A program made the translations under genes and the position numbers. The notes under the pieces are model-generated. The model saw only the letters and a program-made list of their open reading frames with translations, was not told the DNA's origin and ran no database searches. Positions 1 through 64,000 of a stretch of 64,000 bases of DNA are shown piece by piece. How positions within the stretch are numbered: the stretch's first letter is position 1; each line of letters starts with the position of its first letter. Source of the stretch: Mesaphorura yosii. Taxonomy: Eukaryota; Arthropoda; Collembola; Poduromorpha; Tullbergiidae. The stretch covers positions 52,554-116,553 of the forward strand of contig WIXG01000253.1 of assembly GCA_009869945.1 (NCBI GenBank), in the 5' to 3' direction.

Positions 1-1478
1 ATGGAATTGGTCCAAACCCTAAACTGAAGAACACAACGAAAGTCATGACGCAGACAAGTGCAACCCAACCATACCCTTCAACTGATGCGGGTGAATGATT
101 GAGCAGATAAAAGAATCCACCAAGAATGCCCAGCGAAAAGATCATGACCGTATTCGACATCAGAAGCAGTGACTTGCGGCCATATCGATCAATGAGTTGA
201 ATCAGAATAAACGTCGCTCCGAAATTGACGGCGGCGACAATGATCGAAGCCGTGTGGTTATTGATGCTGGAGCCGGAAAGCTTGAAAATTGTGTTTGAGT
301 AGAAGATGACGGCGTTGATACCGGAGAATTGCTGGAAGAACATGAGGCCGAGAGAGACGAGCATTGGCTTCACGTACATTTTGCGAAAGAGGTCTTTCAA
401 TTTGCCGGAGTCCTTCCTGGATTTCGCGTAGTTTCTGCTGATGAGATGCAGTTCGTGCTTGATGTCAGCGTCCTTGCTCCGAAACCATTCCAGGGCCTTC
501 TCGGCTTCGGCCTCTTTACCTGCGGAAATCCAAATTGGTGTTTTAGAATTGTCTCATTTATAAAGAATTGTTCAGCTCACCTTTTGAGATGTACCATCGC
601 GGAGTGTCCGGGATGAACATCATGCAAACTACGAAAGGCAATGAAAGTGAGGCTCCAAGAAACGCCAAATTTCGCCAGTTTAAGAAAGCTCCAGCAGAAT
701 AGCAAATGACGATGCCAACGTTGCCGAAGGATGTGGGCAGGAGACCAAGTCGACCTCTGTACTCTTGCTGCACCGTTTCCGCAATGTAAACGGGCAACGA
801 GAGACTGATGATGCCAACGCACAAACCCGCTACGATACGAGCAATGTAGAGCATGTGAATTTCGTTCGCGAGGGCAATCAGGAGCCAGGCTAAAAGACGA
901 AGAGAACAAGTTAAGGCGAATCTAAGATGAGAAGGATAAAGAGTATCGATGTAGGCTACCTGAGATGAGTGGAACTGCAGTCGACAAAATCGTACGTTTT
1001 CGCCCAAGAATTTCAATCAGAGTGCCAGCGATTATTCCACCAAACAGAGCGCTCAAGGGCATAAGGCTCCCGATCCAGGACGCTTCTTCGCTATCTTCCT
1101 CGATGTAGAAAGTCGAGTTTTCTTGGTTCATAGATGAGATTGCTGGCGCAGAGTACGACGCAGACATGCCAATCAGCAAGTCCGCAAGTGAGACTGAAAG
1201 CGCTGCGAAAACCTGCAGAACGAAACGAGACAAAATTCACACCAGCGTACGCTTCAAATTCAGGAACCAGAATTTACCTGTGACCACGTGCATCTCGGAG
1301 CTATGGCTACCACTTTTGCCTGTGCTTGAAGCAGTGGCTGTACATTCTTCTCAGACGGATTCTTTTCACCATTGCATTCAAACTCATGTGTGGGTAACTG
1401 AACGACGGAAATCGTGGCCGCGTACGGTTTTGTGTCGGGTCCGTATTCGAATTCGGACGCAGTCTCGCTTGGTAACAT
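1..1478 (-). CDS. Sugar transporter (MFS, Tret1-like), 3' end outside window
   Basis: Major-facilitator sugar porter, probably a plasma-membrane facilitated trehalose or hexose transporter of the Tret1 type; the substrate cannot be read from sequence. Exons on the minus strand: 1478-1278, 1212-960, 889-581 and 519 to beyond base 1, with phases 0, 1 and 1 at the three introns. The first 67 residues are a non-conserved cytoplasmic leader. Then come TM1 ([16 protein letters not shown]), the loop motif EILGRKR, the PDTPRWY motif (variant of PESPRW), the [17 protein letters not shown] segment and DRYGRKS. The window ends in the FGPIP segment before the last helices and the PETRG motif, so roughly the last 110 residues are missing. 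It is a close inverted-orientation paralogue of the transporter at 6314-9452: exon 2 is 253 bp in both. It lacks the intron that the paralogue has inside exon 3. Confidence 0.9.
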
Positions 1479-4400
1479 TTTCTCTCGTATGAGAATTTTG
1501 TAGTTGCAGTAGAGTTGTGAGTCTTACGTCGCACAAGTCGCACGGGTTAAAGTTGACTTTCCTCGTATCGCTGTTATCTCTATCCCGTGTTTGTATTTAC
1601 TTTTGTGTGTTTCTGAGTTTACAGTATACGTAATCCAGGACAGAGCTCGACGTGAAGACGATGTTGGCCAAAGAAGTCGAGATCCTAAACTGAAATAAAA
1701 TGGAATTTCAACGCAATTTTATAACATTTCGATCTCACATTCATTTCATTACATTTGTCTCATTTTGTTACATTTCTACATTCTTATGTACGAGCTGTAC
1801 GATGTGTATACTTGGAAGGAAAAGGTACTTGTTTTCTGAGACAAGCGAATTCAAAGCTAATGGCACTGTCTCATAATTAATTGCGAGTAAAAGTCAATGC
1901 TTATGGGCTTCGATGATGTACCACGATTCGTACAAAAATGGTGCTTAAGTAGAGGACTTGGAAGTTGACACGCCTTGGAGGGTTCCCAAATTAAACGAAC
2001 GTAGGCTGTCTTTATGCTTGACGTGGACCAAAAAAATTCCAGCAAAGGTCAAGTATGGGTAAGACAACAACGGTGATGGCCGAGTGCTAGATTAATGCAG
2101 TTGTAATTAACCAATCCAGTATGATGAAGTCTGGGATCAGGGCCAAGGTCCAGCCCAGTTCAGCTAAGTCCAGCAGCCGGACGTCACGAGAAACCGGTTC
2201 TTGATTACGAATACGACTGCGATGACAAAGCTTCGATAAAACCAAGCTTGTTTTCCAGTAATCGGTCATCGTTTCCCAAAGAAGAAACAAATCACGTACA
2301 AGTTCTGTTGCTGGCCAAATCTGGAAGCCTCATGAGCAGCTGGAAGATACTCAAGCAGAAGACAGAAACAGAGACGCGAATTTGCATACAATATGAACAA
2401 TACGGAACACAGAAAGAAGAATGACAGTCGCTTCTTCCGCTACTGCTACAGTCCTGCATCACCTTCTTCCTGCGTGCACTTTTTTCTGTTGCTGTCGTCG
2501 TGTCGCACAATGAATCGTAAACGAAACTAATTTACACCAACCGACGTGCGGCATGATAACTGGGTTTGAAGATTTTGTCAACTTATCAATATTCTACTCA
2601 ACGCACTTTGTTCAATTGCATTCATTTTGAATCCGTATTCTGTTTTGGTTTCTGAGGTCAAGGACTGACTCACAGCAAAGGGGCAGACGCATGTCTTTGT
2701 ATTGTCTTGAATTGTATGTTCAACCGGAGTTACTACGTCATTATATAGAATGCAAGAAATATTGTGTCATCAAGACCTCTGATCAGGACGGTCTCTTTAA
2801 TTGAGGTACTCTGAGAAGGTGGACATGCAAAATTTCCATCCAACTTTATCGAAGGCAGGGCACAATTGAAAATTTATGGTGGCGTTGCAGGGCTGATTTC
2901 CATTTAATTAATCACGTAATTAACGAGTTAAAGACTTAAGGTCGTTAGTTTTATAATTGCTTAACCTTCACTGGCTAGCGCGACGAGCGATGGAATGAGC
3001 GCCGAGGCTCAAATTAAACGGAGTGGTCAACTAGAGTGAACCGGTGAGAACCAAATGCAACTGTCTGAAGACAAATATAGTCTTAAGCCCCCAGCGTACA
3101 ACGTGCAAACAAATAAAAATACAAACCCGTCTTGCACATTGCACGTTAATTCCGTTCTCGAGACGAAGGAATGCATCGCTGCATTGACTTGATTGTATTC
3201 TCAGCTGCGATGGATTCATTGTATTCCAGTCAGACTATTATCGCGCCCAACCAACCGCAGGCGAAAGACAGTGTCGGAAGTGCGCCTGGAACACGACCCT
3301 TGAATTCCATGGCCCATGGACAAATCGTTACAGAACGCAATAGTCACATTCACAATGACATAATTATGCGAGTCCAGGTGAAGGTTGGATTGGAAAAGTA
3401 CGATCAGGATACGATTCAATAGTCAAGTTCACCTCAGGTCATCCTCGAACGCAAACGCGAACGCACATGGAATGAATTGCATGCGCAACGCGCTAAGCGG
3501 ACGTAATGGAAATATATTGTGAGAATGAATAAACGCTCCAATTTGTCTGACAAGACTGAAAATGCGCAATGCGCATCTTCAGCCTCATTGCAAGGACAAC
3601 AAACACATTTTAAAAACTTTCTTATGTTCGGATAATCTTATGTAGAAATCCAAGCCTGATGGTATATTTAAATGGGGCGTGGCCGGATTGCCGATTCCGG
3701 CACGATCTCGTCTGCACGTGAAGACATTGCAACAGACATTTCAGAAATTCGTTCACATTAGCATCCAGCATTTCGGCGTTCGTTAATTGTTGACTATTAT
3801 CACACTTCTGGAGCATCATGGCCTGGATGAGTAAGCGGCCCGTTCGCAAAAGAAAAGCAGTGATGAAGCATGAAGCAGTCATTGCACAATCCGTGCATGA
3901 GGCGAGAACGAGCGTCTAAGCAAATATTATTGAATATTGAATAATACCGTAAAGATTGTAAATAAAATGTAATCTGCTTCTGCTTGTAAAGTGTCATTGA
4001 GTTAGTCACCGCACCGCACCAGCGCAAGCCATCGTCCGCGTCTCGGCTCGGCTAAAGCAAGTGACGTAAAATGTAAAATCGTGAACGATGAACGCGAGCG
4101 AGCCGCTGCTGGGTAGTCCAATAAATCTGTCGCTTCTCTTTTAAAATGGGTCAATTTACTCGTTGTGGAATTGTACTCGAAGAAAACAACAACAAACCAT
4201 TACAACATTGTTTTGATAGAGTAATTGCCTGCCTCGAATGAGTAACGCTCCGGTTCTTGGGATTATTTTGCGTGCTCTTGGCTTTGATTCAATTAAAATG
4301 CACATGAATGACTCTCGGTTATCAAAGTGCGTGCTTTACACGCAGCAGGTTGGCGGTTCAGGACTTTGATTACGCTGCTTTTCACAAGGAAAGGCCTTAA

Positions 4401-5850
4401 AAGTTGGAATTTCTCATTGCAAGTGACTCAACTTCAATTTCAAATTGCTTGGGGTCAAGATTTGTTTTTCAGACTCATCAAAACAATCGAAACTGGTGTG
4501 AACCAGCCCTCCTGTCCTGCAACGCAAAAGTTTGGTGGCATTGTATAGGCAGTCGCAGGCCAAAGAATGAGCATGAACGGCGTACACAAGATTTGGCAAG
4601 CAAACCGTAAACAAGCGAACGCGACTCACTATTCGTGATTGTTGTTGACATTTTCCCATGTTGCTGATTAATTATACACATTTTTGCAACGCAACAATGT
4701 CACCGAGCGCCAGAGATGATGATGAAGATGAAGACGGTGATCGAGATGAGGAAACTCGCATCGAGTCGCGTCGCAGCGGTCAACACAACAAGAAACTTGT
4801 TGAGGAGACAAACATCTGTTTGCTGTTTACGCTTTACGGCCACAATCTCATCCAGTCGGAGTCACAGAATGCAAGAGAGTCTCATCTGCGTACATTAAGC
4901 GTGAGTGAACGGAGATCGATGAGTAAATTGCAAGGCAATCCGCAATCGAACGGAACCAATCCTTACTTAAACCCTCTTACATTGTGGCTTCGCAGTGGCA
5001 GTGGCGTCCTTGCCTTGCCCGGCCGCAGATGACGTCTGCAACGCAGCTCAACGCAATCAGCATAAATTTTCACATCCATTCTAATTGCCAGGACTTGGAC
5101 TTGGGCTGGGACTTGTGAATGGGTGTAATTGTACCTCCGCTGATGCCGTAATAGTTATTAATAGCCCAATTTGCACATTAGCACAAAATTTATGGAAATT
5201 CAGCTCAGATTTATGTAAATTCGAACGAAACAGAACAGCATTTACGGATTTATGTTGGTGAAGACGGGCTGTGAATGCGGATATTTCTTGGCCTGGGCTA
5301 AACTACGCCCGTGGCCCGCGCAATTTGCACCCGAACGCTAATTTATGACCATGGCCGCGTTTCGTACGGAATGGATTGTTTCAAAATCTAATAACTTAAG
5401 TCATGTAATAATGTAATGTAAGTAATAATCATGAACCAAGTCAAGGCTTTTCATTTTCCATTTTGGATGACTCTAAATGAGAAGTCACTTGAATCTCAAT
5501 CTCGTCCTGATCTTGTGTCTTATCCTCAGTTCCTTCTTGATCTTTGGTTCTCGTATTGTGTGACTTTGTGTGTCCCCCGAATTGTATATATTTGAAGTCA
5601 ACGTTCGTGCACGTCCGTTCAACTCTTCGTCGGTAAATTTCCATAGTGGCGTGGTTGTGATTTGATTGTGGCCGGCCAAGTTGACTATCATCTTTCGCGT
5701 CGTGTTATTTGTGTTTACGCGTCCGTGTTCGCGTTTTGGGTTGAATTTTCGAATTCAATTGCCAATGCATTTACCGTGCAGTGCAACGCGTTCGAGTACG
5801 AAGAACAGCCAGAGGACGACGAGTACGAATGAGTTCTCTCTCGTGCTCGC
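1479..5850. other. Intergenic spacer between divergent transporter genes
   Basis: About 4.4 kb with no coding region I can support. Open frames here are short, lack consistent splice context and show no family motifs. The stretch presumably carries the promoter of the left-hand transporter near 1480-1700 and upstream control DNA for both copies. I saw no clear repeat family in it. Confidence 0.5.
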
Positions 5851-5853
5851 GTG

Positions 5854-5862
5854 TATATAAAA
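5854..5862 (+). promoter_or_regulatory. Putative TATA box of the right-hand transporter
   Basis: TATATAAAA lies about 450 bp upstream of the proposed start codon at 6314, on the correct strand. Transcription would begin near 5885-5895 and give a 5' UTR of about 420 bases. The decamer CTAAAATCTT occurs twice in that UTR, near 6060 and 6101. This is inferred from motif and distance only. Confidence 0.4.
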
Positions 5863-6313
5863 GTATGTCGTCGAGACTAAACTGTTGACTTTTCTTCGTT
5901 CTTTGACTCGAGTTCACATTCTTGGCTGGCTTGCCTCTCTTCTTCCTACTGCTCTTGTTCTCCTGTCTAGCTGGCATAGAACCGTCTCAATCTCATCCTC
6001 ATACATCGAGCTCATACCAGCACGATTCTCTCGCTACCGTTTGTGGGCTAGACTTCCTCACTAAAATCTTTAGAACGTTAGTCGAGATCGGCTTGTTCCA
6101 CTAAAATCTTTCAGTGAGTTTAAACCCGTGTTCGGAGACGGTTTATACCAGTTGACAGTCTAGTCCGAGGTGGTGTCGCTAATTACTGCACGCACGAGAA
6201 TAGCAACAGCCTTCCATTACAGAAGAGTGCAGCAGAGCTCCAGCAGCAAGCGGCAAGTCCCGTTACTCTTTTCCCCCTGACATCCCCTTCGTCACGCACA
6301 AGAAGGGAAAGTT

Positions 6314-9300
6314 ATGACACAGTCAAACACTGATCACGATCACCAAAACCATACGCCTGATGGTCCACAGAAAAGTTCCATTGTTCCGGATGAGATCGCA
6401 CGCGCTCCGATACGCAACACGCTCATCGTCAGCGACAAACCTGACCACGACAAGGAGTCCGTATCCGAAACAGACGATGATTCGAATCAAAACACGATAA
6501 CCAGTTCCGATACAACGGTCAGCACGAGCTACTGCTGTGATACGACGACGAGTACCTCGACCACTTCGACCGAAGAGTTTACCAAACAACCTACAAAATG
6601 CACTTTTACTCAGGTATGTGAAATTTTAATTTAGCATGGGCATTTGCTTTGGAAAATCCCCGTCTCGTTCCCCGTCCATGATCATGATCTTTATGCCAGC
6701 CAGACGCAGCTACACATTTTCTTGTTTTGACTTAACTTCGTATTTTCTTGGTCTTCGTCGTAGTAACCGCAATTGGCAAGGGTTCAAAGAACTATTTCAT
6801 TTTAGTATATCCTCATTCATTCACTGGCCACGTGCGTTAGCGTTTTTGCGTGTGCAAAAATGTCTCATGCTCATACCAGCGAAAGAGCGATGCTCTGAGC
6901 TGACGCCAAACCACAAGAGTCTAGTGCCTCTGAGATAGGGCATTGCAAATACGTCTGTCTACGTCGTCATCGACTCGACGACGAATTCGCAAACAGCTCC
7001 AGTCTTCAGTTGGTTCTACTCCGCAGCGCGTATGAGCCAAGCAGAGTTTAAGCGTTATTCGGTACAACCTGACCTATTTTCCTGTACCGTACGTACCATG
7101 AAAATGCTCCGCTCCGCTTTTAGGCATGGAACGAAAGGAGAAAGAATGTGAACGCTTACGAAGTTACGAAAGACGAACACTATCGAAAAACGTACACGAA
7201 ATGGCAGGAACACAAACACATGTTTCGTTCCCAAACTGGAAATAACTGGTTCCAGGCGGCTCGGATTTATGGAACCCGGTTCCCTGAAGTTTCTGGGAAG
7301 TTCACTACGCATTGATTTGGATGCGTGAGAGTGAACTGATGACACAGATCCAGACTCGGAGCAGGAGCAGATTCATACGGTCGAAAACGGTACAAGTGTA
7401 TTACGTAATCGTGGCATGGCACAGATATTGAGTCATGCGACTGAGCAGGACACTGACTCTCTCAACTCTCAACTTCAACTCAACTGACTTGCTAGACAAC
7501 CTGTCGCCTGCCTTTCTTTCCAATTCCTAATATCCCAACAACTCTAGCGGCTAGGATTAGTGCTAGGCTAGGCTAAATGTATTAAATGCTAATTCTGTGG
7601 TCATATGAGGTCAAATGTGAATGGATGGGATATACTTTTGTAGGATAATGACAGAATGATGTAATTTTGTGCTACATTTGCACATGTTTTGAATATTGCA
7701 GATTTTCGCCGCTCTTTCGGTCTCCTTGGCGGACTTGCTGATTGGGATGTCGGCCTCGTACTCCGCACCAGCCATTGCTTCTATGAGCGAGGAGGGTTCG
7801 ACACTCCGCATCCCAGAGCATGGCGAGGAGGCGTCCTGGATCGGAAGTCTAATGCCGCTTAGCGCCCTGTTCGGTGGTATACTAGCTGGAACTCTGATTG
7901 AACTCTTAGGCCGTAAACGCACCATTTTATCAACGGCTCTTCCACTTATTTTAGGTAGGCTAGACAAAGAAGACTTCAGAGTCGAGATGCAAGACGTCAG
8001 ACTTCTGCTTTAGGATGCTGCGATGCATTGTAAGATTAACTGTTCAAATGTCTATTTCCTTCTAGCCTGGCTACTCATCGCGTTGGCAAACCACATCTGG
8101 ATGCTGTACGTCGCTCGCGTGATTGCTGGGCTCTGCGTTGGTATCATCAGTCTCTCGCTGCCAGTCTACATCGCGGAAACTGTACAAGAAGATGTCAGAG
8201 GTCGACTTGGACTGCTACCAACCTCGTTTGGAAATATTGGTGCGTTATCTCGGTTCAAAATTTGTGTCTCGATATCTCGAATCGTGTAATCAAACTCATT
8301 CAAACGGTTTTTTTTCTTTGAACAGGCATCGTAATCTGTTACACTGCCGGAACATTTCTTGACTGGCGAAACTTGGCGTTCCTTGGCGCATCACTTTCAG
8401 TACCTTTCGTAATTTGTATGCTCTTTGTGCCTGACACCCCAAGATGGTATATTTCTAAAGGTAACGTCAGTTATCATCAATGTACCATGCAACATGATTA
8501 ACTGATCTGACTTTTCTACGCTTTCAGGAAAAGACGCTAAGTCAGAAAAGTCACTGCAATGGTTCCGTGGCAAAAAGACGGACATTCGATACGAAATGCA
8601 CCAAATCAAGTCAAACTACAACAAATCGACGAAGGACAATGCGAGTCTCAAAGACCTCTTTCGCAAAATGTACGTGAAGCCCATCCTCGTCTCACTCGGC
8701 TTGATGTTTCTTCAGCAATTTTCGGGCATCAGCGCAATCATCTTTTACTCGAACACAATCTTCAAGCTCACCGGCTCCAGCATTGAGAACCATACTGCGT
8801 CCATCATCGTTGCTTGTGTCAATTTTGGCGCTACCTTCATTCTGATTCAGCTGATTGATCGTTATGGACGCAAAACGCTGCTGATGATCTCGAACACTGT
8901 CATGATCCTTTCGCTGGGCATTCTGAGCGGTTTCTTTTACATGCTAACTCATCACCCTGCGAGTGTGGTGAACTACGGATGGGTTGCGCTGGCATGTCTG
9001 ATGACATTTGTCGTGTTCTTCAGCTTGGGGTTTGGACCGATACCGTGGCTCATACGTAAGTCGATTTTGTTCCTTCGATTTTTGCCGAGAGTTTAACTAA
9101 AAATGCTCCACCTTTATATTTAGTCGGGGAAATCTTCCCACTCCGAATTCGTGGTCCTGCCGCTGCAACTGCCACTGCATTCAACTGGGGGTGCACTTTT
9201 TTGGTAACCAAAGCATTTCCGACTGTCGTCTACCATTTGGGGCCTCACACGGCGTTCATGGGCTTTGCAATGATTTGCCTGGCCGGCACACCTTTCATTG

Positions 9301-9452
9301 TCTGCTACGTACCGGAAACAAGAGGAAAGAGCCTGGAAGATATCGAGAAGAAGGTCACACGCCGTATTTCAGTCATTTCGAACAGCGCCATACTCAGAGC
9401 GTCTGTTGGAAGTGCCACCATCGTGGAGAACTCGTTCGCTGTCAAAGTTTAA
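6314..9452 (+). CDS. Sugar transporter (MFS, Tret1-like), complete
   Basis: Twelve-helix sugar porter of the Tret1/GLUT superfamily, expected in the plasma membrane moving trehalose or a hexose. Exons: 6314-6613, 7702-7954, 8066-8239, 8326-8460, 8528-9055, 9124-9452. The first exon encodes a 100-residue hydrophilic Ser/Thr/Asp-rich cytoplasmic leader ending CTFTQ, matching CTWSQ at the same junction in the inverted paralogue. Recognisable motifs in order: [16 protein letters not shown] (TM1), [49 protein letters not shown] and, after the last helix, PETRGKS, the standard sugar-porter signature. An extra phase-1 intron (8240-8325) interrupts FGNIG and is absent from the left copy. A poly(A)-like AATAAG follows the stop. 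Intron 1 (6614-7701, 1088 bp) holds no gene I can see. Confidence 0.92.
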
Positions 9453-10983
9453 ATCTGCGCAAGCACAAGACCCGAACCAATAAGTTTTACTGTGTGATTT
9501 ATGGCCAACTATCATTGTAACTTATCATATTCATATCGCCATATGCATTGATATTATTTTAAGAATAATTGTTAGAAGAAGAGAGGGAATTATGAAGAAA
9601 GGTGGCGATTTCAAGGTTTTATGAGTAGGGGTTACGGTACGCGAGACAGCCATGACGCCATATCTGTTCTAGCAAGAAGAACCATATGACAAGTACTTTA
9701 GCAGAGAGTAGAGACTCTTCTCAGTAATTTTAGCGCCAATATTGACTATGTATTTGTACTTGTAAGTATTTTACTACCAATTATTCAACTATTTTATGTC
9801 TTTGTCGAGTCAAGTCATTAAATAGAATTGCTATGAATGAATATATGCTGCAATTTACATATCTGGCGCTTTGCATGCCTGAATTGATTTGATAGATTTC
9901 CAGTAACTAAAGTGGCTCATTTCGACTTGATCTTGCATCAGACTTCTGGAGCACGTATTCGACTCTTAAGTGGCCCAAGACCAAGATCACAGTGGTCGTA
10001 AAATTATTTAGCATTTGCCAAATCCTAAATTGGGGCATGGCTTCGGTACTTGAAACGTCGTCGTCATTCGGATTAAGTAACTGCATTGTAAGCATATTAA
10101 CTCAGGATCGAAACTGGAATCAGGTCTTGGAACAAAATTCCGAAGCAAGTGTCTTTATGGAATTATGAAATGAAATGTCAAATTATGCGTAACGTAACAA
10201 TTTATTATACTAATGCCCTGGTTAGTGGGTCGATATCGGAGTCTGGATCTCGGAATTCGGTCAGCTGGCCAAGAGCGAGTGCTTTGCCTTGTCTCTTGAC
10301 AAATGCAATGTCGAAGACGATCTTGAGAATCTAATTTTTCTCTTCATCGGGCCAAGTACGTCGGAGAGAGTCCATAAAAAGGAATTAGTTTGGTTCAGCG
10401 AGCAGCGTGCGTGGAACTTTGGCTTGTTGGCTCACTTCCCTCTGGCTTGGCTTGTTGCCTTTGTCATCAGCTGCTTCTGCTTGGGTTCGCGTTCATTTCA
10501 TTTCTGCTTTGCCTCGAGCCGACGGAGACTCAAGAAGTGGGTGAAAGTGAGTGACAGAAACAAGAAGAAAGATACAGAATAACACGAAAAGTTGTGGAAC
10601 TAAAACCCTTTATCATATTTGTCAATTTGTCTCTGGTTCAGTGCAGTGAGAAAATATTTCCATTTCCAAATATCCGCAATACAACATATTTGCAATAAAA
10701 TATACACGACTATTGATCCTGACGGTGCCAAGCCAAGTGCCTGCCAGTCCAACAACAGGCGATCATGATGCTAGTCACCGACAACTGCATTTTTAGCTCA
10801 AGTGTTCCTAGCAAACGATGACGGCGCGTACCTGCTGGCCGGCACAGTTGGCGTGACTGAGAGACATTATTCTTTAATAAACACTTCGTTTTTGACCAAC
10901 TGTCCCAGTGAAACGTGGACGGTGAAAGTGTTGATCGTGCGTTTATTTGTGTCAGTCGATGAATTATTGTGTAGACGACAAGT
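9453..10983. other. Intergenic, no gene seen
   Basis: About 1.5 kb between the transporter stop and the next gene. It holds the transporter 3' UTR on the left and presumably the promoter and 5' UTR of the membrane-protein gene on the right. The open frames at 9907-10095 and 10289-10582 have no recognisable domain and no plausible splice partners. Confidence 0.5.
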
Positions 10984-11658
10984 ATGGCGACAGTGGCCAC
11001 GCTCTTAATCATTGGAATCTGGATCTTAACCGAAATCAGGGAAACTGGGGCCCAAATAGGAAAACACACTACAAACAGAACAACGGGTGGTGTCCCCGCC
11101 GAACCTTCAGACGCCGTGTCCGAAGAGCTGGTTCAAATCGACCTGAGCCCCGACGACGTTTTCTGTGACGAATACGCGACGGAGCTGCTGGATCCTGTTG
11201 TCTTTGACGTCTGTTATCAGAGCCTCCGGTTTGACCCGCAACTGTACAACCTGACCACGGCGAAGGGATTCCCGAAACAAAGATACTGCTGTCCGTGGTA
11301 CGAATGGAGTGCCTGCATTGGTGAGAGAATTAGCACAAATTGCATTGGTGCAGGAGCTGTAATAACACACAGTGCAATTTTGTCGCTGATTGGTCAAGAT
11401 AAGTATGATTCGTACAAGGAATCTTGCCCATGGTACTACGGCACAACACCCGCTCCACTCTGCTGGTCACACTTCGATCAGTTCATGGCCGTCGTTCTCC
11501 TCATTCTTTTCGTGGTTGTGATCACAGTGTTGGTGTACGCGATTGTGAGGCGATATCGTGAAGGTGCAGACACCTATAACTACGATTTTGAATCGAGTTC
11601 GGATTCTGACAATGAGAATGAGAATGACAACGAAAACAGCTCTTTGGGCTTAGGCTAA
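10984..11658 (+). CDS. Single-pass Cys-rich membrane protein, unknown family
   Basis: Intact 224-codon frame. Residues 1-23 look like a signal peptide (hydrophobic VATLLIIGIWILT). The putative ectodomain holds paired cysteines in CCPWYEWSAC and a second SCPWYYG motif, followed by a single transmembrane helix (about residues 162-184, VVLLILFVVVITVLVYAIV) and a short acidic cytoplasmic tail rich in Ser, Asp, Asn and Glu. The predicted topology is type I. I do not recognise the family; the repeated CPWY element suggests a small disulfide-bonded ectodomain. Bases 11321-11353 (33 bp) begin GTGAG and end GTGCAG inside a direct repeat, so they could be a tiny in-frame intron or a duplication; reading through keeps the frame. 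AATAAATAAT follows near 11700. Confidence 0.7.
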   Translation: MATVATLLIIGIWILTEIRETGAQIGKHTTNRTTGGVPAEPSDAVSEELVQIDLSPDDVFCDEYATELLDPVVFDVCYQSLRFDPQLYNLTTAKGFPKQRYCCPWYEWSACIGERISTNCIGAGAVITHSAILSLIGQDKYDSYKESCPWYYGTTPAPLCWSHFDQFMAVVLLILFVVVITVLVYAIVRRYREGADTYNYDFESSSDSDNENENDNENSSLGLG

Positions 11659-11841
11659 CCTGAATCTCATCTATAATTCTAATTGTACATATGTTTATGA
11701 ATAAGCATAAATAATTCTATGGATTGTGGACGATTCTATTTTGTGGTGACCTCGGCCATAGCCATGAACTGCCAACTTGTGTAATTGTAATGTGTAATGT
11801 AACCTTAGCTCAATTAGTGACTTAATAAAACTAAAACTACT

Positions 11842-12824
11842 TTAATGAAACTGGAAGAATTGGATTCCAAGCAGTCCCTGCATGGCGTTATTAATTTTCT
11901 TGTAGAATCGAATCTCCTCGTCGACGAGCTGAAACCACTTCTTCATGTACGCTGTGTTGTTTCGTCCAGCACCATGGCCATGATTGTTCTCGTTGTCGGT
12001 GTTCCGTTCCAGAATGTTGAGCAGTGGTCCTCGATTGCAGAACGTGCTCACGGAGATTATGAACCGAAAATTTGGGTCACGGTAAGCCTGGCACTTTGCG
12101 ACGCAGAGATTCGCGTACTCGATCGTTTCTCCATTGGGTCCAATGTTACAAACTGGGCGTCGAATTCCGGGGCAGACGCAGGCGAGTTTCTGGAAGGTCG
12201 ATTCGACCGGCATAAATTAGAGCCGATTGAATTTGATTTCGATTATGGTCGACCTTGCGCTTTACTTACGCTGTCCACTGCGTTCCCGCTGACTTCGAGC
12301 AGTTCCTCCATCGCTTTGTCAACGTCCCAATTGAATTCCGTCTCATTATGGATGTACTCCAGCCATTCATTCGTGTATCGATTCGAGTCCATGTTATTCG
12401 TATTGAAACGACTGTTTATGATTGAGAACGCTGTTGATTCCTACAATTGAAGCCCAAATACGCGAAAATGATTAATCTCCTGCGGAGAAGTACGCCAGGA
12501 GTAAAATTCCATTGCAAGGAAAAGAAATATCAAATAAGTAAAATGCGTAATCGTACGATCGTACCACTTGGTTGGTGCAGCTCGAGCCAGCGATCACATC
12601 AAAACCTGTGGACCAAGCAAACAAATGCGGGAGGCAAAGTGAGACTCGTAGACACTTTCTGAATGATGTGCGCTTGTATAGCATAAAGCCAAGAGCTTAC
12701 TGAAAGTTTTCTCGCGAGACGCTTCGCACTTGACGAGGCAAATGCTGGAGAACTTTATGATTTGGCCGGACTTGCCGTATCCACACACGGGACGCTTCAC
12801 GTCGGGACAAATGCAGACGTAGCC
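11842..12824 (-). CDS. Secreted protein with two Kazal-type domains (5' end not found)
   Basis: Kazal domains are small disulfide-bonded folds that commonly inhibit serine proteases outside the cell. Exons on the minus strand: 12824-12701, 12605-12565, 12440-12270, 12189-11842, phases 1, 0 and 0. Domain 1 (exons 1-2) has six cysteines in the order C-x-C...PVCGYG...C-x3-C...C. Domain 2 (last exon) repeats the pattern with CVCPGIRRPVCN and ends at a Cys followed by a basic/His-rich tail. Between them lies about 57 residues of acidic linker (exon 3). The upstream exon that should carry the start codon and signal peptide was not identified; none of the ATGs up to 13000 joins in phase 0. The GTACGA donor at 12564 is weak. 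An inhibitor role is inferred from the fold only. Confidence 0.65.
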
Positions 12825-12996
12825 CTGTGGAATGAGAAATCAAGAGTTTTGAATATGGCGCATCGTGTGTCAGGTTACTACGGCGCAGCCTACTGCGTTT
12901 CGGTCTGCTGATGATGGATTAAATTTAAACATTCAACTTTATTGCAAAAAGTGGCTTGTGCTGCATTAATTTCGACATGAGTGAACGTCATTATTT

Positions 12997-15324
12997 ATGC
13001 AGACCGAGGTCAAATTAACTGGTTTGGAGATTGGACGGTATGTTTTTTTACTGAAGACCGACGAGACGATCGGATTTTTTCAAAAAGTAGCTTGTGGTCA
13101 AGGACGTGAGTGCGTGTTAATGCATTGCCACCCAGTTTCAATATCAATTCAGCAGTTCGCAGTTCGAGAGTTGAACACGCACAGTTCTAATGACTCAAAG
13201 CGAGAGCTACAGTTCCAGCTGCTGGACCCGAGGCGTTTGGAAATGCTCGAGCCCACCACGGCGACTGAGGTGGAAGAGGTTGAACAGGTAATTTCGAACT
13301 TCCATTCTTTTCCAGTCTGTTTTGGTATTCTGTATTGTCTCTTGTCTCCCTTTGCAGCTGAAAGAGTTGTTAAAGGACGTGGAATCCAAGCTGAAGAGAT
13401 TCGATGATGGCGAGCATTTGTATTTGCGGTGGTTAAGAGGTAAGCTAACGAATCACTAGTCATCGAAATATTAATACGGTTGTGTCACCAGTTCGAACTG
13501 CCTTCAGTGGGGCATTACAAGTGTACGGTCTCGAATTCGAATGCACTAAGAGCAATAGGCCGATTGTCCTCAAATTCGACAAAATAAGTTTGAAAAGATG
13601 TTATATATAAAATATTTAAATACTTATCGCTAATCCCGGGTAATGCGAGACTTCGACAGTCTCAACAGAGAATATTACTGGTTAAGACTGGAAACAAAAT
13701 TTCTCGTGGAATGTCGGAAACAATTCTCACGGAACAACCTGCTGTGTTGGACCTCACGAGATTCGAACTAAATGACCTGCCGATCTCAGTGCATTCGAAG
13801 TCGTGTCTCGTCGAACTCGCGACCGATTCGCACTCGTAATTGTAGCAGTCAGAAATACGCAATCCCGAATTACATATTTAAGTATTTAAATTCGTCCGAG
13901 TCCAAGTCAGAGCAATGAGTTATTTGTGTCCTTTGCTCGAGTTCGAGGCAGGTGCAGGCAAGCCAAGCTGAGAAAGAGAGAGGAGAAGCAGAGAAGCAAG
14001 CAGGAGATTGGCATTCGTGTAGCAGAAGTTGTAGTGTCCAGTATTTGTCAAGTTGTCAATGTTTGTTGTAATCGTAGTTTGTGCAATTTGTACGGACTGT
14101 CCAGTTAAAACTAACCAGTCTCCGTGTTCCTAATTCTTTAATTGTTCATCAATTCCTGAGCTACATCTACAAACCCCACCAGCTCCAGCATTACATAAAT
14201 TCTCTTGTTTCGCGAGTTCAGCCTCAGCCTTATACGCGCCGACGAGATGCAGAGAACAGTATAACATCACATCACACATAATTTCGTACTGAAGATAGCT
14301 CGAACTCGTCATATTCGAACTGGTGACGTGACACGATTAAAATATTGTCATAACTTGGCTACCTCGTTCACATTCCAGCGAAGAAGCACAAGATTAATGA
14401 CGCAGCGGAAGCCATTCGAAAGGTAAATCAAAAATGTGTGGTGTAAGATTGCTGGACACGTCGTCTTCGCTTGACCCTTAACTCAATGAGGTTTGACTTT
14501 AGTATTTGAAGCACCGTGAAACGTTTGAACTGGAGACAATTGAGGACTGGGAACCTCGTGAAGATGCCAGGCAGCACTTGCAGTACGAATTCATCGGCTA
14601 CGACGACGAGTCATGTCCAGGTACTCACGGACATGGATTTCATGTTCATAAAGGACTCCGCTCGCTTGACTAACATAATCCCTGCGCTTTTGTATATTTC
14701 AGTTTGCTACATGCCTTGGGGTCGTTGGGACATGAAAAAACTGATCGAACTCGATTGTGGTGGTGATGAAATAAAACGTCTGTGTCAAATAACTGAAATG
14801 TCGGAGCGAAAAATGCTAACGAAAACATTGGAGCTTGGAAAACGAGTTCCAGGATTCGTATTCCTCCTCGACTTGGACAGCTTTTCATTCAGGAGCGTCC
14901 TGTCCAAAGCAGGTCAGTAAAATTACACTTGGAACATTGGAAGGAGAGATCCAAATCTAGCTACTATGTTTTAATTTTAATTTTACGGTTCAGCCATTGA
15001 CATAATTATTGAGACCGCGATCATGATGGACACATATTACACCTCTACGAACAAAGTGTGTGCCGTCGTGAACGGTGAGTTTTCGATCATGGATCTCATC
15101 CTCGGATGCAACCGCAATGCATTCTTTCGCCAATTTTTGCGCAGTTCCGGAAGCCTTTTTCTACATTTGGAAAATCGTGAAGCCCGTCGGTGTAGTTGCG
15201 AAATAAAATCGAGTTTCACTCGAGGAGAAGTGAACTAAAAGAATTTTTCGCTTCAAAGAAGATCCCCGATACTTGCGTGCCTACCGTGCTTGGAGACGAC
15301 TACAAACTGAAGCTGACATTTTAA
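12997..15324 (+). CDS. SEC14-like (CRAL-TRIO) lipid-binding protein with C-terminal frameshift
   Basis: SEC14/CRAL-TRIO proteins bind small lipids such as phosphoinositides or tocopherol and shuttle or present them in the cytosol. Exons: 12997-13287, 13358-13439, 14379-14422, 14503-14620, 14703-14912, 14994-15074, 15145-15324. The CRAL-TRIO N helix bundle is seen in LYLRWLRAKKHKINDAAEAI. The SEC14 core follows, with PVCYMPWGRWDMKKLI, ALRV-like strand segments and the pocket motif VVNVPEAFFYIWKIVKP. In the last exon the frame carrying IWKIVKP hits a stop at 15204, while the expected continuation NKIEFHSRRSELKEFF runs one base out of frame to a stop at 15322. This is either a real frameshift or a sequence error. 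No GOLD domain follows. The start is uncertain: 12997 is the first ATG, but 13243 fits the usual length better. Confidence 0.75.
13488..13860. repeat. Dispersed tRNA-like / inverted-end element (copy 1)
   Basis: The region lies in the 939 bp second intron of the SEC14-like gene. Several blocks match the segment at 52826-53250 in the same order: GTCACCAGTTCGAACT (13488), TCGCTAATC followed by a GAGACTNCGACA block (13627), GGAAACAATTCTC (13717) and TCGTGTCTC..TCGAAC (13801). Read on the minus strand, its right end contains AGTTCGAATCT, close to a pol III B box. The two ends are partly inverted repeats of each other (GACNCGACTTCGAATGCACT versus a shorter left match). The class (SINE versus MITE) is not settled. 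Confidence 0.6.
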
Positions 15325-15979
15325 GCACGCTAATCTTAATAATTAAATCGCGTCGATTACTACGAGTGAACTTACTTTTTTCTCTATCCGATCTTGTACC
15401 ATCGTTGTCTGGTGCAGCAACTGAATGCTGCTAAATGTGTTGGCAGCTGAACCTCCGCTCATTCCGGACACAAGCAGGCTTTGCCTGAATGCCAACCAGA
15501 TGACCACAATAATAATCAAAGCACGTGCTGACTTCTGCATGATTAAAGTTAATAAACTTAATTAAACTGTGATTAAGAACTTGCCAACTTTAGGTAATTC
15601 TATGCAACCCAAAAACTTGTGATTGAGTCTTCATTGACACACGAGACCAACAAATTAAATAAATATTGAACTCATATGTGTATGTATCACAAACTCTGCT
15701 TGTGATTTCTTAGTTCGATTTTTGCAATGTTAAATGTGAACTATTGGCCTTCCTTCCTAACCTCTTTCGCAGTTATCAAACGACCTTCAAACTGCCAAGT
15801 CGAAAGAGCGTAGCATTTCATTTATTGATTCGACATTTTCGCATTTCCGTTCCAAGTTTATTCATGGCACCGATATCACACAATCACATTTTGTTTCAGA
15901 TCAATTCACCGTGAATGATCTGAATTTGAACGCGATTAAATTTGGAGAAGAGGTAAAAGTAGGGCAACACGAAAGATCA
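15325..15979 (-). other. Tail-to-tail spacer with a short secreted-peptide frame
   Basis: This gap separates the SEC14-like stop (plus) from the Ca2+ ATPase stop (minus). It contains a minus-strand frame, 15540-15343, of 65 codons. Its first 26 residues resemble a signal peptide (ALIIIVVIWLAF core, then SGMSGGSAA). A GTAAG donor follows RIEKK at about 15374, so it could be the first exon of a small gene whose other exons would overlap the SEC14 gene on the opposite strand. I see no conserved domain and treat it as a candidate only. Confidence 0.25.
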
Positions 15980-18900
15980 TCAACAGCACCATTTTGGCAG
16001 ACAACGTTGCAGACATGCAGTTGGTATCGTCGTGATGACTTGGTTCCAGAGAATCGTGCAGAAGCCAAGGGTAATGCACCAGAGCCACTGCTCAGCACTC
16101 AGCGGTGTGGTCTTGAAGAAAATGCCAGCGAACTGGACGATGAGGAACTGCAACCAAACAAGACAGAAATAGATAGACAAGAAAATGTAATGACTCGCAA
16201 GATTTTTTGCTACCTGAACGACGAGGGTAATAATCCAAATAATGTAGAACAGAGCATTAGTGAAGATTCCTTTGAACACATTCCGCTGACCGTGAATTTT
16301 TCGAGCATTGATTTCATTGAAAAGGGTCATCATGACGAATGTGTTAAAAATCATTGTAAGGTGGACAGATGGCTTATCCGTTTCTCTACCATCATCAAGA
16401 TCGAATAAAGTATGGCCTGAAACAATAAAACGCACACATGAAAGTTAATTGATTTAGATGGAAGCACTAGCAGGAATTATCTTACCAAAGAACAAAAGGC
16501 CGAAAATCACAATCAACTGAAAAATTCCTTGTCCAGCAATGTTTTTCTTCATTGTTGGAGAAACCAATGGCGTTGTTCGACCGTACGGTTTTCGCAGAAG
16601 AAGTTCAGGAGTTGGGAGTTCCGTAGCAAGAGCGAGTGAAGCAAGCGTGTCCATTATAAGATTCACCCAAAGCATTTGCACAGCCTAGACAGCAGTATTT
16701 TCGCAAGCAACAGAAGCAGAAAGTCTGACTAACGTATTGCGCACGTACCTTCAATGGAGTGCTGTCCACGACACACGCGCTTGTGAACGCGACAATAACC
16801 GCAACGACGTTGACGGTAAGCTGGAATTGAAGGAATTTCGCGATGCTGTCGTACACATTGCGACCCCACAAAACTGCTTTGACAATGCTTGAGAAATTAT
16901 CATCTGTTACGATAATGTCCGAAGCTTCCTTCGCAACATCGGTGCCAGTAATGCCCTGAAATTGAGAACGTAAATGCGAAACTACCGTAATAGAAGCCAA
17001 ATGGTTCGGGAGAGCATCAAGCTTACCATTGCAAATCCAACATCAGCCTTCTTCAAAGCAGGGCCATCGTTTGTTCCGTCTCCGGTGACGGCCACGACTT
17101 CACGGTTTTCACTAATCTGTGTACCAAAAAACCCAAAGATTGCGATTTTGTGACAGAACATTACTTGCCATATGCTCAAACCTTCGAGTCAATGATGCCC
17201 TTGACCAAAATATATTTGTCTGTTGGGGAAGAACGAGCCAAAACTCTAAGTTTCGGCCAAACCTTATCCAACAGTTCTTGTTGCACTTCGCCGTTCGAGT
17301 CTCGAACTCGGTTGTTAAAATCTTTGCCTTCCAAAATGAGGTTGTCATCACCAGGCTTGACGATTCCACACTTCGTTGCAATCGAGCGTGCCGTGTTGAT
17401 ATTGTCACCGGTCACCATTCGAACCTGTCGCAGTTGAATTGGGTAATTGCAGAGGCAGTCCAATTCAACGTTAGACTCACTGTTATTCCAGCCTGCTGAC
17501 ACGTCCGGATAGCGACAGGTACCTAAAAGGTGAATTTGAATTAACTTCAAGAAGGTAAATAACTAAAATCTCAGTTTAATTAATGTCACCTCAGCCCTGA
17601 CTGGATCTTCAATTCCAACAATGCACAAGCATGTCAAGTTTGAAACAATGAGAGACTCATCATCCCAATTTGGTTCGCCGTCGATGTGCATCTGCAGCAT
17701 TCTGATTTTAATTCTGTGGCCAAACTCGTCCCAAATCCGGCCTGTAGCAGTAAGATTTCTCACTGACCTGGTTTTCTTCTGCTTTTTCGGGCACAAGGTC
17801 TTTGTAGGCAATCGAAATTGTTCTCAGCCCGTTGCCAGCCATTGGTTCAATGACATCTCTTACTAATCTGTCCTGGTCCCCTTTACTAAATTTTTCTAAG
17901 GCTCCATTCTTTCCGTAAATAAACGTGCATTTTTGCATGATCATTTCCGAAGCTCCTTTAGTGAAGAGACGATAACCTCCGCCTTGACGTGGAATAACAG
18001 TACTCATGGACTTTCGTGAAGAGTTGAATGTGTAAACGATTGTGAATGATTCTTCTGGATATTTCTCTCTAATGGGCGCATAATCTGAGCCCAAGTCCCG
18101 AACAAAGCCCAACAAACCGCACTCCGTCTTGTTGCCCACTTGCTTTGGAAGGTCGTCTGGATTTTCTGGTGGCTACAACGAATAAAATTGTATGAATTGA
18201 TGTAAAACTTTCTATCAAACGCTCAAGTATTCTTACTATAATTCTTGATGTGTAACCACTATTTAGTGATATGGCCATTACTAGAGTGTCACGCATATTG
18301 TCTGGAAACTCGCTCAGTTTCGGGATTTTCTTATAATGAACCCCACAAACGTACGCCTCGACTACCGTCATTCTGCAAATCATTCAATCAATCATGCTTA
18401 CTGGTTTCGCTGCAATCAGTAATTAGACGATTTAGGCAACTCACCTGTTCGTGGTCAGTGTCCCAGTTTTATCAGAGCAAATTATTGTTGCATTCCCCAT
18501 TGTTTCACAGGCATCCAAATGTCGGACCAGATTGTTGTCCTTCATCATTTTCTTAACTGAGTAGGCAAGTGACAGAGTCACAGCCAATGGCAAACCCTCC
18601 GGTACAGCGACCACTAGTACAGTTATACCAATGATAACGAATCCAACAAACTTCTGAAGATGGCTCGCATGGAACTGCTGCTCATCAATTGCGTATGTGA
18701 TCACAGAAAATCGTATGCACGTGACAAGAACTGTGAGTACAGAAATGGCAGTCCCTAGAATGTTACAAATGAAAAACGGTTTCATCTTTAAGCTTGGATT
18801 TGCAAAATGCAAGCGTACCAGCGTATCCAATTCGCATTGCGAGTTTAGTCAGCTTGGCCTGAAGAATAGACTTCTCCTGCTCGACTTCTGGTTCCTTCGG

Positions 18901-20180
18901 CTTCTCTTTCTTCTTCTTCAACTTTCCTGACTTGGCACCTACGCTTTTAACATTATTCTTTGCGTTTCCGGTGTTTTTGCCAGGCTCTCCTGGGCTGACT
19001 TGGTTGCCAGAAACTATTACACGAAGGAGGCTAATAAGTCCCATTATTGCATAGTTGCATTGATGTTGCGGTGTTATGATTGTTTTAACTGACCGGCCTT
19101 CATTTGTGCCGGCGTAACTTCTTCAATAGCCTCAGCGACTGCTCCCAGGAGAGAAAAAATGATGCCGGACTGAGAATTCACACCCACCGCAATTACGACC
19201 ATTTTCCCACTTCCCTCCATGACATGAGTCCCTGAATACACGGAAGCTAAGTTTACCCACGGAAATTCTTCCACGAGATACACAAGTCGCATACCAGAAA
19301 GCAGCATCGGGTCTGTGCTTTCACTTTTCTTGACTTGGTCAGATTCGCCGGTCAGTGCAGATTCGTCAATTTTTAAGTCATTGCTCTGAAGCAGAATCCC
19401 ATCAGTCGGAAGTAAGTCACCGTATTTAACTTGGCAAATATCCCCCACAACAATGTCCACAATTGGAATCTAAGGAACGGAGGAGTTTAAGCGTGTCGAG
19501 TGGATGTCCTAATTTCGTAACGTCGTTTCCATAAATGCTACGTACCTGATGCACCGCATTGTCCCGAATCACTGCAAAACTGTGCTCGCCTTCTATCCTC
19601 TTTTGTAGGCCTCTAAACTGGCGTTCTTTCGTGTAGTCGTTAAATGCTGTAACAAACACCACAACGAAGATGGACACAATAATCGCGACACTGTCGATCC
19701 AGCCATGTTCATCATCGTCGTCGCTGTGATCTTCCTCGTTCTTTGTAAAGTGACCCACGACCCACAAGATCAAAGAAATGAGAGCTGCACCCTCCAGAAT
19801 GATTAGAGTCATATCCTGAAGTGCCTCCCAAACCAATTGAAGAAATGACTTGGAGGGTTTCGGAGGAATAATGTTGGCTCCATAAACTTTCTTCCGATGC
19901 TCTAAGTTTTCCTTTGTCGCACTCAACCCTGAAGAAACATGAGAGCTCCCAATTCCTCATTCACAAGTATTGAGCAAAAGCGGTAAAGATTACCGGTTAA
20001 TGGCGAAACATTGAGTTTATTGCATATTTGCTGCACGCCTCCCATCGCCCTGACCTTCTCAAGGGCTTCTTTGCCACGAAATTCCATTAGTTCACGGAGT
20101 TCTTTCAAAGAAACCCCAAATTCTTCCTCCTGCTGCTGTTGCGGAGCGTGACTTTGCCGCCGGGCCCCTTCTTCCGCCAT
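15980..20180 (-). CDS. PMCA: Plasma-membrane Ca2+-transporting ATPase (PMCA)
   Basis: P2B-type pump that exports cytosolic Ca2+ using ATP. Sixteen exons: 20180-19994, 19928-19546, 19469-19295, 19231-19094, 19013-18819, 18754-18445, 18372-18237, 18172-17768, 17691-17590, 17522-17481, 17424-17182, 17116-17027, 16955-16749, 16684-16486, 16416-16214, 16147-15980. The sum is 1060 residues. Visible: cation-ATPase N-domain, actuator TGES (SALTGESD), PEGLP in TM4, phosphorylation site DKTGTLT (about residue 454), nucleotide-binding KGASE, MVTGDN, hinge [11 protein letters not shown] (about residue 782) and C-terminal helices. The Lys-rich stretch [14 protein letters not shown] in exon 5 corresponds to the variable splice-site-A / phospholipid region. 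Odd points: exon 10 is only 42 bp. Introns 19232-19294 and 16148-16213 are multiples of three without stops. The protein ends [12 protein letters not shown], short of a normal calmodulin-binding tail. The ATG at 20180 is preferred over the in-frame 20225 because it begins MAEEG. Confidence 0.95.
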
Positions 20181-21367
20181 TTTGAGTATCAGGAACTTCA
20201 GTTGCAATTTAAAGGGGTAAAACAAAAGTACTGTAAGTTATTTCGCCCAGTTGGCTCAGTTTTTAGTTGTCTTACGTCTTAAGCTTGTCAGGTTATCAGT
20301 AGACTATTCCGGATTCCAGGCGACCATAAATTCGAGCTGTCAGTGATATGAACATATTTTAGGGATTCCATTCGCAATTTTATGATTCGCCTTTGGCATG
20401 CGCTCACCTTGTACCACGAGAATGTCGCCTCACACGTCAAGATCCCTGCGACAAAATTCCTTTTCGCTGAAATCCCTTCGAGACAAAATCCCTTCAAAAG
20501 GCAAGGCTTTAAAGGGTATGAAGAAGGTAGGATAAGGAAGTGCCACTGAACTCAGCTACCCGGCACGAGGTCGGGCAATTGGGCACAATGGGTATGGAAA
20601 AATCAAATAAGCCTGAACAGTGGGTCCAGTGGCTAATTATGAAGACTGAACTCGGCTTTGGAGGCTCTTAGTTCGAGCTCGTGACAAACCATGTTAACCT
20701 GAAGCCTTATTTTTTGCACGTTTTTGAAGGGATTTTGTCGCAGAGATTTTGACGAAGGGATTTATGTCAGAGGGATTGTGGCAAAAGGTTTCTGTCATGG
20801 GTTCAGGATGACGAAATATGGCTTACACTTATGGTGGATCGATAACGGTAAATGATCGTAGGAGCAATAACTGTAACTTAATCAGCACCAGCAGGGTGGG
20901 CCAACCGTCAAATTCGAATTTTAAAGTGTTTCATATTCAAATAGATTAATGGTGGGCAAGAACATGGAAGTCAGTTGGGTTAATTTTTAGAACTAAATTA
21001 ATTTAATTACGAATATTCGTACGATCAGTCGTACCGTACGAAATTAATGAATAGTTCAACTAATCGGCTGACGAGGCTGTTATTTTACTTTCATCCAAAA
21101 GAGAGAAGGCATTGATCGCTGATCTTCTGATTCAACAATTTTCTATGGATGTTTGAACAGCAAAAGATGATACCATTGCCGGTTACTAAGCCATTGTTCG
21201 AAGGTGATCGATTGTGTGACAATGAGTGACGGGCAGGATCCAGACAAGAAGAAGCTGCAATAAGTTTGTGTACAAATCTTTATTGAACAAACAGACGCTT
21301 CAACTCAAGAAGACACTGAGAAATCAATAAATAAGTCAAGAAGCTGCTAAAAGATAAAATCCTATGT
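20181..21367. other. Intergenic between PMCA 5' end and METTL16 3' end
   Basis: No gene seen. The left part is the PMCA upstream region and must contain its promoter. The middle holds the inverted-repeat element at 20443-20800, reported separately. The remainder is AT-rich unique sequence. Confidence 0.5.
20443..20800. repeat. Inverted-repeat element with tRNA-like core
   Basis: The left arm (about 20443-20513) carries GCGACAAAATTCC and GAGACAAAATCCCTTC. The right arm (about 20705-20795), read in reverse complement, carries GCGACAAAATCCCTTC and CTGACATAAATCCCTTC. The arms therefore pair over about 70 bp and are themselves made of short repeats of GACAAAATCCCTTC. Between them, 20619-20692 contains GGGTCCAGTGGCTAA and, about 38 bases later, CTTAGTTCGAGCTC. 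These sit in the order and at roughly the spacing of pol III A and B boxes. It is probably a short non-autonomous element; no coding capacity is visible. Confidence 0.6.
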
Positions 21368-23290
21368 TTAATGAGATAAAACCACACTTGTCACTTTTTC
21401 ATTCTTTTGCAGGCAATTCTTCGTGTACTGAAATACTTGGTGCATTCCCTCAGGACCCAATGTACCTCCTAGATGTGTAAAAGTCATCTCTGCTAAAACC
21501 ACATTTCGAGGTCGTAGTAATATGCTAAAGTGGACTAATCCTACGAAACAGCCACAGAATTCAAATTGTTTGAGGGAATCGTCTGTTTTTTGTTCAACAT
21601 CCAAGTTCTCTGCAGGAGCGCTTTCTGCAGGTGATTTCTGACCACTTGCGCAATCTTCGGCTGTCTTGATCTGCTTAGGAGACTTTGACGCGTCTTCGTC
21701 AGCTTCTGTCTTCTGTTGCAAAGCTCTTGCTTGTTCTCTTCGTCGTCTTCTCATGTTCGACCACTTATTCTCGAATCCAACGTATTCCAGCTCAACTTGA
21801 ATAAGCCCTTCGTAATTTGACTCCGTTGACTGAACCAACTGCAAGTTTAGGTCGTCGAACATTATCTCAATCGCATCTTGAAGATCAGAGAGTCCATTCT
21901 CAATTGTTACTTCCGCCCGGATTGGTTTTGGAGGGTTCGGCACTCCTGATATCCAAATGTTGGAGGGTTTGTCAGGACACATATTTCTATACGAAATCTG
22001 GATATAAGAAATAAGAAACCTAAAGTTGAATCCCACTGAGTAAGCAAATAGAAAGTTGACGCCATTTTTAGAAATCACTTACCTTGTGGTTGTGTTGAAA
22101 AGACCAGGCTAAGCCCCAGCGTCGCGTTCGTCCTTGAACAAATTCCGTCATTGTGGTGCTGGGTACCTGCTGCTGCTTCAGAAGTTTAATGAGAATCGGC
22201 AAATGAGCTTTTACGCCAACCATTGTCGTAAAAATTCTGAAAGTGATCAAATTAAGATTAAAGCAACTATTGCCACATACTCTACTCTAATGGTATATAT
22301 ATGGTACTCATTTACCTGACGCGGGATTTAAACTCGAGAGATTCCATGATCATATCCGACACAAACTTAACCTCACCTCCCTCAACATACAGCTCGCTAC
22401 CGGCGCCAGTCTTGTCATTTGGTGGTGGAGGACGATGATCAGTTCGAGAATTAAGTGTCGAATCGGTCTCTTCTGGAGAGGCGAAGAATGGTGGGTTGCA
22501 CATCGAAAAGTCGAAAATGATTCCAGGATGGCCAGCACAAGCTTGATCAAAATACTTCGATGGATTGACGTGTAGTACTGGAAAATATTTCGTCAGTTTG
22601 CAACATATTACAATGCTTCGATTAGTAATAGCTTATCGTGTCGCCTACCGCTGACGTTGTTTTCCAGGTTATTCGAAGATACATTCTTTCTCGCGTATTC
22701 ATAGGATTTTGGATTAGTCTCAGTACCCAACATAAACCAATTATTCTTCCGAGCCGCTAAAACTGCATAAACTGCACTGCCTCCAGTTCCTGTCAACACA
22801 ACCAATTGCCATTCAAGATTAGATGCACCCAAATTGCAAACCTTATGCTGAACCTACCGATGTCAATGCCCCGAATCTGATCATCTAGCTTCGTTGAGTT
22901 TGTGTCATCCTTCAACCCAGAACACACTTGGAAATCATGTAGAAGATCTTCAACCCACAAAATGTAGTTTAATCGAAGTGGGATGGTAGGAATGAGCCCA
23001 GTCGGTGGAAAATCGATGTCCAGGGTGAAGTCTTCTCTCAGTAAAATTATGCTAAGTTGTCGCAGAGCCTTGTCATCGAGGCTTCCAAACCGCTTCTTGC
23101 CCTTTTCCTAAAATCAATCAAAACATTCAAAGTCTTGAATTGGATTTGCCAAAATAAAATATAAAATATTGACCAATAAAATCGGCTAGCATTGCTAAAT
23201 TACCTCAATTAGGAATTGGGAAACGTATGGATCCTTTTCCGCATGACCAACTGCTCTCGCTGATTCCTTATAAATGTTTCTGGGGTGCAT
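21368..23290 (-). CDS. METTL16: METTL16, RNA N6-adenosine methyltransferase
   Basis: METTL16 methylates U6 snRNA and a few structured mRNAs such as MAT2A hairpins, in the nucleus, using S-adenosylmethionine. Exons: 23290-23204, 23107-22858, 22789-22649, 22577-22316, 22236-22083, 21997-21368; 507 residues (human about 560). The N-terminus MHPRNIYKE matches the family start MHxRNxYK. The SAM pocket appears as DIGTGGSAVYAVLA and the E of GTETNP. The catalytic NPPF lies at about residues 187-190 in MCNPPFF. The basic loop RTRRWGLAWSF follows. The last exon begins a vertebrate-conserved-region-like domain containing the arginine tract MRRRRREQA and an acidic linker. It diverges from the ACP7 gene over a 530 bp spacer. 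All five introns keep frame. Confidence 0.93.
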
Positions 23291-23820
23291 TGTCGCCATT
23301 TCTGTCCCTGACTCGACTTACAGTCACTTACAGAAAACGAATCACCATAAAACTAGCGGAGTGATTGTTTTCTCGGGTGCGGTGCAGCGAGTAGTGCATT
23401 TTGCAGCAGTACAAAATGCGCGGTGGATGTTAACGCTATTGCTTTTTGTCGCAAGTAACTCCAGCTCGAAGCCCCAGCTGCAAATCTTTGTTGCACGAAC
23501 TACGCTTCGCATACAGTATTTCAAATAACATCTGTAGATGTCAGTTAACCGATAAGGACCCGCGACACTGTCAATGAACGCTCATGCTCCTGGATAATAA
23601 AGTACTGATAAGTGATGTAGCTCTATACACAGACTGAATCGATACAAGCTTCTGCACAAGCAGTGTGAATCCACACCTCTTACCTTACTTTAGTGCAAAA
23701 GGCGTAATTTATTCACAACAAAAAAGTTAACTTTCTGCTAAGTATAGCTAACCCATGCTTAATTCTAACCCGTTCAAAGAATTCCTGTGATTTAGAGCCT
23801 GCAGAGAAGCCAACCGGAAC
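23291..23820. promoter_or_regulatory. Shared divergent promoter region, METTL16 / ACP7
   Basis: 530 bp separate the two start codons, transcribed away from each other. The stretch must contain both 5' UTRs and both core promoters, or a single bidirectional one. I see no strong TATA box. The open frames here are shadows without domains. Confidence 0.45.
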
Positions 23821-25535
23821 ATGTGCCCGAAGACTTTCGTAATCTTCATTGTACTCTTCAGCCTGGCGTTTGTAGCAGCCAGAAATCCAGTCATTCAGCA
23901 CTTGCGAGACCTCAATGATAAGGAATTCATTGATGAAGATTCAGAGTTGAATCTATCGCACAAAGTGGAGTACCAGCCTCGACATGTTCATATTTCCTAT
24001 GGAGGTGAGTCCGCTCAAGGCCAAAGTGAACCTGACCAGAATGAAATAGACTTTAGTCTTTGAACATGAGCATTAAACAATGGGCCCGACTATTTAAGCA
24101 CAGACAAATCTACTGAAATGTTTATAACTTGGAGCACTGTTGATAAACCAACATCACGAGCCACTTCTGTGGTTGAGTATGGAGTTGGACATGGATTTCA
24201 TCTTCGTTCTACCGGATCAGCGACGCTATTCGAGGAACCTGGACCGCTCCGGCTTAAGCAATATATTCACCGCGTTAGACTCTCTAACCTGGAACTTGGG
24301 ACGACATACAGTAAGATGAATTATGAAGTTGTGATGTAGTCATTTTTAACATTCAATTTTTCTTTATGATATTACGATTACCTTATATTGCTTGCAGTGT
24401 ACCATTGCGGCAGTGACGATGGATGGTCAAATATTTTTTTCTTCACAACCATGAAGAACGGGACAGAATGGTCACCACGATTTGCTGTTTATGGCGACTT
24501 GGGTTATGAAAACCCAAGGTCTTTGATGAGGATCCAAAAAGAAGTGCAAGATGGGTTGTATGATGCTATTATTCACGTTGGAGATATGGCATACAACCTG
24601 GAAGAGGTAACTTTGGCATCTTTCTTTACACTGATTCTAAAACTGTCCGTGTTCATCCATAGGACGATGGACGGGTCGGTGACGGCTTCATGGAACAACT
24701 GCAACCGATTGCTGCGTACTTGTCATATATGACCTGTCCAGGAAATCATGAGAGTTTTGCGTAAGGAAATAACTCTCGATTCCAGTGGCGATTAGATGCA
24801 ATTGGAACATTCACAATTTCTTATTACAGCAACTTTACTCATTATCGAAATCGGTTCACGATGCCTATGCAAGAATACGAAAACATCTTTTACAGTTGGA
24901 ACATTGGCCCCGTGCACTTCATCGCCATTTCCACCGAAGTGTACCACTATTTAGAGTACGGTCTCAAACCCGTCGTGATGCAGTACGAATGGTTACAGGC
25001 TGATCTGGCCGAAGCTAGCAAGCCAGAAAATCGAGTAGAAAGACCCTGGATAATTGTGTATGGCCACAGACCAATGTACTGCTCTAATGACAACGATGGG
25101 TGTCGCAACAATGAGAGTGCGTCCCGAACAGGACTGCCGTTCACGCACTGGTTCGCATTGGAAGATTTGTTCATGCAGTACGGAGTGGATTTGACCATTT
25201 GGGCGCACGAGCATTCCTATGAACGGTTATGGCCACTGTACAACCACACAGTATTCAACGGGAGCTCCGCGGATCCTTACAAAAATCCAAGAGCCATGGT
25301 TCACATCATCACGGGGTCAGCAGGCTGTGCTGCCGGCCATGATCCATTCCCACCCGCGTCGCGACAAGCATGGTCCGCATTTCGAAGCCCGGAGTACGGA
25401 TACAGCAGGCTACAAGTGCTTAACAAGACACACTTGTATATGGAGCAGGTTTCGGATGATCAGGGTGGCAAAGTCATTGACTCGTTTCATCTCATTCGGG
25501 AGCAGCACACGCCGTACAAAATTCCACCAACTTAA
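23821..25535 (+). CDS. ACP7: Purple acid phosphatase (ACP7-type), secreted or lysosomal
   Basis: Binuclear-metal phosphomonoesterase of the ACP7/PAPL group. Exons: 23821-24004, 24104-24310, 24398-24606, 24663-24760, 24830-25535; 467 residues. A signal peptide is visible (FVIFIVLFSLAFVAA). A fibronectin-III-like N domain carries HISYG and EMFITWST. All five metal-ligand blocks are present: GDLG (Asp about 164), GDMAY (Asp 193, Tyr 196), GNHE (Asn 228, His 229), GHRP (His 311) and AHEHSYER (His 358 and 360). ITGSAGC and the C-terminal HLYMEQV segment match the family. Several N-glycosylation sequons lie in exon 5 (NHT, NGSS, NKT). A poly(A)-type TTTAATAAAC follows about 50 bases after the stop. 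Confidence 0.93.
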
Positions 25536-25873
25536 TACACACATTTCGTGATTACTTCATTTCATTTCGCATATTCACACTCGCCTTTAATAAACAGACA
25601 CACTATTTGTCATTTCTTACATAATCAAGTCCTTTACTCCGGCACTCGCACCCGAGTGCCAGTGCGTTAGCGTTGTGGGTGCTGTCTGTCAAGTAATGCA
25701 ATAATGTGTATGCAACTCCAACAATGAAGATTCCTGTATCTTGCCATTGCCATTGCTTTAGGGAATAAACGCATAAAATGCAAAAAAGCAAGTTTTAATG
25801 ATGATCATTATCTCAAGCGCACAGCACACGACTGGATTCCTGTGTCTTGAAGCAAAAACAAACGCCGTGAACC

Positions 25874-25949
25874 ATGACTCGCTTGGGCTTTGGTTTGGAC
25901 TACGAACGCATGAAACAGGCGTCTTACGACTATGCAAACGTAGAGGAAG
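25874..25949 (+). other. Possible alternative 5' coding exon
   Basis: A 25-codon frame opens with ATG at 25874 and ends at a good GTGAGG donor (DYERMKQASYDYANVEE). Its phase (1) does not fit the phase-0 exon at 26211, so it does not join the four-pass protein as drawn. It may belong to another transcript or be chance. No domain is visible. Confidence 0.2.
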
Positions 25950-26090
25950 GTGAGGGCGTCTTCGCCTTCATTTTTGTAGTTTCTCAGTCTTTTGCATTTT
26001 CACTTTCTTCATCCTGCGAAACCATGCAAAGAGTGAACTCGGTGCGTTAAAGTTCAAGTTGACTGCTGTTACGTTTAAATTTATTCCAAC

Positions 26091-26895
26091 ATGACGGACG
26101 AGACTCAGGACAAAGTGCTGCTAATTGCAGTGCTGGAAATCGTAAGTTAGATTGTGCTCCAATTAAAATTTCTTAGTCTCACGAAATCTTTTTCTATTTT
26201 CTACTTACAGATTTTCCTAACATTTATTGCGATATTCTCAATCGGCTTCATCAGCGTCCCCAACTTATTCATCCAAGGCGCAATTGATCGGGCGAATCAC
26301 AGCCGTTTTGATAAAGACCCGCCTGAGGAAGACGAACCCGACTATGAAGGAATTGAAAGCGGTGTGACTCAGGCACTTATTTTTGTGGATTTCTTTCTCA
26401 GTAAGTAATCAGGTCTGAAATTGTCCAAATTATTGAAGTTATGCTGCAAGTTGCAGCAAGACTATTAATTGCAATCTTGCCCCTTTATTACGCAGTGTTC
26501 CATCTCATTGCTCATACGCTCATTGTAATTGGATTTAACGCAGCTGCGAAGACGGTTAGCCAGACTTTGAAACGAATTATGAGTTCAAATGATACCCAGC
26601 ATAATTTCTGCGTTCTATTGTGCAGAGAGAACACAAGAAATTCTTGCCCTGGTTAATTTTCAACTGCATTCTGCTCCCTGCCGTTCTGGCCCTCACAATT
26701 TATGGTTTTGTGCAATATTGCTGTGTGCCAGTCGCCGCTTTCAATCACGTCCTGAACGTAATTTTCATCGTGTACAAAGGATGGGCGATGATTACCGTTT
26801 TCATGTACGTGAAGGAGCTCCGTGATCGAGTCGCACTCAATGACCGGTACGGGGCTGAAAAGAGCGCCGAGGCTGACGACGACGGTAACTACTAA
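26091..26895 (+). CDS. Four-pass transmembrane protein, unknown family (tandem copy 1)
   Basis: Exons: 26091-26141, 26211-26400, 26457-26554, 26626-26895; 202 residues. There are four hydrophobic segments: residues about 9-30 (VLLIAVLEIIFLTFIAIFS), a first loop with a run of Asp/Glu (DPPEEDEPDYEG), then TM2 around RLLIAILPLYYAVFHLIAH, TM3 (WLIFNCILLPAVLALTIYGF) and TM4 (VLNVIFIVYKGWAMITVFMYV). The C-terminal tail is short and acidic. The HKKFLPWL motif before TM3 resembles SKLHGWVL at the same point in the next gene, suggesting tandem paralogues. Arthropods have several such small four-pass families of unknown role; I cannot name one with confidence. Confidence 0.7.
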
Positions 26896-27994
26896 CGACT
26901 AGCGCCTTGCCTGCAGTTTCTTGAAGCGAAACGCAAACGCAAGACTAATGCCCTCATTCGTTTGTCTGGTTGCAGATTAAAAAGACCAAAACCCAAGTGT
27001 TCTGATTGTAAAAGTGTATTATATTTGTCCCCATTTTAATTGAGCGTTGAATTCAAGCATGCAATTGTTTTTCAATAAGTTTGTTTTTGACATTTGTCTA
27101 ATAATAAGCGTTAGCATAAGTGCACTGATGCTGTAATACGGTGGCTACTTGTAATTTATATGTTGAGCTTTTAATGCTGTTCATTAAACATTGTATATTT
27201 GTTACCTCCTTCAATTAGGCAAGCATTGCCAATTTATACTTGAACGAAGCATAAATTTAGCATGCACATTTTTCAACCCCGTTGGCAGTTAGTACAACAG
27301 ACCTTCGTTCACCAGTATCATAAAAGGTTAAAAGAGATTTTCGCATGTAATGTAAGCCAGCTCATGAGCGATTCACCTGTACGCATGTAAAGCGAGGGGA
27401 ATTAGCTTCAATACATCTTCTCTTCTACGTTTTATCATACTCTCCATCCTTTCTTAAACAGTTGTACGTATGCATTGTTGTACGATGTATGAAGTAAACA
27501 CAAGAATGTACACAAGACACAAGGGATTCCAAGGCCATCCTGTCCCTCTGCCTCTTCGTTTCGCAGTGGCACCTTTGATTTGTTGTGTTTGGGTTTCTAT
27601 AGAGGTGAATTATAAAGCTAATGATGGACCTGCGATTTTTGGACACGAAACCAAAATAGCATTCTATTATTTAGTACGTGCGTGCGTACAGCGTGTTCCA
27701 CATTTCATTATTATGTCACTCACACTTCCTCCTCGATTGTACACGGAGCTAAAGTGAACACAATTCGCTCTCTCTTTGCCTTTGCCGTGGAAGGCGTAGG
27801 ACAACAATGAAGCTCAGCTGTAAAATAGAAGTGAGTGAAATTGCGCAATATTGGTCTTAGCTCAACGTCACAGTACATTGTACTTAAATATTCTACAAAT
27901 TAATGTGAGTTCAGTCAACCTTTAACCTTCCCATGTGGTGCTCGTGAATAATAGTTAAGCAGAAGCTGCCAATTCGGAATACCCCAAGTACAAA
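26896..27994. other. Intergenic between the two four-pass genes
   Basis: About 1.1 kb, AT-rich. It contains the 3' UTR of the first gene and the upstream region of the second. No coding or repeat feature that I can support. Confidence 0.45.
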
Positions 27995-29235
27995 ATGTCG
28001 ACTCGTTCAGTGCGATCAGTCCGATCAGGTGGGAGCTGGCAGAGTAAACAATACGACCCACGGAAAGTCGAGAGACTGGAGAGATGGTGTCGTGCCATAA
28101 TGCTCACAGATTATGTAAGTTTTAACTAAGTTGTATTTTAATTATTCAGTTACCTTCCATTATCATGACTGATTAACTCATATAACATGCTGCTCGGGCA
28201 TTTTAAATCAGGTAGTAAGTTGTGATATTTGGTTTGATGACTGAATAAGACAAGCAATGTTTAGTCCACGGATAATAATCACGAGATTTATTTTGCCTTT
28301 CAGGTTGTTTGTGGCCTTGGTGCCATCAGTCTCCTGCTCCTCATGTGCCTGCCGCAGTACTTTCGTGATTTCGTGTTCCGTGCGATAGATGAGATGGATT
28401 ATGATATCCAGCGTAAGGAGGAGATGAAGCCGTTCTATGAACACGTGCTGATTCCCATCATACTAGCCGCAATGGCATTGGTCTTACTGGCGCATTTCGC
28501 CCTGACCCTTGTACTGTCGTTCGGAATCTCGAAGGTACGCCCCACTCGCCAACTCAAGTCGAACAATTTAGCTTACATACATATTAATGTTGTTTTGTTT
28601 ATTTCCAGCCAAAGCTTTCCAAGCTTCACGGCTGGGTTCTGGTCCAAATCGTGGTATCAATGATCACGTCACTCTGCATTCTCATTCTAGCTTTACGATT
28701 TTCTCAGTACTTTCTCGGATTTCTTCCTTTCATCTTATTTCATCTTTATCGTTTCGCAAGCATCGTAGTCGTATTTCAGTTCGAGCAGGCTCTCATTGTC
28801 GAAGACGAGCGACATCGTAAAAAACCGATAAATTATACGCTGACACGAAGCAGTTCGCCAACACCGTCAAGCTTTTCTTCAAAGTCTCCGTCCGTGCAAC
28901 AGTTTCAGTACACGATACCAATCACGCCACCACAAGTCAAACGCATCCATTACAAGAATGGAGAGCCTAAACTAATCATTCTCAAGGAACCTGAAGTACG
29001 ACGAATACTGTCAAGTGGGCTCCTTAAAAATGTAGCAGCCACGCACACGCACCAGAACGGAGGAGCTAAAGCGAACCCAACGAATCAGCACTTTCAGCCA
29101 GTGACGCTTCCCAAGTCACCAAAATCCGGGAGGCGGACACTACCGCCGAAAGTTGCGTCAGGTGCCATCATAGCCAACGGAAACACGATAGGGACACCAA
29201 GGAGTGGTGTGCGGCGGAAAGAAACGGAAATATAG
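27995..29235 (+). CDS. Four-pass transmembrane protein with long basic tail (tandem copy 2)
   Basis: Exons: 27995-28114, 28304-28534, 28609-29235; 325 residues, phase 0 at both introns. The N-terminus is Arg/Ser-rich (MSTRSVRSVRSG). TM1 (VVCGLGAISLLLLMCLP) is followed by a roughly 45-residue loop with charged residues (FRAIDEMDYDIQRKEEM), then TM2 (LIPIILAAMALVLLAHFALTL), SKLHGW, TM3 (VLVQIVVSMITSLCILIL) and TM4 ending in FASIVVVFQFEQALIVEDE. The remaining 130 or so residues form a cytoplasmic tail rich in Ser, Pro, Lys and Arg. The membrane part has the same plan and loop lengths as the gene at 26091-26895. The start was chosen as the first ATG with a coding-like exon and a consensus donor. 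Confidence 0.75.
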
Positions 29236-29899
29236 TATGCAATTTAAGTTTAACACTTTAATATCTCATTTTGTACCTTGTTATCTTACGCTCTGCTGGC
29301 TTTAAGCAAATAATGACTCAATTCTGTTCAGAATTTATCTGAGAAGTCTTTCTTTATTTTAAATACCAAGAAATAAATATATGTAATGTTATTTTTTATT
29401 GTTTTATTACCAATCTTCAATTTCGCATCTGCAAATTTCTTGGTTGATATTTCTTGATAATAAAGAGAACATTTGTTTTGAGTACAAGGTGTACGTGTGC
29501 ACGGCCGCGTCGTGTCGTGATCGTGGTTCCCCATTCTCCGTTCACTTCCATATCAAACACCACATTAATCAATCAGTCAGTACGTATTGGGCGATCGAAA
29601 AGAAGTGAAGATGAAATGCAACATTTCATGAGTGCATATTAAATCAGCTTGTGTGTACATATTGTTATTGCTTATATCGTACATTCGTACGCATTCTCTT
29701 TACGTGACTGAATGACCATCACAATTTTTGAATGAATTTGATACAATACAATTATGTGCAATTATGCGTGGTGAATCTTCATAATCGCCCATTCATCCTT
29801 AACTGACTTGCGTTGAGTCTTCGAGACGATTCAGTAATCGTTTTTGTCTTGGGTCGTCAACACAGCAGATTCTGCCACGCAATTGTGTAATAATCAAAA
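29236..29899. other. Intergenic upstream of cuticle protein gene
   Basis: About 660 bp, AT-rich with AAATAAATATAT near 29370. No gene seen. It should contain the cuticle-protein promoter towards the right. Confidence 0.4.
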
Positions 29900-30425
29900 A
29901 TGAAAGTAAGTTCGCATCATAGTTCTTACGTGAGTACAAGCTTGTTTGCAGAAGTTCCAGCTGCAGTCAAATGCATTTCGAATTACCATTGCAGACGGCG
30001 TTTGTTGCCATTTTACTGGCCTGCGCGGCTTCCGCGCTAGCAGCTCCACAATTTCAGCCCCGGCAAGTCGTTGTGAAGCAGGTGGTAGAGAAGGTCGTTC
30101 CGTACACCATTTCGGAGTACAACGAGAAGAACCCCGATGGAAGTTACAGATTCGGGTAAGCATAGCAAACGTCAAACGTTGGCTCATGACTACAAGAAAA
30201 CTAAAGACTCATTCAGATGACCCGAATTATCTCAGATATGAATTAAGTGACGGCACCAAACAGCAAGAAGAAGGAACCCCACATTTGGTCGGCGACCAGA
30301 TCCGTGTGTTCGCAAGAGGCTTCTACTCGTACATCGACCCGGAAGGCCAGGTTCACACAAGAAACTATCAGACCGATGAAGCTGGATTCCATGTTCAGGG
30401 GAATGACGTTCATCCAGGATTGTAA
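29900..30425 (+). CDS. R&R (chitin_bind_4) cuticle protein, RR-1-like
   Basis: Secreted structural protein that binds chitin through the Rebers-Riddiford domain. Exons: 29900-29905 (only ATG AAA), 29995-30155, 30236-30425; 118 residues. A minute first exon followed by a signal-peptide exon is the classic layout of arthropod cuticle genes. The signal peptide MKTAFVAILLACAASALAA ends before APQFQP. The R&R core runs DGSYRFGYELSDGTKQQEEG ... GFYSYIDPEGQVHTRNYQ ... DEAGFHVQGNDVH. The exon 3 acceptor (CTCAG at 30231-30235) was chosen because it restores FGYELSDGT; nearby alternatives put extra or stop codons inside the domain. AATAAATGC follows near 30490. Confidence 0.9.
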
Positions 30426-30592
30426 AGCGAGAAAAAGAGTTCGACAGCCAAACGAACTTTCATAATGTTCATCTTAACAACGTGCCTAAAATAAATGCTC
30501 AATATATTTTTGTATGCAATTACTTATTTTAATCCTTCAATGAAGTCTTTCAATTAAACAAAGAAAGGGCCCAAAGCTGGTTGGATTTTGGA

Positions 30593-31386
30593 TTAGTGTT
30601 CGCCCGGAAAGTACTTCTTCACATCGATCTCCTCGTTGTCCATCCACCATGCTTCAATCAATTGCTCAATGTATCGCTGATTCATAAGCTTTTTAATTCT
30701 GCAAGATACCATTTGCGCTTGAATTAGTTCGCAAGTTGGCTTTACTTAGGAGTTGAAAGACTTACACTTCCGAAAATGGCTTTGTCAACTTGGAGCCTTT
30801 GGGAAAGCCAATTGCGTAATTGTTCACAAATTTTCCAACTCTGACTTCGAAAGTATTTGAAAAGTCGACGACAGCTTCTCGTTCCTTCGTCACTGTGAAG
30901 GCCGCAAGTCCAATGTCGACAACCTGTTTAGAATTAGGCAATTGCATTCGCAGTGGGCTATAATTTTGCGCCGTCGAATTAAGCCTGCCTTATTTTTCAA
31001 CACCCCGATGATTCCGTTCCATTCTTGATCCGCTTGGGACTGCAATTTTCCATACTCGCCTTCTACCGTCTCAACAATGAATGTGAAGTTTAGGTCTTGG
31101 GAAATCTTTTCAAGCAGCTGTATCATGAATCCCTTGAAGCAGACATTTTGCTTCTTTAAATTGGTCTTGACTGCCTCCGAAATCGAAACGGTGCAGTTTG
31201 CATCGGTGTACTCGTCCACAAATGGTGTGTCCTAAATTACGTCAGCTGTCATAACATTTCTTTAAGCGTGTAGAAAAATTACATAACACGTACGGTAATT
31301 ATCACAATTCGATGTATCTCCGGGCCCGACGCTCCAGATTCGTAGAAGATTGCCAGGCAAGCTAGCAAGCAGAGAAGAACCTTCAT
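30593..31386 (-). CDS. Secreted, shortened glutamate-receptor/SBP-type ligand-binding protein
   Basis: Exons: 31386-31294, 31231-30989, 30923-30766, 30698-30593; 199 residues. The signal peptide (VLLCLLACLAIFY) is clear. The next part matches lobe 1 of the ionotropic glutamate receptor ligand domain and bacterial family-3 solute-binding proteins: KGFMIQLLEKISQDLNFTF, NGIIGVLKNK, then DIGLAAFTVTKEREAVVDFS. The text then jumps to NYAIGFPKGSKL and a final helix ending EAWW, which belong at the end of lobe 2. About 100 residues of lobe 2 and all channel helices are absent, and no transmembrane segment is present. The intron between exons 2 and 3 appears to use a GC donor (AAG|GCAGG). It might bind a small amino-acid-like ligand extracellularly or be a decayed copy. 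Fold assignment confident, function not. Confidence 0.75.
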
Positions 31387-32345
31387 GATTGTTGAAATGT
31401 ATATGTTGAAATGCATAGATGTTATAATTTCTGCGATATGATTAGTTTCATGATCTCATGTCATTCTTCATGCCTCGCGTGTATTAAATTTAAATTGCTC
31501 GCCGTTCTAACTGTACACGAGCTTTTGCTTGCAATTATTGTGTAGGTGGGCGTATTTTGGTATTTAAGGAGTTGAAGAGGCATCGGAAATGACAAACAAG
31601 CTTTTGACATTTGAATGAGGAATGAGTGTAAAATAACCGGATCTTCCTCATCTGCTTAAGTTGATCATGAGTTCGTGATGGGTTGCGAACTTCATTCATT
31701 TGCATCATTCCGTGATTCCTATCATATCAAAGTCCCAAGGCGTATGGTATGGAAATTTTCATGGTTCCAAGAATGCTGAAAAGATTTACTCCAAGTGATC
31801 ACCCTCAAAGCCACGGGCACCTGAAGTCGTTTCTTTCTCACGTCATAGTTCCAATCTGTAAGCAATCCAAATTCACAAATGTCCTCCAAATTACAGACAG
31901 ACTACTCTTCTTTCTTGCAACCTGCTTGCTTCATCGGTCTCTCGCTGTGTACCTTTGTACCAATTATCGTAACAGTTAAATTAATCGTGTGCTAATTGAA
32001 ATTTTGCTCGACTTCTTATTCACCTTGAACAAATTTAAATTAAATGAAATTGATATTCCCAAGAAGAGGCAAATCCTCTTACGTGTAATTCATTTATTGA
32101 ACTCGTTTGTTATAAACTGAACGTGTTGAAGATATTCCTGAGAACTGACGACTTCTACGAGCTACGAAGAAAAAACTACGTTTTGTTTATACGAAATGTC
32201 ACATAACAACTCGCAAGTCAAAGTGAACGAGTTCACGTGCAAAATTCCACAGAAAAATACCTACAAGCGGAGGATGGCGACGAAGGCAGTCACATTTAAA
32301 ATCAGCAGGTGATCGACTCAACGAGTTCATTTAAGGTAAATTGAT
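31387..32345. other. Intergenic, no gene seen
   Basis: About 960 bp between the divergent ligand-binding gene (minus) and the growth-factor gene (plus). It presumably holds both promoters. No supported coding region. Confidence 0.45.
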
Positions 32346-32346
32346 G

Positions 32347-32373
32347 CATAAAAAGGCCACACTCGATCAGTTA
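32347..32373 (+). promoter_or_regulatory. Core promoter of the PDGF/VEGF-like gene
   Basis: A TATA-like CATAAAAAGG at 32347-32356 is followed 10-17 bases later by ATCAGTTA (32366-32373), an arthropod-type initiator; the usual TATA to initiator spacing is nearer 25-30. Transcription would start near 32368 and give a 5' UTR of about 190 bases. An upstream frame (32397-32555, 52 codons) lies in that UTR and stops one base before the main ATG, so it could lower translation by reinitiation. Confidence 0.4.
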
Positions 32374-32556
32374 GTCGTCAGTGGACCATCGTAACAATGA
32401 GTGGCTGGAGAGATAAAGTCGATAAATTTTGTGATCGCAATTCTTCCTTAAGAAGCAGTCTGACATTTAACGAGCAGATTGACACTGACATTGTGGTGGT
32501 GCAGTCAAAGCCTCAAGTGTTTAACCTTTCAATTTGCACAGTCTTCCTGTATTGAA

Positions 32557-33166
32557 ATGAGCTCCTCGCATCTGTTTTGCAAGTTAATCCTTGTATCCTT
32601 ATCTCTGGGCGTTGCAGAACCACGCCATAGGCACTCTGGATCTCGAACGCTGGCCATCGACCGAGAATTTGCAAATCGGGTAAGTACAATTTTGACCGTA
32701 TCTTTGCTAGAAATCGCACGTTGGAGATTTCCGGTATTGTGTGTGATTTGCAGTTGATTGATTTGCGAGCGTGGTCGTGCTCTCAGCCTAAACCAAGACT
32801 AGTTTACATCCACGAAGAGAATCCGACACGGATTACGTCAAATGTTCAGTGGATACCTCCGGTCGCAGTACTTCACCGATGTGAACAACACGCTGGTAAG
32901 CAACTTGGGCTTGTGGCCATCTTACATAAGTACTCGGAATGCGCTAAATGGATGAATTATTGTTTGCAGGATGCTGCTTTAATTATCCGACCTTCGTTTG
33001 CAAGCCAATTCGGACGGAGCAAGTCTCTGTGTTGTTCAAGCAGTTAAACGTGCTCACGTACGAGCAGTCATACGAAAAACTGACGTTCACAAATCATACA
33101 GAATGTAACTGCGTCAGCACAGTGAACTCGTCAACATCGACCACAAGTGCACGTTCAAGAGCGTGA
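32557..33166 (+). CDS. PDGF/VEGF-domain growth factor (Pvf-like)
   Basis: Secreted cystine-knot ligand for a PDGF/VEGF receptor tyrosine kinase. Exons: 32557-32679, 32754-32895, 32970-33166; 153 residues, phases 0 and 1. The signal peptide is LFCKLILVSLSLGVA. The growth-factor domain (about residues 48-135) shows the first knot cysteine in WSCSQPKPR, then WIPPVAVLHRCEQHAGCC (the Pro-x-Arg-Cys...Gly-Cys-Cys signature; a Cys often found before PP is replaced by Ile), VCKP and the closing CNC. The chain is short, with a Ser/Thr-rich tail and no long basic retention region. Orthology to a particular arthropod Pvf cannot be decided from this alone. Confidence 0.85.
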
Positions 33167-33463
33167 CGGTCAGCGGGCGTTAACGATGGTGGGGGAGACT
33201 TCGACGATGGTAATCCTGAGCCAGAGTTAACGTCCTACTCACAATCAGCGCTCAATTCGTTAATGACTCACGAAGACAACGCTCACAAAATGGACGGATT
33301 TATCCTATCCGCAAATAGTGCTTGCATACTGATAGTGAAGAAAATGGAATTGTGTTTATTTTTGTTACCACTTCTTAGTTATTATCTTTGTACCAAGCAA
33401 ATTATTAACTGAAATACAAGCTTTAATTGTTTGACCGACAATCTACTCATCATTAATAAATCC

Positions 33464-34201
33464 TTATGGGCAGAATACGACTTCGTAGCTGGAGGAGAAT
33501 GGGACTGTGCTCCTGCATGCAAACATGCTGGTTTCATCGTCATATGCATACGAGTATGCGTCCGGGCATTGATTCTTAAAGATTCTAGAGTAGTCCGATG
33601 GTTGAGGGCACGTGTCACGATTGTACGGAGGTTCCGGACAACAGTACTGCCCCTCCCTTGTCGCAGTGCACGCTGACTTGCAGGCCACAAGCTCTCCGTT
33701 TTTACCGTATTGCTTAAATTCGGCCGGGCACACGCCAAAAGTGAATGCGCAGTCTACATTCCTGCACTTGCTGTCCATATTTACCGTGCCGGATACCGGT
33801 CGAATGGATATCGGGAGGTTGAAACCGTCGACGAGACTGATGTCCCAAAAGTCGAGGTCGTTCCACTGATCGAGACCAAATTCAGCCAGCGTGACTGCAT
33901 CAAAAGTCGTCCGCGTCCCTCCGCACTGCAGCTGCCCACAATCTCCAGTGTCGCAGTTCTGGCCATTCGCGTCGCAACCAGTGCGTCCCCAAATTCGACC
34001 TGACGTCCACTTATTTATGGCCGTGAATGTTTGTGAGTTCCCCGAGTCCAGCCTAAATCCACCACCCAATGGAACATCGTTGTCTCCGTGTGTGCCAACC
34101 CACACGGTTTGCGAGCATTGATTCCTGACAGTGAATTGATGAGCGCCACTGGCGAGTGCCAAGACAGACAGGAAAGATAGGACTCTCAAAATCCTGTTCA
34201 T
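33464..34201 (-). CDS. Thaumatin-like protein (PR-5 family)
   Basis: Single coding exon, 245 residues, with a signal peptide (LRVLSFLSVLALASG). The mature protein carries 16 cysteines, the full complement for eight disulfides of a long-form thaumatin-like protein. It has the family segments QFTVRNQC, WGRTGC, TGDCG, TLAEF, DFWDISLVDGFNLPI, CRNVDC, CKSAC, CCPEPPYNRDTC and the C-terminal MFAC...VVFCP. These also supply acidic residues lining the inter-domain cleft. In plants the family acts in defence, with some members cleaving beta-1,3-glucan; animal members occur in several arthropods. A 62 bp intron (34219-34280) lies in the 5' UTR. The downstream (lower-numbered) stretch 33167-33463 holds no gene. 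Confidence 0.93.
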   Translation of the reverse strand: MNRILRVLSFLSVLALASGAHQFTVRNQCSQTVWVGTHGDNDVPLGGGFRLDSGNSQTFTAINKWTSGRIWGRTGCDANGQNCDTGDCGQLQCGGTRTTFDAVTLAEFGLDQWNDLDFWDISLVDGFNLPISIRPVSGTVNMDSKCRNVDCAFTFGVCPAEFKQYGKNGELVACKSACTATREGQYCCPEPPYNRDTCPQPSDYSRIFKNQCPDAYSYAYDDETSMFACRSTVPFSSSYEVVFCP

Positions 34202-34346
34202 GTTGAAGTTCGTGGAATCTGAAATAGCAAAAACAAATTAATTTTAATTACAAGCTGGACTTCTTTCGTCATGGGCTTACCTGGTTGAAGATTACGAGCA
34301 GATTAATTGGTACTAGAATGTTGCGATAAAGCTCTAAATGAGCTTC

Positions 34347-34354
34347 TTTTTATA
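34347..34354 (-). promoter_or_regulatory. TATA box of the thaumatin-like gene
   Basis: On the minus strand TATAAAAA sits about 145 bp upstream of the start codon. Transcription from near 34320 would include the first non-coding exon that ends at the donor GTAAGCCC (34281/34280). Motif and distance evidence only. Confidence 0.4.
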
Positions 34355-35618
34355 TGCTACTTCATGCATACAAAGTACTCGGATTCGACAAAATTCCATT
34401 TAATATATTAGTTTATAAAAATAAATTCTGGCAGATTCGCAGAACAGAAATAAATTGTGGTTTGACTCTAGCGTTAGCTTTTCTGGTGAATGTTTTTCAG
34501 CGCAGCGCAGATGTTCCATATTTTTAAATGTTAATTTACTGATAATTGAGTGCAAACCACAGTAATTCAACAAGAAATATGCAGCAGATGCGTAGGGAAC
34601 ATGCATAAGCATTTTCCAGCTAACTGATCATAATCGTATAGTGGTGATTATCATTTCTAGAAGACATATCAGAGTCTTAGGCTCGGCTTCCAGAATTTTG
34701 ACAATGAATCACGACCTTTATTGAATGTGTTTAAATACCAGCTAAATTAATTTTACTTAAAAATTAAGCATTTCAATAAAGACTGTTTGAGTTGAGGTTG
34801 AAGCCAAGCGGCGATTGTAAAAATGTTTTCTCGTTCTCAATCAAACAGAGTACGTACGTAAACTAGTACGTCTTTAGGCTGTGCAAATCAGGAATCTCCG
34901 GAGACTATGAATTACCTTTACGAATACGATAGTGTTTCGGTACAATAAGATGCTGGGATATTGCGGGTGGGCAATGGGTAATGGCTTATATGTACATGTT
35001 TTGAACTTGCGTTGTCCTCTGTGCGCATTGAACCAACTGAGTTTCTCTTGTGAAGTTCTATGGAATTATAGATAATGACTATGATTTAGTAATGCGCTCA
35101 GCATTAACAAAAACGAGGAAAGCTGAACAAGTCAGAATCCATGATCATGCCCATCATGCACGAAGTAGAATTGATTGAAACAAGAAACATGTGCATACTG
35201 CAGAGGCTTCATGAATAATAAGTAATGAGACGAATGCAGGAAATTCAACGCGTCCATTCTCATGATCTCGGTGTGAGAAAGCCCGTCAGCGTTAATGATA
35301 CGATTTATGGCATTTAATTGTATGACGATTGCACGGCACAGGTTGCGATGTCGATGCATATTCACACGCTTAGTACTTCACCCACCTCTGGTACCTTGAG
35401 TCATAGAATTCCAGCCAAAAGGAGATTTCAATGCCATCCATAACGTAATCGGACGTGTGTGACCAGTCTTTCAATAGGTCGAACCGGACGTTAAACGAGA
35501 GATGGTCATGCCAAGAACAAAAGCCAATTGTCATTGTGAACTATTTCGTACGCCAATTAAAAACCTAACAAAGATCCCGTACATCGTCAATTAAACCAGG
35601 AACCAGTTTGATTGATAA
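34355..35618. other. Intergenic, no gene seen
   Basis: About 1.26 kb, AT-rich unique sequence. The minus-strand frames at 34400-34612 and 35132-35365 lack start context, splice sites and domain resemblance. Confidence 0.45.
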
Positions 35619-36124
35619 ATGAGTTTGTCCCACAACTCATCCGGTGTTAATCAGTCGTGCAGAATTCCTTCCTCGTGCAAGTTGAACGAGAAAATCCAGG
35701 AGATACGTTACATCAAAATGGGTAAGCTCGCTCTTCTCTTCTTAAACCTGAGACAAATATTGATGTTGGCAGATGAAGTTTTGATGTTAATCTTCTGTCA
35801 CAGCAAAGGTGCTTGAGAAACGTGAACTGATCGTGGCCACATCGGCCGCGATCATCGCCGTACTTATCATGCTCAGTTGCATGGCGTTCGTCGGAATGGT
35901 CACACTCCAATTTATGCAGCTGCCAACTGCATACGTGGTGGGCAACACAACCGGGTACAAAATTTCCTTACTCTTTAATAATAATCTGCAACTAAACTCT
36001 AAATTCCTAAACTCTATTTTTCTCGGAATGAAGCCTCGTGACAGCTGATGCGGGTCCGATGGGCGTCTTCACGATTGAGCCAAACATGCAAATGAAGATG
36101 AAAGTGCATTTGACGATGGAATGA
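35619..36124 (+). CDS. Small single-pass membrane protein, unknown
   Basis: Exons: 35619-35721, 35804-35954, 36034-36124; 114 residues, phases 1 and 2. The hydrophilic N-terminal region (about 40 residues) is followed by one long hydrophobic helix (LIVATSAAIIAVLIMLSCMAF) and a short C-terminal part with GNTTG and a Met-rich end (MQMKMKVHLTM). The predicted form is type II or signal-anchored. The last acceptor (AAG at 36031-36033) is unusual but is the only one keeping frame past CCTCGTGACAGC. I do not recognise the family. An AATAAAG signal lies near 36189. Confidence 0.5.
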
Positions 36125-36813
36125 GTTTATTAATTCGGCGCAAGTACAATTATAATGCAAGTGTATAACAATTTATTGTGATGCTAAAATAAAGTCAGAT
36201 TGCTCGAATTTCTCTCACTACCAATTATTTGCAACTAGAAATTTCACAGACACGATTTAACTCTGCGCCATCAGGTAATGACGGTAAATTCTGTCGCACT
36301 TTAGTCGGATACATAATTTTCGTTAATGAAATAAACAAGTATTCCCAGCGCTAATTTTAATATCTGCTAATGTCCTTGAGTACGAAACGGCAAGTTCATG
36401 TCTGCAGCCACTTCAAAGCATGGTTCAGAGCACTCATTGGTTTCACCATTTCAAGAAAGCATAACATTGTCATCTCATGGCATGAACTTTTAATGTGCCA
36501 AGCGTAATCTTTGTTCAACGTGGCACAAATTGCTTTTGACGGCCTTCTCATTCTGCACGGTGGTCTCTTACATTAACTTTTCCAAGGTAAAGACAAAAAT
36601 ATTTCAGTCGTATCTCTACTCTTGTAGGATCAAAACATCAAAAGGCCGAAACAAAAAACTCGGAATTTGAGAACGTTCCGAGGAGCTTTTCGAGCGTTTG
36701 GCTTTCGCCGTTCTCCTATAAATGGTTCTACACAAATGTTTCCTTTTTGGCAGAAGTAGAAGTGTAGCTTCGACAATTAATTTCAAGGAGAAACTGATTT
36801 GCAAAGTAAAGAA
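36125..36813. other. Intergenic, no gene seen
   Basis: About 690 bp between the small membrane protein and the esterase gene. The left end is 3' UTR and the right end must hold the esterase promoter. No other feature. Confidence 0.4.
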
Positions 36814-38278
36814 ATGCGGTGCATTATTAAGCCCGCACTCTTGATTTCAGTGTTACTGTGCATTTATTCGGTGAGTAATGTCCAGAGCTTCCAGAAACCG
36901 TTTTCACCTAGGTACACTCGTTTACGTAAGTGCTGGCAGACATTTCGTGGTATTCTGCAGTTCAAGCAGTTCAAAGGTTCCTGATTTGGTTTTCAGGTCG
37001 GTACAATGTGGACCCTCGGCTTGTGTCCGTCTCAGGATTATCCAACGGTGGGGGCTTCAGTACTCAAATGGGTTTCATTTACTCGTCTTTGATTTCAGGG
37101 GTCGGAGTATTTGCGGGATGTAAGCGTCTTGACTCTTACATGCAAGCCAGTTTCGACACCTGTTCAGTATCTCTTGCATTTTGCTCTTTTAGCTTCCTAC
37201 CCAGCGGCACACCTCGTATACAGCGGCCAACTCGTGAATTTGTTCAAAATACGTTACGCATATCCCGCAATGGAAGAGTGGTCACGGAAGGGCTTGATCG
37301 ATCCGCTGATCAACCTCAGGCGGACAAGAGTTTACGTGTTTCAAGGTCTTAAAGACCTTCTGGTTCCGAAATGTAAGCTTTAGAAGGTTCTTAATGTTTT
37401 GTACTTTAATTTATCATGCTAACTGGTCGTACCAATTTAGATTTCAATTATGACGTAGTCCGTGAATTCAAGCACTACGGCGCCGCGGTTAAAACATCGT
37501 TACAAGAAGTCGCCACCACACACTGCATCGTAAGACAAATCTTGTAGGTTCGTCGAAAGCTATTAGCTAGGAAAATTGCGTATTCTTTCAGCCTACGGAC
37601 AATTACCCTCCACAAGGTGATTATTTACCACAATTGGGATCCCTTGCCGGAGTATGCAATGCGGGTTACCAAGGAGTCAACCATATGTTCCATCATTTCT
37701 ATGGGCCAGCATTTGTATGGCCGCAGTCCAACAATGCCACACCGACTGGGCAGCTATTCAAGTATGACCAGAATGAATTCACGAAAAATGACTACGCTGA
37801 AGGAGCGTTATTGGCTGGTGCTGCATTCATCTACGTACCGCGGGCGTGCATTTGGAATTACCCCTGTAAATTGCATGTGGTGTTTCACGGAGCAAGTCAC
37901 TCACTCGCCCTTCGGTAATAATTAATACAGATGACATTCACAGATCTATTTTCTACTTTTTCTCAAACGTTACGATCTGCATTCAATCATTCAAGGGTCT
38001 TCACTGACGGATACAACGGACTTATCCATCATGCCGGGTTTTTGCAAGCTGCGGATGCGAACAACATAATCGTACTATTTCCTGAAGTGGCACCGCTGAA
38101 TATTCCGTCGTGGGACATTTGGGGCATCACCGGGAAATCATTTCGTAAGAACCACTTGCCGGCATGATCAACGCATAGAATTCATGTGCCTTTTATTCGT
38201 TTCTTTGTAGTGTGGAAAAATGGAACGCATCCACTGGCGATAGCGAAAATGATTAAACGAGTGGTATATGGCCATTAA
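36814..38278 (+). CDS. PHB-depolymerase-like secreted esterase
   Basis: Alpha/beta-hydrolase of the polyhydroxybutyrate depolymerase family, mainly known from bacteria and fungi; here in a gene with introns. Exons: 36814-36925, 36961-37119, 37193-37372, 37441-37529, 37592-37895, 37944-38144, 38211-38278; 370 residues. Signal peptide PALLISVLLCIYS. Core motifs in family order: YNVDPRLVSVSGLSNGGG (nucleophile Ser about 65 in GLSNG), VYVFQGLKDLLVP (acid Asp), THCIPTD, CKLHVVFHG, YNGLIHHAGFLQAADANNI, VLFPE, SWDIWGITG and LWKNGTHPLAIAKMI. Length and order match the bacterial enzymes that begin near a GIDP..VSGLS motif. Intron 1 as drawn is only 35 bp, so the first exon is uncertain. The WGITG region keeps the aromatic WDWWGY position only partly. 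The true substrate may be another ester. Confidence 0.85.
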
Positions 38279-40596
38279 CAGAGTTGCAAATGTCAAGTTG
38301 TGTCAATGTCGAATCAATTTTTGAGTAGAGTTGTTTTAAAAAAATGAATAAACGTCTGAATGTGGATCATATGAAACAAATACGTTTATTTTGCATAAAG
38401 ACTGCCGGCAAGTCTGGTGGTGAGAAAATTAAAATGGTTAAGGCATAAATAACATTTCGAAATTTCCTCGGTGTTCTTCAGTCGTTAGTCCCCACTGGGA
38501 CATTGGTCCGAAATGCCGGATTTGCTCATCTCATTAATTAATTGAAGTGCTGCTGGAAGTGTATTAATAATGGGTTGGCAAAAGTAGAAATGATATGAAT
38601 TGATAGCTTGCGACTTGTTTTTTGAAGGAGAGCTGACAATTTTCTAGACGTTCACGCTATAATTCATTTAGAGGACTGTGTCTGCGACGGACACCTTTTG
38701 CCTTTACACTGTACAGTGCCTTCTACTTGTGTGGCATCATTTAACACGGCGCTATTGCTATTTATGTCACGGCGTAAAGTTGTCGGACTTTGACGATAAG
38801 TGCTCTATAATTTCCCGTAATTTATAACTGTAATTATGTCCTTATGAATGTCACAGGGTGCTTGACATACGACGAGTGACAGCAAGATGAAGCTTTCATG
38901 ATACTGTAAGGTTTAAGGGCTATAAATAAAAGACTGATTGCTTGTCATTCGGACCAGACGAATCTTTAATCGATTTGACATCTTTCCGTTCAATAATCGA
39001 AAACATGTAATCATATATCGTATCCGACAGAAATTAAATATGCCTAACAAATAGGAATCACAGAAATTTATCGTTAATTGGGACTTGGATTGAACTATTT
39101 TTGCTAACGCTATAGTACAAATCGACCCAAGAATGAGCTGACCCTGGCCACGAAATAATTGCAATTGAAACGTTCATTTGTTTTTGGGTTAGATTTCATC
39201 AAGTCAATTAGTTACGATAAAAGATTGTGAAAATGTTCTTTTGCATGCTTACACAGCCTATCGTAAGAATTATGTCACGAACCAGGCAAAAAAGTACCCC
39301 AAGCTAAAGCAAAATATGATGAAAAAGCCTGATGAAATCAACGTGGTCAAATACTAACAAGACGAATTAAAATCCTCAAAGGGTAAGGAAAACGTGTGTG
39401 CTGGAGTGAGATTGCACGGGCACTGGACAACAAAAGGACTGGCTGTGGACCACGACTATTTACCACTTTACGATTGACTGATAACCATGAATTGAATGCC
39501 CAGCATGAAAAACACAACACGTACAATTGCTAGTAATCAAAGACTCTGATTTTATTGATTCTGACTAGACTGGACAATTAATTCGCGACGTACGACTCTA
39601 ATTCTAAATTAATTGACTACCGACTACGGACTATAACTCCAGAGCTGCTGAACTACTCTACCTCTCTGACTACTGACTGACTCTCTTCTCTTTCTGACTC
39701 TGACTCGCTTCTCTTTTCTTCTCTTTGACCGTTAACGGATAATTTATTCAATTCTAACTCGGACTGGAATTTAAATATAAATTCTCGCTCATTCCGTATG
39801 CGTACGCAAGAACGGGGACAGAGTCCTAAATTGCTGGATTTCTAAATTTCTCGACTCATCCGTCATGTGTCGCCTAATATTAAAAAAAAACAATTGTCGA
39901 GCCTCAATACTCAATAATTTACTTATAATTTTAAGATATAAGTCGTAATTTGAAGAATGAAGATGGAAAACCGGGTAGATAATTGCATGCCACTTTTTTC
40001 GTCGTCGAAAACAGTTATTACGCATTTCGTTTAGTAACAAAAACCATTCTTGGAAAAATTCGGGGACAAAAATGACTGTGACGGCGCCCCAGACTGCGAT
40101 GTTTGTCTGGCTTCTATAGACTCAATGTGGAGTGGAGCTTCTTCACTTCTGGAACGAGAATTCCAGAGTCAGATAAGCATTGCTCTTTTGCAAAGCTTTC
40201 GAGCATTCGTCCCCGAAGACACTGTCGACGATATAACTTCTGCTGCAAAAGCTGCTGAATACTGGTCCTGCGGCTTCTTGAAGTCAACCCGGTTATCAAC
40301 CTGAAATATAGATTATTTGGTTTCGTAATTTTACGATGCTCTGGAAAACCAGCTGTCGACTGCCGAGTATGAAAGAGACCATGAATATGACACAATCTTA
40401 GCTCTTGACATCATTTACTTGTGGTTTTTTGACCTGGGGTTTTCCATGCGCTTATTAATAGAAAATCACATTCAATGCTACCAAATGCAATGAGCTCACG
40501 ACCACGACCTTAAAGAAGTCATCTGATGTTAAAGAATGCGTTATAATAAAATGTTCATCGTCCAGGAGGATTGTTCATTCACTCGTGAGTGCTCAA
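38279..40596. other. Intergenic, no convincing gene
   Basis: About 2.3 kb. The esterase poly(A) signal AATAAACG lies near 38345. A pyrimidine-rich run of CTGACT/CTCTTCTCTT repeats spans 39640-39730. The plus frame at 40050-40304 (84 codons) is open, but neither its start nor its end looks spliced into a gene and I recognise no domain. Confidence 0.4.
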
Positions 40597-42167
40597 ATGG
40601 AAAAGAAATCGATCTGCGTAGTTGGTGCCGGCCCATCTGGCTTGTACATGCTGAAAAATGCATTGGATCAGCCGAATTGGAGCTGTACATTGTTTGAGCG
40701 AGCTTCCGATCTAGGTGGAATTTGGAAATTCACACCGGACAAAGGATCGCCCACAAGCAAAGATCTCTTTCCAAGTCCAGTTCATCGCGATCTTGTGTAA
40801 GGCATCGTTAGCAAGCCTTCTTGTGTTTTGATTTGATTCTTATGCCCCACTTAATTTCTTAAGAATGAATTCACCAAAACAAGTGTGCACATTTTTGGAT
40901 TACCCTTGGCCAGAAGCTCTTCCAACTTTTCCGACCAGGCAAGACGCCTTCGAGCATTTATCGAAATACGCAGAGGAGAACAAGTTACGTGAATACATAA
41001 AGGTGAGTGTCACAATCTTCGTAAGGTTAACGACCTTGCCCTACTCATGCTTTGTGTTCCGTGATAGTTTGACCAGGAAATCACTTTGGTTGAACCCGTT
41101 GACCCATCTGACCGAAACGGCACAAAATGGACTATGGTCACAAAATGCACCAAAACAAATGAAACGGCCGAGTACTCATTTGATAACGTCATAATTTGCA
41201 CTGGCCACGAAATGGTATCAAAAATACCCGTCATCGAGAATTTGGATTCATTTGAAGGAAAAGTGCTACACTCGTCAGAGTATTTGGAGCCCAGTCCGTT
41301 CAAGGACAAACGTGTCGTGCTTCGCAGTGCTGGTCCGTCTGGGTTAGACTTAATGTCCCACTTGAGAAGTGTTGCCAGCGACCTCGTGATCAGCACTGAA
41401 CAGAGCTCACACATATTTGAGATTGGATTGCCGGACAATGTGAAGTTAGTTTCTAAGATCAAATCGGCCACCAAAACTGGATTTCTTCTGGAGGATGGCA
41501 CAGAACTGACAAATATTGACTGTCTAATTTTATGCACAGGTACAGAAGTAGAAATTACTGAATTAATTAGACAGGCTGATGGGCCTATGACTCTAAAATG
41601 TCTGATCTTCACCAGGCTATGCATTCAACTACAAATTCCTATCGCCCGCTTGCGGATTGGAGCTTTCTCACGAAAACACAATTGTGCGACCACTTTATCG
41701 TCACATTGTGAACGCAAAGTACCCTGGATTGTGCTTTATTGGAATGATTTCGTATACGCCAGCATTCTATGCATCCAGTATTCAGGTACCGTTTCCTTGG
41801 AAGGTTTCATTGATGTTTGACGTGTAAAGAGGTCGCATAAAATTTTGACATGTTTCAGGTGAAATGGCTGGTCAAATTTCTGCAGGGCTCCACTCCGCCC
41901 TTGACCGAGTCAGACATGTATGCTGCAATCTACAGCCAGTCTTTACTACCGGGTCACAACGTTTATGAAGTGCAATGGGATTATTACAAGAAACTGGCAC
42001 AAGAGGCAGGAATTGCCTTCCTTCCATACATGGAGAAACTTTTCATATACGCTGTCACCAGACACTTCAGTGACTTTGTCAATTATCGAAAAGACAAATA
42101 TTTACAGGTGGACGACGAAAATTTCCTCACACAAATACACAAGCCAGACGGAATTCATGAAAATTAG
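40597..42167 (+). CDS. Flavin-containing monooxygenase (FMO)
   Basis: FAD- and NADPH-dependent N- or S-oxygenase, likely in xenobiotic or amine metabolism. Exons: 40597-40796, 40864-41002, 41068-41539, 41616-41785, 41859-42167; 429 residues, the usual size for arthropod FMOs. The FAD-binding GAGPSG is at residues 10-15. The FMO identity motif FxGxxxHxxxY is present as FEGKVLHSSEY (about 175-185). The NADPH-site loop reads RSAGPSGLD (about 199-207), where a GxGxxG glycine is replaced by Ser. The LCTGYAFNY box follows in exons 3-4. No C-terminal membrane anchor is seen. The start ATG is preferred over the in-frame GTG 12 bases upstream. AATAAATA lies about 80 bases after the stop. Confidence 0.9.
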
Positions 42168-42358
42168 TGACGTAAAACCTTGCTTTCGAAATTATCTATT
42201 GATTTCGACAATTATGAAAAAAATGTGCATAAATTTATTTTTTTTAATAAATATGTCGCTTCACACTACAACTCAAGTTACAACAGAAACCAATAGTTTG
42301 CCAGCGAATAAATAGTGATTGAATATCGTACTTAAGAAATTGGAACGTTAAAGGATTT

Positions 42359-43163
42359 TTACTTGCACCGTCCGTGTCCGTGTCCCCAGTCGAACTCTGC
42401 ACAGGGTGAGCACTGGCATACACAACGGTCACGGTCACGATCATAAAAACCGTCAGGTGAGTCCTTGTAGTTGATGGAGCGGCATTGGTCCCGACAGCCG
42501 CCGTTTCTTAATGCTGGTGCAAGAGAGCGGAGACCGTGACCACCGTCACCATGACACTCCTGAAATGTGGAAAGAAGGCTCGTTAGACCAATGACGAATA
42601 GTGCACCAGTAACTGAATAGTGCGCCAGTAACTGAATAGTGTTTCTTACCGGCACGACACAGCGGCACCAGCACTCGTCATGGCTGACGTACAGGAAGCC
42701 TCTTCCGTTTCTCTCGCAAAGACGGCTACAAACACCTTCTGGAGTACTTTCTGGGCGGCGATCCTCTTGCGTAATCTGTATGCTGGGCCATGGGATGAAG
42801 TTCTTGGTGGCAGATTCTGCAGGGGCTACTTTCGTTGACTTGTCAGCGACTGGAGCCACCTCTTCTTCGGAGCTGAACTCGGGCTCTCCAGCTTTCTCAA
42901 GCTCAGCTTCTCCAACTGTGTCCGCAACCGCGTCAGTGAGGACATCGGGAATTGAAATGGCGACCGGATCGGACTTCACGTCGACAGACGAAGGCGCTGG
43001 GACATCTTCCGCATACAGGACACCAAAAAACTGTAACGAAAAAAAAGAAGGAATTAGAAACGGGAAACAGGTGAATTCAAGGAGTCATTTCAGGCAGCAC
43101 ACACTAAATGAAGTTGCAACTTACCAGAGCAAGAAGGACGAACTTCAGACAAACTCGTCTCAT
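42359..43163 (-). CDS. Secreted protein with duplicated Cys motif, unknown family
   Basis: Exons: 43163-43125, 43030-42650, 42559-42359; 206 residues, both introns phase 0. A signal peptide spans exons 1-2 (LKFVLLALFFGVLYA). The next 90 or so residues are acidic, low-complexity and rich in Ala, Val and Glu. The C-terminal part holds two copies of a cysteine pattern: C-x3-C-x12-C-x-C-x-C (around CSRLCERNGRG...CWCRC) and C-x3-C-x17-C-x-C-x-C (around CRDQCRS...CVCQC), one on each side of the last intron. The tail GHGHGRCK is His/Gly-rich. I do not recognise the fold. Its stop lies about 190 bp from the FMO stop on the other strand (tail to tail). Intron 2 contains a roughly 21 bp tandem duplication (CAGTAACTGAATAGTG twice). 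Confidence 0.7.
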
Positions 43164-44518
43164 TTTCTCAGTCCTGCGTTGCAAATGTGTATGAAATAGA
43201 AATGACACTCGCCCTCTTCAAGAGAAGAACTGCTCAAATCGGCTTCTGAATCGGAAATGACAAATTTGCCTGATGAATTCATCAATTTATGCTCTCCGAA
43301 AAATAAAATTAGAATTTTGCAACGGTTTTGTTCATCAATAACGCCTGAAAATAAGATAAGAGTAACTGTGTCTTCCATTCATCCGACGCACTTGTGTGTC
43401 GTGTGTATGAGCGGTTAGTGGGATTCTTAACGGGTTCTAAAGGTTCAAAAGCCCAAGAATCCTTAAGGACTGCGGTGCAGTCACTCAGCCGTAAAAGTAC
43501 ATTTCCGTGCCTTAATCCTTTACAGTAGGTTACTACGACTCTTCCTGCTACAAATATAGAATGAGGAACCCAGATGAGAGATCCCGTTTTATGTCTTCTT
43601 CCGCAAATACGAACAGCATAAAGTGTGTTTCGTGAGATATTTCTCAACTGCAGTTTTGAGCCGAATTGTCATTGAAGTACCTTCTTGTATGTACTTCTTG
43701 TGATAATTTGGATTGGGTTATTGTTTGTTACATTCTCAGACTTAGAAATCTTTTGGTTCTTGTCACCTGAGTGCTTAGCTTAGCTACGATCAACGATTTC
43801 TTCGTATATGCCAATATGCACTTCTTCGCCATTTAAGTAATACCAAATCTCAGAAAATAAGCATGAGCGGTAGATAAAAAGTTCCGTGCCACATTTACAA
43901 TGAACATTGAAGCTGACCTTGAGACGATTTCCTCACTTTGATTTCGGACAGTGAAACAATCTTTAAAAGAACACTAGCTGGCGAATTATTAATGATCGCC
44001 CGCTTTCGGTGCTTTCTTACGTAGTGTAATACAGCTATCTTCCTCGGGAAAAGAGAGTCACGGACAACAGACACGAGAGATCAGATGCTGCTGCTCCTGC
44101 GTTTGCATTCGGATTCGGATTTCAATTGGGAGGGAGGGCCCAGAACTGGCGAGGACGAGTCACGAGTACAGGGGAGGGTTCTTTCCATCCCCGTTTTTCG
44201 TGTATCCATTCAGACTCCTGCTCGCATCCGCATATAGTGCTTGTGCTTACTCGAAATTCGGAGAGCAACAGGAATAGCAACTGCTCGCATGCATAATGAA
44301 ACACCGCACTGCTCACCGCCAAGCGACCACCTGATCTTTTCACGTTCGATCCGATCCTCGTCCCCGATCATTCGTCTTTCTCCTGGCGCAGAGTCTAGTC
44401 AAGCCAATTCAAAAACTAAAGTTCTCTACTCTAGTCATCTATTCAGAATCAAGTCAACTTAGTAAATGTGTGATTTCTTTAACTGGTCTAGTCATAAATT
44501 GTGAATTGGGCTCCTGCA
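43164..44518. other. Upstream region of LMX1 and Cys-motif gene
   Basis: About 1.35 kb between divergent genes. It contains a minus-strand fragment that may derive from a retrotransposon (43400-43650, separate entry). Towards the right it holds the LMX1 5' UTR and promoter. No further gene seen. Confidence 0.4.
43400..43650 (-). pseudogene. Possible LTR-retrotransposon polyprotein scrap
   Basis: A minus-strand open frame resembles the linker between protease and reverse transcriptase in Ty3/gypsy-type polyproteins: a VR..TGSLIWVP segment, a GLRHGNVLLRLSD segment and an ending FEPLEPV. No protease or polymerase motif is next to it, so at most this is a relic. The similarity is weak and judged from pattern alone. 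Confidence 0.25.
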
Positions 44519-46957
44519 ATGCTGGAATTTGTCAAGAAAGACGACGAGCTCAGTCTAATTCATCAACACCAACACAAGTCCATCGAGAATCCATCCAACA
44601 ACAGCATGAGCATGGCCGGCGCCGCCATGATGAGCAACAGCAGCGGTGGCGGTGGCAAGTCCGCCAATTACCACGTGTGCCAATCGTGTAAATTGCAAAT
44701 AACCAGTCGCTGGTTGTTCAAGATGTTTAGTTGTTCAGAGGACACTTTTTTCCATGAAGAATGTCTGACTTGTTCCGTCTGCAACATTCAACTGAACACG
44801 ACGTGTTTTTACCGGAACGAAAAGTTGTACTGCAGATTTGATTACAACCGGATCTTTGGCGGAAGTGAGCAACGAGGCATGATTAGCAAAAGTTGCTCGA
44901 AGTGTGGAGAGTTGATACAAACAAACGAGCTGGTCATGAAAGTTGAGGTAAGCTAAAGGTTTGATATTAAATACATCTTAATTTTGGGAACTCAAATTAA
45001 CCCTTTCATATATGCGGCACGTGCTGTCGGCTCGTATTTATTAGCCTAATTGTTGATGTTTCAATAAATAGACGGCCAGTTCTGTGTGAAAATTGAGTCG
45101 TGTGCTTTTGCTTCGATGCTATAAAACATTAATAAATATTCCACGGGTTTTTGAGTGTGATAAACAATTCTCATGGATGAATTTCCTGTGAAAATTGTCA
45201 TTGTAGCCGAGACTTTGAGTAAATATGCTGAACTGCATTACTATTGCTTGCGAGGGTATGCAACTATTTACTGTGACCACCCGCGGTGAGAAACGGTGAA
45301 ATACATAGAACATGGCTCGGGTCCATTATTTGACAATCGTGGACGACCACACTCATCAAAGGCCAAATCCCGTGTCCCTCGCGTTGCGTTGTGCCCCGCC
45401 ACTCGCCACGCGATGGACAGATTTCGGGTGACATGCTAATGTCCCATGTCAAAAGAGTAAATAAAGTTACACGCTCCGGCCGCGTCGCCGGTCCACGTGC
45501 CTCGCTATGCATTTGCATGGAAAAATAGTCGCACCCGCCACGCGACCACGTCGAGGCTAATAAATAAATAGGAACGCACACGCGCGAAAGGTTTAACAGG
45601 TCGGAGTGCAGGACTCAGAACTCATTTATCTAAATTATTTATGAAATGGTCTTTGATCTCACATTTCACGCATTGTTGAAGAAGTGTGACCACGTTTCAA
45701 TTCGACTTTCGTCGGGCTAAATTGTCCCTCGGCGACTATCAACAATTTATTACGAACGAATGAGCACCGAATATCAATAAACTGAACGTTTGTCTTTAAT
45801 TTTTGTTCCAGAAAGCCCACGTTTACCATCTTCACTGCTTTTCGTGCACGATCTGCTGCACTCAACTTCAGAAAGGTGATGAATTCGTCCTTCGAGGCTC
45901 CCAACTCTTTTGCCGGGCCGATTACGAGAAAGAGCAGCAGCAGCTCTTCCTGTACCAATCCCAACAGCTGAGTCCAAGAGGCGACGAGAACAACCGTCCA
46001 CGCGATGGGCGACGTGGCCCGAAGCGACCACGCACGATTTTGACATCCACACAGCGCCGTCAGTTCAAAGCTTCCTTCGAAGTGAGCCCGAAGCCATGCC
46101 GGAAGGTGAGGGAAGGATTGGCGAAGGAGACGGGGCTCAGCGTGCGCGTCGTCCAAGTCTGGTTTCAGAACCAGCGCGCAAAGATGAAGAAGATCCAGCG
46201 AAAGTCGGGCAATACAAAGGGAGAGGACGGAAGTGGTTCCTGCAAGGAGAACAAGGACGGGAAGCGGAAACGCGGTGGCGACGACGACAGTTGCAGCTCC
46301 GACGAAGACGATGATGAGGAAGCCGCCCGGAGTTGCTACGATACGGACTCACAGCACGGGCCCTTCACACCAGGAGGAGGCAACTGTCCCATTATACCTC
46401 CAAGAAACCCGAATCTTCCGTATTCTCCAGGTAGAGTCACTTAATTAACCTCTCCAGAGTCAGCGTCAATGCGCTCGTCCTACCGCATTGCAGATTTTTG
46501 AGTATGCAAATTCATTACCCAAGAATCTAATATTGTGCCTCTCATTTTTCACCCGAAATTAGACGATTACAATTCAAACGACGAAAGTTTCATCTGCAGT
46601 TCAGAAATTTCATTTGAGGAGGACTCATCGAACACGGGACTGGAGCCAGGCGCTGAGCACGCAGCGCAGATGGCGGCGGGCGGAGGAGTCATCGAGCTCC
46701 ACAACCTCACCAGTTCACGTGGATCAAGTGCTGGCCAAGACCTGAACTCTGCGGGCATGTACCATCACGGCCATCATGGGCACGGGCACCATGGCCATGG
46801 TCACGGTCATCTCGTCCCTCTTCCGCCACAAGCAGCCGTAACCTCGTCGTACGCTGCGGGTCCGGGCCAAGGGCAGCAGCAGCCGCCGGCGATCAACCCG
46901 ATTGACAAACTGTACTTAATGCAAAATTCGTATTTTAATAATGCAAACAATGAGTAA
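44519..46957 (+). CDS. LMX1: LIM-homeodomain transcription factor LMX1
   Basis: Nuclear regulator of neural and appendage patterning. Exons: 44519-44947, 45812-46430, 46563-46957; 480 residues. LIM domain 1 begins at about residue 54 (CQSCKLQI...[10 protein letters not shown]). LIM 2 begins at about residue 126 ([18 protein letters not shown]) and is split by the 864 bp first intron. Its second half contains VYHLHCF and the LMX1-typical [10 protein letters not shown]. The homeodomain (about 211-270) is [20 protein letters not shown] through [17 protein letters not shown], nearly identical to the LMX1 class. It is followed by a Lys-rich acidic region ([15 protein letters not shown]) and a His/Gly run of about 16 residues near the C-terminus. 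The start ATG (MLEFVKK) follows an in-frame GTG but no earlier ATG. Poly(A) signal AATAAAG at about 46970. Confidence 0.95.
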
Positions 46958-47032
46958 ATGCGCACGTTTAATAAAGTCTTACTACTAACACAACTATGCA
47001 GACCAGGCTAGACCAATTTAAATCTCACTTAC

Positions 47033-47190
47033 ATCCCTAGCACAAAATCGCCCGGCCAAGAACATTGAGCCTTGAGCAGGCAATAACACGGACACGGAAG
47101 CAAAGCAAGCAAAGCAAGCAATAAAGAGAAAGTCAAACACGGCCACACGCCGCCGTCCGCTTTCCTCTGAATCCATTCAGACATGGTCAT
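47033..47190 (-). other. Candidate first exon with signal peptide
   Basis: A minus-strand frame opens MTMSEWIQRK, continues into a hydrophobic stretch (LTFSLLLALLALLPCPCYC) like a signal peptide, and ends at the consensus donor GTAAGTGAG just after CSWPGDFVLG. The frame stays open another 330 bases upstream. No second exon is visible; partners would have to lie antisense to LMX1. It could be chance. Confidence 0.2.
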
Positions 47191-50100
47191 TTCTTCGTTC
47201 GGTCGGGACGATCTTTGCTTACAACTGCAGCAGGACACGAGTGGCCAACTAGTGACATTGCACTTGGGTTGCACCGTCCGTCCGATGCACTTTTCCGGTT
47301 CAATCTTTAATGTGTACGCGTACGGTATTAAAGAAGGGACTCTCTGGACCATTATGTCTATAACGAGCATTATTCCAATGACACGCACTGAAGAAAGCAT
47401 GAAATTTGTTGAGTCGGCACGGAAATCCGCAGCCACAGATGTTGTCCACGTGTAACAGCTTGGGCAGATAGCAGCTTGGTCCGTGTCCAAGCCACACCGA
47501 AGCCGTGTAATCACCAATGCACTGCACTACCGAGGCTACTGCAAGAACAATACCGTTTCCATCATGAGCATATATCAGCAGTCAGCAGAATCGGGCCGTA
47601 TCATGGCTTGGCACTGCACGGAGGAGATCCTTTAATACGGTTAAATCAAACAATATAAAAAATACACAATACACGTTCGTCATTCAAGTAATGTGTGACT
47701 AATCTATTACGCTGCCTCCCTTTCTCCTCGCAACAGCAGCTCAGCTGAAGGTGCGTTTCACTTTTCACTGCTGCTGACTAGAGCGATACTTTTACAGTTG
47801 TAAGGACTCAAGGACTCAAGCTTTCCTGATACACAGCAATACCAATTGCCCAGATTTACAACGTCAATAAAGCTTGGGCTGATTTCGCCGTTTGGGCAGT
47901 TTGAAAGAGACGAAACATTTGATTGTGGTCCTCCGACAGGTAAAACAATCGAGTCTCAAGAATGCATCATTCATTCAAGGACTTTTACTCGCATTTGACA
48001 ATGAAGAATGAAGACATCTTGTTTCTCCCTGCTTGCTGCATCTGGAAACTTTATGACATGGAAAATATGAGCATAAATCATGCACAATTGAATTGCCGAG
48101 TACAAGACACGGCCGGGAACGATCACGTAATACGCAATCGGTGCACAGCACAGTACACGGAGCATTGCACAAAGAATGTGCATTCCATGCATGTAATTTG
48201 TGGACAATCAAATTCCCGTTCTGCGTCCCTCAATATCCATTATATAATGCATCCGCGCGATGACGGCGCAGCGGCGACGAGCAACGACGAGGGGAAAAGC
48301 GCAGTAAATGGAAATTACACGGATGAATTACGCACACACGCCAACATGTTCGCCAGGCAGGAGAAACACGTGCGTGCAATTTTAATATGCAGTAAATCTT
48401 AATATTCGGAACTGATTCTCGCTCGTGCTCACGCTTATCAATACGATTGAATTGTTGCGACTGAGTTTGCTTGAGTAACACACTGAGTTAGCGCCTGACG
48501 ATGGCGATATCAGTTTGCATTGCTAATTCGCTTTGCATTGCTGAAATTGATATCGAGACGGACGTATTCGTCGAATATTCGAATTGCATGGAGCAAGGGA
48601 AGAAGGAAGGGGTCGGTCCTTCGAGGTCCTCAATAAAGCATGAAAGCGTGAAATGCTTTGACTTTGGGCCCACACGTGTTCTCAACTCTTGTGAGTCGCA
48701 ATCACAAAAAGCGGCTTATTTTGTAAATAAAATCTACAAAATGTGGACGGGGATTTCTGATCCTACTTGTGATGTGTTACACAACACAGACAGACTCACA
48801 CTTAATGCCATTGTAATCCGGGACAGGATTTAAAAGCCACCCGTCAAGCTCACGTCGTCGTTGCCCGGCTTGAAGTGTTTAGTTACATGAAAATCGAGAC
48901 TCGGAATCATGGGCTTAAGAATCGAAATCGACTATCTTATCACTTGACGACTTGACTTGATGTGAGTTTTTCGTTTGGCAGTATTCGCGTTTCGCGACGA
49001 TCACACAACTCGTGTTAATGTGACACTTATTGATGACTACTGCTGCCATTGCACTGCAGCATTCTTGAAGGTCGTTAAGCTAAACGTTCATACAGCAATT
49101 GTCATTTACTGTTTGCCATTTGTTGCTGGCTGTGACACGGGAGACAAGACAAATGATCGCCAAGCACTTTTCCCGAATTACTCATCGTTCAACAATTCCA
49201 CAGTATCCAAACTATGTATGCCACCGCCACTGGCACTGGCATAACTATTCTCGGTCCCGTAATGCGTAACGCACATGTTGCATCGCATTCAATTTTATGA
49301 ATTTAATAAAAATGAGAATATAACAAGACAGGCAACGAGGGGACGAATCCAATAATGAACGAATGAAGGCCGTAACAATTGAAAGAATTTCCATTTGTTT
49401 CTTGGCTCCATTCCCCTTTCAGAACGGGAATCCGAAGTTAGAAACTCTTAAGTTTCTTTCATCTTGCAAATATTTCCAATGCTTGCTAAACTACGCTGAT
49501 AAATTCGAATCGGATGTCTGCGCATGAATTTCGTGTATGTAAACAGGCAAGAGAGCATTGGGCTCACGTTTGCCTTTACTCAGTGCTCATAATTGGGTGC
49601 TGACACATATTTCCTGTACGCTGTGTTCGTGCGCATATTTCCATTCATTGGCATATGATTGACCCGGTAATTGAAGATAAGAATCTTTCGACGGTGGATG
49701 CTAATCTGATTTTGTTCCTTGCCGATGTCAAATGTACAATTTTGAGCAGTATGGCTCTGTTTGAAGTCTTACATCCTGTTCATGTCAACTCACCTCAGCT
49801 TTCAGCACTTCATTCACCAATTCGATTCTCCGCTCTCGCGTCCCGCACAATGACAAACCAGGAGAGAGCCAAATCAGCCAAGTGAGTGTGATAATAAATT
49901 CTGAGGAGAGATCGCTGTCGCTTAGAGTCACAAACCACGACCGTCTCGTCTTTTATTAAAAGATTTGCATGATCTCCGTCCAGAAATTCGGATCACGCGC
50001 CCAGCTCCTGTCTGGAGTCTGGAAGTAAGTCGAAGAGGAAGCAACGGCAGAACTGAAATGGTAGTATTTAGTAACAAATCTCACAGCGGGTAGGTTTTTA

Positions 50101-52767
50101 ATATCACACACATGCAAAAGAAAATAATAAATACAACTTTATTTACATTTGCTAGACAGGGGCTTTGTGCCGTACCGTGCTCCGTATTTTGACAATAATA
50201 CCTCAAAGCAGCAAAGCAAAGTAAAAGATAATCCGTAACTTTGTACTCGCGATTATTAACTTTCTCTCCCTTGCCTCTTGCTTGCCTGACTGGCTTTCGA
50301 CAGACGTCAAACGCTGCCACACTTCAGACAGCACGCACGAAAGTTTCGGGTGGTGAGAGCGCATACGCTCCACGTCAATCGTGCTTTATGCCTCTATTTA
50401 CTCTACTCAACTCTGCCTCTGCCTTGTACTTGCTATTTACGTTGACTGGAGGGCTGCTGCAGAAGGACGACCGGACTGACGAAGAGTGATACAAGATACG
50501 AGATAGCGCCTAAATTAAAAACAAATCTAGCCACAAGACCAGTCTCGTAAATTCATTTCATTTGTATCCGAGTACAGATGAAATGAAGTTTTGCACGTCG
50601 AGAATCAGAACTCAAGAAATCGTCACGCCACGCCGAGAACGCTAGACTGGATTTCGCGCAAGGCGTATATCTTAAGATTCATTAACACAGCTGTTAATGC
50701 TCATGTCGAGGTAATGTATACAGGATTCCTATTTAATATGATTTATGAAATAATCCATGAAATTCACACGAAATGAAGGATTAAGACTGCAGTCCTGCAG
50801 TGGAAGGAAGCAAAAGCTGGCCGCGGGTGGGCTACGCTACGCTCGTGCTTAATACTTTTAATCCCATATTCATGAGTTATCAGTAGTGGAGGACATGAAA
50901 CTAGCCGCTAGCCACCGTCCTTCGATTCTACTGCAATACGGGATTGCAACTTTCATTGGCAATTGAAAGTTCGCCAGTTCTGTAAAGCAAAATTTTAAAG
51001 GGCCGAGAAAGTCGTGATTCATTTATCAAACACATGTTTATAGATTTGTAATGCGCATGGACGAATAATTCACGCGGATGATTCGCATTGTAAATTCATC
51101 GTGCACATTTTTTAAAATGTGTTTCGGACAACTACAAAATTCAAAGTTCGGCTTGCTCTTTTGTTTCGTGCTGAGCTTTACTCGCTGGCTTGCTCTGTCA
51201 AAGTCCGAAAGCTCAACAAAAGTATTGGTTGTAGTATTCAAGGAGCGGGACTTGAACGATCCTGGATCAAGGCAAAATGGGAGCAGAGCGAGCAGAGAAA
51301 GAGCAGCAAAGAGACGCTGAAGGGGAGGAGAATGGAATTTAATAAAAGACGAAAAGTAATGTACGGCTTGGCATACGAGACGAGATCGCGACTCGAGAGA
51401 AGAGAACTTCAGCAGCACAGGGAAAAAGAAAGTTGAGAAGTTTTTATTAGAATTGAGTTTCATGATCTCCACTTGGCTTTCCTGTTCTGTACTTTGTACT
51501 GCACTCCTCGCTTAGCTTCCTGACTTTGCCTTCCCGACTTTGCTCTCCTCCGGATTCAATATCGTATTTAATACAAGAATGAGAGTTCTTTTTCACTTTC
51601 TTCTTTTTTATTTGACTTTCACTCTCCTCCGCGCCGCTTCGTACGTGTACTCTGCTCCCAGTACTCAGTCAAGTATGCAGAGTTTTGTGTCGGCCATGCC
51701 ATGCCAAGCCGCCGTGTTTGACTTGACTGGAGTATTTGTGATCCTTCAGCGTCAGCCAGCTTCCTCTTCTGTGTCTCACTTTCTTCTTCCGTCCTATGCT
51801 CCATATTGCTGCTTCTCTTCCTACCACCTTATTGTTATTGCTTTGTCTTGCTGTTTTGTATTTTGTGTGTGCAGTGCATTGAATTTCGTACTAGGGGGTA
51901 TGGCTGTCTTTTCCTTCTATGCAGATACGGATGCGGACACAAGATTCGAGGAATATTAACACAGGCAGTCATTACAGTCTGCAGGAATTCCGTCTGCCAT
52001 CTTTAAAATCTATTTTGCATGATCGCGTGAGTCGATTACAAATCGTATTGTTTCACGCCAGGAAAGTGAGGAAAGATCCCACTGAGACCAGGTGTCGATT
52101 AGAAAATTAAAGGATTGGAAGGAGCAACACGGTAATTACCATTTCGATATTAATTATCAAGTTTACACGAATTTGCTCTGAATTCACACTGACTAATGCT
52201 AGAAAGACGACGAAGTAGACGTAATACGACACCATTCTGAGCTGACTCAATCGCGTGCCATCGCAAACACGCCATTTACGCATTTAGGAGGGCAAACATT
52301 GAGCTTTGCTTCATTTTACATGCTAAAAATAAATACTCAAGATGATTGCTGGAGTCTCAATTTCAATTTAATAGAAATCCATAGAATGTAAGTGTAAAGT
52401 AATATTATTAGCTGAAATTACATACCCCAAAGCTTCATTATTGTGGAGATTAGCCCAGCCAACATGCTTCAATATGCTCTTAATTCGATATTTCAATTCA
52501 CGAAAACTGTGTAGCCGCCGGTGCTGTTAACCGAAAGTATTAATTCAAAAGAGTTTCTAATGCTCAATGCACCGAGGGCAAGCTGCGAAAACGTGGCACG
52601 CGCCAGGCGCATGTTCAACGGGTTTTCATTATTTACAGTATTTATTGGAAATACGACAATAAGTGAGCGTGCCGAGACCCGAATTCAATAAACAACGCTT
52701 TAGATATTTATTCGAAAATTGTAGGCTTGGACAGCGTTACCCCAAAATGACTCGTGTATTGCTCGAT

Positions 52768-53260
52768 GGGTGGCCAAACGCAAGTGGCGAAATCGACAGT
52801 CGAGGGAGAGAAATTGATGTGGCATGTCACCAGTTCGAACTACTTTCGCTTCAGTGTGACAATAAGAGTGCGAATCCGCCATGAGTTCCGGGAGACACGA
52901 CTTTGAATGCACTGGGAACGATATAGGCTAATTATCTCGACACAGAAGGTTTTGAATCGACATCATTTTATTCGTGAAAAATTAAAACATTCGCTAATCT
53001 GCTGAAATGTGAGACTCCGACAATCTGAACAGAATATTACCGGTTGGCAATGGAGAAAATCCACTTGGAACAATTATCTGAAAAATTACCCTCGATGAAT
53101 GTATCGAAGAATTTTCTGAAAACAATTCTCCTGGAATAATTATCGGATACAACTTTCTGGAAAATATCCTCTTGGAAACAATTCTCGTGAGACAACCTCG
53201 TGTCCCGAGACAAGCTCGTGTCTCATCGAACTGATAGCGGATTCGCATGTGAGGCTATAA
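52768..53260. repeat. Dispersed tRNA-like / inverted-end element (copy 2)
   Basis: It begins with a tRNA-like segment: GGGTGGCCAAACGCAAGTGG (A-box-like) at 52768 and, about 55 bases later, CCAGTTCGAACT (B-box-like) at 52829. GAGTGCGAATCCGC near 52866 is mirrored by GCGGATTCGCAT near 53237, with GGGAGACACGA pairing against TCGTGTCTC. The ends are therefore inverted repeats of about 40 bp. Internal blocks match copy 1 at 13488-13860 in order. The inner part has degenerate repeats of an AACAATTxTC motif. Confidence 0.6.
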
Positions 53261-54502
53261 ATAAGAGCGCGGCGTAGAATAAGCAGAATAACGCGCGAAT
53301 GAGAAGGAATAAAAAGTTTCTAATCAGTTGAGTGAACCCTGAGACGTACGAAGGAGAGCCGAGGAACGGCCGAACCCCATTAAGCCTCGACTCAGTCCTT
53401 CATCGCACTCGTAATTTCACATTGGTTGTAGCTCTTCCTGAATGAGCGAGAAAATATTCCGACAACATTGCGGAGTGCTTGATTACTATTTTTGTTATTT
53501 TTGCATTTGCAAAATTACTTCAGCCTTTGATATGAGGCCATCAGAACTCAAAGTTCAAGCTCAGTTTGGGTGCACAATTTTTTGGTTATGCAATCAGCTT
53601 AGTAAGTGGGTGAGAGAGCGACTTTATCACCAAAATTTTAAGGTTCTTGTACCAAACGTATGGCCCTTAGCACTTATCAGTTCAATTTTACATGCCCTTT
53701 GCTCCCGGCTCGTATGACTTTTTAAAAAAAAACAGATAGAAATCATATCAAGGCAAGACAGAGGGCCCGCATTTACGTCATCAGAGGTACTTAACGAGTC
53801 TTGTGGAAAAAGCATTCTGACCTTAAACACCACTTAAGCCTTCGTGGCCGTGAAACTAACCTGAATTTGCTCTTAACTATAATCAGTCGAGCATGCAGCA
53901 GAACAGCCAAAGCCGGGTAGAAAGGCAGCTCTCTGATTCGGAACCAAAAACTGCTGTTGATGAAGTGTAGGTAAATCAAAAGAGCCCATGGGTGACACCT
54001 TCCTTCATGGCCGGAAAGTTTTCGGTAAACAATGGAAAGATAAATGCGTAGAGATAATGCACTGCGTTCATAGATGTTACCCAAAGCTCAACTACTGAAA
54101 TAAATGTTACTAGTTCCAAATTAGTGCTAAGGACGATTATGCGACGAAATCCAGTTCTATTTTATTCAAATGCCGTAATGTACTGATAGCACTAGCTAAA
54201 TAATACACGAAACACCGAAACCATAATCAATTAATGTATAAATTACAAGTCAAGGCGCTGATGTCATACGATCATGCATGTCAACTTTGTCAATTTTGCC
54301 GTGTGAAGACGAAGGAGACAAAAATGCATTAACATAAAAAAGTCAAAATGAAGCTGAAGATAAACTCAATGCAGGCAAATATATAAAAAGTAAATGCATG
54401 TCAAATGTAAATAATGTAAGAACAAGTTTCTTTTGCTATTGACGTCATTGCGTCCTGCTCTGCTCATTAATTCATATCATGTCGCATCAACGTCTCGTTC
54501 AT

Positions 54503-54760
54503 TTAAATCCACCAAAACAACCATGCCACGCAAAAGTCAACAATTTTCATAGCGAAAGAAATCCCGAATGCTGCTGCTGTCCCAAGAGCGCACCATTGAA
54601 ACAATGATATCAACTGTCCGCATCGATCAAGGCGACTTCCAGCAGTGGCCATTTCGACACCGGCATGGAAGAGTTCCAGGCCTCCAGTGACGACTCCAGC
54701 AGCCGCAATAAAGCCAATCAAGCACACCACAGGAGCAAAAATAGTGAGTACAGCACCCAT
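54503..54760 (-). CDS. Small two-pass membrane protein, unknown
   Basis: An 85-residue frame from the ATG at 54760. It has two hydrophobic segments: residues 2-25 (GAVLTIFAPVVCLIGFIAAAG) and about 52-80 (SLFQWCALGTAAAFGISFAM), joined by a short loop with GGLELFHAGVEMATAG, and ends in VAWLFWWI. An intron probably lies in the 5' UTR: a consensus acceptor TTGTGTTGCAG precedes AGAAACGAATCC just upstream, and a GTAAAT donor lies at about 54867. I do not recognise the family; small hydrophobic proteins of this form are common in arthropods. Confidence 0.45.
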   Translation of the reverse strand: MGAVLTIFAPVVCLIGFIAAAGVVTGGLELFHAGVEMATAGSRLDRCGQLISLFQWCALGTAAAFGISFAMKIVDFCVAWLFWWI

Positions 54761-57519
54761 GACGGATTCGTTTCTCTGCAACACAAAATGCAAATGGAAT
54801 TTGAGTAGGAATAGGAAAATGTCGGAACTGTTACGCCAAGTTCGCGTGGTTTCGCAAGAAATATTTACCTGAGTCGTTAGCCGAAAAGAACTGCTGATGA
54901 TACTGATCTGGAGTCCAGCTGTATCCGGGTGGGTCAAATTCCAGGGCCAATGGCGAATTTCTCAAGACGCTTAGATGAACGACGAGCTTCGTCAATTTCC
55001 AAGGGTCTTCTGGGACAGAAACTTTCAGAGAGAAATCCAAAGGGACCAAATTACCAACATCAATATTGTTATGCAATACAACTATGCAACGCAATTCACC
55101 GTTTGTCAATTCATGCATCCTGCAAATTATGCAGAGAAGAGATAAAGTTCTCTCTTCATTCATCTCATGATTCAAGACTCAGGATAGACGAAGGCAAGAT
55201 TGGACAAGACAAGACAGCTGCCTTTCTATCTCGCCGTCTTAATTACGACTCAGTATTGATTAAAGCTTTGTGTACAAACTAAGGAAGGAATTTTATTGGA
55301 GGTCTTAAAATCCGTGCGGGTTGTCTTTGTCATGGTTTCCCTTTCATCCATTCTATCGATTCCTAAGAATTTTATTTGCATTTTCTAAAGAATTCTGAGA
55401 CTCTGAGAATTATTTTATTTTATGGCCCGCATTTATTTTACGCACTACTTCCGCTGTCGTGTCACAGGAATGCACCATTCGCACCGCAACGTTGGTGCCC
55501 ATTATCATAGTCATTGCCTAGCAAATCTTAAAGTGCAAGTACCTTTGTGGCATCAACAAAGTGGCCAGAGTCAGAGCAACGCACAGTGTGGGATTCACGA
55601 GTATTTGGTGCGCCATGCATTTTAGCATATGAAAAAGTTCAAACTTTGGAAGCCAATAGCTGGTTTCCGGATGGACATAGAAGGGTGGTTTCCAAAGTTG
55701 CTCGTTGACAGTTTTTTTCGGATTTTTATGCCGGTATAATATTACAACTTTGGAACCTTCGTTCTCCCACGCCCCACAAGTCCGCACCTTCGGACCTGTG
55801 CCATCGTGTAGTACTGAATGAGTACTGTTTACGATATTCTTTGCAGAGTGCGGCAATGCGGGGCTTGGGAGATACAGGAGGTCAAAGTCGGATCAGGCTA
55901 TTTTTGCCACTTCCGGTTCTATGATGACCCATGTCAAGTGGAGTGTCGTTGGAAAGCTAAGGGCATAGGGTTTCATATGCAGCAAAAACCACCCTTCTAT
56001 GTCCATCCGGAAACCAGCTATTGGCTTCCAGAGTTTGAACTTTTTCATATGCTAAAATGCACGGTGCACCAAATACTCGTGAATCCCCCACTGCAACGTC
56101 GCCATCGCCAGCTTTCTCGTTCCAACTGCATGAGAACATGTAGCCGACTATATTGGTCGTGTCATGATTGTTCAAAATCTGTCAAGGGACGAGCACTTTA
56201 TGCTAAATCACAAAGCTCACGTTAGGCAAGCCTGGGTCGACTCGCCGGACGTTATTATTAACTATTATTGCGTAACTTAATGCATGCTGGCTGCATTGAA
56301 TTAAGTTTGAACTTTGAACACCTATCGTGCGTCATCTGCATCTTAATGACGCTTATTCACATTAACTGCTTCCCAGCCGTCGCGCCGAGACGATGTATTA
56401 ACGGTATTGCCATCCAGATCTAATGTTTACACCGGTCTAAGAACGTCATCAATGTTTTGTCTGAATCTGCAACAACAACAACAACAACAACGATTAAAAC
56501 AATTATGACCGACATTGGATTGCGCACAGTCTTGTGGTACATATAAACAATATTAAAAAAGACTCATCTCATCAGTTGCATTGCATTGCAATGAAATGGA
56601 AGGTAAGGCATACTGATCATACAGTAGAACGAGTGCTAGGTTCATACAAACTCTCTTTGACTTGACTGGTTTTGGTTTCCTTCTTGAGTATTCTAGCTAC
56701 TGCTCACCCAACCCAGTGCAGTGCTTTATTTAACAACCGCATATACCCAGGCCCATGATATATAGGAGTCTGGTGTCACGTACACGCTTTTCCAACTCAC
56801 TCGGTTAGTTGTTTTTGCTTTCGAGGCTCCTTTCCTACGCATTCAGTGCTGCAATGAATAGGCCGTACGCTGGCATCACGTAGGCACTTTTCAGTTCATG
56901 CTGTCTATACGGCTGGTTCCCCATGCGCCTATATGTCAGCTCCAATACGTTAAAATTTCACTATTAACTGTGACTGAGCCCGACTCGTACACGAACCTGT
57001 GTGCTCACCGTGCGGTATAGTTTGGTAGAATCTACGTCTCGAAAATAAGTGGACAAAACAACGAGCTTTAGAAGGCGACGTGTTCGTACGTTCTTTGATA
57101 ATTTGCAATTCTGAAACGGACGCGTACGGTCGAAGAAATGAGTGCAAGTGGTGTCGGGAAGTTATTTCGGTGATGTAATATTTGAGCCACCAAGTGCCCC
57201 AAGTACTGGGTCCTTGAATTCTGACAAGTCCAGATCGTTTTTCCGAAATCAGGGACTGAATATAATTACCCCTTTGTCCAGAAACTTGCTGCATGCAGCG
57301 CGATGAGATAAGAGGTGACGACCTTTCTACGGATTCCTTCAAGTCAATATAGATAACGTGCTGTGCATAACCAGCCTGACTACGTTTAATTTTGAAACCA
57401 AGCCAGGACAGACACGCGAAGTTGAAGTGTTATTTTGCAGTGTCCACTTCATATGCTATATAATTAAGTGCAGTTCCTAGCAGAGCTGATTACAAGCGTT
57501 CGACTTACAGTTATTATAA
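54761..57519. other. Intergenic region with foldback element
   Basis: About 2.75 kb. The left part is the presumed upstream region of the small two-pass gene. The centre holds the palindromic element at about 55540-56140. A short (AAC)n run sits at about 56469-56490. The right part is the HIF-alpha upstream region. No other gene seen; frames inside the palindrome mirror each other. Confidence 0.45.
55540..56140. mobile_element. Foldback / MITE-like palindrome
   Basis: The left arm (clearest at 55587-55692) and right arm (55988-56095) are near-identical reverse complements over about 105 bp, covering GTATTTGGTGC, CATATGAAAAAGTTCAAACT and GGTTTCCGGATGGACATAG. Weaker inverted matches continue inwards (CCCACGCCCCACAAG against CTTGGGAG-type sequence) to a centre near 55818, where AGTACTGAATGAGTACT is itself palindromic. 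Each arm gives the same spurious peptide on opposite strands. No transposase is visible, so it is likely non-autonomous. Confidence 0.75.
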
Positions 57520-60500
57520 ATGTGTCTTCTAACGGCAAACGGGAAAAGGTTGGAGCTGAGTGATACAGCAGTAGCTGAGATTGGATCAGATATCATGGCT
57601 TCTAATCGGAAAAGGTGAGTTAATTCAACATTCATTTTAACCTTTAAACTTTGAAATATGTCCTGCTTTTAGTCTCAATACTTTTGTAATGTATTAAAAT
57701 AGTCCAGACACGTGAGGAACATCATCGTTTTCAGTTCATATTTTTATTAGTTGTCCATTGCACTTTGAGGTCAGGCTTAGAGAGGTACCTGAAACCAGAT
57801 CTAAAATGCCCCTTAATTTTTCTAGTAACAACAAGGAACGTAGGCGTGAAAAGTCAAAGATCGCCGCAAGAAATCGACGAGGCAAAGAATGTGAAATTTT
57901 TGAAGATCTTGGTGAGATGATCCCAGTGCCTGACTCGGTCAGAGAATCATTGGACAAGGCATCCATTGTGCGTCTGGCAAATTGTACCATTAAGTTGCAA
58001 AACCTCACAAACTATTTGGATAGCACGACTTGTATTGGGTCTGAAATTGAAGAGGCGCAAAATATGTGTGCCGCTTTGGGTGGATTCCTCGTCGTCGTTT
58101 GTGCAAATGGAGACATCCTCATGACATCAGAGAACATTACAATTTCGTTGGGATTGGCACATGTAAGTCCCCAGAATAGGAAGTTGAACTCTTCAGCAAT
58201 TGTTATAAATTATTAATTTATGAATGTCGTTTCCAGTATGATGTAATGGGCAGGAGCATCTACGAATTCAGCCATCCATGTGATCATCGAGATGTTAAAG
58301 ATTTACTCAGGGTCAGCAAGAACCAAGAAAACTTGATCCAGCGATCAGCATTGATTCGTCTCAAATGCACACTCACTGCCAAAGGAAATTGTGTTCACAT
58401 TCGGGCAGCTACTGATAAGGTGAGAGGTGTTAAGAAAGCAAAAAGTTTGTTCAATCATGGATTTTGATTTGATATCACGTTAAAAAATTGCAGGTGATTC
58501 GCTTTACTGGCAAAATGTTTTATATGGGTGAAGACTTGGGCCATTACTTTATTGGAATCGGGGAACCGATTGCAACGCCAACGGATAACAATACTTCACC
58601 ATTTAAGAGCCAGACGTTCAAAACAACGCATTCTGCCGATTTTAAATGCATTTGCACAGACGAGAGGTTTGATTTTCATTTAATTAATTATGAGGTTAAA
58701 TGGTATACAGAACTTTAATTCAATGTAATATAATTGCAGTGTGACCAAATATATGGGGTACGACGACAACGACATAATTGGGAAATCCGTTTTCGAATTT
58801 CAGCATGGTGTGGATGCAGAAAATGTGTCAAAGCATTTCAAAGCATGTACGTTTATTAATAGCCCGTGGAGTTTTGGTGTACAATACAATTATCAATCTA
58901 AATTGTTCTTATGTTTTCGTTGCAGTGCATGGAAAGGGACAAGTCAGAACCGAGCCCTACAGATTTCTAGCCAAGAAAGGTGGCTGGGCCTGGGTAATAA
59001 CAGAAGCTTCTGTCCTGAAGCCCAGCGGCAACTCAGGGAAGACGAACAACTTTGTCTGCCGTCACATCATGATCAGGTAACATAAATAATTGTGAGAAAT
59101 ATCATGTAGCTGTAAATTAATTCCAGTCTCGTGGCTCATTCCAGCGAGGTGCAAAATCAGCATGAAATATTGTCAGTTGTTCAGACTCCCGATCTACAAG
59201 TGAAGAATGAACACACTGACAAGAACAGAGTGTCAGGAAACGAGAACTTGTTGCAGTTACCAGTGATCTTGAATGAAGTGGCTGCCAATACGACTCCGGT
59301 ACTCAGCACGTCCAAAATATTCGCTCCTCGTACGGAGGAAATGGACACTGGCTTCCTGATGCCGTACGATTGTAGTCAAACAGTTGGTGAGTATTATCAG
59401 ACAGTTGATAGATTTATCTTTAATTTATACACTGCAAGTCTGACGAATTCTTACCTGCAACTCTCCAATGGACAGACACTATCCATTAAAACGAACGAAA
59501 CTTTCCTGACTATCTGAGAGCCAATTGAAACGATTTTTTTTTCAAAAAGCCCTGTCTGCAATAACTGCAAAGAAAGAAATGCCCTAACACTGTGATAAAT
59601 GAATAAAATTACAATGGAGCGATTCAATCTCACGCCGTTTCTGTGTGCCACGTTGCATGAGAGTGCAGTACTAGTACTGAGTCGTCTATCTTCATACCTC
59701 TTCTTTTATGAACAAGAACAAATGAGCAGTGTCACACGCTGAACTTTCTGATGCCAATGTATTATTTCTTTCTTGTGTTGCAGTGGACCATGCTGATCTT
59801 GATTTGACTCACTTGGCACCAATCGCTGGAGACGAATGTGTTCCGTTAAACAGCGAACTCTTCGACAACTTTCTCAACTTTATAAACTCCTCCAGCTCCG
59901 AGTATCCCATACTGGACATAGATGAACTCGACTTTTTGAATTCGTCCGACGGCTCAGCAACATACGTTCCAATTGAAGAGTTTGACATCTCTGAATTCGA
60001 TGATGGAACCATCTCGCCAGTTCTGCATGGTTCCGACCCTTTGCTGGGAAGTACGATCAACATAAACCTCAGCGCGACTCCAGCACCTGGACCAACTTCT
60101 GACCATGACACAGCACAGACTGGGTTCGATATGTGCGACCCACAGCAACAACTGGATCCAAACTTCTTCGACTTGAGGTTGTTCGACATGGAACTGCCAG
60201 GTGGGGACCCATCGACGAGCATTTTTCCAACAAATTCACCGTCGCCACCTGGTCAACAAGCAGCATTCCTTGATCATCCTATCGATGCAGACACAGTTAC
60301 TAGGTATGTGAAAAAATGTCCATCCAGTTTGTGCCTACAAAATATACGTCGTGTCAGTGCCTGATAACTAATCAAATGTATTGATTGATGTCATATAGGT
60401 CCCGGAATTGCAATCAAACAGTCCAGCAAAACTCCAATAACAATGCTTTGGTTGTGAACAAGAACTTGCAGTGCATTTCTCCGCCGAGGATACCATTTCT

Positions 60501-60720
60501 AGAGATCGAGCAATGCCTGCTAAAGCGAAAGGCGGAAGGTAACACTCCAAAGGTCGTCACGAAATCCGTTTTCAGTCAAATTCGAAACACGGGCAAAATT
60601 CTTCAGCCGTTTCCTCCTATAAAACTGCAAAAGTTGTCCAATACGAGCTCGCAATTTATCCGTGGATACGTCAACCAGCTTGACGCTTCGACGTACCGTC
60701 ATACAAACGGTGGTGGATGA
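57520..60720 (+). CDS. HIF1A: Hypoxia-inducible factor alpha (HIF-1alpha / Similar-like)
   Basis: Oxygen-regulated bHLH-PAS transcription factor that pairs with ARNT/Tango. Exons: 57520-57614, 57826-58162, 58237-58419, 58494-58666, 58740-58846, 58926-59076, 59127-59386, 59784-60303, 60399-60720; 715 residues. The bHLH (about 35-88) includes RRREKSKIAARNRRGKE and LDKASIVRLA. PAS-A spans exons 2-4. PAS-B (from about 264) has KYMGYDDNDIIGKSVFEF and KGQVRTEPYRFLAKKGGWAW, a close match to HIF-alpha rather than to Sim, Trh or ARNT. The degradation-domain site reads LTHLAPIAGDE with Pro about 448, the target of prolyl hydroxylase for VHL binding. An acidic, Ser-rich transactivation region follows. 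I find no C-terminal asparagine motif for the FIH hydroxylase. The start lies in a 95 bp first exon. Confidence 0.9.
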
Positions 60721-61295
60721 AAGTTTTTGTAGACGGTTGATAGTTGTGATTTTGGGACACAATGAGTTTGTAGTATATTTTCGCGGTAGTCAAATACTCT
60801 TCTTATGCATTAGCCAACGGCGGTTGTTTACGGTAGTTAGTGAGTAGTGATGTTTATATTTTAAACATGTCTAAATAGTCATAGTCGGAAAGGGTTCGTT
60901 TTCTTGATTTTAGTTACACTGTGTTCAATACCGTTTCTACCAGACTTTATATTTCCGCGTCAGGGAATTTCTCGTTTTTAAGTAATTTAATTGTAATTTA
61001 TTTGCAAATGATGTGCGCATTTACTTTAAGGAGTATTCACACTCAACTGAATCAATAAATGCAGTTATATTTTATCATTCTTAAAAAAATTGAAGATTTT
61101 ATTTGCATTTTCTGACGCCGACTTCCAGAAAAACGCTGCTAAAGTTCTCTGCCTGAAATGGATTTGCCACACGCAAATATTACGTCATGCTCAAAATGAA
61201 CGAGAACAGAAGAAAGTCGGGTCTCGAATGAGACAATTTCAAGGGCCTAATTCAGAAGTCGAAATAAGATTATTACTACATTGTATTAGCCAGAT
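60721..61295. other. 3' spacer between HIF-alpha and receptor
   Basis: Tail-to-tail spacer of about 575 bp. A poly(A)-type CAATAAATGC is at about 61053 for HIF-alpha. No gene seen. Confidence 0.4.
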
Positions 61296-62723
61296 CTAGT
61301 GAAATGTTAGCAATAAATTGAGTGTCTGATTTGCCACGAGCGCAAAATATTCCAAAACTGTGCTCTGTTCGATTACACAAAAAGAACGGATGCGTATTCC
61401 GAGTGGTTGACAAGATTTCAGAAAGGATTCGGTCACGACTGGCTGGATTGCATCCCCTTCGCTACTACCACTGTCAGCTTTTCCTGCAGTTTGCATCCAA
61501 GACTCGATGATCTCATTGCTCGATGTTCGTAACTTGAAGCACACTGGAAACATGATGAATACCATCGCGATACACATCGCAGTCATCAAAGGCAGGATGT
61601 AAAAGGCCGGTCCATTGAGAGTTCCGTACAGTTTAAATATTGCAAAACTGCACGACATCGTGATGGCCATGAAGGCGGATGTGACCAAAGGCAGAATCAA
61701 GTTTTTGAATGCCAGATTGTAACTGCTGTTGACAAACTGAAGCTGGCGATATAACAGGCCAAAGTTCTGCGTTGTAATTCTTCCATCTGAACCGTATCTG
61801 AATTAAAGGCGAGGAGAGCAACAAATTCTTAAGTGCTAATAAACAAGACGAACTTCTCGAAGGTTCTTACTTGAGACGTGACAGAATTCCGGTTCCGCTG
61901 TACACATAAGCGTAGATGACGAAGAGATAGAAGAGGAAGATGACCGCGCCAGGTGTCGTCCAAAACGCTTCGTTGAATCCCCACGGAATCAGGTACACCC
62001 ACGAGCATTCTTGGAAGAAGGGAAATAGTGAGTACCAGAAAGTTGGCTGATAGCGGAGGGTGAGCGGTGGAAAGATCATCCCAACGCAAAATTCGCCGCA
62101 GAGAACAGTCAGGGTGCAGACAAGCCTCCCGCACGAGTCCAGCGACGTCCATTGCTGACGAAGTTCATGTAGTTTGGGCCAGCGCTTACGTTTGCCGGCC
62201 TCTGACTGCTTTTTCTTCTGGTTGGGCACGTTTGCTTGTTGATCTTTGGTTACTTGCTTTTCTAGTTGGTTATCGGCCTCGTCGGCTCCAAGAGCAGCTG
62301 AAACCAATACGCACGTAGTTCCCATTAACGGCAAAAATCAATTGCTAACTGTAACTTACTTTTGAAGGCTTGATTCGCAGAAATGAAGTGATTTATGAAC
62401 GAACACACTTCATGTCGATAAAGAATCGTGTTGACGTGAAACAATGACACAATGATCCAGCACACAAGTGCGAAGGCCCCATAGACGAAGTTTTCGAGAT
62501 GTACACCCCCCAGGCAGCAAATGCTCTGGACCAGCCTCATGCAAATGAACGAGGAATATGAGATGGTGTACGCAGTGATACAGTACCACTGCAGTAGCTT
62601 CCATTTCGATTTGGTCAGTCGAATTCGTCGAGATGTGGGATTCCACTCGAACGGGATCGCACCGAGTCTGAACCCGGACGTGAAAAAGTGTCCGAGCACT
62701 GTGATACTGGAATTTCGCAACAT
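61296..62723 (-). CDS. Gustatory-receptor-like seven-helix protein
   Basis: Exons: 62723-62360, 62297-61871, 61797-61296; 430 residues, phases 1 and 2. The N-terminus (LGAIPFEWNPTSRRI) precedes a series of hydrophobic segments: YCITAYTISYSSFICM, YGAFALVCWIIVSLF, LVCTLTVLCGEFCVGMIF, VIFLFYLFVIYAYVYSG, then LYRQLQFVNSSYNLAFKNLILPLVTSA, FYILPLMTAMCIAMVFIMFP and a C-terminal TVLEYFALVANQTLNLLLTF. A Lys/Gln-rich loop lies between TM2 and TM3. This layout resembles the expanded chemoreceptor families of springtails. Arthropod GRs have an intracellular N-terminus and form ligand-gated channels. The ligand is unknown. The canonical TYhhhhhQF end is replaced by the degenerate TLNLLLTF. Confidence 0.8.
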
Positions 62724-64000
62724 TTTGTCGGGAACACTAAAACAACACTAAAATTATGCAAGAGCCGTTCTGGAATATTCATCAACCGATCTTCGGCTTA
62801 TACGCGCCAGGTTTTTGAACGTTGCAACTGCTGTGTGTCAGTATTTAAAACTTCTTGATAGCGTCGCCACTGCAGTTACACGAGCCTCGGTCGCAGAGGA
62901 ATTATTTATTGCCGCTTCCGCTTGCTGCAGTTAAGGCCAAGTCCAAGTGCAATTCTACCATGTAATTAAAGAGACTTATTGCAAATACTTCACCTGACAG
63001 GTGCGGCGGGAGGTTTTTGTTTGCCTTTGCGAACATAAATTCGGCTCCTCCGCTTTGATGTTTAATCGATTGATTACAATTGAATAGCGTGAATTTTTAT
63101 CACCGAATCAAACAGAAAAGCAAACAACCACTAATTGCTTACGATACATTTGCAAATAACTTTGAAACTTCTGAGAAGCACGGGAATCTACGTGCTTAGA
63201 TTACACATTGATTAGAACTGAGTTTTAAAGAAAAAATGCAGCATGCGCATAAATCACGCACCCTATTAAACTGGAACCAGACACTGGACAAACCCCACTC
63301 CAAATTTTCAAACATGCACCTGCACCTGTCTTTCTTGGCCGTCCGGTTTAATTTCCCAATGAATTTTGAGCCAAAATTTTTAGGAAATGGAAATGATGAA
63401 GTGAAGTCCACAATCCCGACGCGACGCTTTAAATATTTAAGACTCGAATCGTTTGTGTCTCTTTTTCACCTTGAGAGTGTGTTCGAAAATAAAAACAAGC
63501 CCAACCTCCTGTCTGAATTCCAGTTCAGGTGTCATCTTCTATAAATTATAAATATTGGCCGAAGGTCAAGCACGAATGACAAACACCAAATATCTATGCA
63601 AAGTAGATAAATGGAAACATCATTTTTCTTTTGTGGATCCAGCTGTTCCACTGTCGTAACTGCCCGTTATTCGATTTGATGAATTTGGCGACGGTAAACA
63701 CAAATTAAGCTGCTATCGGACGCTTTTCCAGAAACAAATTGCAGGTTTCGCAGCATGCGATGTTCATACAGGCACACTTCTCGTAATTATAACTTGTTCC
63801 TTTTGTTGACATTAATTACAAGTGATTTTCTGCCCTTTGTAAATCAAATGGATGGGAATATCACAATACAGTAGACAGCACAAATTCACAAGACTATTTA
63901 CTCTTTCAAATATGTACACGTTTAATGAGTACTTTAATACTCCAAAATATAAACTCAAAATTTATGATACAGGGTGCCAAATAACGATTGCCTCCCCCCC
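62724..64000. other. Intergenic to window end
   Basis: About 1.28 kb with no gene seen: the receptor's upstream region followed by AT-rich sequence. The window closes with a run of eight C bases, which may be a scaffold-end artefact. Confidence 0.4.

What the first reader, a model, noticed from the sequence alone, without database searches (positions are those of the whole stretch)
30593..31386. Secreted, channel-less glutamate-receptor-type ligand domain missing most of lobe 2
Lobe-1 motifs (GFMIQLLEKIS, NGIIGVLK, VTKEREAVVDFS) are followed within one exon by end-of-lobe-2 motifs (YAIGFPKGS ... EAWW). About 100 residues and all TM helices are absent, yet the signal peptide and all four exons stay in frame. 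A compact one-and-a-half-lobe binding protein would be unusual. It may be a secreted small-molecule binder or a decoy; degeneration is the alternative.
Basis: partly seen in the sequence, partly recalled or inferred. Interest (0 to 1): 0.75.

Follow-up and report, generated by a model that had tools for sequence, protein, structure and literature searches.

The report
Secreted single-lobe chemoreceptor-derived protein
A small arthropod-like gene appears to encode the upper half of a smell-receptor subunit's ligand-binding clamshell, cut out at the hinge and given a secretion signal, which would be a natural version of a one-lobed binding protein known mainly from engineered constructs.

Summary
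The feature is real and at the stated coordinates: a four-exon minus-strand gene for an intact 199-residue protein with a signal-like N-terminus and no channel. The end motifs YAIGFPKGS...EAWW return to lobe 1. Aligned to GluA2 the protein covers 27-106 and 217-264 and lacks 107-216; the join falls on the published D1-D2 hinge strands. It is therefore lobe 1 (D1) alone. All three introns match, in position and phase, those of the genome's own Ir25a co-receptor gene, its closest pairwise relative (68 of 155 residues). Exon 3 is the start of one Ir25a exon fused to the end of a later one. Silent sites are near saturation yet the frame is open. Residues invariant in seven Ir25a-type rows were lost mostly at the former hinge (8 of 10) rather than elsewhere (15 of 39). 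No other single-lobe form was seen among the loci read in this genome or among the 120 listed of 265 short relatives. Expression, folding and ligand are untested, the tree is unresolved, one splice donor is GC. New variant of a known kind.

The parts
31294..31386 (-). Exon 1: start codon, signal-like N-terminus (about residues 1-20, MKVLLCLLACLAIFYESGAS) and first beta strand of lobe 1 (EIHRIVIIT)
31232..31293 (-). Intron 1, 62 bp, GT-AG, phase 0, same position as in the genome's Ir25a (RIVIIT|DTPF vs RVVTVV|QPPF)
30989..31231 (-). Exon 2: most of the S1 half of lobe 1, with cysteines C44 and C62 and Tyr91 (GEYG)
30924..30988 (-). Intron 2, 65 bp, GC-AG (AAG|GCAGGC), phase 0, same position as in Ir25a (LKNK|VVDIG vs LKDR|QADIA)
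30766..30923 (-). Exon 3, fused: end of S1 (VVDIGLAAFTVTKEREAVVDFSNTFEV) joined to end of S2 (VGKFVNNYAIGFPKGSKLTKPFSEV)
30819..30848 (-). Merged hinge, residues 138-147 (EVRVGKFVNN); likely junction at V141-G142 (30839-30834)
30879..30896 (-). Lobe-1 half of the ligand site, T122 (30896-30894) to R127 (30881-30879), equivalent to GluA2 T480 and R485 (numbers recalled)
   Evidence: alignment; coordinates numbering
30699..30765 (-). Intron 3, 67 bp, GT-AG, phase 2, same position and phase as in Ir25a
30593..30698 (-). Exon 4: C-terminal helices of lobe 1 (IKKLMNQRYIEQLIEAWW), short tail, stop TAA at 30595-30593; the cysteine that follows this helix in Ir25a is absent
30528..30533 (-). ATTAAA, possible polyadenylation signal 60 bp after the stop
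   Evidence: read

Best explanation
The gene encodes a secreted protein that is only lobe 1 (D1) of an Ir25a-type ionotropic-receptor ligand-binding domain. SHOWN by sequence: intact gene model; signal-like N-terminus; lobe 1 complete by alignment; lobe 2 and the channel helices absent; intron positions and phases shared with the own Ir25a; the join at the hinge strands. INFERRED origin: a duplicate of an Ir25a-type gene lost the amino-terminal domain, then about 1-1.5 kb between the two hinge sites (lobe 2 plus M1-M3), and everything after the last lobe-1 helix. INFERRED mechanism: the discontinuous lobe folds by itself and uses its retained half-site (Tyr91, Thr122, Arg127) to bind a small amino-acid-like or carboxylate ligand outside cells, rapidly and reversibly, without the clamshell closure that would gate a channel. 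It would act as a soluble carrier, buffer or sink for a receptor ligand.
For: Pfam hits. Two-block alignment to GluA2 LBD omitting 107-216 (the second block alone has i-Evalue 0.0048). GluD2 hinge strands HS1 Asp542-Ser544 and HS2 Val761-Gly769 (PMC5384001, passages) coincide with the junction. Intron sharing with the own-genome Ir25a in position and phase, three of three. Best pairwise match 68 of 155 to that Ir25a, score 293; next 229 (an Ir25a of another animal); other receptors of this genome at most 127. In the own Ir25a 257 residues lie between the two hinge points, 1.0 kb apart to its first cassette exon. Selection signs: 18 of 26 fourfold sites in conserved codons differ, so these silent sites are near saturation; GC3 0.548 equals the Ir25a lobe 1 (0.548), while introns are 0.392 and upstream DNA 0.379. 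In a neutral simulation the chance of no stop is 0.001 or less at 0.4 or more substitutions per site. Columns invariant in seven Ir25a-type rows are lost in 8 of 10 hinge positions but 15 of 39 elsewhere, Fisher p 0.03. The cysteine after the last lobe-1 helix is gone along with lobe 2. Precedent: the engineered D1 of Thermotoga ArgBP is stable, has a crystal structure and binds arginine at 3.4 uM as a Phe-to-Trp variant (PMC7589609); in LAO, ArgBP and HisJ one isolated lobe binds ligand with lower affinity, and in many type II proteins almost all binding residues sit in one lobe, mostly the discontinuous one (PMC10601554, passages).
Against: No transcript, no orthologue in a second species, no structure prediction. 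Intron 2 has a GC donor with a weak context. GluA2's Pro478 is replaced by Ala, and iGluRs normally use lobe 2 contacts as well. The isolated halves of ribose-binding protein (a type I protein) fold but do not retain ribose binding (PMC10601554, passages). The best trees do not place the protein with Ir25a but beside a long-branch receptor (L043, support 87/85, not starred); an Ir25a clade is not rejected (p-AU 0.25, 0.21; with the own Ir25a alone 0.19). GC3 is not uniform among genes here (a single-exon IR has 0.436, thaumatin 0.584), so it is weak evidence. The first cassette exon of the own Ir25a has Lys-Gly, not Val-Gly, at the second hinge point. The simulation and saturation results would also be met by a gene that was constrained for long and decayed only recently.
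Confidence: 0.4

Rival explanations
1. Receptor partner or decoy: the secreted lobe 1 pairs, through the lobe-1 face that iGluR subunits use to form LBD dimers, with the ligand-binding layer of Ir25a-containing receptors, and so modulates, stabilises or blocks them.
For: LBD dimers form by contacts across D1 lobes (PMC3866869, passage). Helix D (KEREAVVDF) and the C-terminal helices (23 of 46 identical to the own Ir25a) are kept. Engineered halves of another binding protein show a monomer-dimer equilibrium (PMC9815098, passages).
Against: The C-terminal block is only slightly better conserved than the rest (50% against about 41%, counts). No interface residue was tested, and co-expression is unknown.
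Confidence: 0.25
2. Degenerate receptor fragment: a truncated Ir25a duplicate that still looks intact but is not expressed or no longer does anything.
For: GC donor in intron 2; 23 of 49 residues invariant among seven Ir25a-type rows are changed; no second copy and no orthologue found at the sensitivity used.
Against: Open frame in four exons, GT-AG at two of three introns, coding-type base composition, near-saturated silent sites, neutral decay improbable, cuts at domain edges: before S1, at the hinge, after the last lobe-1 helix.
Confidence: 0.27
3. Assembly or gene-model artefact: a full receptor whose lobe-2 and channel exons were lost in assembly or lie elsewhere.
For: Only one assembly is available.
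Against: Introns of 62-67 bp leave no space; the fusion lies inside one open exon; the sequence is only 44% identical to the own Ir25a, so it is not a misassembled Ir25a; none of the 85 Lig_chan matches is on contig C253.
Confidence: 0.04

Closest known systems
Ionotropic receptor 25a (Ir25a), same genome G000:C26 (L010), and animal Ir25a generally
   Same: Lobe-1 sequence (68 of 155 identical to the own Ir25a), three intron positions and phases, C62 aligned to a cysteine of the own Ir25a, C-terminal LLNQR..LEQLKE.WW helix motif
   Different: No amino-terminal domain, no M1-M4, no lobe 2, no co-receptor extra loop near the start of S2 (CREL, PMC6472016, passages), hinge residues changed; short secreted chain
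Engineered isolated D1 of Thermotoga maritima ArgBP (and isolated lobes of LAO-binding protein and HisJ)
   Same: Discontinuous lobe 1 of the same domain superfamily (SBP_bac_3 matches here at 1.9e-12), lobe 2 removed (LAO and HisJ only via PMC10601554)
   Different: Those are laboratory constructs from bacterial two-lobed proteins; this one appears natural, animal, and derived from a channel subunit
Rhodothermus marinus single alpha/beta-domain substrate-binding protein (Bae et al. 2018)
   Same: Reported natural single-domain substrate-binding protein
   Different: Bacterial; known to me only from a citation in PMC10601554, the paper itself was not seen

Membership tests
Ionotropic receptor / iGluR (as a receptor channel) | S1 part of the ligand-binding domain | tested here: met
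   Lig_chan-Glu_bd 1.7e-21, residues 27-138
Ionotropic receptor / iGluR (as a receptor channel) | Pore and transmembrane helices (Lig_chan) | tested here: not met
   No PF00060 listed for the protein (E up to 10, filters apply) nor on contig C253 among 85 matches; no second stretch as hydrophobic as a usual TM helix
Ir25a orthologue | Shared gene structure with Ir25a | tested here: met
   Three of three introns same position and phase; acceptor-like sites at the places of introns 1 and 3 also occur in L043, so these are not unique to Ir25a
Ir25a orthologue | Clade with Ir25a in a tree | tested here: inconclusive
   Not in the best trees; not rejected, p-AU 0.25 and 0.21
Ir25a orthologue | Amino-terminal domain and co-receptor extra loop | tested here: not met
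   Protein starts at S1 and lacks the start of S2 (CREL location from PMC6472016)
Two-lobed periplasmic-type binding protein (SBP_bac_3) | Two lobes joined by two hinge strands | tested here: not met
   GluA2 107-216 has no counterpart; hinge strands merged
Single-lobe (discontinuous lobe 1) binding protein | Both chain segments of lobe 1 present and joined at the hinge | tested here: met
Single-lobe (discontinuous lobe 1) binding protein | Folds alone and binds ligand | not testable with these tools
   Spliced protein not submitted to structure prediction (tool rule: letter for letter from the DNA); no binding data
Pseudogene | Stops, frameshifts or lost splice sites | tested here: not met
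   No stop or frameshift in 199 codons; all three introns end in AG, two begin GT and one GC

The most novel reading that the evidence does not exclude
An arthropod has turned a chemosensory co-receptor into a free, one-lobed extracellular protein by cutting exactly at the hinge of the clamshell. This would be a natural single-lobe ligand binder (or receptor-pairing decoy) and the reverse of the proposed lobe-duplication origin of the binding-protein fold.
Probability: 0.4. Interest if true: 0.8.

Novelty: new variant of a known kind. Interest (0 to 1): 0.6.

Why it matters
Whether one lobe of a clamshell binding domain can be a working protein on its own bears on how periplasmic-binding-protein and glutamate-receptor domains arose, and the evidence seen here rests mostly on engineered halves. 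A natural, intact, secreted lobe 1 with near-saturated silent sites would make that testable in an animal. It would also add a soluble component to ionotropic-receptor chemosensing; the rows listed by the ten paper searches made here show none of this kind by title and start of abstract.

Tried and rejected
First-reader model of one and a half lobes: rejected, because the C-terminal block aligns to GluA2 217-264, part of lobe 1. Hidden extra exon: rejected by intron lengths. Parent other than Ir25a: L043 (a long-branch IR) is favoured by the trees and has acceptor-like sites at the places of introns 1 and 3, but its intron 2 lies one codon off and its C-terminal block matches poorly (9 of 45 against 23 of 46 for Ir25a); I treat its tree position as long-branch attraction, which is a judgement. 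In one search L043's lobe-1 row lacked part of its C-terminal block; one search repeated the tree with it added and with L044 dropped as a long branch, and the outcome was the same. One search left out 13 of the 42 loci then held, as duplicates. Alignment A1 has 8 rows: the short protein, the own Ir25a and 6 of the 120 proteins listed, of which two (P0064, P0098) carry no Ir25a name; the trees used 8 of those 120. In A1 the join of the seven Ir25a-type rows was chosen by me at the hinge, so the hinge test rests on that choice; its wider window was chosen after seeing the data.

Short relatives: phmmer with the 199 aa gave 165 candidates, none at 1e-3. The A1 profile gave 265 hits of limited length; the 120 listed were checked and 0 of 120 carried the C-terminal lobe-1 block. 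The database holds named animal proteins, but the search needs shared 5-residue words, so distant relatives could be missed.

Other single-lobe copies in the genome: (exons 3 and 4) gave five matches, two of them this gene, none a second fusion. 12 of 63 Lig_chan-Glu_bd hits had no Lig_chan hit within 4 kb, ours among them. Five of the other 11 (C684, C7, C117 and two on C341) were read by eye and show transmembrane-like or S2 segments downstream. The remaining six (C361, two on C215, C363, C1, C786) lie in open frames of 448-735 codons and were not read further, except that C361 has an S2-like stretch. Both family searches score only the best candidates.

NCBIfam gave only matches below cut-off, four of five to amino-acid-binding-protein models; PHROGs none. 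Paper searches: one search found no paper; searches listed nothing relevant by title and start of abstract. Passages of PMC8429746 and PMC7738191 added nothing used here.

Full report
What is there. On the minus strand at 31386-30593 lies a four-exon gene (31386-31294, 31231-30989, 30923-30766, 30698-30593) of 600 nt for 199 residues plus stop. Introns are 62 bp GT-AG, 65 bp GC-AG and 67 bp GT-AG (one search listed exon 4 one base too long, corrected). The N-terminus MKVLLCLLACLAIFYESGAS is hydrophobic with small residues at a plausible cleavage site, judged by hydropathy and eye; no later stretch reaches the hydrophobicity usual for a transmembrane helix, the highest being 1.47 over 19 residues inside lobe 1. 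The Pfam matches are Lig_chan-Glu_bd 1.7e-21 and SBP_bac_3 1.9e-12.

It is one lobe, not one and a half. Against GluA2 (8i0b) residues 58-137 align to 27-106 and residues 145-192 to 217-264, and 107-216 have no counterpart. The second block is weak on its own (i-Evalue 0.0048) and not significant against GluD1 (200), but SBP_bac_3 spans both parts (residues 59-183) and the own Ir25a matches this block at 23 of 46. In this fold the chain leaves lobe 1 once and comes back, so the last block (YAIGFPKGS to WW) is part of lobe 1; this is established knowledge of the iGluR ligand-binding domain. The hinge was defined in GluD2 as Asp542-Ser544 and Val761-Gly769 (PMC5384001, passages read). In the alignment to GluD1 the short protein's EVRVG sits on the first hinge strand and VGKFVN on the second, so the two are merged into about ten residues, 138-147. 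Lobe 2 and M1-M3 are gone; so are the amino-terminal domain before S1 and everything after the last lobe-1 helix.

Where it came from. The best match in the genome is a full-length receptor on contig C26 (L010). Its five best database hits are insect proteins, most of them named Ir25a, at 66-70% identity. In an in-silico lobe-1-only comparison the short protein matches it at 68 of 155 residues (score 293); the next best are Ir25a-type proteins of other animals (229 and lower), and other receptors of the same genome score 127 or less. All three introns share position and phase with that Ir25a. Acceptor-like sites at the places of introns 1 and 3 also occur in another receptor of the genome, L043, whose intron 2 is one codon away, so intron sharing alone does not single out Ir25a. 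Exon 3 equals the 5' part of the Ir25a exon containing ...DFTVPYYDLVG joined to the 3' part of the exon containing ...GEEFSRKPYAIAV. At the first hinge point Val-Gly is present in the own Ir25a and in the 12 database rows aligned; at the second it is Val-Gly in 11 of those 12 (Ile-Gly in P0001), Val-Gly in the second of two cassette exons of the own Ir25a and Lys-Gly in the first. In the own Ir25a 257 residues and 1.0 kb (first cassette) or 1.5 kb (second) lie between the two points. A deletion between the two short matching stretches is the simplest origin, an inference. Trees do not settle the parentage: the best trees put the short protein beside L043, a very long branch, and an Ir25a clade is not rejected (p-AU 0.25, 0.21; with the own Ir25a alone 0.19).

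Is it alive. For: a clean frame; GC by codon position 0.48/0.295/0.545; GC3 0.548, the same as the own Ir25a lobe 1, against 0.392 in its introns and 0.379 upstream, though two other genes here have 0.436 and 0.584. In codons that still encode the same residue, 18 of 26 fourfold sites differ from Ir25a, so these silent sites are near saturation. In a neutral simulation (4000 runs per level) a 597-nt frame that has taken 0.4 substitutions per site stays free of stops in 0.1% of runs; how much of the divergence lies on this lineage is unknown. Of 49 columns invariant in seven Ir25a-type rows the short protein keeps 26. The losses fall on the former hinge (8 of 10) more than elsewhere (15 of 39; Fisher p 0.03; a wider window chosen afterwards gives 12 of 15 against 11 of 34, p 0.004). 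That is the pattern expected if lobe 1 is kept and its contact with lobe 2 is released. The cysteine that follows the last helix in Ir25a is gone together with lobe 2. Of the two cysteines of the mature chain, C62 aligns to a cysteine of the own Ir25a, and C44 lies near another in a loop of different length. Against: the GC donor of intron 2, about half of the invariant residues changed, one genome only and no expression data.

How it may work. The lobe-1 side of the iGluR ligand site is kept at three of four positions: Tyr91, Thr122 and Arg127 align to GluA2 Tyr450, Thr480 and Arg485, and Ala120 replaces Pro478 (alignment; GluA2 numbers recalled). At the Thr position all seven Ir25a-type rows of A1 have Ser; at the Tyr position four have Phe, two (the own Ir25a among them) Tyr and one Leu, as aligned. 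The isolated D1 of the bacterial arginine-binding protein TmArgBP is stable, its structure was solved, and a Phe-to-Trp variant binds arginine at 3.4 uM reversibly (PMC7589609, abstract and sections 2.3 and 2.4 read). In LAO, ArgBP and HisJ one isolated lobe binds with lower affinity, and in many type II proteins almost all binding residues are in one lobe, mostly the discontinuous one; but the halves of the type I ribose-binding protein do not retain binding (PMC10601554, passages). A soluble, fast, reversible small-ligand binder is therefore my leading mechanism. The chief functional rival is pairing with receptor ligand-binding domains through the lobe-1 dimer face (PMC3866869, passage).

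How common. A search of 5.8 billion proteins gave no relative of similar length at 1e-3. A profile search gave 265, of which the 120 listed contain no form with the C-terminal lobe-1 block (0 of 120). Within the genome no second fusion was found, and the five other receptor-like hits without a nearby channel match that were read have channel-like or S2 segments (six more left unread). The rows listed by ten paper searches show no natural single-lobe ionotropic receptor by title and start of abstract; most subscription papers are not in that library.

Verdict. An intact-looking gene for a secreted single-lobe derivative of an Ir25a-type co-receptor: a new variant of a known kind. Function is plausible but unproved.

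Noticed in passing
L010 (G000:C26:342500-352000), about 4722-4862 and 5200-5330: The genome's Ir25a gene carries two tandem versions of the exon for the second hinge strand and the YAIAVQKGS / YALAVQQGS segment, both with phase-2 GT donors, so they look like mutually exclusive cassette exons that would change the hinge of the co-receptor.
   Followed up: partly
G000 contigs such as C281, C47, C347, C215, C419: IR-like open frames of about 640-750 codons without introns sit beside multi-exon receptors: an apparent expansion of single-exon IRs in a 93 Mb genome.
   Followed up: no
window 33464-34237: Thaumatin-family protein of 245 residues with a signal-like N-terminus, on the minus strand (Pfam 2.9e-61).
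   Followed up: no
window 29900-30425: Insect-type cuticle protein gene (Chitin_bind_4, 4.7e-17), convergent with the gene of interest and ending about 170 bp from its stop codon.
   Followed up: no
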